From Sulfuricaulis sp. (GTDB lineage: Bacteria > Pseudomonadota > Gammaproteobacteria > Acidiferrobacterales > Sulfurifustaceae), in the NCBI GenBank assembly GCA_024654125.1, contig JANLIC010000087.1, positions 1-44,281 on the forward strand: a stretch of 44,281 nucleotides of DNA. Direction: 5' to 3'. Positions 1 through 44,281 of this stretch are shown here, one piece after another. Under the pieces are notes generated by a model, which saw only the letters and a program-made list of their open reading frames with translations, had not been told where the DNA came from and made no database searches. The translations under genes and the position numbers were made by a program. How positions within the stretch are numbered: position 1 is the stretch's first letter; every line of letters starts with the position of its first letter.

Positions 1-1727
1 TGGAGTCCGTTGGCGATCACCTGGCGTGTCGCCACGATCAGGTTGAGCCGCGCATCGCGCAGCGCGGCCTCCTCGACCAGGAAGGTGTGGGCGCCGTAAT
101 AAGTGTGAAAGTCATAGGCGAGTTCGCGCAGGTAGTAGGCGAGCTGGTGCGGTTCATGGTCGCGCGCGGCCGATTCCAGCACCTCCGGATAGCGCGCCAA
201 CCGCTGGATCAATGACAGCTCATGCGGCTCCTTCAGGCACGCGAGATTCCGGTCGCCATTTGGCGGTTCGTGGCTGAAGCCTTTTTCCTGCATCTGCTTG
301 AATACGCTGTAAATGCGTGCGTGCGCGTATTGTACGTAATACACCGGGTTGTCGTTGGACTGACTCTTGGCCAGGTCGAGGTCGAAGTCCATGTGCTGTT
401 CGCATTTACGCAGCACGTAGAAGAAGCGCGCGGCGTCGTTGCCGACCTCGTGGCGCAGCTCGCGCAGCGTGACGAACTTGCCGCTGCGCGTGGACATCTG
501 CATGCGCTCGCCGTCTTTATAGAGGATGGCGAACTGGACCAGCAGCACGTGCAGCCGTTGCGGGTCGTCGCCAATGGCCGCGAGTGCCGCCTTGATGCGC
601 GGCACGTAGCCGTGATGGTCCGCGCCCCAGATGTCGATGACCTGGTCATAACCGCGCTCGAGCTTGTCCATGTGATAGGCGATGTCGTGGGCGAAGTAGG
701 TTTTCTGGCCGTTCTCGCGCACCAGCACCCGGTCTTTCTCGTCGCCGTAATCGGTCGATCGAAACCACAGCGCGCCGTCTTTTTCGTACATATGTCCGGA
801 TTTTTTCAGGCGTTCGATGGCACGATCGGCGGCGCCGGCTTCCACCAGCGCGCGCTCGGAGTACCACCGATCGTAAGTGACGCCGAACTCTTCCAGGTCC
901 TGGCGAATGTCATCGAGGATGACCTGGAGTCCGAGGTCGAAGACTTTCCGGTATGACGCGGGGCCTAGCAGAGATTTGGCGCGCTCAATCAGCGCGTCGA
1001 TGTGCACTTCCTTGTCACCGCCCTTCGATTCGTCGGGCGAAAGACCTTCGAAGATCTTGCCGGCCGCCTGGCGGTACTTGTCCCCGTTCTCGCGGTGCAG
1101 TGTGGCGCCGATGTCGTAGACATAGTCGCCCTTGTAACCGTTCACGGGGAAGTCGAATTTTTCGCCGCACAGTTCGAGATAGCGCAGCCATACGCTGGTG
1201 GCGAGGATGTCCATCTGGCGGCCGGCATCGTTGATGTAGTACTCGCGGTGCACTTGGTAGCCCACAGCAGTCAGCAGGTTCGCCAGCGTCGCGCCGTAGG
1301 CGGCGCCGCGACCGTGGCCCACGTGCAGCGGACCAGTGGGGTTGGCCGAGACGAATTCCACCTGCACGGTGCGTCCCGTGCCCATGGTGCCGCGGCCGAA
1401 GGTTTCGCGCTTTTCCAGGATGTCGCGCACCACCGAGTGATAGGCGTCGGCGCTTAGAAAAAGATTGATGAAGCCGGGTCCGGCGATCTCAACCTTGATT
1501 ATTTTTTCTGAGGCCGGCAACGCCTTGACGATTTTTTCCGCGAGCTCGCGTGGTTTAACGCGTGCGTGCTTGGCCAGCACCAGTGCGATGTTGCAGGCGA
1601 AATCGCCGTGCTCCTTGGACTTGGTGTGATCGACTGTGATCACGGCGCCATGACCCGACGGCAGCGCGCCGTTGGCCTCGAGGCCCGCGAGTGCCGTGGC
1701 GATCAGATTTTCGATGTGATGCTTCAA
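1..1727 (-). CDS. argS: Arginyl-tRNA synthetase (3' end cut by window edge)
   Basis: Class I aminoacyl-tRNA synthetase that charges tRNA-Arg in the cytoplasm. About 575 codons are present, close to the usual 560-590, so only a short C-terminal piece is missing. The N-terminal domain is followed by [15 protein letters not shown], whose HVGH is the class I HIGH signature. The KMSKS-loop equivalent appears as MSTRSGKF, a form common in ArgRS. The C-terminal DALR anticodon-binding domain begins near the window edge. No ATG or GTG precedes the conserved start in this frame, so I place the start at a TTG (1727-1725) giving [13 protein letters not shown]; no strong ribosome binding site is visible there. 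Identification is firm; the exact start is less certain. Confidence 0.95.
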
Positions 1728-2042
1728 GGGATGTCCGAAATTGTTTGTAGTCTCTGTGTTTGGCGTTTTGTCCTTACCCCTGCCCCGATCGAAATGAAGA
1801 CGCTCACCGACCTCCTCTTTCCCCCACGGGGGCGAGGGCAAAGGGTGAGGGGGCTTACCCCTCATCCCCATCCCTTCTCCCGCCAGGGGAGAAGGGAGCG
1901 AGCCAAGGCGCGCTGCGCACGCACTCTTTCACTCTGGGGGAGTCGGTGGGTTCAAGCCGGCAATCTTATTTCGGTTTGAAGCCAGAGACATTGACCGGGG
2001 GCCGATTCTACCGGCCCGTCGCGGGCGCGAGAAGCAGCAGAA
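1728..2042. other. Intergenic gap largely filled by a repeat
   Basis: This 315-base stretch separates argS from the small gene at 2043. Most of it is the back-to-back GC-rich repeat listed at 1811-1900. I see no credible gene here. The short open frames on the plus strand are made of repeat sequence and have no start signal. Confidence 0.6.
1811..1900. repeat. Two inverted copies of a CCCTCACCC...CTCTCCCGC-type dispersed repeat
   Basis: The minus-strand reading of 1811-1854 contains CCTCACCCTTTGCCCTCGCC followed by a G/C hairpin. The plus strand at 1855-1900 reads CCCCTCATCCCCATCCC, then CTTCTCCC...GGGAGAAG. These are two diverged copies, head to head. A third copy lies at 30631-30675. Similar intergenic palindromes recur in many proteobacterial genomes, so this is probably one member of a genome-wide family. 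Confidence 0.7.
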
Positions 2043-2699
2043 CTACGGTCCAGACGCGGCCTGTATCAAGCCTTCCACCTCGCGCAGGTTGGCGCGCTTC
2101 ATCGGCTTACCGTCCACCGAGCTCAACGGTACCTCGCGCGCCTCGCGCCGATCGAAGACGCACAACTCGATGCGAACGTTATCGGCGGTAAAGCGGTAGG
2201 CCGGGAACGTCTCCTGGCGATCGCCGCCGAAGCGCAGACGGCGGTCGACCTGTTGGTAGGGGATACTGTGCTCCAGCAACCAGAAGCCGATTTCCTCCGA
2301 CGTGTCGGCGGTGAGGTGAATTTCGATCTCGGTGGCCGAGGTAATGGTCCCGCTCAATACCGGTCCCACCAGGCGTGGATCGAATGAGGACAGAAAGCGC
2401 ATGGCCTCAGCCGCGAGCTCACGCAGCCGGCGCACGCTTTGTGGCAGGCGACTCCCGTGAAACAGCCGCAGGTATTCTTGGAGTGCGGAATCCACTTCGT
2501 CATTGCCCGGCAGGTGCTTGGTCTCGGGCAGTCCCAGACGCGCCGCGGCCTTGCGCTTCGCGGTCTGGAAATCGCCCACACCCTCCTCCGCCATGATACG
2601 CGCGGCGTCGGTGGCGATGTGCTGGCGCAGTTCTTTCGTGGACGATGAGCCCGGTTTGGAGCGGTTCCCTTGTGGGTGAGAACGGGACTTGTGGCGCAT
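2043..2699 (-). CDS. Conserved hypothetical protein, translationally coupled to mrcA
   Basis: A 218-residue cytoplasmic protein without signal peptide or membrane segment. The basic N-terminus is followed by a helical stretch (IATDAARIMAEEGVGDFQTA), then KRKAAARLGLP. A mixed alpha/beta C-terminal half contains LVGPVLSGTITSATEIEIHL and ends with PLSSVDGKPMKRANLREVE. Similar proteins occur as uncharacterised genes in Gammaproteobacteria; the C-terminal half reminds me of a nucleotidyltransferase-like fold, but I see no clear catalytic motif and do not assign a function. The ATG at 2699-2697 shares its A with the mrcA TGA stop (TGATG), which implies coupling. A TTG one codon upstream is also possible. 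Confidence 0.75.
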   Translation of the reverse strand: MRHKSRSHPQGNRSKPGSSSTKELRQHIATDAARIMAEEGVGDFQTAKRKAAARLGLPETKHLPGNDEVDSALQEYLRLFHGSRLPQSVRRLRELAAEAMRFLSSFDPRLVGPVLSGTITSATEIEIHLTADTSEEIGFWLLEHSIPYQQVDRRLRFGGDRQETFPAYRFTADNVRIELCVFDRREAREVPLSSVDGKPMKRANLREVEGLIQAASGP

Positions 2700-5230
2700 C
2701 AAAATAGTCTCTCGCGGATGTTTTCCGGCACCTTTTCCGGCATGGTCTCCGTCGTGGTTTCACCATCGAGACCGGGAAGGGATTGGGGCGTTTCCGTGCC
2801 CTCCACAAAAAATTCCTCCATCGCCTGTGGATCGTCGGGCGTGGTGGGTTTCCCGGTTTCGCTGTTGATGGTGATGCGCACCATGGTTTCCGGTGGCGTC
2901 AGCGGTTTTTCCGGAATCCCCTCGAGCGCCGTGCGCATGAAATCGATCCACACCGGCAGCGCGGTGCGTCCGCCGGTTTCGGCCCGACCGAGCGACAGCG
3001 GTTGGTCGAAGCCAATCCACGCCGTTGTCACCACCTCACTGTTGAAGCCCGAAAACCAGGCATCGCGGTAGTCGTTGGTGGTCCCGGTTTTGCCGGCGAG
3101 GTCCTTGCGTCCCAGGACCAGCGCCCCCCGTCCGGTGCCGGCGCGGATGACCTCCTGCATCATGCTAGCCATGAGAAAGCTGGTTTCGACGCTGAGTACG
3201 CGCGGCGCGTATGCCGGCTGGTCCTGGCCACCAGCCAAGTTTGCTGGGGGGGCGGTGGCCGGTTTGGACGACCACTGCGCGGTATTCGAAGACATGTCGA
3301 CTGCCGATGTTTCACATTCACGGCAGACAACCGCCGGCCGGGCCTGTTCCAGTATGGTGTGGTTGGCGTCCTCCACGCGCGCGATGAAGTACGGAGTGAC
3401 GCGGTAACCGCCGTTGGCAAACACGGCAAACGCGCTCACCATCTGCATGGGTGTGGCCGAGACGGTGCCGAGCGCGAGCGACAGGTTGCGCGGAATTTTG
3501 GCCGGGTCGAATCCAAAACGCTCCATGTGTTTGACGGTGTAGGTGACACCGATCGCGCGCAGCAGGCGCACGGCCACGAGATTAAGCGATTGCGCCAGGG
3601 CCTTGCGCAGCCGCGTGGGCCCGTAAAATTTCCTGTTGTAATCCTCGGGACGCCATTCTTCTTCTGGCGAGTCACCGCCGTCCATGACGATCGGCGCACC
3701 GCTGACCGTACTGGCGGCGGTGAAACCCTTGTCCAAGGCCGCGCTGAAGATGAAGGGCTTGATGCTCGATCCGGGCTGGCGCTCCGCCTGTGTGGCGCGG
3801 TTGAAACTGCTGTGGGAAAAATCAAAGCCGCCGGTCAGGGCCAGCACGGCGCCGTCGTCCGGTCGCAGGGACACCAACGCGCCCGCGACGTCCGGTATCT
3901 GTGCCAAACGCCACAGCCCGATATCCTTCAGCTGTTGCGGATCCTCGATGGCCTCAAGGTAAATGATGTCGCCGGCCTTGAGGATATCCGTTGCCTGTTT
4001 GGGCGCGGGACCCAGGGTGTTCTCGTCGACATACCTCCGAGCCCAGGACAATCCGCCCCATTCGGTTTCGACGATCGCGCCGTCCTGGGTGTATACATGC
4101 ACCTTGTCTTTTTCGACCTTGAACACAATTCCCGGCAGCAGATAACCGATGACGCGATAATCCTTGAGCACGTCGTCCAGACGCTCCTTGTCAGGCTCGC
4201 TCTTGATCGAAACGTGCCCCGCCGGTCCTCGGTAGCCGTGCCGGCGATCGTATTCCAGCAATCCAGTGCGGAGCGCCTTGACCGCGGCTTGCTGATACTT
4301 GCTGTTGAGGGTGGTATAGACATGGAAACCCCCGGCATAGGTTTTTTCGTCATACGTCTGGATCATGTACTGGCGCACCAGTTCGGCGACGTATGGCGCC
4401 GCCGTATCGGATTTAAGGGTGTGCTTGGCGGCGGCGAGCGGCGTCTCGATCGCCTCGGAATAGGCCGCCTCATCGATGAAACCGTTGTTCAGCATCAGTT
4501 TCAGAATGGTGTTACGTCTTTCGTAGGCGTTCTCCGGATTGGTTAGCGGGTTGTCACGCGATGGCGCCTTGGGGAGTCCCGCGAGCATCGCCATTTCCGG
4601 CAGGTTAAGTAGCGGCAGGGTTTTCCCGTAATAAATCTGCGCGGCCGCGGCAAAGCCGTAGGAACGGTGACCGAGAAAAATCTTGTTAAAATAAAGCTCG
4701 AGGATCTGCTGTTTGCTCAATTCGCGCTCGATCTTGAAGGCCAGCAGAACCTCCTTGATTTTCCGCGTGTAGGTTTTTTCAGGGCTGAGAAAGAAGTTGC
4801 GCGCCACCTGCATGGTAATGGTGCTCGCTCCCTGCGACGTCGACTGGGTGCGCAGGTTGTGCAACCCCGCCCGCAGTATCCCGGCGAAGTCCACCCCATG
4901 ATGATAGAAAAACGAGCGGTCTTCAGCAGCCAGCACCGCATTAATGAGCATCTCCGGCACTTCCCCGATTCTGACCGGGATGCGTTTTTCCTCGCCGAAC
5001 TCGGCGATTAACTCCCCGTCGGCGGTGTAAACCCGCATCGGCACTTTAAGCTGTGCCCCCGAGAGATCCTCGAGAGACGGGAGCGTGGGCGTGAGGATGA
5101 GCGCGATCAGGGTCAGTATCACTACGCCGGTCGCGAGGAGGCCAAAGAGGCCGATCAGCGCCACCTGCCACCATTTCGTGGGCAGGTGCTGGTGGGTCCA
5201 GCGGGAGAAAAAGCTCCCAGAATCATTCAT
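2699..5230 (-). CDS. mrcA: Penicillin-binding protein 1A, bifunctional peptidoglycan synthase
   Basis: Class A PBP (843 residues, normal family length) that polymerises lipid II and cross-links the glycan strands at the periplasmic face of the inner membrane. A short cytoplasmic tail is followed by one membrane anchor (about residues 22-48). The glycosyltransferase domain carries EDRSFFYHHGVD with the catalytic Glu near 103, then STITMQVARN and RKIKEVLLAF. The middle region carries the PBP1A-type OB-like insertion. The transpeptidase domain has SSIK at about 488-491, an SLN motif (AQSLNLVAVRL), and GKTGTTND near 713. It is divergent from pilMNOPQ, the classical gammaproteobacterial arrangement, so the 257-base gap must hold promoters for both. 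Confidence 0.97.
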   Translation of the reverse strand: MNDSGSFFSRWTHQHLPTKWWQVALIGLFGLLATGVVILTLIALILTPTLPSLEDLSGAQLKVPMRVYTADGELIAEFGEEKRIPVRIGEVPEMLINAVLAAEDRSFFYHHGVDFAGILRAGLHNLRTQSTSQGASTITMQVARNFFLSPEKTYTRKIKEVLLAFKIERELSKQQILELYFNKIFLGHRSYGFAAAAQIYYGKTLPLLNLPEMAMLAGLPKAPSRDNPLTNPENAYERRNTILKLMLNNGFIDEAAYSEAIETPLAAAKHTLKSDTAAPYVAELVRQYMIQTYDEKTYAGGFHVYTTLNSKYQQAAVKALRTGLLEYDRRHGYRGPAGHVSIKSEPDKERLDDVLKDYRVIGYLLPGIVFKVEKDKVHVYTQDGAIVETEWGGLSWARRYVDENTLGPAPKQATDILKAGDIIYLEAIEDPQQLKDIGLWRLAQIPDVAGALVSLRPDDGAVLALTGGFDFSHSSFNRATQAERQPGSSIKPFIFSAALDKGFTAASTVSGAPIVMDGGDSPEEEWRPEDYNRKFYGPTRLRKALAQSLNLVAVRLLRAIGVTYTVKHMERFGFDPAKIPRNLSLALGTVSATPMQMVSAFAVFANGGYRVTPYFIARVEDANHTILEQARPAVVCRECETSAVDMSSNTAQWSSKPATAPPANLAGGQDQPAYAPRVLSVETSFLMASMMQEVIRAGTGRGALVLGRKDLAGKTGTTNDYRDAWFSGFNSEVVTTAWIGFDQPLSLGRAETGGRTALPVWIDFMRTALEGIPEKPLTPPETMVRITINSETGKPTTPDDPQAMEEFFVEGTETPQSLPGLDGETTTETMPEKVPENIRERLF

Positions 5231-5310
5231 GGCGGGCGCGGCTTGTGGAAGTATGTGTCAGGGAGCATCCGGAATCCGGCGCGACGGACAGTATAAACCA
5301 CAGTCTGTCG

Positions 5311-5333
5311 GCCGGGGTATTTATGCCGGGGTA
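5311..5333. repeat. Direct repeat GCCGGGGTA, period 14
   Basis: GCCGGGGTA occurs at 5311-5319 and again at 5325-5333 in the gap between the divergent mrcA and pilM genes. The spacing is a little over one helical turn, so it could be a tandem regulator site for mrcA. No protein can be named. Confidence 0.35.
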
Positions 5334-5391
5334 ATCCCGATTTTGCGAAAAAAATGCTGAAAAACCCATAAATCCCGGCAAAATCAATAAA

Positions 5392-5421
5392 TTGTCATTT
5401 CCAAAATCTATGGTCTATATT
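5392..5421 (+). promoter_or_regulatory. Likely sigma-70 promoter of pilMNOPQ
   Basis: TTGTCA (5392-5397) and TATATT (5416-5421) are separated by 18 bases in an AT-rich stretch about 65 bases before the pilM start. Both hexamers match the consensus at five and four or five positions. A GAGAGG ribosome site precedes the ATG. Confidence 0.45.
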
Positions 5422-5487
5422 TGGTTTTAGCATTTAATCTACATTATCTGTATCAATCATAACTCAAGGATTTTGAGAGGAAAATAA

Positions 5488-6564
5488 ATGAATACCCTCA
5501 CGGGGCTATTTTCCAAAAAGAAGTCACCTCTGATCGGGATTGACATCAGTTCCTCCGCCGTCAAGGTGCTCGAGTTGAGCCGCAATGGCGAGCACTTGCG
5601 CGTCGAGCGCTATGCGGTGGAACCCCTCCCCCAGAATGCGGTGGTTGAGCACGCGATCACGGAAGTCGAACAGGTGGCGCAGGTGGTGGAACGCGCCGTC
5701 AAGAAATCCGGAACACGTTGCAAGCACGCGGCGGTTGCCGTGCCGGCGGCGCATGTCATCACCAAAACCATCAAGATGGCCGCCAACCTGAGCGATCAGG
5801 ACCGCCAGATGCAGGTGGAAATGGAGGCGGACCACTACATCCCGTATCCGCTGAACGAAATCAATCTCGATTTCCAGGTTCTGGGTCCGTCGGAGAACAG
5901 CCCGGAAGAAGTGGACGTGCTGATGGCCGCCTGTCGCAAGGAGATTGTGGATGATTATCTCGCGGTCATCCAGGCACCGGGCCTGTCGCCCATGGTCGTG
6001 GATGTTGAAACCTACGCCATGGAAAACGCCTTCTCGCTGATCACCAGCCACATGCCCGGTGGCGGAATGGAGAAAACCATCGCCGTGCTGGACATCGGCG
6101 CCACGGCCACCACCATTAATGTGGTTCACAACAACCGCTCGGTGTATACCCGCGATCATGCCTTCGGTGGGCGTCAGCTCACGGAAGAAATTCAGCGTCG
6201 TTACGGTCTCTCTTATGAAGAAGCCGGATTGGCCAAAAAGCAGGGCGGGTTGCCAGACAACTATCAGACCGATGTGCTGCGGCCTTTCATGGAAGCCATG
6301 TGTCAGGAAATCATGCGCGCATTGCAATTCTTCTATTCCTCCACGCCGTTCAACAGCGTGGATCAATTATTGCTCGCGGGTGGATGCGGACAGATCGGCG
6401 GTATCGATGAACTCGTGGCCGCGCGCATTGGCGTACCGGCCATAGTAGCTAATCCCTTTGCGAGCATGTCGCTGGCTTCGCGTATCAAACCTCAGCATCT
6501 TTCCAACGACGCCCCCTCGCTCATGATCAGCTGCGGACTCGCGATGCGGAGTTTTGACGAATGA
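5488..6564 (+). CDS. pilM: Type IV pilus assembly protein PilM
   Basis: Cytoplasmic actin-like ATPase (358 residues) that binds the N-terminal tail of PilN and links the pilus motor to the PilNOP alignment complex. The nucleotide-binding fold shows PLIGIDISSSAVKVLEL near the N-terminus (phosphate 1), AVLDIGATATTINVV (phosphate 2) and LLLAGGCGQIGG (adenosine motif). It is the first gene of pilM-N-O-P-Q; pilN starts 4 bases before its stop. Start supported by a GAGAGG site and the conserved TGLFSKKKSPLIGID opening. Length and motifs are fully typical. Confidence 0.96.
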   Translation: MNTLTGLFSKKKSPLIGIDISSSAVKVLELSRNGEHLRVERYAVEPLPQNAVVEHAITEVEQVAQVVERAVKKSGTRCKHAAVAVPAAHVITKTIKMAANLSDQDRQMQVEMEADHYIPYPLNEINLDFQVLGPSENSPEEVDVLMAACRKEIVDDYLAVIQAPGLSPMVVDVETYAMENAFSLITSHMPGGGMEKTIAVLDIGATATTINVVHNNRSVYTRDHAFGGRQLTEEIQRRYGLSYEEAGLAKKQGGLPDNYQTDVLRPFMEAMCQEIMRALQFFYSSTPFNSVDQLLLAGGCGQIGGIDELVAARIGVPAIVANPFASMSLASRIKPQHLSNDAPSLMISCGLAMRSFDE

Positions 6565-7136
6565 CGACAAGAATCAATCTGCTGCCGTGGCGCGAGATGC
6601 ACCGCAAGGAGCAGGATCGTCAACTACTGACGATTGCCGTGGGCGCGTGGATTCTGATGGCGGTCATAATTTTTTATGCCCATGTGCACGTGAGTGCGCT
6701 GATCGAGAACCAGACTAAGCGCAACGAATTCCTAGATCAGGAGATAGCCAAGGTCGAGAAAGAGATCAAGGAAATCGCCGAACTGAAGAAGAAGCGTGCG
6801 GACCTCATCGCCCGCATGAACGTGATTTACCAGTTGCAAGGAGACCGCACGCAGGTGGTGCATCTTTTCGATGAGTTGGCCCGGAAGCTTCCCGACGGTA
6901 TTTATCTGGCCTCGATGAATCATACGGGCAACAGTATTGCACTCAAGGGTGTGGCCCAATCGAATGCGCGGGTATCGGCACTTATGCGCAACCTGGCCGC
7001 CTCGGACTGGTTTGCCGAACCGGAGCTCGAGGTGATAACGGTGAAGGCCAAGGGCAGTGACCGCGTGAGCGAATTTTCGCTCAAGGTCAAGCAGGTCGCC
7101 AAGCAGCAGAAAAAGCTCGAGGACACCGGCTCATGA
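6561..7136 (+). CDS. pilN: Type IV pilus inner-membrane protein PilN
   Basis: Bitopic inner-membrane protein (191 residues) of the pilus alignment complex. The N-terminus carries the conserved INLLPWRE motif (residues 5-12), the segment that docks into PilM. One transmembrane helix follows (about 23-42), then a periplasmic coiled coil (EIAKVEKEIKEIAELKKKR) and a ferredoxin-like domain that pairs with PilO. ATGA-type overlaps with both pilM and pilO indicate translational coupling and fixed stoichiometry. Confidence 0.95.
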   Translation: MTTRINLLPWREMHRKEQDRQLLTIAVGAWILMAVIIFYAHVHVSALIENQTKRNEFLDQEIAKVEKEIKEIAELKKKRADLIARMNVIYQLQGDRTQVVHLFDELARKLPDGIYLASMNHTGNSIALKGVAQSNARVSALMRNLAASDWFAEPELEVITVKAKGSDRVSEFSLKVKQVAKQQKKLEDTGS

Positions 7137-7756
7137 CCCTGGACGACCTGAAAAATATCGATGTCAATAACATGGGCTCATGGCCGGTCCCGATCAAGAT
7201 CACCGGCGTTCTGATTGTGTGTGCAATTATTCTTTTCGCTGGTTTCTGGTTTCTGATCCAGGGCGAGCTAGAGGCATACGGGGAAGCGCAAAAGAAGGAA
7301 GAATCCCTGCGCGACACATACACGAACAAGAAAGGCCTGGCCGTCAATTTACCGGCCTACAAGACGCAGATGGAAGAAATGGAACAGACTTTCGGCAGTC
7401 TGCTCCGGCAATTGCCCAACACCACGGAGGTCCCGGATCTGTTGGTGGATATCACCCAGGCCGGTTTGGGCCGCGGGCTGGAATTCGCGCTGTTCCGGCC
7501 GGAGAAGGAACAACCGAAGGATTTCTATGCCGAGATGCCGATCAGCGTCGAGGTTCGCGGGAACTATCACGAGCTGGCGCAGTTCGTCAGCGATGTCGCG
7601 GCGCTTCCCCGCATCGTCACGTTTGGTGATATCAACATCAACGCGACTGGAAAGGACAACAAGCTGACGATGTCGGCGAAGGCCAAGACCTATCGTTACC
7701 TCGAAGAAGGCGGCGTCGCCAAGACGGACAGCCGCAAGCCACGGGGACGGATGTGA
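7133..7756 (+). CDS. pilO: Type IV pilus inner-membrane protein PilO
   Basis: Partner of PilN (207 residues). A cytoplasmic segment (LDDLKNIDVNNMGSWPVPIK) precedes a single membrane helix (about 22-42). A periplasmic coiled coil then leads to a ferredoxin-like domain with the family sequence GRGLEFALFRPE and YHELAQFVSDVAALPRIV. It overlaps pilN by 4 bases and pilP by 4 bases. Together with PilM, PilN and PilP it forms the ring that connects the cytoplasmic motor to the PilQ secretin. Confidence 0.95.
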   Translation: MTLDDLKNIDVNNMGSWPVPIKITGVLIVCAIILFAGFWFLIQGELEAYGEAQKKEESLRDTYTNKKGLAVNLPAYKTQMEEMEQTFGSLLRQLPNTTEVPDLLVDITQAGLGRGLEFALFRPEKEQPKDFYAEMPISVEVRGNYHELAQFVSDVAALPRIVTFGDININATGKDNKLTMSAKAKTYRYLEEGGVAKTDSRKPRGRM

Positions 7757-8280
7757 TGCGCATGAACAGATTTATGTCACTTTTGTCGGCTGGCCTGTTT
7801 TGCATATCGCTCGCTGGTTGCAGCAGCGATGGACTCGAGGATTTGCGCGAATTTGTCAAGAAAACCCACGCTGAAAAAAAACCGAAGGTGGAGTCGCTTC
7901 CTGAAATTAAAATGCAGGAGACATTCATTTATAACACCGCCAACTTGACCGATCCGTTCGCCGCTTTCAATCTCATGCCTCAGGGCCTGAAGAGCGCCAG
8001 CGGGCCGAGACCGGATCCGAACCGGCGCAAAGAACCGCTCGAGGACTATCCACTGGATTCGCTGAAGATGGTGGGGACTCTCAGTCGCGGCAAACAGGCG
8101 TGGGCCGTTATCCAGGCGCCGGACGGAACCGTCCATCGCACCCAGGTTGGCGATCACCTGGGACAGAATTCCGGCATGATCCACAAAATCACCGATGAAA
8201 AAGTCGATCTGATTGAATTGATACAGGGAACGCTGGGGGATTGGATCGAACGCGAAGCCAATCTGACGTTGTTGGAATGA
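7753..8280 (+). CDS. pilP: Type IV pilus lipoprotein PilP
   Basis: Inner-membrane-anchored lipoprotein (175 residues) that joins PilNO to the PilQ secretin. The N-terminus is a lipoprotein signal with lipobox SLAGC (Cys about 23). A flexible, Lys-rich linker follows, then the short beta-domain with DYPLDSLKMVGTL and WAVIQAPDGTVHRTQVGDHL, both characteristic of PilP. A GTG at 7753 overlaps the pilO stop; an ATG follows immediately and another two codons on, and any of these could be used. Confidence 0.94.
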   Translation: MMRMNRFMSLLSAGLFCISLAGCSSDGLEDLREFVKKTHAEKKPKVESLPEIKMQETFIYNTANLTDPFAAFNLMPQGLKSASGPRPDPNRRKEPLEDYPLDSLKMVGTLSRGKQAWAVIQAPDGTVHRTQVGDHLGQNSGMIHKITDEKVDLIELIQGTLGDWIEREANLTLLE

Positions 8281-8305
8281 ACTGGACATACAAGGCGGGA
8301 AGACC

Positions 8306-10921
8306 ATGAAACAGCAAACACGAATCTTGCGCACGATGGCGGTCGCGGCTGGCCGATGCCTGATGTTTCTTGTCGCCATGACAGGAATGTCTGCCACGGC
8401 GATGGGCGCTGTAATCCAGTCCTTGGCCTGGGAACCGGGAAGTGAGGCTTCGGTGCTCCAAGTGCGTGCCTCCGGCGAAGGTACATATACCACCGAGGTA
8501 CTGGAAGAGGGTAAGCGGTTGCGCATCAACTTCCCGGACAGCAGCATGGGACCATCCCTCGCCGAGCTTCAGGGCCAGGAGAAGGCGAAGGGGGTTTATC
8601 CCTATCTGGCCGACAATGGCACGGCCGTGGTGGTGGACCTGTTGATGAACGAGCCCGGGGCACTTAACGTGCAAAAGGCCGCCTACGGATACCGAGTATT
8701 GGCCTCCACGACACCGTCGTTAGCCATTACACCACCGGTTGCCTCGGAAATGCCGGCCAAGATTGAGGAACCCGCGACCGCCACTCCTATTGTCACCGAA
8801 CCGACTCCCGCGGTGCCCGGCGCGCAAGGGAAAAATTCCATCGAGGACATCGTCTACGCCAAGTTGCCCGGTGACCGGATTCAAATCACCTTTAAAATGA
8901 CACAGCCGCCCACGGAGCCGGACGCTTTTACCATCACTAACCCGGCGCGGATATCACTGGATTTCGCCAACACCCGCGTCGGGCTGGAGAAAAAGAGTCT
9001 CGCGGTCAAGGAAGCGGCTGTAACCAGTGTGACGGCCATCGAGGCGGAAAATCGCTCACGTGTCGTGGTCAGCCTGATCAAGCCTGTCGCGTATTCCACG
9101 GTAATCGATGGTAACAATTTCGTCGTGACCGTGGAGGCACCTGTTAGCGCCATAGCCGGGGCGGTGGAGCCGAAGACCACGCATTTTGCCAGTACTCGCA
9201 AGTCCGGCAAATACAATCTCACGGGTATCGATTTCCGTCGTGGCCCGCAGGGCGACGGCAAGATTATCATCAACCTCTCCGATCCCACCGTGGGCATCGA
9301 CATCCGTGAGCAAGCCGGTGAGATCATGCTCGATTTCCTGAATACCTCGACGTCTGCCGAATTGCAACGCCGGCTTGACGTGGTGGATTTTGCTACACCC
9401 GTCCAGACCATCGATACGTTTGCGCAAGGAAAAAACACGCGCATGATTATCACGCCCAAGGGCAAGTACGAGCACTTGGCGTACCAGACGGGGAATCTCT
9501 TCACCGTCAGTGTCAAACCGGTGATTGAAAGGCCGGACGAGAAAAAAGTCGACGAGTTCGGTTACTCCGGCGAGAAGCTGTCGCTTAATTTCCAGAACAT
9601 CGAGGCGCGCGCCGCGCTGCAAGTGTTGGCGGATTTTACCGGCCTCAATTTCGTGGTGAGTGACACCGTCAAGGGTTCGTTGACGCTGCGCTTGAAGGAC
9701 GTTCCGTGGGATCAAGCGTTGGATCTTATCCTCGACAGCAAGAATTTGGCGATGCGGCGCAAAGGTAACGTGATCACGGTGGCGCCCGCGCCGGAAGTGG
9801 CGGCCAAGGAGAAGGCCAATATGGAGGCGACCAAGGCGGTGGTCGAGCTGGAACCGCTGGTTTCGGAACTCATCCAGATCAACTATGCCAAGGCCAATGA
9901 CATCGCGGCATTACTGAAGTCGATCAAGGCCGTGACCAGCACGACGGCCACCCAAGAGCACCCGGTGTTCGGCAGCTCCGCCACCGGCGTTTCGACGCAG
10001 AGCTCCACGTCTTCCAATACCCTGCTGTCACCGCGCGGGCAGGTTACCGTGGATCAGCGCACTAACTCACTGCTCATTCAGGACACGCCGGGCAAAATCC
10101 GTGAAGTGCGCCAACTGATCGCCAAGCTGGATCAGCCCGTGCGCCAAGTCATGATCGAATCGCGCCTGGTCGAGGCGACGGATAACTTTGCCAGATCGCT
10201 CGGCACGCGGCTCGCGCACCTTTACGGAAGCGCCAACAGTAAAGGAAATATTGCAACTTCATCGGGCAAGATCGACGTGTTACCGCCGCTGCGTCCGCCC
10301 GGCGGCGGGACGCCGGTGTATGAAATTATTCCCAGCGGGCTCAACGTGAACCTGCCCTCTCCGGGCATTGGCGACTCCGCCCCGGGCAGCTTCATGATCG
10401 ACATCTTCAAGGGTGGTCTCGAGCTCACACTAGAATTATCCGCGCTCGAGCAATCCGGAAAGGGGAAAATCATCTCAAGCCCGCGGCTTATCACGGCCGA
10501 CCAGAAGAAAGCCTCGATCGAGCAGGGACAGGAGCGCGTTTTCACCACCAGTGTTCTGGGCGTCGGCACCGTGGTCACCAAAAAAGCCACGCTCAAACTG
10601 GAAGTCACGCCCCAAATTACGCCGGATGATCGAATCAATCTCGAGGTGCAAATCACCAAGGATAATTTCGTGGATGCGGTATCTGGTCTGTTAAACGTGA
10701 AACAGATTAGCACCCAGGTCCTGCTGGACAATGGCGAGACCGTGGTGCTGGGGGGCATCTATGAGCAGGACGAAATCAAAACCGTCACCCAAGTCCCGTT
10801 CTTCGGCGACATACCTATATTGGGCTGGTTGTTTAAAAACAAGGAAGTCAAAGACAACAAGACCGAATTGTTGATCTTCCTGACCCCGCGGATTCTCTCG
10901 GATAACCTGAGATTGCGTTAA
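8306..10921 (+). CDS. pilQ: Type IV pilus secretin PilQ
   Basis: Outer-membrane secretin channel (871 residues) through which the pilus is extruded. The order is a signal peptide, beta-rich AMIN domains (about 36-125 and 300-400, with a further one probable around 185-280), then an STN/N0 domain from about 425 (LSLNFQNIEARAALQVLADF). Next come an N1/NolW-type domain with a Ser/Thr-rich loop and the secretin domain, ending with VPFFGDIPILGWLFKNK and LLIFLTPRIL. The AMIN domains bind peptidoglycan. A terminator-like hairpin follows the stop codon, so pilQ probably ends the operon. Confidence 0.96.
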   Translation: MKQQTRILRTMAVAAGRCLMFLVAMTGMSATAMGAVIQSLAWEPGSEASVLQVRASGEGTYTTEVLEEGKRLRINFPDSSMGPSLAELQGQEKAKGVYPYLADNGTAVVVDLLMNEPGALNVQKAAYGYRVLASTTPSLAITPPVASEMPAKIEEPATATPIVTEPTPAVPGAQGKNSIEDIVYAKLPGDRIQITFKMTQPPTEPDAFTITNPARISLDFANTRVGLEKKSLAVKEAAVTSVTAIEAENRSRVVVSLIKPVAYSTVIDGNNFVVTVEAPVSAIAGAVEPKTTHFASTRKSGKYNLTGIDFRRGPQGDGKIIINLSDPTVGIDIREQAGEIMLDFLNTSTSAELQRRLDVVDFATPVQTIDTFAQGKNTRMIITPKGKYEHLAYQTGNLFTVSVKPVIERPDEKKVDEFGYSGEKLSLNFQNIEARAALQVLADFTGLNFVVSDTVKGSLTLRLKDVPWDQALDLILDSKNLAMRRKGNVITVAPAPEVAAKEKANMEATKAVVELEPLVSELIQINYAKANDIAALLKSIKAVTSTTATQEHPVFGSSATGVSTQSSTSSNTLLSPRGQVTVDQRTNSLLIQDTPGKIREVRQLIAKLDQPVRQVMIESRLVEATDNFARSLGTRLAHLYGSANSKGNIATSSGKIDVLPPLRPPGGGTPVYEIIPSGLNVNLPSPGIGDSAPGSFMIDIFKGGLELTLELSALEQSGKGKIISSPRLITADQKKASIEQGQERVFTTSVLGVGTVVTKKATLKLEVTPQITPDDRINLEVQITKDNFVDAVSGLLNVKQISTQVLLDNGETVVLGGIYEQDEIKTVTQVPFFGDIPILGWLFKNKEVKDNKTELLIFLTPRILSDNLRLR

Positions 10922-10933
10922 GCGCCGCGCTTC

Positions 10934-10971
10934 GCCAACCGGCCGCCAGGGGCGGACGGTTGGCTTGATTT
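10934..10971 (+). terminator. Terminator-like hairpin after pilQ
   Basis: GCCAACCG (10934-10941) pairs with CGGTTGGC (10957-10964), and inside it CCGCC pairs with GGCGG. The T-run that follows (TTGATTT) is weak, so the hairpin may only partly end transcription before aroK. Confidence 0.5.
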
Positions 10972-10999
10972 ATCCCTGGGTTGCTGGCATACCTGAGCC

Positions 11000-11542
11000 A
11001 TGAGCCGGCCGGACAATCTCTTTCTGATCGGTCCGATGGGGGCGGGCAAATCCACCATCGGGCGCCATCTGGCCGAGTTGCTAAACAAGGATTTCCGGGA
11101 TTCCGACCAGGAAATCGAGCAGCGCACCGGGGCCGGCATCCCGCTCATTTTCGAGATCGAAGGCGAAGCCGGTTTCCGCGCACGCGAGTCGTCCATTCTG
11201 GACGACCTGACGCGCCTGTCCAATATGGTGCTGGCCACCGGCGGCGGCGCCGTGCTGGCGGCAGATAACCGCAAGCTTATGCGCGAGCGCGGTGTGGTGG
11301 TGTACCTGCACGCGCCGCTGGAAACCCTGCTACAACGCACATGCCGCGATCGCCACCGTCCCTTGCTGCAGACGGCCGACCGGCACCGCACGCTGGAGGA
11401 CATCCTCAAAGCGCGCGAACCGGTTTACCGGCAGGCCGCGGACATGGTCATCGAGACCTCGCACCGCTCGCCCGCGAGCGTCGCCCGCGAGATCGTACGC
11501 AAACTGGAAGCGCTTTTGAAAAATGAAAACCTTGCTTCTTGA
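11000..11542 (+). CDS. aroK: Shikimate kinase
   Basis: Phosphorylates shikimate at the 3-hydroxyl with ATP, the fifth step of the chorismate pathway. At 180 residues it has the usual length. The P-loop is GPMGAGKST (11-19). The substrate Asp lies in [13 protein letters not shown], shikimate-binding Arg in GFRARES, and the GGGA loop in [10 protein letters not shown]. The lid carries RDRHRPLLQ. The 3' end overlaps aroB by 20 bases. The aroK-aroB pair next to pilQ is a widespread gammaproteobacterial arrangement. Confidence 0.96.
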
Positions 11543-12608
11543 CCTCGGGGACCGAAGCTACCCGATCTATATCGGTTCCGGCCTCATCGGTCATGCTGAT
11601 TTGCTGAAAAAGCATATCGCCGGCCGCCACGTCGCCATCGTGACCAACGAAACCGTGGCGCCGTTGTATCTGGCGAAGGTGCGCGCCCACCTGGGCGCGC
11701 TGCAATCGGTGGAGATGACTTTGCCGGATGGGGAACAGCACAAGACGCTCGAAGTCCTGAACCGCGTCTTCGATGCCCTGCTGGCGGCGCGCTGCGACCG
11801 GCGCACCACCCTCATTGCGTTGGGTGGCGGTGTCATCGGCGACATGGCCGGATTCGCCGCGGCCAGTTACCAGCGCGGCGTGCCGTTCATCCAGGTGCCA
11901 ACGACATTATTGTCGCAGGTGGATTCCTCGGTCGGCGGCAAGACCGGTGTCAACCATCCACTCGGGAAGAACATGATCGGTGCGTTCTATCAGCCGCGCG
12001 CGGTCATCATCGACACCGACACGCTTAACACCCTGCCGGACCGGGAACTCTCCGCGGGGCTGGCTGAGATGATTAAGTACGGCTTGATCCGCGATCCCGA
12101 GTTTTTCAGCTGGCTCGAGACCAATCTGGACAAGCTGCTGGCGCGCGATGCCGAAGCGCTGGCGTTTGCGATCCACCGCTCGTGCCGCAACAAGGCCGAG
12201 GTCGTGGCCGCGGACGAGCGCGAGTCCGGTGTGCGTGCCACCCTCAACTTGGGACACACCTTCGGTCACGCGATCGAGACCGGTCTGGGTTACGGGAAAT
12301 GGTTGCACGGCGAGGCCGTTGCCGTGGGCATGGTCATGGCCGCGGATTTATCGCACCGGCTCGGCTGGTTGTCGGCCGCAGATGTCGCCCGCATCGAGAA
12401 GCTGATGCAGCGCGCGCGGCTGCCGGTACGCGCGCCGGCAGCGCTTTCGCCGGCGCGGTTTCTAGAACTCATGGCCGTGGACAAGAAGGTGCAGGACGGG
12501 CGTCTGCGATTGGTGCTGCTCAAACGCCTCGGCGAGGCCGTGGTGACCGACGAGGTTCCACGGGCGGAGCTTGAGAAGACGCTCACGAGCATGCGGGAAG
12601 CGGCGTAA
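11523..12608 (+). CDS. aroB: 3-Dehydroquinate synthase
   Basis: NAD- and metal-dependent enzyme that converts DAHP to 3-dehydroquinate, the second step of the chorismate pathway. At 361 residues it is of normal length. Motifs include DGEQHKT (NAD pocket), [34 protein letters not shown], and the metal-binding histidines in [11 protein letters not shown] and [11 protein letters not shown]. Translation starts inside the aroK gene, and the TAA stop overlaps the next ATG (TAATG), so the three genes are likely one coupled operon. Confidence 0.97.
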
Positions 12609-13735
12609 TGCTGGCACCTTTCGCCGCGCACGACGCCACCTCGCGCGGCCGGAAATTTCCCGAAACCTCGCCTGCCAATCGATCCGAATATCAGCGCGAC
12701 CGCGACCGCATCATCCACAGCGCCGCGTTTCGTCGTCTCGAATACAAGACCCAGGTTTTTATCAACCACGAAGGCGACCTGTTCCGCACGCGCCTGACGC
12801 ATTCCATCGAAGTGGCGCAGATCGCGCGCTCGATCGCGCGTGCGCTCGGCCTCAACGAGGACCTGACCGAGGCCATCGCCTTGGCACACGACCTCGGGCA
12901 CACGCCATTCGGCCATTCGGGGCAAGAGGCGCTCAACGAATGCCTGCACGACCATGGGGGCTTCGAGCATAACCTGCAGTCGTTGCGTGTGGTGGACTTG
13001 TTGGAAGAGCGCTATGCTGAGTTTCCTGGCCTCAATCTCACCTTTGAAACGCGCGAAGGCATTCTCAAACACTGCTCGTTGAAAAACGCGCCTGAACTGG
13101 GCGAACTGGGAAAGCGGTTCCTGGATAAAACCCAACCCGGCCTCGAGGCCCAGCTGGTGAATATCGCAGACGAGATCGCCTACAACAACCATGACGTGGA
13201 CGATGGATTGCGTTCCAAACTGTTGACCATCGACCCACTGATGCGTGTCTCCGTTTTCGCCGGGCAGTACGAGGAAGTCAGGCGTCGTTATCCGGACATC
13301 CTGCCGCGGCGCGCCATCTATGAAACTATCCGCCGCATGATCAATCACGTGGTGACCGACTTGATCGAAAACAGCCGACGACGAATAAGCCATGCCGGTA
13401 TAAAGAGCATTGAGGACGTCCGGCGACACCCCGAATCCCTGATTGCCTATACCGTGGAAGTCTCGGAAAAATCCCGCGAGCTCAAGCGCTTCCTGCGCCA
13501 GAACCTGTACGCGCATGAACAGGTGACCCGAATCATGGGCGAGGCGGTGAAGGTCGTGCGCGAACTATTCGAGGCCTTTATGCGCGAGCCGGCGTCACTA
13601 CCGCTTCAATACCGTGAAAAACTCCAGCAGCAGAACGGGATTCGGGAGCGGGCCCGGATCGTCGCGGACTACATTGCCGGCATGACCGACCGCTATGCCA
13701 TGCGCGAACACGCGCGCCTGTTTCCCGGAGGCTGA
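12608..13735 (+). CDS. dgt: dNTP triphosphohydrolase, dGTPase-like (HD domain)
   Basis: HD-superfamily enzyme that removes triphosphate from deoxynucleoside triphosphates. The 375-residue length fits the shorter dGTPase-like group rather than the 500-residue E. coli Dgt. The HD metal ligands are seen as His65 ([12 protein letters not shown]) and His94-Asp95 in [12 protein letters not shown], with a later Asp in [16 protein letters not shown]. The N-terminal [19 protein letters not shown] is characteristic. The ATG overlaps the aroB stop. The exact nucleotide preference cannot be read from sequence. Confidence 0.93.
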
Positions 13736-13765
13736 CCGGAAAAGGCGTTTACGGTCAGGCCTTTC
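13732..13765 (+). terminator. Possible terminator after dgt
   Basis: CTGACCG (13732-13738, overlapping the dgt stop) pairs with CGGTCAG (13752-13758), followed by GCCTTTCTC. The stem is 7 base pairs and the T-run is poor, so this is a weak candidate. Confidence 0.3.
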
Positions 13766-13808
13766 TCGCGCTACCGGCTGAAACGCCCCCGAATTCCAAG
13801 AGATTCCA

Positions 13809-13837
13809 TTGAACCCGCCCCGGTGGGCCGGTATACT
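13809..13837 (+). promoter_or_regulatory. Likely sigma-70 promoter of gltBD
   Basis: TTGAAC (13809-13814) and TATACT (13832-13837) are 17 bases apart. An inverted repeat, GGGCC (13825-13829) and GGCCC (13842-13846), brackets the -10 box and could be a repressor site. The implied leader is about 160 bases. Confidence 0.5.
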
Positions 13838-13892
13838 TTTTGGCCCTTTTGCTCTGATTTTTCTTGGTTTTTACTGGCAAAAGAACGAATTT

Positions 13893-13913
13893 CCCCGATC
13901 CGGGGCATGCCCC
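13893..13913 (+). promoter_or_regulatory. Two mutually exclusive hairpins in the gltB leader
   Basis: CCCCG (13893-13897) can pair with CGGGG (13901-13905). The same GGGG can instead pair downstream within the palindrome GGGGCATGCCCC (13902-13913). The two structures cannot form together, which is an attenuator-like arrangement. The stems are short and function is unproven. Confidence 0.35.
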
Positions 13914-14003
13914 CGCTGGTGAGTTCGACAAAGAAATGGGCCAATCGGCGCACCCAGCGATGCTCGGTGCCGGATAGTCGCCGGCGGCGAATGAAGACGG
14001 TGA

Positions 14004-17000
14004 ATGAATTTGGAACAGCGCAAGTCACAACAGGGTCTTTATGATCCGGCCTACGAGCACGACGCCTGCGGCGTCGGCTTCGTGGTCGACATGAAAGGCC
14101 GTCGTTCGCACAAGATCGTCACGCAGGCGCTGACCGTTCTGCGCAACCTCATGCATCGCGGCGCCTGCGGCTGCGAGGAGAACACCGGCGACGGCGCCGG
14201 CATTCTGATTCAATTGCCGCACGCCTTTCTGGAACGCGAAACCGGCAAACTCGGAATCAAGCTTCCACCGTCGGGTCATTATGGCACCGGTCTCATCTTC
14301 CTGCCGCGCGACGCGGCCGAAGCGCGCCGTTTCCAGGAAATGTTCGCTGCTATTGTGCGTGAAGAAGGGCAGCAACTTCTCGGCTGGCGCGACGTGCCGG
14401 TTGACGATTCCTCGCTCGGTCCGACGGCGCGCTCGGCCGAGCCGATCATCCGGCAGGTTTTCATCGGCCGTGCGCCCGGTATTGCCGACGAGCTGGCCTT
14501 CGAGCGCAAGCTCTATGTCATCCGCATGCGCGTCGAGCATGCGATCTGGAATTCACGGATCCAGAATCGCTTGCTGTTTTACATCCCGAGCCTGTCGGCG
14601 CGCACCCTGATCTACAAGGGCATGCTCACACCGACCCAGGTGGAGCCGATGTTTCCGGACCTCGCCGATCCCGCCGTGGAGTCGGCGCTGGCGCTGGTGC
14701 ATTCACGCTTCTCGACCAACACCTTTCCGTCCTGGCCGCTGGCGCACCCGTATCGCTACATCGCCCACAACGGCGAGATCAACACCCTGCGCGGCAACAT
14801 CAACTGGATGCGCGCGCGCGAGGCCCTGTGCCAGTCGCCATTGTTTGGCGATGACCTGAAAAAAATTCTTCCCATTGTGATGGAGGGTGGCTCGGACTCG
14901 GCCACCTTCGACAACGTGCTCGAATTTCTGCACATGGCCGGACGCGAGCTGCCGCACGCCGTGTTGATGATGATCCCGGAGGCGTGGAGCGGGCACGAGA
15001 TGATGGATGAGGACCGCAAGGCCTTCTATGAATACCACGGCTGCCTGATGGAGCCGTGGGATGGCCCGGCCTCGATCGCCTTCACCGATGGCAACGTCAT
15101 TGGCGCCATACTCGACCGCAACGGTCTGCGCCCGTCGCGTTACTACGTGACCAAGGACGGTCTGGTGGTCATGGCCTCCGAGGTCGGTGTGCTCGACATC
15201 CCGCCGGAGAACGTGCTCATCAAGGAGCGCCTGCATCCGGGCCGGATTTTCCTGGTGGACACACGTGAAGGTCGCATTATCGATGATGCCGAGTTGAAAA
15301 AGCGCTACACCTCGGCGCATCCGTACCGGGAATGGCTGAAGCAAAATCTGATCCCGCTCGATCAATTGCCGCAGCCTCCGCAGGTGCCAGAGCCGGATCG
15401 CGCCACCGTGCTGCAGCGCCAGCAGGCGTTTGGCTATACCCATGAAGACCTGCGTATCCTCATGGCGCCGATGGCGCAGAAGGGCGAGGAACCGGTGGGC
15501 TCGATGGGCAACGATGCGGCGCTGGCGGTGCTGTCCGACAAGCCGCGCCTGCTGTACGACTATTTCAAGCAGCTGTTCGCGCAGGTGACCAACCCGCCGC
15601 TGGATGCCATCCGCGAAGAGCTGGTGACGCAGATCGAAACCCCGCTCGGTCCCGAGAGCAACCTGCTCCAGCCGGGTCCGGAGTCCTGCCGCATGCTCAA
15701 GCTCAAGACGCCGATTCTGAGCAACGAGGAGTTGGCGAAGATCCGTCACCTGGATCGCCCCGGTTTCAAGACCGTCACGCTGCCCATGTTGTTCCCCGCC
15801 GGGTCCGATGGGCAGGAACTGGCGCGCGCGCTGGAAGAATTATGCCGCCAGGCCAGCGACGCCATTGCCCTAGGCAGCACCTTCATCATTCTGTCGGATC
15901 GCGGAGTGGATGCGCAGCACATGCCCATGCCGGCACTGCTGGCCACGGCCGGGGTGCACCACCATCTCGTGCGTGCCGGCACGCGTGTGAAGGTCGGGCT
16001 CATCGTTGAATCCGGTGAAGCGCGCGAGACGCACCACATGGCGCTGTTGCTGGGCTACGGCGCGGGCGCGGTGAATCCCTACCTGGCCTTCGAGTCGCTG
16101 GACGACTTGATTCGCCAGCAACTGTTAAGCGGCGTGGACGAAGCGCAGGCAGTCAAGAATTACATCAAGGCGCTCAACAAGGGCGTGGTCAAGGTCATCT
16201 CCAAGATGGGTATCTCCACCATCCAGTCCTATCGTGGCGCGCAGATATTCGAGGCCATTGGCCTCGACAAGATGTTTGTCGATAAATATTTCACCTGGAC
16301 CGCCTCGCGTGTCGGCGGTATCGGTATCGACGTGGTGGCGCAGGAGACGTCGTTACGCCATCACCGTGCTTACCCCGAGCGGCCGGTGGGCCCGCCCGAA
16401 CTCGATTGGGGCGGACACTACCAGTGGCGCCGCGACGGCGAGTATCACATGCTCAATCCCGACACGGTGGCCAAGCTGCAGCACGCCACGCGCGCCAATT
16501 CCTACGAGATGTTCAAGGAATTCTCCCATGCCTGTGATGACAGTGCGGAACACCTGGCGACGCTGCGCGGGTTGATGGAGTTGAAACTCGCCGACCGGCC
16601 GATCCCGATCGAGGAGGTCGAGCCGGTGGAAGCCATCACGCAGCGTTTCGCCACCGGCGCCATGTCTTATGGCTCGATCAGTCAGGAAGCGCACGAGGCG
16701 CTCGCCATCGCCATGAACCAGATCGGTGGCCGTTCCAATTGTGGCGAGGGTGGCGAGGACCCGGAGCGTTACGGCACGGTGCGCAATTCGCGCGTCAAGC
16801 AGGTGGCCTCGGGCCGTTTTGGCGTCACCAGTCATTACCTGGTCAACGCCACCGACCTGCAGATCAAGATGGCGCAGGGTGCCAAGCCCGGCGAGGGCGG
16901 CCAGTTGCCCGGTCAAAAGGTGTATCCGTGGATCGCCAAGGTGCGCTTTTCCACACCCGGGGTGGGCCTGATTTCGCCGCCGCCGCATCACGACATTTAT

Positions 17001-18554
17001 TCGATTGAGGATCTGGCGCAGTTGATCCACGACCTCAAGAACGCCAACCGCGAGGCGCGCATCCACGTGAAGCTGGTCTCCGAGATCGGCGTGGGCACGA
17101 TCGCCGCCGGCGTGGCCAAAGCGCACGCCGACGTGGTGCTCATTTCCGGCCATGACGGTGGCACCGGCGCCAGCCCGCAGTCCTCACTCAAGCACGCCGG
17201 CCTGCCGTGGGAACTCGGCGTGGCCGAGACCCAGCAGGTGCTGGTGATGAACAAGCTGCGTGACCGCATCGTGGTGCAGACCGATGGCCAGATGAAAACC
17301 GGTCGCGATGTCATCATCGCCGCGCTGCTCGGCGCCGAGGAATACGGTTTTTCGACTGCGCCGCTCGCGGTGCTCGGCTGCATCATGATGCGCGTGTGCC
17401 ACCTGAACACCTGCCCGGTCGGCATCGCCACCCAGGATCCGGAGTTGCGCAAGAAATTCGCCGGTAACCCGGAACACGTGATGAATTTTTTCCGCTTCGT
17501 GGCACAGGAGACGCGCGAGTGGATGGCGCGACTCGGATTCCGCTCGCTGGATGAAATGATCGGACGCGTGGACCGCCTGAACGTGAAAAAGGCGGTGGAT
17601 CACTGGAAGGCGCGCGGCCTCGATTTCTCCCAGATTCTTTATCACCCTGACGCGGGACCCGAGGTGGCGACACGCCGTGTGCGCGATCAGGATCACGGCC
17701 TCGACAAGTCGCTGGACGTGGTAACTATTCTGCCGCTGTGCCGTGATTCGCTGGAATCAAAAAAACCGGTGGACATTATTCTGCCCATTCGCAACGTCAA
17801 TCGCACCGTTGGCACCATTCTCGGCGCCGAGGTCAGCAGGCGTTACGGCGCTGAGGGATTGCCGGACGATACCATCCGCATCCATTTCAACGGCTCCGCC
17901 GGTCAGAGTTTCGGGGCGTTCCTGCCGCGCGGCCTCACCTTCACGCTCGAGGGCGATGCCAACGACTACGTTGGCAAAGGTCTCTCCGGCGGCAAGCTCA
18001 TTGTCTATCCGCCGCGTCAGGCGAGTTTCGTGCCGGAGGAAAATATTCTCATCGGCAATGTCGCGCTGTACGGCGCTACCAATGGTGAAGCCTATTTCCG
18101 CGGTGTCGCCGGCGAACGCTTCGCTGTGCGCAATTCCGGCGCACACACGGTAGTCGAGGGCATGGGCGACCACGGCTGCGAGTACATGACCGGCGGCCGC
18201 GTGGTCGTGATCGGTTCCACCGGTCGCAACTTCGCCGCCGGCATGTCCGGCGGCTTGGCCTACGTGCTCGACACGGCCGGTGACTTCAAGCGCCATTGCA
18301 ATCCCGCCATGGTCGACATCGACCCGCTGGCTGCCAGCGAGGACATCGATCTGGTGAAGGACTTGCTCAAGCGGCATGTGCACTACACCGGCAGCACGGT
18401 AGCGGAAAATATTCTTGCGAACTGGAGGGCCATGCAGGTGAAATTCGTAAAGATCACGCCCAAGGATTACAAGCGCGTGCTCGCGGCCATTTCCAAGGCG
18501 CGCCAGATTGGCATCTCGGAAGAACAGGCGGTGATGGAAGCATCGCATGGGTAA
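14004..18554 (+). CDS. gltB: Glutamate synthase (NADPH) large subunit
   Basis: Makes glutamate from glutamine and 2-oxoglutarate together with GltD, completing the GS-GOGAT ammonium assimilation cycle. At 1516 residues it is full length. The N-terminal class II glutaminase domain starts at Cys22 (HDACGVGF) after a 21-residue propeptide. The central domain and FMN-binding synthase domain follow ([34 protein letters not shown]). The 3Fe-4S cysteines are in [15 protein letters not shown] near 1125. The C-terminal beta-helix domain has repeated Gly-rich turns ([14 protein letters not shown]). The start follows a weak GAAGACGG site. It overlaps gltD by 8 bases. Confidence 0.97.
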
Positions 18555-19992
18555 GATCACCGGCTTCATCGAGTTTCACCGCGCCAAGCAAAGCTACCGT
18601 CCCGTCACCGAGCGGGTGCGCGACTGGAAGCAGGTCATGCGTCCGTTCCCCGAAGAAGAGCTCAAGCAGCAGGGCGCGCGCTGCATGGATTGCGGCATCC
18701 CGTTCTGCCATCAGGGCTGCCCGCTGGGAAATATCATCCCCGATTGGAACGACCTGGTTTACCGTGGCCAGTGGCAGGACGCGATCGATCGACTGCACGC
18801 GACCAACAATTTCCCCGATTTTACCGGCACGCTGTGTCCCGCCCCGTGTGAGGGCGCCTGCGTGCTCGGCATCAATGATGATCCGGTGACGATCAAGGCG
18901 ATTGAATTGGCGATCAATGATCGTGCCTTTCAGGAGGGCTGGATCAAACCGGAACCGCCCAAGGTGCTGACAGGCAAGAAGATCGCCATCGTCGGTTCCG
19001 GCCCCGCGGGTTTGGCCGGGGCGCAGCAGTTGCGGCGCGCCGGTCATGAGGTTACGGTGTTTGAGCGTGACGACCGCATCGGTGGCCTGCTGCGCTATGG
19101 CATCCCCGAATTCAAGATGGAAAAGAAAGTGCTCGACCGGCGACTAAAGCAGCTGGAGGCCGAGGGAGTGGTTTTCAAGGCTAACGCGCATATCGGTATG
19201 AACGTGCCAGTGGAGGCGTTGCGGAAAGATTTCGATACGATCCTGCTTGCCGGCGGTGCCTGCGCCCCGCGCGATCTCCCGGTCCCGGGACGTGAGCTGA
19301 AAGGCGTGCATTTCGCCATGGAATACCTCACTCAGCAGAATCGCCGTTGCGAGGGCGAGAAGGTACCCGTGGAGCAGGAGATCACCGCCCAGGGCAAGCA
19401 TGTCGTGATCGTCGGCGGCGGCGATACCGGCGCCGACTGTTTGGGCACGGTGCACCGCCAGGGCGCCGCCTCGGTGCACCAACTGGAGATCATGCCGCGC
19501 CCGCCGGAGGCCCGTGCCTCGGACAACCCCTGGCCGCAATGGCCGTTCATCTATCGCGTCTCCGCGGCGCACGAGGAGGGCGGCGAGCGCCTGTATTCGG
19601 TTTCCTCCAGACGATTTATCGGCAACCGCCAGGGCCGTGTCAAAAAGCTGGAACTGGTTAGGATTGAGATGGTGCGCGAACACGGGCGTGTCATCATCAA
19701 CGAAATTCCGGGCAGCACTTTCACGATTCCCTGTGATTTGGCGTTGCTGGCCATGGGCTTCATCGGACCGGAACGCCCGGGCATGCTGGAACAGCTCGGC
19801 GTGAAATTTACCGATCGCGGCAATGTTTGGCGCGATGACAACTGGATGACCAGCGTGCCGGGTGTGTTCGCCGCCGGTGACATGCAACACGGCCAGTCGC
19901 TGATTGTCTGGGCCATCGCCGAGGCGCGCTCGGCCGCGCGCGGTATCGACAAATACCTCACAGGCGCTTCCGATCTTCCCGCGCCGCTCTAA
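18547..19992 (+). CDS. gltD: Glutamate synthase (NADPH) small subunit
   Basis: FAD- and iron-sulfur-containing subunit (481 residues) that draws electrons from NADPH and passes them to GltB. The N-terminal cysteines [17 protein letters not shown] and [11 protein letters not shown] hold two low-potential 4Fe-4S clusters. The FAD-binding Rossmann motif is [19 protein letters not shown], and the NADPH motif is [12 protein letters not shown]. The C-terminus has [18 protein letters not shown], the second FAD contact. The ATG lies within the last codons of gltB, so the subunits are translated in a coupled fashion. Confidence 0.97.
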
Positions 19993-19996
19993 AGTA

Positions 19997-20114
19997 TTTT
20001 CTCACCGCAAAGACGCAAAGGACGCAAAGGAAAGTAAAATGGCGCTGCGCGCCGGATTTCGCATCGAGTTTCCATTTTTTCTTTGCGCTCTTTGCGCCTT
20101 TGCGGTGAAATCTC
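19997..20114. repeat. Large inverted repeat made of CGCAAAG units
   Basis: The left arm (19997-20034) has three tandem units: CGCAAAGA, CGCAAAGGA, CGCAAAGGA, preceded by TTTCTCAC. The right arm (20081-20114) is the near-complement: CTTTGCGCTCTTTGCG, then CCTTTGCGGTGAAATCTC. Together they could form an imperfect stem of over 30 base pairs with a loop of about 46 bases. Elements with this sequence recur in unrelated bacteria between genes. The right arm ends only a few bases from the hemE ATG. Confidence 0.75.
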
Positions 20115-20117
20115 TTT

Positions 20118-21185
20118 ATGGCAGAACTCAAGAACAACAGATTACTGCGCGCGCTGCTGCGGCAGCCGGTGGACGAGACGCCCGTGTGGATTATGCGCCA
20201 GGCCGGGCGTTATCTTCCCGAGTACCGCGCGGTGCGGGAGAAGGCCGGCGACTTCCGCACCCTCTGCTCCACACCCGAGCTCGCCTGCGAAGTGACGCTG
20301 CAACCGTTGCGGCGTTTCAAGCTGGACGCCGCCATCCTGTTCTCCGACATTCTTACGATTCCAGATGCCATGGGCCTCGGGTTGTATTTCACCGAGGGCG
20401 AGGGGCCGCGTTTCACCAAACCGGTGCGCACGGCTGCTGACGTGAATGCACTTACAGTTCCGGACCCCGAAGTCGAACTGCGTTACGTCATGGACGCGGT
20501 GCGCCTGGTGCGCCGCGAATTGGACGGCCAAGTCCCGCTCATCGGCTTTGCCGGCAGCCCGTGGACGCTCGCGACCTACATGGTCGAGGGCGGCGGCAGC
20601 AAGGAATTCGGTTTAGTGAAAGCCATGATGTTCGACCTGCCCAAGCTCATGCACCGCCTGCTTGCCGTGCTGGAGGAAGCCGTGACCGCCTACCTCAACG
20701 CGCAGGTGGCCGCCGGCGCGCAGGCGCTGATGCTGTTCGACACCTGGGGCGGCGTGCTCACCCCGCGCGATTATCGTGTGTTCTCGCTGGAGTACATGGA
20801 GCGGATCGTGCGCGGGCTGACGCGCGAGCACGAAGGGCGGCGGGTACCGGTGATCCTGTTCACCAAAAACGGTGGCCAGTGGCTGGAGGCCATGGCCGGG
20901 AGTGGTTGCGATGCGCTGGGTGTGGACTGGACCACTGACCTCTATGATGCGCGAGCGCGCGTCGGCCACAGCGTGTCCCTACAGGGCAACATGGACCCGT
21001 CCATGCTGTATGCCTCGGACGAGCGCCTGCGCGAGGAAATTGGTTCCGTCCTGGATAGTTACGGCCGCGGCAGCGGACATGTTTTCAATCTGGGGCACGG
21101 AATTCATCCGCACGTCAATCCGGATAAGGTCGCGGTTATGGTGGACGCCGTGCATGAGTTGAGCCGCCCCTATCATCAGAATTAA
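20118..21185 (+). CDS. hemE: Uroporphyrinogen decarboxylase
   Basis: Removes four carboxyl groups from uroporphyrinogen III to give coproporphyrinogen III in haem synthesis. At 355 residues it is typical. The N-terminal signature [14 protein letters not shown] carries the substrate-binding Arg27 and Arg31. The catalytic Asp lies in [13 protein letters not shown]. Also seen are [26 protein letters not shown] and HVFNLGHGI. The start abuts the inverted repeat at 19997-20114, so no standard ribosome site is visible other than GGTGAAA at the end of the repeat. Haem supply suits an organism rich in c-type cytochromes. Confidence 0.97.
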
Positions 21186-21256
21186 CCCGGCATGGATCAC
21201 GGACGTTGTCCGTTCGAGAAGGCCATCCTAGCCGCCGGATCCCGTGGCGCAGGGCG

Positions 21257-21291
21257 ACTCCCTTCCGAGGCGAAGCTCCTTCGAAGGGAGT
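21257..21291. repeat. Hairpin unit 1 of the 21.2-21.6 kb cluster
   Basis: CTCCCTTC (21258-21265) pairs with GAAGGGAG (21283-21290), closed further by A-T at the outside. The 17-nt loop is CGAGGCGAAGCTCCTTC. Compared with the unit at 21380-21413, the loop matches at 14 of 17 positions and two stem pairs differ on both sides so that pairing is kept. Confidence 0.7.
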
Positions 21292-21334
21292 ACACCGGGC
21301 CGTCACAAGAGACATCATTCATTGAGTCGCACTG

Positions 21335-21376
21335 GCCGCCACCGCCGAAAGAGCTCACGCCTCGGGCGGTGACGGC
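21335..21376. repeat. Hairpin unit 2 (opposite orientation)
   Basis: GCCG plus CACCGCC (21335-21346) pairs with GGCGGTG plus CGGC (21365-21376) with one mismatch. The loop region holds GAAAGAGCTCACGCCTCGG, the reverse-complement type of the core seen in units 1 and 3. Confidence 0.65.
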
Positions 21377-21379
21377 GCG

Positions 21380-21413
21380 ACTCCGTCCCGTGGCGCAGCT
21401 CTTTCGGACGGAG
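21380..21413. repeat. Hairpin unit 3 of the cluster
   Basis: CTCCGTCC (21381-21388) pairs with GGACGGAG (21406-21413); the 17-nt loop is CGTGGCGCAGCTCTTTC. Stem pairs 5 and 7 are G-C and C-G where unit 1 has C-G and T-A. Confidence 0.7.
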
Positions 21414-21418
21414 GAAGC

Positions 21419-21499
21419 GGGGCTGCCATTCCAGAGCCTCACTCCTTGAGTCGCCGGCTGCCTTCTCCGAAAGCCTTCGTCTCGGGATCTGGCAGCCCC
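21419..21499. repeat. Unit 4: long-range stem with a core copy inside
   Basis: GGGGCTGCCA (21419-21428) is the exact complement of TGGCAGCCCC (21490-21499). An alternative inner partner GGCTGCC lies at 21456-21462. The enclosed core copy CCGAAAGCCTTCGTCTCGGG sits at 21467-21486. Confidence 0.55.
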
Positions 21500-21552
21500 T
21501 TCGGAGACGGCGGCAGTAGCGCCCAAGGAAACAGGGTTCTTTGCGGCTACTT

Positions 21553-21606
21553 GCGCCCATTGCCGAAGAAGCGTTCGCCTCGGGCACCGGGCGCTAGCGC
21601 CCGGTG
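21553..21606. repeat. Unit 5 plus a perfect 22-nt palindrome
   Basis: GCGCCC (21553-21558) pairs with GGGCGC (21589-21594) around a core copy CCGAAGAAGCGTTCGCCTCG. The right side also belongs to a perfect palindrome, CACCGGGCGCT and AGCGCCCGGTG (21585-21606), so two structures compete. Confidence 0.55.
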
Positions 21607-21646
21607 TGCCTGCGAGCTGGCCACGCGTTTTTCTGTGGCGGAACGC

Positions 21647-21979
21647 ATGGGGGTGAATTGCCGCTCCGACATCGCCCGTAACAACTGCATCACACTGCTG
21701 GCGCTGATGCGTGACCGCGCCCGCTTTGCGCTCAAAGTGACGGACACCTCCGACCATCTTCCGTTCGGCAAGGAGATCAAGGTCATGATCGGCGGGCTTA
21801 TCGGCCTGTAACGCCTGATCGCGAAGACCGACGTCACCCTAGTCGACAATATCCACGGGCTGGTGCGGCACGCGCAGGATCGTTACGGCTCGCTGGAAGT
21901 GTTGCCATTTCAGGAAATCGTAAAGTCGATCGCGTCGTTCCAGACCAAGCGACGCGGCCGGGGACGTCCCGGGAGCTGA
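21647..21979 (+). pseudogene. Unknown protein frame interrupted by one in-frame TAA
   Basis: From an ATG at 21647 the frame reads MGVNCRSDIARNNCITLL and on through DHLPFGKEIKVMIGGLIGL, stops at TAA (21809-21811), then continues without another stop as RLIAKTDVTLVDNIHGLVRH to KRRGRGRPGS and a TGA at 21977-21979. Both halves have protein-like composition. One C-to-T change (CAA to TAA, Gln) would explain the stop. I do not recognise the family. It may be a decayed gene, or the 54-residue first part could still be expressed. No ribosome binding site is evident. Confidence 0.5.
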
Positions 21980-22109
21980 TTTCCGGCTTGAGTCGAGTCC
22001 TCCGATATCGGCGGTAAGTCTTTGATGTGTGTTGATTCCCTCCCCATTCCCGGCCGAAGTTTGTTATTTTGAATGGGCGCGAGTAAATTGGCGTATAGGT
22101 TGTAGTTAA

Positions 22110-22205
22110 ATGGAAGTTTTGTTTCAAGAAGATCAAATCGTTTTCGATTCGCGGCAGCTCCACAGGGAAAAGGGTGTCCGCGCCGCGCCGCCGGTGGCTG
22201 CTTAG
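22110..22205 (+). CDS. Possible 31-residue ORF before the first cyclase
   Basis: ATG at 22110 opens a short frame (MEVLFQEDQIVFDSRQLHRE and on) ending at TAG 22203-22205. The preceding sequence has no good ribosome site and the codon use of the last third is GC-driven. It could be a leader peptide or chance; I cannot decide. The surrounding 21980-22238 is otherwise empty. Confidence 0.2.
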   Translation: MEVLFQEDQIVFDSRQLHREKGVRAAPPVAA

Positions 22206-22238
22206 CATTGCCGCCGATTCAGCAGGAGGTGGGGTTCA

Positions 22239-23573
22239 TTGGTACAGAATGAAGCCGAGGCGAGTGGAGCGTCGTCCTCGAAAAAACTGCTGGGATTGCT
22301 GGAAGGTCTGAAACGCACGCCGGTCGGGGCCGTCATTTACGACCAGATTGCGCGGATCGTGGATGAGCAGGAAGGCGTGCAGGCCAAGGTTGACCATGTT
22401 TACGCCTCGCTGCTGCACCTGCTGCTGAACGCCTACGCCCGCGACCCGAGCGCGGATCACATCACTCGCATCAACGCGCGCCTGATTCAGTTGCGCCGCG
22501 GTCCGATTACTCCTCGCGGCTCCTTGGTTACGAAGCAAACCATCGAAGAGAATCTTAACCAGGCGGCCTCTTCTCAATTTCGTTCGGAAGTCACGGATTT
22601 CCGGGCGCCTGAATCCGGGCCACCCCCGGCCGCGCGTTCTCCCGCTCCGGCGCCAGAAACGCCGATCCCGCCCACACCCCCTTCCGGGGATGGCGCATCG
22701 AATGGCGTCCCGGCGGTCGAACGCCGCGTCGATACGGCTTACCGCCAGCATCTCGAGCAACAGCGCAATGAAATCGCGAAATTGCAGGAAACGCTCGCCA
22801 AAACCGTTATCGAAGCCATGATTCAGAACCGTGAGTTCGGGGCGCTACTGCAAATCGAATTGCGCGCCCTGCAACAGGCCAACGGCGACAAGGAAATCGA
22901 GCAGCTGCGGCAGATCCTGGTCGGGGGCCTGGAAGAGCTGATCCAGGGACAGAATTCTCTCGACACCAAGCTGCACAAGACGAGTGGCTATCTCAAGCTC
23001 ATCAAAGCCGACAGTGAACGCCTGCACAGGGAACTGAACAAGGTGCGGCTGCTTTCGATGACCGACGAATTCACCGGCCTTCCCAACCGCCGCGCGTTCA
23101 CGCAGCGGCTCAAGGACGAGATCAGCCGCGCGCAGCGTTACGGTTCACCGCTCGCGCTGGCCATGATCGACCTGGACGAGTTCAAGGCCATCAACGATTT
23201 GCACGGTCACGCCGCCGGCGACGCCATCCTGCGCAGTTACGCCGCCGACGTGCTGACGGTGCTGCGCCACCACGATCTGGTCGCGCGCTACGGCGGCGAG
23301 GAATTCGCCGTGCTGTTGCCCAATACCACCCAAGAAGGGGCAGTGGCCGCCATCTCCAAGGCCAGGAACCGCGCGTTGCAGGTCGAGTGCGAATTCCAGG
23401 GCCGGACATTCAAGCTGCCCAGCTTTTCCACCGGTATCTCCCTGTATTCGACCGGCGAGGCGCATACCGATCTCATCGACCGTGCCGATCGCGCCCTCTA
23501 CCGCGCCAAGCGCTTGGGCCGCAACCGCATTGAGCTTGAAATGGGTCTGCCGCTGGCCGACCAGAAGGGCTAG
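22239..23573 (+). CDS. Diguanylate cyclase with helical N-terminal domain (first of a tandem pair)
   Basis: Soluble 444-residue protein predicted to make cyclic di-GMP from two GTP. The N-terminal helical module (about 8-90: LLEGLKRTPVGAVIYDQI to INARLIQLRR) is followed by a Pro-rich linker (about 125-160) and a coiled coil. The C-terminal GGDEF domain has MIDLDEFKAINDLHGHAAGD, the active-site YGGEEF, and an inhibitory RxxD (RHHD) five residues before it. No membrane segment or receiver domain is visible. The start is TTG at 22239, nine bases after AGGAGG. The next gene encodes a paralogue with the same layout. Confidence 0.9.
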   Translation: MVQNEAEASGASSSKKLLGLLEGLKRTPVGAVIYDQIARIVDEQEGVQAKVDHVYASLLHLLLNAYARDPSADHITRINARLIQLRRGPITPRGSLVTKQTIEENLNQAASSQFRSEVTDFRAPESGPPPAARSPAPAPETPIPPTPPSGDGASNGVPAVERRVDTAYRQHLEQQRNEIAKLQETLAKTVIEAMIQNREFGALLQIELRALQQANGDKEIEQLRQILVGGLEELIQGQNSLDTKLHKTSGYLKLIKADSERLHRELNKVRLLSMTDEFTGLPNRRAFTQRLKDEISRAQRYGSPLALAMIDLDEFKAINDLHGHAAGDAILRSYAADVLTVLRHHDLVARYGGEEFAVLLPNTTQEGAVAAISKARNRALQVECEFQGRTFKLPSFSTGISLYSTGEAHTDLIDRADRALYRAKRLGRNRIELEMGLPLADQKG

Positions 23574-23634
23574 CACATCCGCCACCAGGCGAGAATCCGG
23601 GTAACAGGTTGTGAACCGGATGGCGGGCGACTAA

Positions 23635-23675
23635 TCTCCTAAAAGGCAGGCATTTCACGCCTGCGACTCAGGAGA
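23635..23675 (+). promoter_or_regulatory. Hairpin that pairs with the ribosome site of the second cyclase
   Basis: TCTCCT (23635-23640) is complementary to AGGAGA (23670-23675), the ribosome binding site of the TTG start at 23681. An inner stem, GCAGGC (23646-23651) with GCCTGC (23659-23664) and a 7-nt loop, would hold the two strands together. A further hairpin, ATCCGG (23595-23600) with CCGGAT (23616-23621), lies just upstream. When folded, the ribosome site would be masked. Confidence 0.55.
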
Positions 23676-23680
23676 CGGAA

Positions 23681-25069
23681 TTGGCGGATTCCCAGAACAC
23701 CTCGACTTCAGCCGATCCGTCGCTGCTGCAAAGCCTGAAGCTCCATCTCGAAGGTCTGAAGCGCACCCAGCACGGGCAGATTCTCTACAGCCAGATTCAG
23801 CGCGGCCTGGAGAAATACGGCCACGAGGACGGGCGCCTTGAACTGGTCTTCGTCACTTTCCTGTACGTGTTGCTGGGGAAGTATGCCACGAGTCCGGCCT
23901 GCGATCCGACAACACGCGTCAAGGCCCGTCTCATACAGCAGCGGCTCACAATTTATCTACCCAAGATAGCCCCGACTAAGCCGGCACCAAAATTGGCCGT
24001 CCCATCGCCGGCTTCAGCGCCCGAGAAAGCGGAATACATCCCGCCGCCCACGGAGTCACCCAAGGCTGCCATCCCTCCAGAACCAGTCGTCGAGAAGATC
24101 CCGGAGCCGGTGGTTGAGTCGAAACCGGAAAAGGCACCGGAACCCGACTCAATTCCCGAACCCGTACTGGAACCGACCGCAAAGGATGTCACACCGACGA
24201 TCGAGACCGGTGCGTCAGTGCCGCCGGTCGAAGCGGAGGCGGCCGCTCCCGCTGAGCCGGCTCCACCTTCGCGGCAGGAAAAGATTGAGGTGCTGGAAGA
24301 CACGTTGGCCGGACAGGTGACCGAAAGTATCGCGATCGACAGGAAATTCGGCGAATTGCTGGAGAACGAACGCGAGACGTTGAAGAATTTAGACAGCCCG
24401 CTCGGCGAGTTCAGCGATCTCAAGCAGATCCTGGTCAAGGGGCTGAACGAGCTGATCGAAGAACGCCAGGCCCTGATCGAAAAGATGTCGAGCGCCGGGG
24501 ATTTCCTCAAGGCCGTGGAAACGGATCGCGAGCGCCTGCGCCAGGAGCTCACCCACGCGCGCAAGCACAGCCTGGCGGACGAGCTGACCGGCCTGCCCAA
24601 GCGCGACGTGTTCGTCAAGCAGCTGGAGGCGGAAATCGGCCGCGTGAAACGCTACGGCTTCGCGTTGGCGGTGGCGGTGATCGACGTGGACAATCTCGAA
24701 TCCATCAACAAGCGCTACGGACGGACCGCGGGGGATGCGGTGTTGCGCTGCTACGCCGGCCAGATTCTGGGCAAGTTCCGTACTTACGACCTGGTGGCGC
24801 GCTACGGCGGCGACGAATTCGCGGTGCTGTTCCCGAACACACAGAAGGACGGCGCCATGCACGCACTGGAAAAGGCGCGCAAGACCGCGGCCAGCACCTT
24901 CATCCGGGAAGATGGAAAAAATATTCCCCTGCCGAGTTTCTCCAGCGTGCTCACACAGTACTCGCCGGGCGAGCCGGCCTCGGCGCTGCTCCAGCGCGCG
25001 GACCAGACGCTGAGCCAGGCGAGACTGGCCGGTTACAATCGCATGGTGGTGGCGCTACCCACGACTTAG
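23681..25069 (+). CDS. Diguanylate cyclase-like protein (second of a tandem pair, altered GGDEF core)
   Basis: A 462-residue paralogue of the preceding protein. The N-terminal module aligns directly (LEGLKRTQHGQILYSQIQRG to RVKARLIQQRL). A long Pro/Glu/Ala-rich linker (about 105-205) is followed by a coiled coil and a GGDEF domain with YGGDEF and an RxxD inhibitory site (RTYD). Several conserved positions differ: where family members have DxDxFKxxNDxxGH, this reads DVDNLESINKRYGR, losing Phe-Lys, the Asp of ND and the His of GH. It may be weakly active or act as a cyclic di-GMP sensor. Start TTG, with AGGAGA 5 bases upstream inside a hairpin. Confidence 0.87.
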   Translation: MADSQNTSTSADPSLLQSLKLHLEGLKRTQHGQILYSQIQRGLEKYGHEDGRLELVFVTFLYVLLGKYATSPACDPTTRVKARLIQQRLTIYLPKIAPTKPAPKLAVPSPASAPEKAEYIPPPTESPKAAIPPEPVVEKIPEPVVESKPEKAPEPDSIPEPVLEPTAKDVTPTIETGASVPPVEAEAAAPAEPAPPSRQEKIEVLEDTLAGQVTESIAIDRKFGELLENERETLKNLDSPLGEFSDLKQILVKGLNELIEERQALIEKMSSAGDFLKAVETDRERLRQELTHARKHSLADELTGLPKRDVFVKQLEAEIGRVKRYGFALAVAVIDVDNLESINKRYGRTAGDAVLRCYAGQILGKFRTYDLVARYGGDEFAVLFPNTQKDGAMHALEKARKTAASTFIREDGKNIPLPSFSSVLTQYSPGEPASALLQRADQTLSQARLAGYNRMVVALPTT

Positions 25070-25157
25070 CGGACGAATTTCTTCGCGCGGGTTGTGGCCG
25101 ATGTTTCCTCGATACGTTACTATCTCTCCGCCACGATCACATGGAGGAGAGGATTAC

Positions 25158-25709
25158 ATGCGTCTTCGAATCATTCTGGCCGCCCTGGCGGCAGGTTTTA
25201 GTGGTGCGGTTTCGGCCGATTCCATCGACATCAATCTCAACGACGACAGCATCGGGGCGAGCTACGCCACCAATTGGCGCGCCGCGGATTTGAACATGGG
25301 GTTCCTGACCAACACCGACCAGCACGACTGGGCGGCCCATGTCGGCCTGCTGGCGCTGGGTGAGCGACAGAGCGGCAATACTCGTATTGAGGGCGGTCTC
25401 GGCGGGCGAATTTACCTCGTGGATGTTGCCAACAAAGACGTGCTGGCGCTCGGGCTCGGCGGCCAGTTCCGGACCTTTCCGAACAACGGCCCCATCGGTT
25501 TTACCGGCTACCTGTATTACGCCCCGGACATCGTCACCGCGATGGACGGTGAGAAGTTCTGGGAGTGGGGTGCGCGCGTTGAGTTCGAGATGGTCAAGAA
25601 AACCGCGAATGTTTACCTTGGCTACCGCAAGATGCGCGCGGATCTCGATGACGGCCGGGACATCAACGTGGATTCCGGCCTGCACGCGGGAGTCAAAATC
25701 TCCTTTTAA
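25158..25709 (+). CDS. YfaZ-family outer membrane protein
   Basis: A 183-residue protein with a cleavable signal peptide (MRLRIILAALAAGFSGAVSA) followed by DSIDINLNDDSIGASYATNW, the typical opening of YfaZ-type proteins. The remainder alternates short amphipathic beta strands with turns and ends in Phe (HAGVKISF), as expected for a small beta-barrel. Its role in the family is unknown. The start at 25158 is chosen because it opens the signal peptide 6-7 bases after a strong GGAGGAGAGG site; a longer frame upstream adds residues with no signal-like property. Confidence 0.85.
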   Translation: MRLRIILAALAAGFSGAVSADSIDINLNDDSIGASYATNWRAADLNMGFLTNTDQHDWAAHVGLLALGERQSGNTRIEGGLGGRIYLVDVANKDVLALGLGGQFRTFPNNGPIGFTGYLYYAPDIVTAMDGEKFWEWGARVEFEMVKKTANVYLGYRKMRADLDDGRDINVDSGLHAGVKISF

Positions 25710-25739
25710 CGACGACGCCCTCCTCCGCCGCCGGTCAGC

Positions 25740-27713
25740 GTGAACAGCCTCTGGAGCGACAGCAAAGCCGGGGAATTTCCGGGTGACCTGGGGCAGCGTA
25801 TCTACACCTCGCGCCTGCTCGGTCGCGAAAAGTCGCTGGTGCTGCACGGCGGCGGCAACACCTCGGTCAAGATCATCGAAAAAAATCTCCTCGGTGAAGA
25901 CGAAACCCGGCTGTACGTGAAGGGCAGCGGCTGGGATCTGGAACATATCGAGGCCGCCGGGTTCTCGCCCGTGCGCATCGATCACCTGCTCAAGCTTGCC
26001 AAGCTCAAACAGCTGTCCGACCCGCAGATGGTAAACGAACTGCGCACGCACATGACCCAGGCCAGCGCGCCCACGCCTTCGGTCGAGGCGATCCTGCATG
26101 CCATCCTCCCGTATCAGTACGTCGACCATACCCATGCCGATGCCATCATCACCATCACCAACACCGCCGATGGCCTCACGCGTATCCGCGAAATTTACGG
26201 CGATAATGTCGTTATCGTGCCCTACGTGATGCCGGGGTTCGATCTGGCGCGCCGCTGTGCCGAGCAGTTCGCCGCCGACGCGCGCAAGAACACCATCGGC
26301 ATGGTGCTCCTGAACCATGGGATTTTTTCCTTCGGCAGGACTGCGCAGGAATCCTACGAGCGCATGATCGATCTCGTGACCTGGGCTGAGAATTACCTCG
26401 CCAAGAACAAGGCCTGGGTGCTGCCGGAATCGAGCGAAAAGCTGGAGGCGAAACCCCGGCGCCGGGAACTGGCCGCGCTGCGGCATGAGCTCTCTCGTGT
26501 GAGCGGGTTTCCATTAATTCTCGCGGCGCACGATGACCCCGCGAGCCTTGCCTTCGCGCGCCGTGATGACGTTGGCACCATTTCGCAGCAGGGGCCGGCC
26601 ACGCCGGACCACGTGATTCGCACCAAGAAAATCCCGATGATCGGGCGCGACGTGCCGGCCTACGCCAAAGCGTACGAAAAATATTTCGATGAGCACGCAC
26701 CGAAATCGAAAGAGCCGAAGGCTATGCTCGATCCCGCCCCGCGCGTGATTCTCGATCGCGAATTCGGCGTGGCCACGGCCGGGCGGAGCGCGCAGGATGC
26801 CGCGATTGTGTTCGACATCTATGCGCACACCATGGAAATCATCCAGCGCGCGACAGCACTGGGTGGCTATAAGGCCTTGCCGGCCAAGGATATTTTCGAC
26901 GTCGAGTACTGGGACCTGGAGCAGGCCAAGCTCAAGGGCGGCGGCAGTCCGCCGGTGTTTGCGGGCGAAATCGCGCTCGTCACGGGTGCCGCCTCCGGCA
27001 TTGGCAAGGCCTGCGTCGAGTCGCTGCTGGCGCGCGGCGCGGCCGTGGTCGGCGTCGATATCAAGCCTTCCATCACGAGTCTCTACAGCCGTTCGGATTA
27101 TCTCGGCCTCGTTTGCGACGTGACGGATGAAAAGCAGTTATCCGAGGCGTTGGAGAAAACCGCGCGCACCTTCGGTGGACTCGACATGTTGATCCTGAAC
27201 GCCGGCATCTTCCCGCCCGGCCGCCGCATTGACGCCCTGGCCACCGCGGAATGGGACAAGGTCATGCGGCTTAATCTGGATGCCAACCTGATGCTGATGC
27301 GCGAGGCGCATCCGCTCCTGAAACTTGCCCCCCACGGCGGGCGCGTGGTGGTGATCGGCTCCAAAAACGTCCCGGCACCGGGACCCGGTGCCGCGGCCTA
27401 TTCGACCTCGAAGGCGGCGCTGAACCAGCTGGCGCGCGTCGCCGCTTTGGAGTGGGGCGTGGACAACATCCGCATCAATTCGCTGCATCCGAACGCGGTG
27501 TTCGATACCGGCATCTGGACCGAGCAAGTTCTCGCGGCGCGTGCCAAGCACTATGGAATGACTGTCGAGCAGTATAAGAAGAACAACGTTCTGAAAACCA
27601 ATGTCACCAGTCGCGACGTGGCCGAACTCGCGGCCGAGCTGTGCGGTCCGCTGTTCGCCAAGACCACTGCCGCGCAGGTGCCGGTGGATGGCGGCAATGA
27701 GCGGGTGATTTAG
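25740..27713 (+). CDS. Fused class II aldolase / short-chain dehydrogenase
   Basis: A 657-residue cytoplasmic two-domain enzyme. The N-terminal class II aldolase/adducin domain has GGGNTSVK for phosphate binding, metal ligands in DHTHAD (about 130-134) and a later His in LLNHGIFSFG. The C-terminal short-chain dehydrogenase domain has TGAASGIGKA (about 415), LNAG, the catalytic Ser in VIGSKN and YSTSK near 555. The layout matches rhamnulose-1-phosphate aldolase/lactaldehyde dehydrogenase-type fusions, but no sugar genes are nearby and the substrate is unknown. The GTG start at 25740 has no strong ribosome site. Confidence 0.88.
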   Translation: MNSLWSDSKAGEFPGDLGQRIYTSRLLGREKSLVLHGGGNTSVKIIEKNLLGEDETRLYVKGSGWDLEHIEAAGFSPVRIDHLLKLAKLKQLSDPQMVNELRTHMTQASAPTPSVEAILHAILPYQYVDHTHADAIITITNTADGLTRIREIYGDNVVIVPYVMPGFDLARRCAEQFAADARKNTIGMVLLNHGIFSFGRTAQESYERMIDLVTWAENYLAKNKAWVLPESSEKLEAKPRRRELAALRHELSRVSGFPLILAAHDDPASLAFARRDDVGTISQQGPATPDHVIRTKKIPMIGRDVPAYAKAYEKYFDEHAPKSKEPKAMLDPAPRVILDREFGVATAGRSAQDAAIVFDIYAHTMEIIQRATALGGYKALPAKDIFDVEYWDLEQAKLKGGGSPPVFAGEIALVTGAASGIGKACVESLLARGAAVVGVDIKPSITSLYSRSDYLGLVCDVTDEKQLSEALEKTARTFGGLDMLILNAGIFPPGRRIDALATAEWDKVMRLNLDANLMLMREAHPLLKLAPHGGRVVVIGSKNVPAPGPGAAAYSTSKAALNQLARVAALEWGVDNIRINSLHPNAVFDTGIWTEQVLAARAKHYGMTVEQYKKNNVLKTNVTSRDVAELAAELCGPLFAKTTAAQVPVDGGNERVI

Positions 27714-27796
27714 TTTTTCCCGCGCACGAGTATAGTGCTTACCATGGTAGCTCCGGGAATGAAAGTTCATTCGCTACTCACGCGCGCGGGTTCCCA

Positions 27797-28588
27797 ATGA
27801 AGAAATTATTACTACTGATAATTCTCCTGACTTTTACCGGTTGCGGTTACAACAAGAGTGCTTGGTATAAGGACGACCAAGGTCCGCACATCAAATCCTG
27901 TGTTGAACTTACCGGTGTAAATATTCTCCAGCTGTGTTTCGACGGCAATAAACCCAACTACGAGAACTGGAAGCGGTGCGTGCAACGCGATTCCGACCCG
28001 GTGAAGTGCTATACGAAGCGAGTAACACCACCGCCGCCGGTGGTGGGAGAGCTTGATTGCGGAGCCCGCCCCTTATTTTGCTTCCGCTACATCACCGTGA
28101 ATCTCGCCGAAAATGAAGTCGCAACGTGGGAAGGTTTTCTGGTGACCAGCGATTCTTCCCTAAGGCAAATGGCGTTTTGTGAATTTCGGGCCCAGCCGGA
28201 CTGGCGCAAGTTCGAGCTGAAAGGTTTTCAATTCCATGATTATTTCTTCAAGGACATCAGGGGGCAGTCGACGTGCGGTTCGCAGGCCACCGAAGACCGT
28301 GTCGTCTTTCAGGTCGACGGCACGACCCTGGGTTCCTATTCCGGCGCGCTGCGCACGGCAGATCCCGTGCCGTTTGTACAAATTGACACGGGAGACTTCT
28401 ACCAGCCAGACGGTCAGACGCTGTTTTTCAGGCTGAAACCTTACCATCTGACCGACGTGGCATCATCCAACCCGCGCCAGTTCGATTCGGCGGGTGATTT
28501 TGCGTTTATCGCGCGGGTTGAAGGGACCAATAAATACATGATCGTTTTCGATGGCAAATTTGATTTGCGCGGATTTACCACGCAATGA
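27797..28588 (+). CDS. Hypothetical lipoprotein
   Basis: A 263-residue protein with a lipoprotein signal: MKKLLLLIILLTFTGCG, lipobox TFTGC. The mature part has several Cys (SCVELTGV, LCFDGNK, RCVQRD, KCYTKR, DCGARPLFCFRY), suggesting disulfides in the periplasm. Later come predicted beta strands (VVFQVDGTTLGSYSGALR). No family is recognised. The first codons are markedly AT-rich compared with neighbours, as is common for signal regions. It is preceded by an imperfect inverted repeat (CCCGCGC at 27719 with GCGCGCGGG near 27782). Confidence 0.75.
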   Translation: MKKLLLLIILLTFTGCGYNKSAWYKDDQGPHIKSCVELTGVNILQLCFDGNKPNYENWKRCVQRDSDPVKCYTKRVTPPPPVVGELDCGARPLFCFRYITVNLAENEVATWEGFLVTSDSSLRQMAFCEFRAQPDWRKFELKGFQFHDYFFKDIRGQSTCGSQATEDRVVFQVDGTTLGSYSGALRTADPVPFVQIDTGDFYQPDGQTLFFRLKPYHLTDVASSNPRQFDSAGDFAFIARVEGTNKYMIVFDGKFDLRGFTTQ

Positions 28589-28839
28589 TATGACCCTGAT
28601 TTCCTGGACACGCCGACCCATGCCGTGTTCGTGGTTGATACATAATAGGCGATACTCAAAAACGCGTGAGTTATTGAGATACCGGGGTTCGAAAGGGCTC
28701 GTTGAACCGATATACAGTACTATGTCTTTTTATAAAAACGGCACTTAAGTCGTCTTTAACTGATCGGGCATAACATGGTGCAAGATGTTACATGAAGTGC
28801 CGGTCACGCCAGCTTCCGTAATACTCGAGGAGGTCAACC

Positions 28840-29151
28840 ATGATGGTCGCCCGTTGGAGCATCGATGCGAAGTTCGGATACAAACAGAATGTGATCGACC
28901 TGATGCAACGTTGGTTAAGGGATATAGCGCCGCAGGTCGGGTTTGGCGCCGACAAGACGCGGTTGCTGACCGGCTCGATCGGCGCGCTGGAGGCCACCAT
29001 CCAGTCGGAACATCTTGTTAAGGACCTCGGCGAGCTTAACCAGGCCTGGGATAAACTGGCTACGATCGCCGCCCATAAACAATGGAGCAAGGATCTCGAG
29101 CCCCACGTGGTTTCCGGGACCAGCCGCTGGGAAATCTACCGCGTCTTGTAA
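28840..29151 (+). CDS. Small unknown protein, possibly of ferredoxin-like (ABM/NIPSNAP-like) fold
   Basis: A 103-residue soluble protein: MMVARWSIDAKFGYKQNVID, LMQRWLRDIAPQVGF, then ATIQSEHLVKDLGELNQAWD and a C-terminal strand TSRWEIYRVL. The beta-alpha-beta-alpha-beta pattern ending with a strand after an 'H...W' helix recalls dimeric alpha/beta barrel proteins, but that is only shape-based inference. Start supported by an excellent GAGGAGG site (28827-28833). Two adjacent ATGs are possible starts. Confidence 0.7.
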   Translation: MMVARWSIDAKFGYKQNVIDLMQRWLRDIAPQVGFGADKTRLLTGSIGALEATIQSEHLVKDLGELNQAWDKLATIAAHKQWSKDLEPHVVSGTSRWEIYRVL

Positions 29152-29307
29152 ATGCGCGCCGTTTCCAAATTCCGGCCGGAAAAGCCACGCATTGGAAATC
29201 GCCGCGTGAAACTGTTCCCGGTGCCCAAACACGCGCTCGGGAGCGGACACACGGCCGCGTACGCTCAGCGCGAACGTCAGTCGATGTCGACGAAGACGGG
29301 ATAATCA

Positions 29308-29508
29308 ATGTCAATAAGAGGAACAATCATTGTCATTGCCGGTATCGCTGCTTCGTTTGCTGGTCTCGTTGGCGCGATAATCTTTCTATTGGTAAACAAA
29401 ATAGTAAGTTCCGCGATGGCGTTACTAATGCTTGTTGCTTTGTTCGGGCTGTATATCGGATTCGGAATCCTAATTGCTGTCTATCGCCTTGTTAACAAGC
29501 TGGAATGA
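29308..29508 (+). CDS. Small two-helix membrane protein
   Basis: A 66-residue, very hydrophobic protein with two predicted membrane helices (about 5-28 and 35-58), a Gly/Ala-rich first helix and the basic tail YRLVNKLE. No family is recognised. The upstream ribosome site is weak (ACGGGAT). Composition and clean termination support a real gene, but short hydrophobic frames can arise by chance. Confidence 0.5.
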   Translation: MSIRGTIIVIAGIAASFAGLVGAIIFLLVNKIVSSAMALLMLVALFGLYIGFGILIAVYRLVNKLE

Positions 29509-29677
29509 GTGTTTTAACATAACCGGGAAATGGAGTTGAAGGCCAGCCTGGCGAATTGGAAGCCTGACCAATCGATGCAGCAGACTCCCCTAAGCGGCAA
29601 TTCTAGTTATGCATGAAAAAAAGCTGACGCTTATCTTAGCCACTGATCTCAATTGTTAAATACCCGAGGCAGGCACA

Positions 29678-30043
29678 TTGCGGAAGAAAAGCTATCTGGT
29701 GGGACAAGTGATTGGAGCAGCGTCGGGTATCGGTGCTTGTGGATCGTGGCTGGTGGCGATGTGGTTCCCTTCTTCCGATTTGACCCTTTCCGGTGCCAGT
29801 TTTGCCGTTGCCTTCATGATGGCCCTGCTCGCCATCGGCGCCGTGATAGCGTCAATCCGTGGTCACAGTAGCGTACTGATGGTGCTGTTTTTTGCATCAC
29901 TTTTTCCAGTCGGTATATTCTTACTGACGGTGCCCCATTGGCTTCAATGGATTGGCGTGCTTAATCTCGGTTACTTGATGGCGGCTTTACTCATCTGGCC
30001 GAATCGCAGATCGTCCGTGACACATGATTCGCCAGATATTTAA
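29678..30043 (+). CDS. Small multi-spanning membrane protein
   Basis: A 121-residue protein with four predicted membrane helices separated by short loops, including SSDLTLSGASFAVAFMMALL and VLMVLFFASLFPVGIFLL, and a polar C-terminus (NRRSSVTHDSPDI). No known family is recognised. The start is a TTG (29678), giving MRKKSYLVGQ with a positively charged N-terminus, preceded by GAGGCAGG. No ATG start is available without losing the first helix. Confidence 0.55.
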   Translation: MRKKSYLVGQVIGAASGIGACGSWLVAMWFPSSDLTLSGASFAVAFMMALLAIGAVIASIRGHSSVLMVLFFASLFPVGIFLLTVPHWLQWIGVLNLGYLMAALLIWPNRRSSVTHDSPDI

Positions 30044-30138
30044 CTACGGCCTTAAAACCGATGCTTAAAATTTGCTTCCTCCTGTTGCCGGACCTCGCCT
30101 TTGCTCGGTCGTTTATGTGAACGTTATCTGAAAAATCC

Positions 30139-30552
30139 CTAAATTATTTTTCCAGCCCAATCCAATACCTCCAACACACGCGGTACCAATAGTCTCCGCG
30201 CCGCGTCGTATTCCAACCAAAGAAATTCCTCATGTTCCGCCTTCCCAAGTTCCTCGGTGACGGGGAGAAATACCTCGCCCTGGAGTGATTCCGCGAAATA
30301 ATAGCGCGCGATCTTGTTCTTGCCGTAGGGCTCGGTTTCAATGTAGCCACGACCCCAGCGGAAATCGAGGCCGGTCAGCGTGGTTTCCTCCTGTACCTCG
30401 CGGATTGCCGCGGCCAGCGGGTCCTCGCCGGGCTCGACAATCCCCTTGGAGAAATCCCAATAATCGCGGACACGCAGCAGCAGGTAGCGGTACCGGTCAT
30501 CGAAGCGCCGGACGATGACGACGCCCGCGGAAAGGATGGATGGGACATTCAT
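30139..30552 (-). CDS. Nudix hydrolase (Ap4A hydrolase-like)
   Basis: A 137-residue pyrophosphohydrolase acting on nucleoside diphosphates linked to another moiety. The Nudix box is complete: GIVEPGEDPLAAAIREVQEE, continuing TT, with the metal-binding REVQEE glutamates. The flanking sequence (SAGVVIVRRFDDRYRYLLLR, DYWDFSKG, then YYFAESLQGEV) resembles bis(5'-nucleosyl)-tetraphosphatase-type enzymes, which also carry WDFPKG-like segments. Substrate is inferred only. It lies downstream of the fcc terminator, so it probably has its own promoter. Confidence 0.88.
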   Translation of the reverse strand: MNVPSILSAGVVIVRRFDDRYRYLLLRVRDYWDFSKGIVEPGEDPLAAAIREVQEETTLTGLDFRWGRGYIETEPYGKNKIARYYFAESLQGEVFLPVTEELGKAEHEEFLWLEYDAARRLLVPRVLEVLDWAGKII

Positions 30553-30580
30553 TCCAATGGATTCATCTCATGCACACGCG

Positions 30581-30611
30581 AAAAAAACAAGGGCGGCCTA
30601 GGCCGCCCTTG
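30581..30611 (-). terminator. Strong rho-independent terminator for fccAB
   Basis: A perfect 24-nt palindrome, CAAGGGCGGCCT and AGGCCGCCCTTG (30588-30611), is followed on the minus strand by a run of seven T (30581-30587). It lies about 100 bases after the fccB stop and before the Nudix gene. Confidence 0.85.
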
Positions 30612-30630
30612 CGTACTGCGTTGACAGGTT

Positions 30631-30675
30631 TCACCTCTCACCCCTTGCCCTCTCCCGCTTCCGCGGGAGAGGCGG
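30631..30675. repeat. Third copy of the dispersed CTCTCCCGC repeat
   Basis: CACCTCTCACCCCTTGCCC leads into the hairpin CTCTCCCGC (30650-30658), loop TTCC, GCGGGAGAG (30663-30671). It matches the pair at 1811-1900. It sits between the fccB stop and the terminator. Confidence 0.7.
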
Positions 30676-30713
30676 AGTCGGTCGACTTTAAGCCTGTCGT
30701 CGTTTTCTCGCGA

Positions 30714-32012
30714 CTAGCCCCAGATGTCCGCAGTGATGCTCTGGTACCAGCCGACGGTGTACTTGGCCTCTTGCTCGCGGAAGGAGTCTGGCGCGTCCTT
30801 GGGGCTCACGCCGCCCGCGCCTTCAACCTCGGTGATGCCCTTGTCGGTGTTGCGGTACACGCCCGCGACCGAGATACCATAGTTCGGTCCCACCAGGCTG
30901 TAGCAGGTGTTGACGAAGGAGTTCTCGGCCGGAACCTCCCCCTTGAGCGTGGCCACGATCGCGGCGGCGCACATCTTGGCCTCGCTGCTGGCGGCGAAGC
31001 CCGACTTCGGCAGCGCGCCGGCAATGGAGGAATCGCCGATGACGTAGACACCGGGGCGCATCTTGGACTCGAAGGTCACCGGGTCCACCGGACACCAGCC
31101 ATTGTCGTCGGTCAGGCCCGATGTCTGCGCGATCTTGCCCGCGGTCTGGGCCGGTATGAAGTTCACGACATCAGCCTTGATTTTTTCGAGCGTGGCATCG
31201 ACGATCATTTTTTTCACATCGACCGCCTTGACCGTGCCGCCCTTGGGGCCGGCGACCCACTTGATCATGCCGGGGTAAAGCCTCTGCCAGCCGGCTTCGA
31301 ACAGGCCCTGTTTCGAGAACTTATCCTTGGGGTCCAGGATGATGATCTTGGATTTGGGCTTATGCTCTTTGAAATAGTGGGCGATCATGCTGGCCCGCTC
31401 GTACGGACCGGGTGGGCAGCGGAACGGATTGGGTGGCGCCACCATGACGAAGGTGCCGCCGTTCTTCATGGCCTTCAGCTTCTTCTGCAACAGCAGCGTC
31501 TGCGGCCCGGCCTTCCAGGCGTGCGGCATGACTTCCGCGGCCTTGGCGCTGTAGCCTTGAATGGCGTCGTATTTGAAGTCGATGCCGGGTGAAACCACCA
31601 GCCTATCGTAAGCGAGGGTCTTGCCGCTTTTCAGTTTCACCTTCTTGGCCCCGGTGTCGATCGACGTGACCGTGTCGTGCATGACATTGACGCCGTGCTT
31701 CTTTTTGAGCGCATCGAAGCTGTGGGTTATCGAGTCCATGGTGCGCAGGCCACCGAGCACCATATTGCTGAATGGGCAAGTGATATATTTCGAACTCGGC
31801 TCGATCAGTGTGACGGCAACACCCGGATCGAGGCGGCGCAAATACTTGGCGCAGGTCGCGCCGCCGAACCCGCCACCCACTACGACCACGCGGGCGGTGC
31901 CTTGGCCCATCCCATGCTTGGCGGCGTGCGCCAGCGGGGCATGACCGAGCACACCGGCCGCCGAAGCCGCGCCGGCGATTTTAAGAAAATCTCTGCGAGT
32001 GATTTGGTTCAT
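30714..32012 (-). CDS. fccB: Flavocytochrome c sulfide dehydrogenase, flavoprotein subunit
   Basis: Oxidises sulfide in the periplasm and passes electrons to the FccA haem. The 432-residue precursor carries a Tat signal (TRRDFLKIAGAASAAG), consistent with export after FAD insertion. The FAD motif is VVVGGGFGGATCAKYLRR. Cys79 (KYITCPFSN) aligns with the cysteine that binds FAD covalently in the Allochromatium enzyme. Cys199 (FRCPPGPYERAS) and Cys370 (NTCYS) match the redox-active disulfide pair. The C-terminal FCSD domain ends with VGWYQSITADIWG. It starts 9 bases after fccA. All key residues are present. Confidence 0.95.
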   Translation of the reverse strand: MNQITRRDFLKIAGAASAAGVLGHAPLAHAAKHGMGQGTARVVVVGGGFGGATCAKYLRRLDPGVAVTLIEPSSKYITCPFSNMVLGGLRTMDSITHSFDALKKKHGVNVMHDTVTSIDTGAKKVKLKSGKTLAYDRLVVSPGIDFKYDAIQGYSAKAAEVMPHAWKAGPQTLLLQKKLKAMKNGGTFVMVAPPNPFRCPPGPYERASMIAHYFKEHKPKSKIIILDPKDKFSKQGLFEAGWQRLYPGMIKWVAGPKGGTVKAVDVKKMIVDATLEKIKADVVNFIPAQTAGKIAQTSGLTDDNGWCPVDPVTFESKMRPGVYVIGDSSIAGALPKSGFAASSEAKMCAAAIVATLKGEVPAENSFVNTCYSLVGPNYGISVAGVYRNTDKGITEVEGAGGVSPKDAPDSFREQEAKYTVGWYQSITADIWG

Positions 32013-32021
32013 GGCATCCCC

Positions 32022-32375
32022 CTATTTGAGATTGTTGGCGATGTACTTGGCGATCGCCTCGAGTTCGGCATCGGTATAGCCCTTGGCATGCCGGTTCATC
32101 ACGGTGGAGGCCAATTGACCGGACTTGAATTCCTTGAGCATCAGTAACGCCTGATCTGCATTCTTGCCGGTCAGGCTCGGGATGGCGCCCGGGCTGCGGC
32201 CGTCGGTGCCGTGACAGGAAAAGCAGTTGTTGACCATGTTCACGACCGCCGCGGGGCTGGGCGGTGCGGCCGGCGGGCCCGCAGCCGGGGTCTCGGCCGC
32301 TGTGGCGGCAAACGGCACGGCACTCAGGCAAGTCGCGCCCAGCACCATCGCGGTTAGCGTCATTTTGAGATTCAC
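32022..32375 (-). CDS. fccA: Flavocytochrome c sulfide dehydrogenase, monohaem cytochrome subunit
   Basis: Periplasmic c-type cytochrome (117-residue precursor) expected to accept electrons from FccB. A signal peptide (TLTAMVLGATCLSAVPFAA) is followed by an Ala/Pro-rich stretch, one CXXCH haem site (NNCFSCHGTDG), and an axial Met in VMNRHAKGYTD. The single haem contrasts with the dihaem subunit of Allochromatium and resembles the small subunits of other sulfur oxidisers. I start at a GTG (32375) because GAGGAGGT lies about 6 bases upstream; the longer frame reaching 32522 has no signal-like N-terminus. Confidence 0.9.
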   Translation of the reverse strand: MNLKMTLTAMVLGATCLSAVPFAATAAETPAAGPPAAPPSPAAVVNMVNNCFSCHGTDGRSPGAIPSLTGKNADQALLMLKEFKSGQLASTVMNRHAKGYTDAELEAIAKYIANNLK

Positions 32376-32656
32376 TTGGCACCTCCTCAGGTGGATGACA
32401 TGTTTTGAATAAGAAAAAAGTTTTATCGCGCTGCACATAGATTCTGGCAGTGCATACACGTAGTAAGAGGGTAAGTACGATACACAGGATTTAACCCATC
32501 CTAGATATGGATCAAACGCCATCGACAGAATTACGCTCGCCCGCGGACAGAAAAACCGTTTTGATTATCTAACTCCTATATTTTCAGCGTTGCAAGCAAT
32601 TCGGTATATGACGAAGCGCCATGTATCGGCGTTATAGCCGGAAAGCGCTTGTGCCT
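32376..32656. other. Upstream region of fccAB
   Basis: This gap between fccA and the RNase-like gene upstream must hold the fcc promoter on the minus strand. The only structure I see is the inverted repeat AGGAT (32487-32491) with ATCCT (32499-32503), a possible operator. No clear -35/-10 pair is obvious. Confidence 0.3.
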
Positions 32657-34066
32657 TCAGCGGTTTTTGGGCGCAGGGGAAAGAAGATCCAGGCGTTCGC
32701 CGGGTTGCGGGACTATCGCCCGGGCACGCGAGGCTTCCAGACGCTGCGCCAGTGCCTGCATCGGTTCCGGTTCCCCGTGCACCAACGCGACGGGCGGACG
32801 CTGTGAAAAATTCTGATACCACTGAAGCAGGCCCGACTGCCCGGCATGCGCCGAGAGGCCGCCGACAGTGTGGATGCGTGCGCCGACGCGCACGGTCTCG
32901 CTCCAGAGCTTCACGGTTTTCGCGCCATCCACGATGCGCCGGCCGAGCGTGCCTTGCGCCTGGAACCCGGCGAAGATGACGTGACATTGGCGGCGCCAGA
33001 GGTTGTGCTTGAAGTGATGCCGGATGCGGCCACCGTCGCACATGCCGCTGCCGGCTATGATGATAGCGCCACCGCGTACACGGTTGATGGCCATGGACTG
33101 GGCGGCGGTGCGGCTGAAATGAAGGTTCGGCATGGTGAAGGGGCCACCGTCTTTTCTGCGCCGACGATGGGCCTCGGCATCGAACAGTCTCCAGTGCCGA
33201 CCGTAGACTTCGGTGGCCTCGATCGCCATCGGGCTGTCGAGGAAAACGGTCCAATCGCCAACACCCCACTCCCGCGAGTGGTGCTTGAGGAAATAGAGCA
33301 GTTCCTGACTACGGCCGATGGCGAAGGCGGGGATGAGGATGTTGCCTTGGGCCTGACGCGCCGCGTGAAACACCCCGCCCAGTTCCGTGAGCGTCTCCTC
33401 CCAGGAGCGGTGCTCGCGATCGCCATAGGTGCTTTCCAGAACCACGAGGTCGGCCTCGCGCACCGCCTGCGGGTTGCGCAGGATTGGCGCCCCGGCATGC
33501 CCGAGATCACCGCTAAAGACAAGCTTGCGGCGTACGCCATTTTCTTCCAGCCACAATTCCACTATCGCCGAACCGAGAATGTGGCCGGCATCCCGTAAAC
33601 ACAGCCGCACGCCCGGAAGGATTTCCTGCTCGGTATCATAATCGAGCGCCTTAAACTGGCGCATGGCCGTGTCCGCGTCCTGACGCGCATACAAAGGCTC
33701 GACCAGACGCTTGCCGCGCCGCAGGCGGCGGCGGTTCTCATGCTCGGCATCTTTTTCGTTCAGCAGTGCCGCATCCTTCAGCATGATCTGACACAGGTCG
33801 CGTGTGGCACGGTGCGTATGGATCGGTCCGCGAAAACCGGCCTTTACCAACAGAGGCAACCGGCCAGAATGGTCGAGATGGGCGTGTGTCAGTACCACGG
33901 CATCGAGGCGGGCGGGATCGAAAGGAAAGGGCCGGCGGTTGCGCGCCTCGTCCGTGGGCGCGCCCTGAATCAGGCCGCAGTCAACGAGCAGTTGCCGGTC
34001 ACCGCAATGCACCAGAAAACAGGAACCGGTGACCTCGCGGGCGGCGCCGTGAAACACGATGTCCAT
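32657..34066 (-). CDS. Beta-CASP metallo-beta-lactamase-fold RNase-like protein
   Basis: A 469-residue protein of the metallo-beta-lactamase superfamily. The N-terminal half has the metal motif LTHAHLDHSGRLP (about 59-71), a later His in DAGHILGSA and Asp in FSGDLGHAG. The beta-CASP insert carries ESTYGDREH and IPAFAIGRSQELLYFL. The C-terminal part has SGMCDGGRIRHH, GLSAHAGQSGL and VHGEPEPMQAL, as in the RMMBL domain. Family members related to CPSF-73 cleave or trim RNA. The RNA target here is unknown. Length is typical of bacterial members (about 450-470). Confidence 0.9.
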   Translation of the reverse strand: MDIVFHGAAREVTGSCFLVHCGDRQLLVDCGLIQGAPTDEARNRRPFPFDPARLDAVVLTHAHLDHSGRLPLLVKAGFRGPIHTHRATRDLCQIMLKDAALLNEKDAEHENRRRLRRGKRLVEPLYARQDADTAMRQFKALDYDTEQEILPGVRLCLRDAGHILGSAIVELWLEENGVRRKLVFSGDLGHAGAPILRNPQAVREADLVVLESTYGDREHRSWEETLTELGGVFHAARQAQGNILIPAFAIGRSQELLYFLKHHSREWGVGDWTVFLDSPMAIEATEVYGRHWRLFDAEAHRRRRKDGGPFTMPNLHFSRTAAQSMAINRVRGGAIIIAGSGMCDGGRIRHHFKHNLWRRQCHVIFAGFQAQGTLGRRIVDGAKTVKLWSETVRVGARIHTVGGLSAHAGQSGLLQWYQNFSQRPPVALVHGEPEPMQALAQRLEASRARAIVPQPGERLDLLSPAPKNR

Positions 34067-34145
34067 ATTGTTTTATCTGCTGGCCCGATTGTACCCGTCG
34101 ATTCTTTTCTGAATGGCAGGGCGCTGCATTGATCTTGCGCAAGTT

Positions 34146-35024
34146 TCAGCGCAGTTCGGCGAGCAGGGAGTCCAGCATGCGCTCGGCCTGGGACGCGTAG
34201 CCGCCGCCGAACAGGTTGAAGTGATTCAGAACGTGGTAGAGATTGTAGAGCGTCTTGCGCACCTTGTAGCCGGTATCGAGCGGCCAGGTTTCCCGATAGG
34301 CCTGGTAAAACCGGGAGGAAAATCCGCCGAACAATTCCGTCATCGCCAGGTCCGCCTCGCGGTCGCCGTAATAAACCGCCGGGTCGAAGATCACCGGGCG
34401 TCCCCCGACGGCGCCGACATTGCCGCCCCAGAGGTCCCCGTGCAGCAACGAGGGTGTCGGCCGGTAGGCGCGGAAAAATTCCCCGAGGTCTGCCATCAGC
34501 CGCTCACCCCGGCGCATCAGGTTGCGCCCGTTTCGCGTGGCTAAATCGAGCTGGAAGCCCAAACGGTGTTCACGCCAGAACTCGATCCAGTCAGTGCCGG
34601 GTGTGTTGATCTGCGGGGTCGAGCCGATGGTATTGTCGAGTCGCCAGCCGAAGTTTTTTTGTGTCGCGCGATGCATCTGCGCCAGCTCCCGCCCGAGCTG
34701 CTCGAGACAGTGCCCGTCAGCGCCCGTCAGATTGAGATGTTCCAGCACCAGATAGGCGGAGCCGTCATCCGTCCCAAAGCACACCGGCCGCGGAACCTGC
34801 ACGCTGCGTGACTGGGCGATTTCCTTCAGGCCTTCAGCCTCAGCCTCAAACATGGCGAGGCGCCCCGCGTCGTTGAGCTTCACGAAGAAACGTCTGCGGC
34901 CGTCCTCCAATACCGTGGCGGAATTAATGCACCCGCCACCGACGGCGTCATGCGACTTGACGACAAAAGGCGTGCCAGTGGCCTCGGAAACGCGTTGCGC
35001 GATGCTTGCCCAGATTGTGTCCAT
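34146..35024 (-). CDS. Fructosamine kinase family protein
   Basis: A 292-residue cytoplasmic kinase of the FN3K/YniA family, which phosphorylates sugar-amine adducts on proteins or small molecules as a glycation repair step. The ATP-binding Lys is in RRFFVKLNDA, the hinge in YLVLEHLNL, and the catalytic loop is SLLHGDLWGGNVG. The metal motif appears as VIFDPAVYYGDREADLAMT. The family-specific start (GGGCINSA) is present. The ATG at 35024 follows GGAAGGTG. It is divergent from the GGDEF-EAL gene. Confidence 0.92.
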   Translation of the reverse strand: MDTIWASIAQRVSEATGTPFVVKSHDAVGGGCINSATVLEDGRRRFFVKLNDAGRLAMFEAEAEGLKEIAQSRSVQVPRPVCFGTDDGSAYLVLEHLNLTGADGHCLEQLGRELAQMHRATQKNFGWRLDNTIGSTPQINTPGTDWIEFWREHRLGFQLDLATRNGRNLMRRGERLMADLGEFFRAYRPTPSLLHGDLWGGNVGAVGGRPVIFDPAVYYGDREADLAMTELFGGFSSRFYQAYRETWPLDTGYKVRKTLYNLYHVLNHFNLFGGGYASQAERMLDSLLAELR

Positions 35025-35345
35025 TCATCACCTTCCCTCGCTGTCGCACCGGTAATCTAGGTCCATTAACCGGGTACGAGAAGCCTGTTTTTGTCCGATA
35101 TCGGCGCTGCAAAACGGCACCCGTAAGACCGAAAAGCTGCTGTCGGCAATTTTTGTCCCGGTCTCGCCAGATATGTAAAACAACGCCATATTTTAAGCCA
35201 TTCTTTTCATAACCCGTTGATTCTATACATGCTGATGAATGGCACCAGATTTGCAAGATTTTAGGACACCACCGCGTAAGGGCAAGTGAAGGTCTGCGCG
35301 CGGCGACTCAGGGACAGGGACTACCAGGAGGTAATCAGGTTTCCA
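35025..35345. other. Divergent promoter region with minor inverted repeats
   Basis: About 320 bases between the fructosamine-kinase-like gene and the GGDEF-EAL gene. The centre is AT-rich (35160-35260). The palindrome CCGATATCGG lies near 35095-35104. Close to the downstream start, TACC (35322-35325) can pair with GGTA (35330-35333) around the AGGAGG ribosome site. I could not match this leader to any known riboswitch. Confidence 0.35.
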
Positions 35346-37784
35346 ATGGAACGGGAACGAAAACGAACGGATTCGCACCGGCGATTATTCGTCTTTAGAC
35401 GATTTTGGCGTTTAAGAATAACGATGCTGCTGAATCAATTATCGATACGCATGAGCCTGATCATCGGAATGACGATGGTGGGTCTGCTCGGTGTGTTTTT
35501 TGTGGTGGCGAGCGGCGACATCTACCGCGAAGTCGGCCTGGCGCAACGGCAGTCCGTACTCGGTGAGCAGGTCAAGACGCGTCTCAGCGATCTTCGCCGG
35601 GAGCTTGAGGTAGAGTCGCAACGTATCGTCCTGCTGGCCCGCGCCGAACCTGGATTGATGCAATCGGTAAAAAGCGGTCAGACCGCGACAATCGTGCGTC
35701 ACCTGAATCAGGCGTTTGACCGTCCCGGATTCACCTCCAGCCGCACCCCGCTGGCCAAGCTGCAAGTGTTGGACGAAAACATGAACACGTTGGCCTCTTC
35801 CGGCAAGGGCGTGTCTGAGGCCTTACTGGAACATTCCTATTGCGTCAATTTGCGCGCCGTGGCGGCCAAGCGCAAGGGCGCGGAAGTCCAGAAACCCATT
35901 TCGGGCACGTGTGTCGCAGAGAAAAATATTTTCCATCTCATGATTCAATCTTTGGGAGCAAGCCCGGCTTCCGGTTTTCTGCTGGTCGCGACGGACATGA
36001 CACCGCGTCTGGTCGCGGCCGATGGCGCGTTCAACATGCCGGTTCGACTCACTCTCCCTGACGGAACCCTGCTGTATCGTTCTGCCAACTGGCCACGTGA
36101 CGATGGAATGGATGACTTTCTGGTCGCGGAACAGCCCTTCGGCGCCGTGCGCGCGGTCTTCCATGTCGCCGTGAGCCAGGATGTCCGTGAGTTCGTTCAT
36201 GAAATGACACAGGCCGAATACAAGATATTGGGCAGCGCGATTTTCGCGATTCTGCTGGCCGGGTTGCTGGTATGGTTCACCCTGCAAAAGACGGCCGTCA
36301 AACCACTGCAAATGCTGGTGACGCAATTGCGCAAGGCGCGCGCCGACAAGAACCATCTCGGTGGGCACGTGGTGGTCGCCGGAAATACCGAAGTCGCCGA
36401 ACTGGGTTCCGCTTTCAACAGCCTGACGACGCGGCTCAAGGAATTGTATGAAAGCCTGGAAAGCCTCGCCTTCACCGATCCACTGACGAAGCTGCCGAAC
36501 CGCACGCTGTTCCATGACCGCCTGGAGCAGGCGATCGTGGACGCCAAGCGTGATTACAAGCCCTTCACCCTGTTTCTGATGGACCTCGACCGGTTCAAGG
36601 ACATCAATGACACCTTAGGCCATCAAGTCGGTGATCTATTACTGCAACAAGTCGCGGCGCGGCTGCGCAGTAAATTACGTGACATTGACACGGTCGCGCG
36701 CATGGGTGGAGACGAATTCGCAATACTTTTGCCCGCGGTGAACGAAAAGCACGCGATGATGGCGGCGCGCATGCTGCTCCAGGCTCTGCGTACCCCGTTC
36801 CGTATCGAGGAGCAGAGCCTCGATATCGGCGCCAGCATCGGCATCGCGCTCTATCCCGATCACGGTGTTGACGCCAATATCCTGATCCAGCGCGCGGACG
36901 TGGCCATGTATTCCGCCAAGCACGCCAACAGTGGGTACGCCTTCTATGACGGCAAGAACGACCAGCACAATCCGACGCGTCTGATGCTCCTGGGCGAGCT
37001 GCGCCACGCCGTGGAGCAGGAGCAGTTCGTGCTGTACTTCCAGCCGAAAGTGGATCTCAGGAATTACCAGGTCACGGGGGTGGAGGCGCTGGTGCGCTGG
37101 AACCATCCGCGCCAGGACCTGATGTTGCCGGATACTTTCATTCCGCTGCTCGAGCAGACCGGGTTGATCCGTAGCCTGACGCCGTGGGTGTTGAACGAAT
37201 CCCTGCGTCAGGGCCAACAGTTGCAGGACCAGGGGCTGCCCATTACCGTCTCCATGAACCTGTCGGTGCGTGACCTGCAGGACCCGTATCTGGCGGATGC
37301 TTTCGCCGAGCAGTTGGCGGCGCTGCAGATCTCGCCGCGCTGGCTGGAGCTGGAGATCACCGAGAGCGCGGTGATGACCGAGCCGGAACGTGCCCTCGAA
37401 ATGCTCACGCGCCTGTCTGCGATGGGACTGCGCATCGCGATCGACGATTTCGGCACCGGGTATTCGTCACTCTCGTATCTGAAGAAACTGCCGGTCAACA
37501 CCATCAAGATCGACAAATCGTTTGTTATCGGCATGGTGCGCGATGACAACGATGCCGCCATCGTGCATACCAGCGTGGACCTGGCCCACAACCTCAAGCT
37601 CGAGGTGGTGGCAGAAGGTGTTGAAAACGAGGAAACATTGAAACGTCTCGTCGAACTGGGTTGCGATACCGCACAGGGTCACTACATCAGCCGTCCACTG
37701 TCGGCGGAAGAGCTGTCTGTCTGGCTCAAGCAGTCATCCTGGGCGCTCAAGCGCAATCCCAAGCTGGTCCGACTGCACAATTAG
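35346..37784 (+). CDS. Membrane GGDEF-EAL cyclic di-GMP enzyme
   Basis: About 812 residues. Order: basic N-terminus, first membrane helix (LIIGMTMVGLLGVFFVV), a periplasmic sensor of about 250 residues, second helix (SAIFAILLAGLLVWFTL) and a HAMP-like linker. The GGDEF domain follows with MGGDEF and an RDID inhibitory site five residues before. The EAL domain has EALVRWNHP, ELEITESAVM, DDFGTGYSSLSYL and IDKSFV, all expected catalytic residues. It could both make and break cyclic di-GMP; the balance cannot be read from sequence. Starts at 35346 or 35424 are possible; I choose the first because of the upstream AGGAGG. Confidence 0.9.
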   Translation: MERERKRTDSHRRLFVFRRFWRLRITMLLNQLSIRMSLIIGMTMVGLLGVFFVVASGDIYREVGLAQRQSVLGEQVKTRLSDLRRELEVESQRIVLLARAEPGLMQSVKSGQTATIVRHLNQAFDRPGFTSSRTPLAKLQVLDENMNTLASSGKGVSEALLEHSYCVNLRAVAAKRKGAEVQKPISGTCVAEKNIFHLMIQSLGASPASGFLLVATDMTPRLVAADGAFNMPVRLTLPDGTLLYRSANWPRDDGMDDFLVAEQPFGAVRAVFHVAVSQDVREFVHEMTQAEYKILGSAIFAILLAGLLVWFTLQKTAVKPLQMLVTQLRKARADKNHLGGHVVVAGNTEVAELGSAFNSLTTRLKELYESLESLAFTDPLTKLPNRTLFHDRLEQAIVDAKRDYKPFTLFLMDLDRFKDINDTLGHQVGDLLLQQVAARLRSKLRDIDTVARMGGDEFAILLPAVNEKHAMMAARMLLQALRTPFRIEEQSLDIGASIGIALYPDHGVDANILIQRADVAMYSAKHANSGYAFYDGKNDQHNPTRLMLLGELRHAVEQEQFVLYFQPKVDLRNYQVTGVEALVRWNHPRQDLMLPDTFIPLLEQTGLIRSLTPWVLNESLRQGQQLQDQGLPITVSMNLSVRDLQDPYLADAFAEQLAALQISPRWLELEITESAVMTEPERALEMLTRLSAMGLRIAIDDFGTGYSSLSYLKKLPVNTIKIDKSFVIGMVRDDNDAAIVHTSVDLAHNLKLEVVAEGVENEETLKRLVELGCDTAQGHYISRPLSAEELSVWLKQSSWALKRNPKLVRLHN

Positions 37785-37797
37785 CCCGGTTTCTCCG

Positions 37798-37820
37798 GCG
37801 CGAATCGGACCGATCCGCGC
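37798..37820. repeat. Near-perfect palindrome between convergent genes
   Basis: GCGCG, then ATCGG, mirrors CCGAT and CGCGC around a single A with one mismatch. It lies between the ends of the convergent GGDEF-EAL and doxX genes, so it may serve as a bidirectional transcription end, though no T-run follows. Confidence 0.35.
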
Positions 37821-37855
37821 TGGCACTCTCGTTGTGTTCGCGAAATTTAGTCCGA

Positions 37856-38284
37856 CTAACAGTTGTCTTTTCCGAGACTGTAGGGCCCGGACCCCTGTGC
37901 GACGATGAGCAGGAGGGCGCCCATGATTGCCAGGTTTTTCTGGAACTGGATGAATTGCATTTGCATCTGGTCCGGCGGCAGTCCCCAGTAGGGATGGAAG
38001 AGATAGGTAACCGGAATCATCCACAGAAAAGCAATCGTCGCGGCCCAGCGCGCCTGCCAGCCGACCAGTATCAGCAGCCCGCCGCCCAGCTCGATGGCGA
38101 TCGTCAGGACCAGCATGATCTTGATCAGGTTGGGATCGAGGCTCGGCATCTTCGCGGCCATGTAGCCCAGCGTGCCGGCGAAACCGGTAATTTTCTTGAA
38201 GCCAGCGACGATGAACAGATTGGACAGCAACAACCGCCCGATCAGCGGCCCGTACTGTTTTACCCACTTGCAAGCATCCTTCAT
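37856..38284 (-). CDS. DoxX family membrane protein
   Basis: A 142-residue inner-membrane protein with four predicted helices. It shows the family pattern GRLLLSNLFIVAGFKKITGF, IAIELGGGLLILVGW and QFQKNLAIMGALLLI. DoxX proteins are small quinone-associated membrane subunits; archaeal DoxD/DoxA form a thiosulfate:quinone oxidoreductase, but bacterial members of this type have varied roles. A sulfur role is attractive given the neighbours but unproven. The start follows an AAGGAG ribosome site. Confidence 0.88.
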   Translation of the reverse strand: MKDACKWVKQYGPLIGRLLLSNLFIVAGFKKITGFAGTLGYMAAKMPSLDPNLIKIMLVLTIAIELGGGLLILVGWQARWAATIAFLWMIPVTYLFHPYWGLPPDQMQMQFIQFQKNLAIMGALLLIVAQGSGPYSLGKDNC

Positions 38285-38757
38285 GTCCGTTCTCCTTATT
38301 CAGCGGTCCGATGCATCGTAATCGTTGTTTTTCCGGCTTGCCAGCGGCGGATTGCTCTTAAATCCGTCTTGTTTCCGCTGACGAACGAGTCGCCAGCTGT
38401 CTTCTTTATGCACAGCACCGATCGAGCCATAAAAAATCCTGAATGTCAGGTAGAAAACTTATCGATATGAATCGGCTAATTTTAGTTAACTTGTTGATCT
38501 GAATATATTTAATAGATTAGTTTATTTTTTAATCAATTTAACAAAATCACCGGAAATTGCCGTGCGGCAAAATGCGCACCCCGTCATCATCAACATTGTT
38601 ATCCACAGATTCTGTGAGTAACGTTTGCGTCTTTAAGATACAAGCGGTTATAGTCATGTCATGATAAACCTGTGAACGTGGAGCACAGGTGTTTCATGTG
38701 TTGCCCATAAAAAGTTCAAAAAATTTCGTCCCATAGCCATGTGATAGAGTCGCCGCC
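38285..38757. other. Divergent doxX/priA region: AT-rich tract, DnaA box and inverted repeats
   Basis: This 473-base gap contains no gene. It has an AT-rich tract (about 38465-38545), the inverted repeat TTGCCG-TG-CGGCAA (38557-38570), a consensus DnaA box TTATCCACA (38599-38607) followed by a degenerate inverted box TGTGAGTAA (38613-38621), and ACCTGTG with CACAGGT (38668-38674 and 38684-38690) upstream of priA. Confidence 0.5.
38625..38654 (+). promoter_or_regulatory. Possible promoter of priA
   Basis: TTGCGT (38625-38630) and TATAGT (38649-38654) are 18 bases apart, about 100 bases before priA. The inverted repeat at 38668-38690 would lie just after the start of transcription, a common repressor position. 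Confidence 0.35.
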
Positions 38758-41028
38758 ATGTCCGCTGCGTCGCGAATTTATCAGGTGGCCGTACCTACCC
38801 CTCTGTATCGCGCGTTTGATTATCTAGCAACTGTGTCACTGGTACCGGGGACGCGCGTGCGGGTGCCGTTCGGGCGCCGCGAATTGGTCGGTGTGGTGCT
38901 GGGCGAAGTGGCGCAAAGCGAACTGCCCAGCGGCCGGCTGAAGCCCATCACACAGGCGCTGGATGCGAGCGCTATTCTGCCACCGACTATCCTGGGCTTG
39001 CTGCGGTGGGCGGCGGATTATTACCACCATCCCCTCGGTGAAGTGATTCACACAGCCTTGCCAGTCCGATTGCGTCAGGGCCGAGCGCCGGATACGGCGG
39101 GAGTGAAGGTCTGGATGCTGACCCCCGAAGGCCGTGCCGTGGATCCCGGGGCGCTGAAGCGCGCCCCGACGCAAAGGCTCGTGCTCGAGACACTGGCATT
39201 GTCCGCGGAGGGGGTGGAGGCGGACCAACTGGCGCAGATTTCCCAGCGCTCAGCTGCCGCGCTCAGGGCATTGCGCAGCAAAGGGTGGGTGAGCAGTTAC
39301 CAGCGCGATCACAGGGAGGAAACGAAACCAGCCTCCGTGACGGGGCCACCACTTAACCCGGGTCAACAATCCGCTGTGTCTGCCATCTTGGCCGGCCTGA
39401 AAAATTTTTATCCTTGCCTGTTGCACGGGGTCACCGGCAGCGGCAAGACCGAAGTCTACCTGAGCGTGATTGAACAGCTGTTGCCACAAGGAAAGCAGTC
39501 GCTGGTGCTGGTGCCGGAAATAAGCCTGACGCCACAGCTCGTGGGGCGGTTCGAGCGCCGCTTTGGGCTTCCCATCGCGGTGCTGCACTCCGGGCTCAAC
39601 GAGCAGGAACGTCTGAGCGCCTGGGTGCGGGCGGTGGAGGGCAAGGCCCCCATCGTGCTCGGGACGCGCTCGGCTGTTTTCACACCACTCAGGAATCCCG
39701 GGCTCATTGTCGTGGACGAGGAGCACGACGCCTCCTACAAGCAACAGGAGGGTTTCCGCTACTCGGCGCGTGATGTCGCGGTCATGCGTGCCGCGCGTGA
39801 AAAAATTCCAATCATCCTGGGTTCAGCGACACCTTCGCTGGAGAGCCTCAAGAACGCACGCCAGGGGGCCTATGCGCTGATTGAGTTGCCGGAGCGGACC
39901 GGCAGTGCCGTCATGCCGGACGTGCGGCTGCTCGATATGCGTCGCCTCAAGCCGAGCGAGGGGCTCTCTATGCCGCTGCGTGAGGCGCTGGCGGAGAGAT
40001 TGGAAAAAGGCGAACAAAGCATCCTGTTTCTGAACCGCCGCGGTTTTTCCCCGGTGTGGATGTGTTTTGACTGCGGTTGGGTGGCCTCCTGTAAACGCTG
40101 TGATGCCAGGCTCACGCTGCATCAGACAATTTCGCCGGGAGCGAAATTGGACGCGCACAGCGCGCCCGCTGGGGGCGCGCCAGGGATGGCACGCATCAAG
40201 AAACAAAAGCTGCTTTGCCATCATTGTGGTGCGGACCAGCAAATCACACCGCGTTGTCCCACCTGCCAGGGCGAGAACCTGCATCCGCTCGGCGAGGGCA
40301 CCGAGCGCGTGGAAGGCGCGCTGCAAAAGTTTTTCCCCAACGCGCGCGTCGAGCGCATCGATCGTGACAGCACCGCTCGCCGCGGCGCGCTCGAGGAAAT
40401 ACTGCGCCGGGTACACGAAGGCAAAGCCGATATCCTGGTCGGTACCCAGATGCTCTCGAAGGGGCATGATTTCCCCAACGTCACGCTGGTCGGAATCCTG
40501 AACGCCGACCAGGGGCTCTATGGCACCGATTTTCGTTCGGGCGAACGGCTGTTCCAGTTGATCATGCAAGTGAGCGGACGCGCGGGACGCGCAGACAAGC
40601 AGGGCGAGGTGCTGATCCAGACCTGGCATCCCGATCATCCGTTGTTCACCGCGCTACAACGGCACGACTTTCATGGCTTCGCCGAGTATGCGTTGAATGA
40701 ACGCCGCGAGGCCGGGTACCCGCCTTACAGTCATCTAGCCTTGCTGCGTGCCGAATCGCCGGCGCCCGGCGCGGCTCTCGAATTTTTAAACGCCGCGCGC
40801 GTCTTGGCTGTGCGGCTTGCGCCCGGTAAGGATGTGCAGACACTGACGCCGTTACCCGCGCCCATGGAGCGGCGTGCCGGACGCTACCGCGCGCAAATGC
40901 TGGTGCAATCCAGGCAGCGCGGTCCGTTGCACGATTTCCTGGGACGGTGGGTGATGCAACTGGCCGAGGCGAAATTCGCGAAAAAGACCCGCTGGTCCCT
41001 GGATGTCGATCCGCTCGACATGCATTGA
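38758..41028 (+). CDS. priA: Primosomal protein N' (replication restart helicase PriA)
   Basis: A 3'-5' helicase (756 residues) that recognises abandoned forks and reloads DnaB. The N-terminal DNA-binding domain precedes the helicase motor: Walker A GVTGSGKTEVYL, motif II DEEHD, GSATPSLES, then LNRRGFSPVW. Zinc cysteines are CFDCGWVASCKRC near 437 and CHHCG...CPTC. The C-terminal helicase lobe has GTQMLSKGHDFP and QVSGRAGRADKQGEV. It is about 24 residues longer than E. coli PriA because of an insert between the zinc pairs (about 457-480), which is two hairpins at the DNA level. Start ATG at 38758; only a weak ribosome site is visible. Confidence 0.96.
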   Translation: MSAASRIYQVAVPTPLYRAFDYLATVSLVPGTRVRVPFGRRELVGVVLGEVAQSELPSGRLKPITQALDASAILPPTILGLLRWAADYYHHPLGEVIHTALPVRLRQGRAPDTAGVKVWMLTPEGRAVDPGALKRAPTQRLVLETLALSAEGVEADQLAQISQRSAAALRALRSKGWVSSYQRDHREETKPASVTGPPLNPGQQSAVSAILAGLKNFYPCLLHGVTGSGKTEVYLSVIEQLLPQGKQSLVLVPEISLTPQLVGRFERRFGLPIAVLHSGLNEQERLSAWVRAVEGKAPIVLGTRSAVFTPLRNPGLIVVDEEHDASYKQQEGFRYSARDVAVMRAAREKIPIILGSATPSLESLKNARQGAYALIELPERTGSAVMPDVRLLDMRRLKPSEGLSMPLREALAERLEKGEQSILFLNRRGFSPVWMCFDCGWVASCKRCDARLTLHQTISPGAKLDAHSAPAGGAPGMARIKKQKLLCHHCGADQQITPRCPTCQGENLHPLGEGTERVEGALQKFFPNARVERIDRDSTARRGALEEILRRVHEGKADILVGTQMLSKGHDFPNVTLVGILNADQGLYGTDFRSGERLFQLIMQVSGRAGRADKQGEVLIQTWHPDHPLFTALQRHDFHGFAEYALNERREAGYPPYSHLALLRAESPAPGAALEFLNAARVLAVRLAPGKDVQTLTPLPAPMERRAGRYRAQMLVQSRQRGPLHDFLGRWVMQLAEAKFAKKTRWSLDVDPLDMH
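40127..40180 (+). repeat. Two-hairpin palindromic element inside priA
   Basis: CAATTTCGC (40127-40135) pairs perfectly with GCGAAATTG (40141-40149) around CGGGA. GCGCGCCC (40160-40167) pairs perfectly with GGGCGCGC (40173-40180) around GCTGG. The encoded residues lie exactly where this PriA is longer than its relatives, between the two zinc-binding cysteine groups. Confidence 0.65.
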
Positions 41029-41061
41029 TACAGCAAAGGGGGTTGGTGGATTGGAAGTGAA

Positions 41062-42135
41062 TCAGTTCGGAATGAGTTCGAAAATTTCCTGCCCGTTATC
41101 GTCGTTCAGCAGTCGGTAAACGCGCCATTCCGCCTCCTTACCGTTGCGGCAGGCGCCATAGCGAAACGGCATGTTTCTTCCCGCTAAAGCAAAACGCAGG
41201 TCGTTGAACCATATGCAATGCCTGTTCTGCAAGCGATCCACGCCATACAGCGCCGGAAACAGGGCGAAGCCTCGATAGGGTGCCAGGGTCTCTGAATACC
41301 ATACCTCCTCCGCCAGTTTTACTTCCTTTCCCTCACCGAAACGCGGGACGTGTTGCCACACGGCATCCTGGACCGGATAGTATGAGGCGTACACCTGCCG
41401 CAACCAGTTGGCATCCTCGGGTGGAAATTCCGGTATCTGGTTGCGCCAAAGACTCACGTAGGTCATGGCATATGCATCCTTTTGCGGGATGATAATCATC
41501 CAGTGGAACGGCGAGAATGGCTGGGGGATGGCCTCGACCGTGGCCCCCTCGAGCTGATGCCGTGCGACATAGGCTTCGCCCGCGGCGACGGCGCGCTGAT
41601 GCAGAATTCCCTGGAACCCCACGTAGGCAGCCAGGACGACTAGCCCGAACACGGCGGGCGTGCGCGTGAGCTTCCACACCACCGATGCCAGCAGCCCGGC
41701 CACAATGATAGCCGTGAAGTACGGATCGATGATGAAGGTGGTCGGTATCTGTGCCCGCCAGCTGGAAACCGGTGCGAAGATCATGGTGCCGAAGGCCGTG
41801 ATCACGTCGCCCAGGATATGGATACCGATGCCCAATGCCACCACGCCCGCGAACGCGCGCCAGGGATATTTTCCGCGCACGAGTAACATAAACAGCAGCG
41901 ACAGCCCCAGCGCCCACAGCGGCAGCATGACCACGGAATGGGTGATACCACGGTGCACAGTCAGATAGGTCAGGGGGTCGATGAAGCGCGTGATGAAATC
42001 GCTGTCGGGAAACGCCGCGGCCCAGAAGCCGACCCACAGGCGCGCACGTCGCGGTAGTTGATCGGCCCTGGGGATTTCGGGTTCGGTGGCGCGCGCCAGC
42101 AGCGCGCCGCTTAAGGCGTGTGTCAGCGTGTCCAT
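41062..42135 (-). CDS. Membrane-bound metal-dependent hydrolase (YdjM/DUF457 type)
   Basis: A 357-residue inner-membrane protein. The N-terminus has the family motif MDTLTHALSGALLARA with early Asp and His, then PDSDFITRF and HRGITHSVVM, a histidine-rich metal-site pattern. Four or five predicted membrane helices follow (LWALGLSLLFMLL, IGIHILGDVITAFG, AIIVAGLLASVVW, AVFGLVVLAAYVG), and a C-terminal soluble domain of about 170 residues. Substrates of this family are unknown; the E. coli relative is LexA-regulated. It is divergent from the TetR gene. Confidence 0.87.
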   Translation of the reverse strand: MDTLTHALSGALLARATEPEIPRADQLPRRARLWVGFWAAAFPDSDFITRFIDPLTYLTVHRGITHSVVMLPLWALGLSLLFMLLVRGKYPWRAFAGVVALGIGIHILGDVITAFGTMIFAPVSSWRAQIPTTFIIDPYFTAIIVAGLLASVVWKLTRTPAVFGLVVLAAYVGFQGILHQRAVAAGEAYVARHQLEGATVEAIPQPFSPFHWMIIIPQKDAYAMTYVSLWRNQIPEFPPEDANWLRQVYASYYPVQDAVWQHVPRFGEGKEVKLAEEVWYSETLAPYRGFALFPALYGVDRLQNRHCIWFNDLRFALAGRNMPFRYGACRNGKEAEWRVYRLLNDDNGQEIFELIPN

Positions 42136-42221
42136 GTTTTCAATTCACTGACCATCCAGGATATATCGTGGCATATACGACCGCTTCGGAGGATGATCCG
42201 TGAGGAGTCTGTTTTGTATTG

Positions 42222-42261
42222 GGCCATTCCCTTGTCTCTCCGGATGGAGACAAATATGGCC
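42222..42261. repeat. Two-tier hairpin between divergent genes
   Basis: GGCCAT (42222-42227) pairs with ATGGCC (42256-42261), and inside it TTGTCTC (42232-42238) pairs with GAGACAA (42247-42253). It lies just before the -35 box of the TetR gene and upstream of the DUF457-type gene, so it could be a regulator site or part of the leader of either. Confidence 0.45.
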
Positions 42262-42264
42262 AGT

Positions 42265-42293
42265 TTGACAGCCATATATTAGTATTCCATAAT
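42265..42293 (+). promoter_or_regulatory. Sigma-70 promoter of the TetR-tusA-dsrE2 cluster
   Basis: TTGACA (42265-42270), a perfect -35 box, is followed after exactly 17 bases by CATAAT (42288-42293), five of six positions of the -10 consensus. The predicted transcription start lies within the inverted repeat at 42292-42315. Confidence 0.75.
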
Positions 42294-42329
42294 TTAGTCA
42301 CATAACTAACTAAATATATACATATGTAT
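42292..42329. promoter_or_regulatory. Candidate TetR operators
   Basis: ATTTAGT (42292-42298) and ACTAAAT (42309-42315) form a perfect 7-bp inverted repeat with a 10-bp spacer, starting at the -10 box. A second perfect palindrome, ATACATATGTAT (42318-42329), follows and ends 11 bases before the TetR start. Position and symmetry fit autoregulation by the adjacent TetR-family protein. Confidence 0.6.
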
Positions 42330-42340
42330 TTGAATATTAA

Positions 42341-42905
42341 ATGGAAAAAGTGAGAACAGACAAACGTTTTCATCTGATCGAAACGGCCATCAGGCTTATT
42401 TACCAGCATGGCTTCAATCAGACCACGCTCGCTGACATCGCCCGGCAACCCGAGGTGCCGCTGGGCAATGTGTATTACTACTTCAAAACCAAGGAAGAAC
42501 TGGGAAGCGCCCTGATCGAACATCGCGCCGATTCTTACCGCGGCTTAACCGACGCGTGGAGCCAGCTGCCCGATCCGAGACAGAGAATTCTGTCGTTGAT
42601 TCAGACGGTGCGGGACCAGCGTGAAATCCTGGCCCAAAGCGGTTGTCCCGTGGGGAGCCTGTGCCAGGAGTTGAACAAACATGGCGGGCCGTTGGCGGAA
42701 AAATCCGCCACGCTTCTGGCCGCCCATGCTTGACTGGATCGAACAGCAGTTCCGGGAACTCGGCAAGGGCAAGGAATCCCCTGATCTCGCCTTGTATCTG
42801 GTTTCTGCGCTGCAGAGAGCCAGCCTGTTGACGCACGCCTTTAAAAAACCCGATCTGATTGTGCGCGAGGCGGGGCTTCTGAAGGAATGGGTCTACGTTC
42901 TGTAA
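42341..42905 (+). pseudogene. TetR-family regulator with a frameshift
   Basis: The first part (42341-42733) encodes a full TetR DNA-binding domain: HLIETAIRLIYQHGFNQTTL, ADIAR...VPLGNVYYYFKTKEELG. It then ends abruptly after SATLLAAHA. From about 42725 the next frame continues the expected C-terminal domain (MLDWIEQQFRELGKGKESPD to LLKEWVYVL). Removing one C from the run at 42723-42725 restores a single 187-residue protein of normal length. Either the gene is inactivated, the shift is bypassed, or the base is an assembly error. DNA binding could survive without the C-terminal dimer domain. It lies directly upstream of tusA and dsrE2, which it probably regulated. Confidence 0.85.
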
Positions 42906-42969
42906 GCGCAGCGACTCGCCAAACCGCATTAATTTCTGAAGAACGCCTTTACCCGGACAGGAGTCAACC

Positions 42970-43200
42970 ATGTCAAACACATTACAGGAAGTCGATGCCA
43001 GAAAATTGAGTTGCCCGTTGCCGATACTGCGTGCCAAGAAAGCGCTCGATGGGATGGACCAGGGTCAAGTTCTGCGCATCCTTGCCACCGATCCGGGTTC
43101 GGTCATGGATTTTGAGTCCTTTTGCAAACAGACCGGCAACGAGCTGCTTTCGTCCGAGCAAAACGGCGGCGAGTACGTTTTCCAGATTCGCAAGAAATGA
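42970..43200 (+). CDS. tusA: TusA family sulfur carrier protein
   Basis: A 76-residue cytoplasmic protein that carries sulfane sulfur as a persulfide on a single cysteine. The signature CPLPILRAKKAL has the active Cys at 15. The rest follows the family: GQVLRILATDPGSVMDFESF and GGEYVFQIRKK. In sulfur oxidisers, TusA encoded beside DsrE2 hands sulfur to Dsr or sHdr systems, unlike the tRNA-thiolation role in E. coli. The start follows a GGACAGGAG site. It is separated from dsrE2 by only 38 bases. Confidence 0.93.
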   Translation: MSNTLQEVDARKLSCPLPILRAKKALDGMDQGQVLRILATDPGSVMDFESFCKQTGNELLSSEQNGGEYVFQIRKK

Positions 43201-43238
43201 CGTCATCCAAACCCGCCAACCTGTACCAGGAGGCAAAC

Positions 43239-43868
43239 ATGTCTACCCAAGCTGAAAAGTCATCCGCCAGTTTACCCGGCGACCTGCTGAAGCACGGCGC
43301 CGCGCTCGACGCCTGGTTCGATCAGCGCTTCGCGGATAAGCTGAAGGAGATCGAGGAGAACAAGACCCCATCGCTCTCGATCATATCGACCAAGGGGACC
43401 ATGGACTGGGCCTATCCGCCGTTCATTCTTGCGTCCACCGCCGCGGCCCTGGGTTGGGAAGTGAATGTGTTTTTCACGTTCTATGGTCTGGAATTGCTGA
43501 AGAAGGATTTGCACCTCGAGGTCAGCGCACTCGGCAATCCGGGCATGCCCATGAAAATGCCGTTCGGGCCGAAATGGTTCCAGGGCATTAACTGGAATAT
43601 CCCGAATCTGGTGATGGCCGGTGTCCCGGGCTTCGAGAAGGTGGCCACGGGCTTGATGAAGAAAACCGTTAAGAACAGCGGTGTGGCCTCCATACAGGAA
43701 TTACGCGATGTCTGCATCGAAGCCGGCGTCAACCTGTTGGCCTGCCAGATGACGGTCGATCTGTTCGGCTACACGCGCGATGATTTCATCCCGGAGATCA
43801 AGGGCTGGGTCGGCGCGGCGACGTTCCTGCCGATCGCACGGAAATCCGACGTCTCTCTGTTCATCTGA
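43239..43868 (+). CDS. dsrE2: DsrE2-type (DsrE/DsrF/DrsH-like) sulfurtransferase
   Basis: A 209-residue protein of the DsrE superfamily. The core has SIISTKGTMDWAYPPFILAS, TAAALGWEVNVFFTFYGLEL, and a conserved Cys in VNLLACQMTVDLFGYTRDDF. Unlike small DsrE subunits, DsrE2 proteins have a middle hydrophobic stretch (PNLVMAGVPGFEKVATGLM), proposed to contact the membrane. With TusA they form the widespread tusA-dsrE2 module that passes sulfane sulfur in oxidative sulfur metabolism. Start chosen at 43239, 6 bases after AGGAGG; the longer frame upstream overlaps tusA in another frame and lacks a start signal. Confidence 0.92.
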   Translation: MSTQAEKSSASLPGDLLKHGAALDAWFDQRFADKLKEIEENKTPSLSIISTKGTMDWAYPPFILASTAAALGWEVNVFFTFYGLELLKKDLHLEVSALGNPGMPMKMPFGPKWFQGINWNIPNLVMAGVPGFEKVATGLMKKTVKNSGVASIQELRDVCIEAGVNLLACQMTVDLFGYTRDDFIPEIKGWVGAATFLPIARKSDVSLFI

Positions 43869-43915
43869 CCGGTTTCGGAATTGTCAGTCGCAAGAATCCG
43901 AGGAGATCGAGCGGA

Positions 43916-44281
43916 TGCCGTCCTCTGCCAACATAGAAGATCCATTCGTGACCGCGTTCCGCGGTAATTTCACCGGTCTCCTGAGCTGGAAGGATCTCGA
44001 TGCTTTCTGGGAAGTGGTGCGGAGCCGGGACCACGCCGGCTGGTACGTATATGCCATCGGTGAAACACCCCCCACCGCGCCGGCCAGCGCCGAGCAGGTC
44101 AATCAATTTTTATCAGAAATCGATGCGCTGTTGCGGAAGGAACACCAAGAGGACTACTGCGGGATCGTTTACACCGACAGCAAGACCGAGCCATCCTTGG
44201 TCAAGATTTTCGACCCGAACAACCTCGGGGTGCAATGCGGATTTAGCGATAATCCTCCGCTGCCGGGCTGGGTCATGAGCC
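43916..44281 (+). CDS. Unknown protein in the tusA-dsrE2 cluster (3' end cut by window edge)
   Basis: The first 122 codons of a gene that continues past the window. The frame runs MPSSANIEDPFVTAFRGNFT, LDAFWEVVRSRDHAGWYVYA, then HQEDYCGIVYTDSKTEPSLV and PNNLGVQCGFSDNPPLPGWV. There is no signal peptide or membrane segment. Two Cys (DYCGIV, VQCGFS) could matter for a sulfur role. I do not recognise a named family. Start supported by GAGGAG nine bases upstream, and the gene lies 47 bases after dsrE2 in the same direction, so it is probably part of the same operon. Confidence 0.75.

Follow-up and report, generated by a model that had tools for sequence, protein, structure and literature searches.

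Dispersed palindromic elements built of 122-nt units in Sulfuricaulis-type Acidiferrobacterales

Just downstream of hemE in Sulfuricaulis sp. (assembly GCA_024654125.1), a dense cluster of hairpins lies on contig JANLIC010000087.1, whose 44,281 nt we call the window. We sought to determine whether this cluster is an expanding palindromic element or a multi-hairpin RNA, the two possibilities raised by a first-pass annotation. That annotation had described related cores recurring in both orientations between 21335 and 21606. We found five cores of about 20 nt in 21265–21583, alternating in orientation and each enclosed by its own distinct stem, and a sixth core that is split in two. The five were placed as follows:

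21265–21283, + strand: core A of unit X, CCGAGGCGAAGCTCCTTCG (core positions and folds)
21345–21365, − strand: core B of X, CCGAAAGAGCTCACGCCTCGG, reverse-complement type (core positions and chance test)
21388–21407, + strand: core A of unit Y (core positions and folds)
21467–21485, − strand: core B of Y, reverse-complement type (core positions and folds)
21563–21583, − strand: core B of unit Z, reverse-complement type (core positions and chance test)

The sixth hairpin is that of the split Z, with its first arm and half of its core at 21231–21252 and the second half at 21497–21514. Core positions and a repeat scan thus bore out the recurrence in both orientations, including the assignment of core B of X to the reverse-complement type. 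The arms of the six hairpins complement each other at 9/9, 11/12, 8/8, 7/7, 10/12 and 7/7 positions (the last pair being the split Z hairpin), compared with 6/9, 7/12, 6/8, 5/7, 7/12 and 5/7 for the best arm borrowed from another hairpin. Since own arms complement better than borrowed ones, the stems are unrelated, and the cores at 21467 and 21563 do lie within different stems, as had been claimed. The same annotation had allowed that the cores might match merely by chance. They do not: with up to three mismatches the core pattern has two matches in the window, where 0.01 are expected and none of 100 shuffles gave two, and 1–13 matches in each of nine genus genomes, the backward control giving none in eight and one in the ninth. 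Folding energies of single hairpins were only moderately better than those of shuffled sequences (z −1.0 to −3.3), and our argument therefore leans on covariation instead.

The cluster is real, but the span first assigned to it was slightly too narrow and begins inside an element of 366 nt. Roughly three units of 122 nt, named X, Y and Z, make up this element, with X and Y sitting inside the core of Z. The element is flanked by T (21229) and A (21596) and interrupts a gene:

20118–21185, + strand: hemE, uroporphyrinogen decarboxylase, the upstream neighbour
21192–21229, + strand: 5′ piece of the interrupted gene (MDHGRCPFEKAI..), uninterrupted in seven relatives
21230–21595, + strand: whole element, 366 nt, with ends AGCCGCC...GGGCGCT common to 45 other copies and empty orthologous sites in seven relatives
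21230–21252, + strand: left part of unit Z (arm alpha and first half of core A); monomers run straight from here to the sequence at 21497
21253–21376, + strand: unit X (hairpin A-X 21253–21296, spacer, hairpin B-X 21334–21376), from a covariance-model match and folds; occurs without Z in L091
21377–21496, + strand: unit Y (hairpin A-Y 21377–21418, spacer, hairpin B-Y 21456–21497), from folds and a partial model match; found beside X without Z in L060 and duplicated in L041
21497–21595, + strand: rest of unit Z (second half of hairpin A, mid stem 21516–21550, hairpin B-Z 21553–21594), from a model match
21596–21979, + strand: 3′ piece of the interrupted gene, with an extra in-frame stop at 21809–21811

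X, Y and Z have two cores and a spacer in common, but not their stems. A covariance model, R1, built from 29 Z monomers, matched Z at 21471–21596 (104.5 bits), X at 21252–21377 (43.7 bits) and part of Y at 21379–21441 (26.4 bits). X and Y appear homologous to the Z unit, a relationship that sequence comparison supports. Most Z units contain GTAG internally, the monomer consensus is predicted to fold back over a long stretch, and no coding role was found for the element.

A search of the own assembly with 21186–21650, which supplies the copy count that had been proposed as a check, yielded 44 matches at E<=10, 16 of these at E<=0.001. The matches were of three kinds, covering query positions 42–67 and 307–412 (one unit), 42–191 and 307–412 (two units), or long stretches. 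With the same query, 12 of 60 genomes of relatives, the own genome included, were matched. Aligned monomers (35 and the Z of the window) have sharp ends, TAGCC..GCGCTA, and mostly unrelated flanks. A script pairing the two end motifs recovered 46 copies with both ends in 81 sequences, comprising 80 fetched loci and the window; the 35 loci without a pair include empty sites and degraded copies. Twenty-eight of the paired copies measure 121–124 nt (one unit), 11 measure 241–247 nt (two units) and one, that of the window, 366 nt (three units). Thus 40 of the 46 lie near one, two or three unit lengths; the remaining six measure 90, 90, 156, 172, 291 and 348 nt. The unpaired ends that were fetched and examined revealed no larger element, but short internal deletions or degraded copies. 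Forms of about 31 nt, with the left end joined directly to the outer right end, were seen in L264 (~529–560), L255 (~2888–2918) and L254 (~3037–3067).

Within the order, R1 matched in 11 of 57 genomes: eight of the nine of the genus (own included; not G003), plus G012, G015 and G045. A pattern scan of species genomes returned 23 stretches, titled Sulfuricaulis, Muproteobacteria, Acidithiobacillales SM1_46 or unnamed Gammaproteobacteria/Pseudomonadota, and the pattern scan of viral contigs, plasmids and phages found no copy. The best explanation is that the family is restricted to Sulfuricaulis-type Acidiferrobacterales, which are sulfur bacteria. Several copies in G015 (L102–L106) have a common flanking sequence (CGGCACCGTAAACGGT..ACATCCCTGTACC), as if lodged inside another repeat.

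The interrupted gene, of about 140 codons, is intact in seven relatives, at about 140–160 aa. The window reads ATG..ATCCT, then the element, then AGC, and all seven relatives have CTNRGC at the site. Among the genomes compared (L118, L054, L057, L075, L095, L058, L059), the gene is broken only in that of the window, and there twice: the element interrupts it, and a stop follows further on. Its product (window 21192–21979) is a conserved small protein with several cysteines, for which no NCBIfam match was found.

Fifteen copies had sites that could be aligned with empty ones at 72% identity or more over at least 150 columns. At five of these (the window, L047, L061/L069, L064 and L072) the empty site has one extra base; in the window's case, all six aligned relatives have one base more than the joined flanks, and the site is TNA, not TA. 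The net difference was zero at three sites (L063, L073, L097) and +2 at two sites (L080, L098). Other differences were −5, +4, +6 and +30, and the +30 case, L255, contains the 31-nt deletion form. No long target duplication was seen at alignable sites, and flank searches for L088 and L085 gave no clean new empty site. Read by eye, L098 and L040/L080 are located at TGA stop codons.

The 46 copies have an insertion preference of S-Y|R-S. The left flank is T in 42 and C in 4, the right flank is A in 38 and G in 8, and one base further out G or C is found in 41 of 46 on the left and 40 of 46 on the right. CT or GT stands at the left border in most copies; the base ahead of the terminal TAG is C in 22, G in 19, A in 3 and T in 2. 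The border T and the element's AG form TAG, which closes an open frame of 120 codons or more on 19 of 92 element sides; the corresponding counts for the other two frames are 9 and 8. This excess of stop codons may reflect selection and need not be targeting; it can also follow from a TNA target together with the loss of harmful insertions. Target sites in L076, L111 and L056 looked hairpin-like, but 46 sites showed no excess of palindromes over 1543 control positions (p = 0.53). In sum, dispersed, sharp-ended copies of ~122, 244 and 366 nt occupy sites that are empty elsewhere, at S-Y|R-S and without a long duplication.

At the priA site, X stands alone in L091 (G007), while X and Y stand at the same place in L060 (G002); upstream of the window's own priA (38500–38760) the site is empty. 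The two Y units of L041 are near-identical, differing by a single base and a 5-nt gap, and in other copies X lies inverted within the second core of Z. Units are therefore gained in place, in tandem and in both orientations. With dispersed copies, occupied and empty orthologous sites, and this unit gain, the proposal of an expanding palindromic element is supported.

Each unit is ordered alpha-A-alpha′-beta-s-alpha′-beta-B-beta′, so that arms alpha and beta′ lie at the unit ends and their internal complements (alpha′beta) occur twice. We aligned 16 X units (18 were listed; L085 and L040 were left out). In local hairpins, 92.8% of cells are paired, with 14 both-side changes (shuffle mean 4.8); in the crossing stems, alpha with the second alpha′ and the first beta with beta′, 96.3% are paired, with 10 both-side changes (shuffle mean 2.6). 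None of 500 shuffles reached either both-side count, although the sequences are related and shuffle counts are hence not probabilities. Slid controls paired at 37–65% (local) and 23–58% (crossing), a comparison that favours the true arms because these were picked from the consensus. Where the two pairings disagree in X, the crossing partner is kept more often: in 15 of 16 units versus 10 of 16 at column 10, 15 versus 12 at column 128 and 15 versus 13 at column 127. In the 29 Z monomers, crossing pairs reach 96.3%, with five both-side cells in four pairs (3 of 500 shuffles reach four pairs), and local pairs 97.1%, with two both-side cells, which is weak covariation. The crossing stems of Z take in the terminal dinucleotide; L070 and L097 show changes on both sides. 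The flank base tracks the internal copy only partly, a left-flank C meeting G once and A twice, and no relation was found between flank base −2 and the internal copy. These patterns support the view that the terminal arms probably change in step with their internal copies, and do so also in a crossing (pseudoknot) pairing that local hairpins do not explain. Instead of selection, gene conversion or template-switch correction of palindromes could have produced such covariation.

How might such an element move? We lean towards a non-coding, non-autonomous, lineage-specific mobile family whose transposase, acting in trans, would handle each copy as a folded strand. Cores A and B, which are conserved, would be putative docking sites for that transposase, and the cut sites would be marked by the internal sequences that complement the ends, in a role like that of the IS200/IS605 guide sequences. 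If each strand were cut after the T of S-T-N-A-S and the middle base trimmed away, T[A..T]A would result, and longer copies would form when units duplicate within an existing element. We base this HUH/guide reading on the anatomy and on parallels with IS608 and TnpA-REP, as portrayed in PMC5934647 and PMC8266576. Several points count against it: no autonomous copy or matching transposase was found; Y1 genes are present in the element-free G003 and absent from G001, which has five model matches; the flank base tracks the internal copy only partly; the one-base loss is not universal across alignable sites; and by the account in PMC5934647 the Y1 elements studied to date insert without base loss. 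The ends of IS200/IS605 (as described in PMC5934647 and PMC8266576) likewise have subterminal hairpins and internal sequences that pair with the ends; those sequences also match one flank base, which in the present element holds only in part. The present element differs in being non-coding and symmetric on both strands, in having complements of 7–9 nt instead of tetranucleotide guides, in its constrained right flank and in often losing one base.

A more radical form of this idea is possible, if doubtful. The element would be miniature mobile DNA of a new class, each of its units having two internal copies complementary to the unit's own end joint and the conserved target base. The folded strand would join both ends and the target, the middle base of S-T-N-A-S would be replaced, and the element would grow as its units duplicate. 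On this view, X, Y and Z would have diverged into separate species within one system, with nothing but base pairing and the two cores to hold them together.

It is unlikely that the element is a common TA-targeting MITE of the RUP, ERIC or Correia sort, which an IS630/Tc1-type transposase would move in double-stranded form, the internal pairings being only inverted-repeat noise. Those repeats, as PMC2229807 presents them, are likewise non-coding, of ~100–200 nt, with TA termini and a long predicted fold-back, and our unit is near ERIC (127 bp) and RUP (107 bp) in size. The present copies are short, with inverted ends and mostly TA at both, and the L097 and L073 sites are compatible with TA duplication. 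However, there is no clear TA duplication overall, the window's empty-site relatives have TNA, and the outer arms of X and Y are unrelated and so provide no single common terminal repeat. The element further differs from ERIC, RUP and Correia in its crossing internal end complements, its tandem units and its GC-rich sequence. The IS630 DDE_3 domain occurs in only one of nine genus genomes; these genomes, of which the MAGs are incomplete, and the unpaired ends examined yielded no source IS with matching ends.

Less probable again are REP/REPIN-type hairpins moved by a RAYT (TnpA-REP), a source that the first-pass annotation had suggested. REPIN/BIME repeats, as outlined in PMC3116915 and PMC3733652, resemble the element in their inverted hairpin pairs, mosaic clusters, extragenic spread and proposed single-strand movement. 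The CT or GT at the left border and the internal GTAG would fit as well, and a domain search found Y1/RAYT genes in eight of nine genus genomes. Yet the hairpin foot at the element's ends has no conserved GTAG or CGTC tag, the unit is 122 nt long, and long conserved loops on freely changing stems differ from the described REP form. A scan of 20 Y1 loci with four end/core motifs gave nothing beyond chance-level matches (three or more mismatches), and no RAYT was flanked by an element hairpin. The RAYT at L138 (G004) is flanked by a different dispersed REP (GTAGGTTGGGGTGA; GTAGGTTGGGGTGAGG..) at 1375 and 1994. A copy of the L138-type REP serves as an element insertion site in L083 (G005). In G004 chunks L168–L247 the repeats AATCCTGTTAATCC and CGCCAAGACGCCAA, which have no relation to the element, are frequent.

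Least probable of all is a functional structured RNA or 3′-end terminator cluster kept by selection and spread mainly by duplication: stable folds with compensatory changes and the frames ending in the border TAG would suit it, but a gene is broken by the copy in the window, insertion sites vary from species to species, the stop-codon excess has the other explanation given above, and Rfam has no match. A group II intron, a tRNA and a known RNA were rejected as candidates, with no tRNA found and no Rfam match at the gathering score or at E<=1, so that the statement that no known family matches holds. For the group II-like source proposed in the first-pass annotation, the search consisted of these Rfam scans.

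In the available text of work on bacterial small repeats no such element is described, and that of the genome paper of the two cultured species (PMC5024460) mentions only CRISPR repeats. BOX of Streptococcus pneumoniae, as described in PMC3049150, is also a modular small repeat with fixed end modules and a variable number of inner units, its length at one site varies between strains, and its mobiliser is unknown. The comparison covered the modular plan of its boxA, boxB and boxC. BOX belongs to other bacteria; in the present family, inner and end units are homologous and have two conserved cores in common, and the target is S-Y|R-S. CIR of Caulobacter, in the description of PMC2229807, has two hairpin arms and a linker, but another motif (GANTC) and another lineage, and is set apart by that description. 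We therefore regard the element as a putative new family, and a variant, of small bacterial palindromic mobile elements with unusual internal pairing, to which REP, MITE and BOX are the nearest kinds.

Small palindromic repeats are common in bacteria, and how they move is mostly unknown. This family provides clean empty and occupied sites, copies of one, two and three units, and apparently co-varying pairing that reaches the last bases. Thus, end recognition without a conserved end sequence would be directly testable in a culturable relative.

Follow-up and report, generated by a model that had tools for sequence, protein, structure and literature searches.

The question raised by this locus is whether the extra residues that PriA carries between its zinc-binding motifs are an ordinary loop of the protein or a piece of mobile DNA that has become part of it. 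The locus lies in a window of 44,281 nucleotides (the whole stretch of DNA that was analyzed) from a draft, metagenome-type assembly of Sulfuricaulis sp., which is fragmented (346 contigs) and 88% complete. Throughout, G000 designates the genome of the window, the other G-numbers its relatives and the L-numbers the loci that were fetched. Our results make it very probable that the insert is a copy of a mobile three-hairpin repeat, which entered priA after the split from the sister species, is likely translated and probably has little effect on the protein.

The insertion in priA

The identity of the host gene is supported by NCBIfam (NF004067, 972.7 bits for a cut-off of 763, as well as TIGR00595), by the Pfam domains PriA_3primeBD, DEAD, Helicase_C and PriA_C, and by a phmmer search against PDB (PriA 4nl4; E = 2e-202). 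The Pfam model Zn_ribbon_PriA is matched over its first 12 positions only, and a scan of the genome contigs for PriA returned distant relatives only. The first-pass annotation of this DNA had described about 24 residues in excess, located between the zinc motifs, and we confirmed both the size and the position. With 756 aa, the protein is 24 residues longer than that of a relative (G005; 2196 bp, 732 aa) and than the solved chain 8fak_H (732 residues), and its alignment to solved PriAs presents a single break (between residues 457 and 484 relative to Klebsiella PriA), which sits between the zinc pairs C445/C448 and C487/C490 of the zinc-binding domain. The zinc cysteines, all of which are kept, and the helicase motifs fall in alignment columns that are invariant or nearly so.

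We then measured how many residues separate the two pairs of zinc cysteines in the 90 homologues for which this linker was readable. The linker comprises 14 residues in 79 of them, 16–25 in ten and 38 in the PriA of the window. The PriA search set comprised 40 relatives, including eight of the same genus; the insert is missing from the priA genes of all eight, and their linker is 14 residues in every case. Near relatives had been expected to lack the insert, and none of the same-genus genes was found to carry the alternative that had been envisaged, a loop of similar length encoded by non-palindromic DNA.

The comparison with empty alleles establishes the length, frame and position of the insert. 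When 40127-40198 is removed in silico, CTGCATCAGA joins AGAAACAAAAG to give CTGCATCAGAAGAAACAAAAG, which encodes LHQKKQK, and the sister species G008 presents CTGCACCAGAAAAAACAGAAA, also encoding LHQKKQK, at the same site. The junction is clean, and apart from one ambiguous A the target is not duplicated. It spans exactly 72 bp, which keeps the reading frame as had been claimed, and falls within the slightly wider interval originally proposed (40123-40200). Our covariance model R1 scored the element at 87.8 bits (E = 1.5e-18) and detected no other copy within the window. The coordinates are collected in Table 1.

Table 1. Coordinates of the insertion, its components and the related pilQ allele in the window.
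Feature	Position	Strand	Description	Evidence
priA	38758..41028	+	Replication restart helicase PriA (primosomal protein N'), 756 aa, insertion host	NCBIfam, Pfam, phmmer
Left target flank	40123..40126	+	CAGA; insertion point CAGA^AGAAAC	Empty-site comparison
Inserted palindromic element	40127..40198	+	TISPGAKLDAHSAPAGGAPGMARI; 72 bp = 24 codons, residues 457-480	Empty same-genus alleles, covariance model, dispersed homologues
Hairpin H1	40127..40149	+	CAATTTCGC / GCGAAATTG; 9-bp stem, 5-nt loop CGGGA; arms 40127-40135/40141-40149, exact	Inverted-repeat search, covariation
Hairpin H2	40152..40164	+	CGCGC / GCGCG; 5 bp; arms 40152-40156/40160-40164	Family alignment, covariation
Alternative inverted repeat	40160..40180	+	GCGCGCCC / GGGCGCGC; 8 bp; 40160-40167/40173-40180; H2 3' arm and H3 5' arm	Not conserved pairing
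Hairpin H3	40174..40195	+	GGCGCGCC / GGCACGCA; loop AGGGAT; 8 bp in family; arms 40174-40181/40188-40195; 6/8 paired in the priA copy (two mismatches)	Family alignment, covariation
Element 3' tail	40196..40198	+	TCA; present in 31/37 aligned copies	
pilQ	8306..10921	+	Empty allele of the site filled in G002 and G007	Empty-site comparison

Elsewhere in the window, an 11-bp perfect hairpin (TCCCTTCTCCC cgcca GGGAGAAGGGA) was noted at 1871-1897; the surrounding stretch, in which GGGTGAGGGG also occurs, is GC-rich and probably intergenic. The C-terminal parts of two neighboring GGDEF-like genes (22239-25069) have in common a direct repeat of 104 nt (70% identity), which probably reflects a tandem duplication.

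Architecture, dispersal and insertion sites of the repeat

The repeat unit consists of three consecutive hairpins with the layout CAATTTTGTCRGGAACAAAATTG-GACGCGC-TTYA-GCGCGCCCGCAGGGTGCGCGCC-AGGGAT-GGCGCGCATCA or variants of it; the core unit measures 72–75 bp and a longer subfamily 87–97 bp. Two perfect hairpins had initially been reported in the insert. The 9-bp hairpin H1 is indeed exact, and the second, 8-bp repeat is present in the sequence but does not correspond to the pairing that the family conserves. The folding energy of the priA stretch is only moderately unusual (z = −2.5; 4 of 200 shuffles), so only comparison could decide the matter. Across 37 aligned copies, 97.5% of the cells pair and both sides have changed in 13 of the 22 pairs, namely 5 of 9 in H1 (98.8% of cells paired), 2 of 5 in H2 (99.5%) and 6 of 8 in H3 (94.9%). 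Double-change cells number 76, against 16.8 in shuffled alignments; none of the 500 shuffles reached the observed value on a single measure, and pairing falls to 29% when the partners are shifted by one column. No match over the element was found among the 4227 RNA families of Rfam. The covariation and the existence of dispersed homologous copies together rule out chance hairpins.

The annotation had proposed looking for the same hairpin DNA between genes, and we found it there, both in the genome of the window and in its relatives. Searching the former with the insert region yielded two further matches, and a search for the hairpin pattern identified five sites including priA (none for the reversed control pattern). 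The PriA protein search also matched the insert peptide in non-priA DNA of G008 and G007, and these matches are intergenic copies 90–97% identical to the query element. With a 72-bp consensus-like DNA query, we obtained 60 matches in eight of the nine same-genus genomes, 27 of them in G008. The covariance model, trained on 37 copies, was run on 57 genomes of the order Acidiferrobacterales, and copies in the genome of the window were counted by this model search. Matches were found in 24 genomes with a patchy distribution: 49 in G008, 35 in G015, 20 in both G006 and G013, 19 in G000, 17 in G020, 16 in both G007 and G034, and 15 in G054, down to zero in the 18 genomes of family f4. The cultured type strain Sulfuricaulis limicola carries about 11 copies. 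Placement is mostly intergenic. Many intergenic copies, among them L124-L127, are embedded in another repeat, of the form CACCGCAAAGACGCAAAG ... CTTTGCGTCTTTGCGGTGA. Database searches returned no phage or viral match and a single partial match of 46 bases to an Aeromonas record; spread on phages, plasmids or viral contigs was rejected for lack of such matches.

Insertion sites were tabulated for 135 copies. The base to the left is A in 128 of them (GA in 73, CA in 51) and the base to the right is A in 109. Comparison of filled and empty sites gives the junctions shown in Table 1 for priA, ACGGA^AACGC for RecG and CCGGA^AACGG for a cytochrome-cd1-type protein; the NuoB junction, as judged by reading, is GTGGA^AAAAGG. 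Copies also occur in gapless tandem, and in several genera as head-to-head pairs separated by spacers of 16–20 nt that are often palindromic (TCTTTG...CAAAGA), for instance at L163, L164, L296, L300 and L315-L322. This suggests that the dimer of about 165 bp is a second mobile form. At L308 (1465-1580) and L179 (1448-1534), extra bases lie in or near H1, apparently representing elements nested within an element.

Some copies are associated with tRNA sequences. At L003 (G000:C24, about 4480-4740), an intact tRNA-Gln copy is accompanied by a degenerate one, whose anticodon loop and T-loop (TTCGA^ATCC) each contain an element of the long subfamily, the two being oppositely oriented. Copies after TTCGA in T-arm-like sequence were also seen at L178 (G008:C102), L231 (G000:C256), L133 (G001:C41) and L245 (G000:C224); at L178, this sequence is the duplicated 3' end of an upstream tRNA-Arg. 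These sites may reflect the GA^A target offered by the T-loop, or old attachment-site duplications being hit.

The architecture of the unit bears on an alternative that we regard as unlikely, namely that the element is a CGTC-type REP, a superfamily that includes RPE-4, RPE-6 and Neisseria dRS3 (PMC3733652), and that it spread as REPs do. The 9-bp stem and 5-nt loop of H1 fit the range given for these repeats (stem of 8–9 bp, loop of 4–5 nt), and what follows the stem partly resembles their tag, defined as CGTC or TGTC/CCTC: 27 of the 37 copies have GACG there, which reads CGTC in the opposite direction, six have GGCG and four GTCG. Frequent head-to-head dimers with structured spacers of 16–20 nt are likewise described for CGTC-type REPs (PMC3733652), which also share the occurrence of intragenic copies and the lack of a known dedicated transposase. 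However, the first pair of H1 is C-G in 35 of 37 copies, whereas CGTC-type REPs start near-invariably with A-T, [GC]A stands before H1, and the unit closes with TCA instead of a CCA tail. Moreover, H1 cannot be separated from a unit of 72–75 bp, which compares with 20–40 bp for these REPs: of the 98 H1 hairpins in the fetched loci, 97 belong to the three-hairpin unit, and solitary H1 hairpins acting as an independent REP were rejected on this count. The reading that we favor is that of a composite three-hairpin repeat of its own family.

In-frame copies in other genes and the probable effect on PriA

The mobile three-hairpin repeat was also found in frame in other genes, whose families were confirmed with Pfam and NCBIfam. 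These are RecG in G006 (25 codons; seven sister genomes empty), RlmD in G008 (about 51 extra codons in total, with a copy that is longer/nested or rearranged; eight genomes empty), a cytochrome-cd1-type protein in G008 (24 codons, with the element on the opposite strand; orthologs in six sister genomes without the stretch), a rhodanese in G000 (about 28 codons, from the longer subfamily, with an empty ortholog in G001), NuoB in G000 (25 codons after residue 7), WaaF in another genus (G013; 25 codons, where the solved structure 1psw of an E. coli-type WaaF has a gap) and the N-terminus of PilQ in G002 and G007, where a downstream start is possible. The element boundaries given for RlmD and the rhodanese are approximate, as the copies there are longer or nested. 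Empty alleles were thus seen for five (RecG, RlmD, cd1-type, rhodanese and PilQ), and the in-gene copies use all three forward reading frames and one reverse frame.

Because a search for open ORFs favors in-frame copies, we also deleted the element in silico from all 135 copies and looked for coding-like ORFs across the join. This excision scan revealed six credible insertions in the interior of genes, each of them stop-free and in frame; among the 135 copies, there was no convincing case of an intragenic insertion that breaks the frame. ORFs over other copies (e.g., L125, L140, L146 and L306) appeared antisense-like or spurious and were left out of the counts. The element presents 4.17 open frames on average, compared with 4.23 after shuffling, and on this basis we rejected the idea that the element is itself selected to keep frames open. 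Since the element is not enriched in open frames, we infer that the in-frame pattern is explained by purifying selection on the host genes and that coding capacity is incidental.

The expectation that the insert occupies a tolerant loop agrees with the AlphaFold2 model of PriA (built with 40 homologues; mean pLDDT of 89.4). A single long stretch of low confidence corresponds to the insert, with residues 459-480 below 50 and joining the predicted strands 453-456 and 483-486. The simplest reading of the model is that the insert forms a disordered turn that PriA tolerates. The zinc-domain loop accepts additions more generally, as the linkers of 16–25 residues in some other PriAs show, and the insert would be close to neutral. 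It is improbable that the element is no neutral passenger and that helicases of the replication fork and of repair (PriA in this genome, RecG in a sister species) retain it preferentially, with an added loop that alters the behavior of the enzyme and thereby promotes genome plasticity.

It also seems very improbable that intron-like splicing or translational bypass eliminates the insert at the RNA level, leaving a PriA of normal length. Such a scenario could appeal to the hairpin-rich and mobile nature of the element and to its presence in the anticodon loop and T-loop of the tRNA-Gln copy, but that tRNA copy is degenerate with an intact one adjoining, no intron of Rfam matches, and the in-gene copies are multiples of three in length and stop-free, as expected if they are translated. 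An assembly artefact, in which a repeat copy was mis-stitched into priA, is hardly credible: a multi-copy element in a metagenome-type draft of 346 contigs invites this concern, but priA runs on without interruption and with homology to either side of the insert, which is cleanly inserted, a multiple of three in length and located at the customary [GC]A^A target, and the same behavior is observed in RecG, RlmD, the cd1-type protein and WaaF of other assemblies. Finally, we give practically no credence to an ordinary, inherited length variant of the zinc-domain loop with coincidental hairpins. In its favor, some beta- and gammaproteobacterial PriAs have linkers of 16–25 residues without the element, but the uniform 14-residue linkers of the empty same-genus alleles and the dispersed, covarying intergenic copies of the same DNA refute it.

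Proposed movement and comparison with known systems

Insertion of the mobile three-hairpin repeat into priA very probably proceeded as follows. The source is a non-autonomous mobile repeat, with a unit of 72–75 bp and longer subfamilies, spread across Sulfuricaulis and other genera of Acidiferrobacterales. A copy inserted between [G/C]A and A, without duplicating its target, into priA of this lineage, and the empty alleles place this event after the split from the sister species. Survival of the insertion would be due to its length being a multiple of three, to the lack of a stop in the frame used and to the tolerant turn of the zinc domain. Its transcription and translation most likely yield 24 additional disordered residues, which would have little effect on PriA.

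The repeat lacks terminal inverted repeats, does not duplicate its target, has hairpins at both ends and inserts at a fixed short target, a combination expected of single-strand (HUH/Y1) transposases. As a guess of modest weight, the repeat was most likely moved by a transposase of this type, or a similar host-encoded enzyme, acting on the hairpins. Genes for Y1_Tnp (PF01797) were found in eight of the nine same-genus genomes. No copy of the element was found within the fetched flanks of 20 Y1_Tnp loci, and a linkage to Y1_Tnp/RAYT genes was rejected on this ground; moreover, Y1_Tnp was not detected in G001, which does contain copies. As for features of RAYT-mobilized REPs, no GTAG tag was found in the alignment and no copy flanks the Y1_Tnp/RAYT genes at these 20 loci.

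The annotation had likened the insert to the palindromic elements of Rickettsia (RPE). According to two papers that describe the work of Ogata et al. (2000, 2002), RPEs are about 105–150 bp long, with 12-bp terminal inverted repeats and one long stem-loop, and are inserted in frame in protein genes and also in two RNA genes (PMC10969869, PMC2229807). The likeness holds for the behavior: our element is dispersed and palindromic, it is located between genes as well as in frame in unrelated conserved genes and also in an RNA gene, and the host proteins tolerate it. Membership does not hold, as judged by description: the core unit is 72–75 bp (87–97 bp in the longer subfamily), its termini CAATT... 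and ...TCA are not complementary and thus form no terminal inverted repeats, and the host belongs to Gammaproteobacteria rather than Rickettsia. By analogy, the element appears to work like an RPE without being one, since it departs from two defining features, length and terminal inverted repeats.

Other systems provide partial precedents. WPE-like palindromes are described in priA, addA and addB of Wolbachia (PMC4224334). These resemble our case as in-frame palindromic insertions in priA itself that create no stops, but, compared by description, they belong to another lineage and the regions concerned in their priA cover some 200 and 840 positions of the alignment. Intragenic copies have been reported for REPs of both the GTAG and the CGTC type, with an excess noted in replication and repair genes (PMC3733652). 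Bacterial MITEs such as ERIC, RUP and Correia/NEMIS are small and non-autonomous, and some provide open frames fused to host genes (PMC2229807). Our element is similarly small and non-autonomous, with some copies reading through in host genes, but it shows neither the terminal inverted repeats nor the target site duplications of MITEs.

We found no description of this repeat family in the literature searched, which does not prove its absence elsewhere. In the broad sense, protein-coding palindromic elements are dispersed palindromes, intergenic and intragenic, with in-frame insertions for which empty alleles exist, and both properties were observed here. It is well supported that the repeat constitutes a new family of a known kind of element, for which in-frame palindromes in priA and REPs in repair genes are precedents. 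Protein-coding palindromic elements are best known from Rickettsiales, obligate intracellular bacteria in which the weakened selection of small populations offers a natural explanation, and the named relatives of the present host are free-living sulfur oxidizers. The same behavior in sulfur-oxidizing Gammaproteobacteria, with unusually clear filled and empty alleles at several conserved genes among sister species, constitutes a natural experiment in the conversion of mobile DNA into protein.
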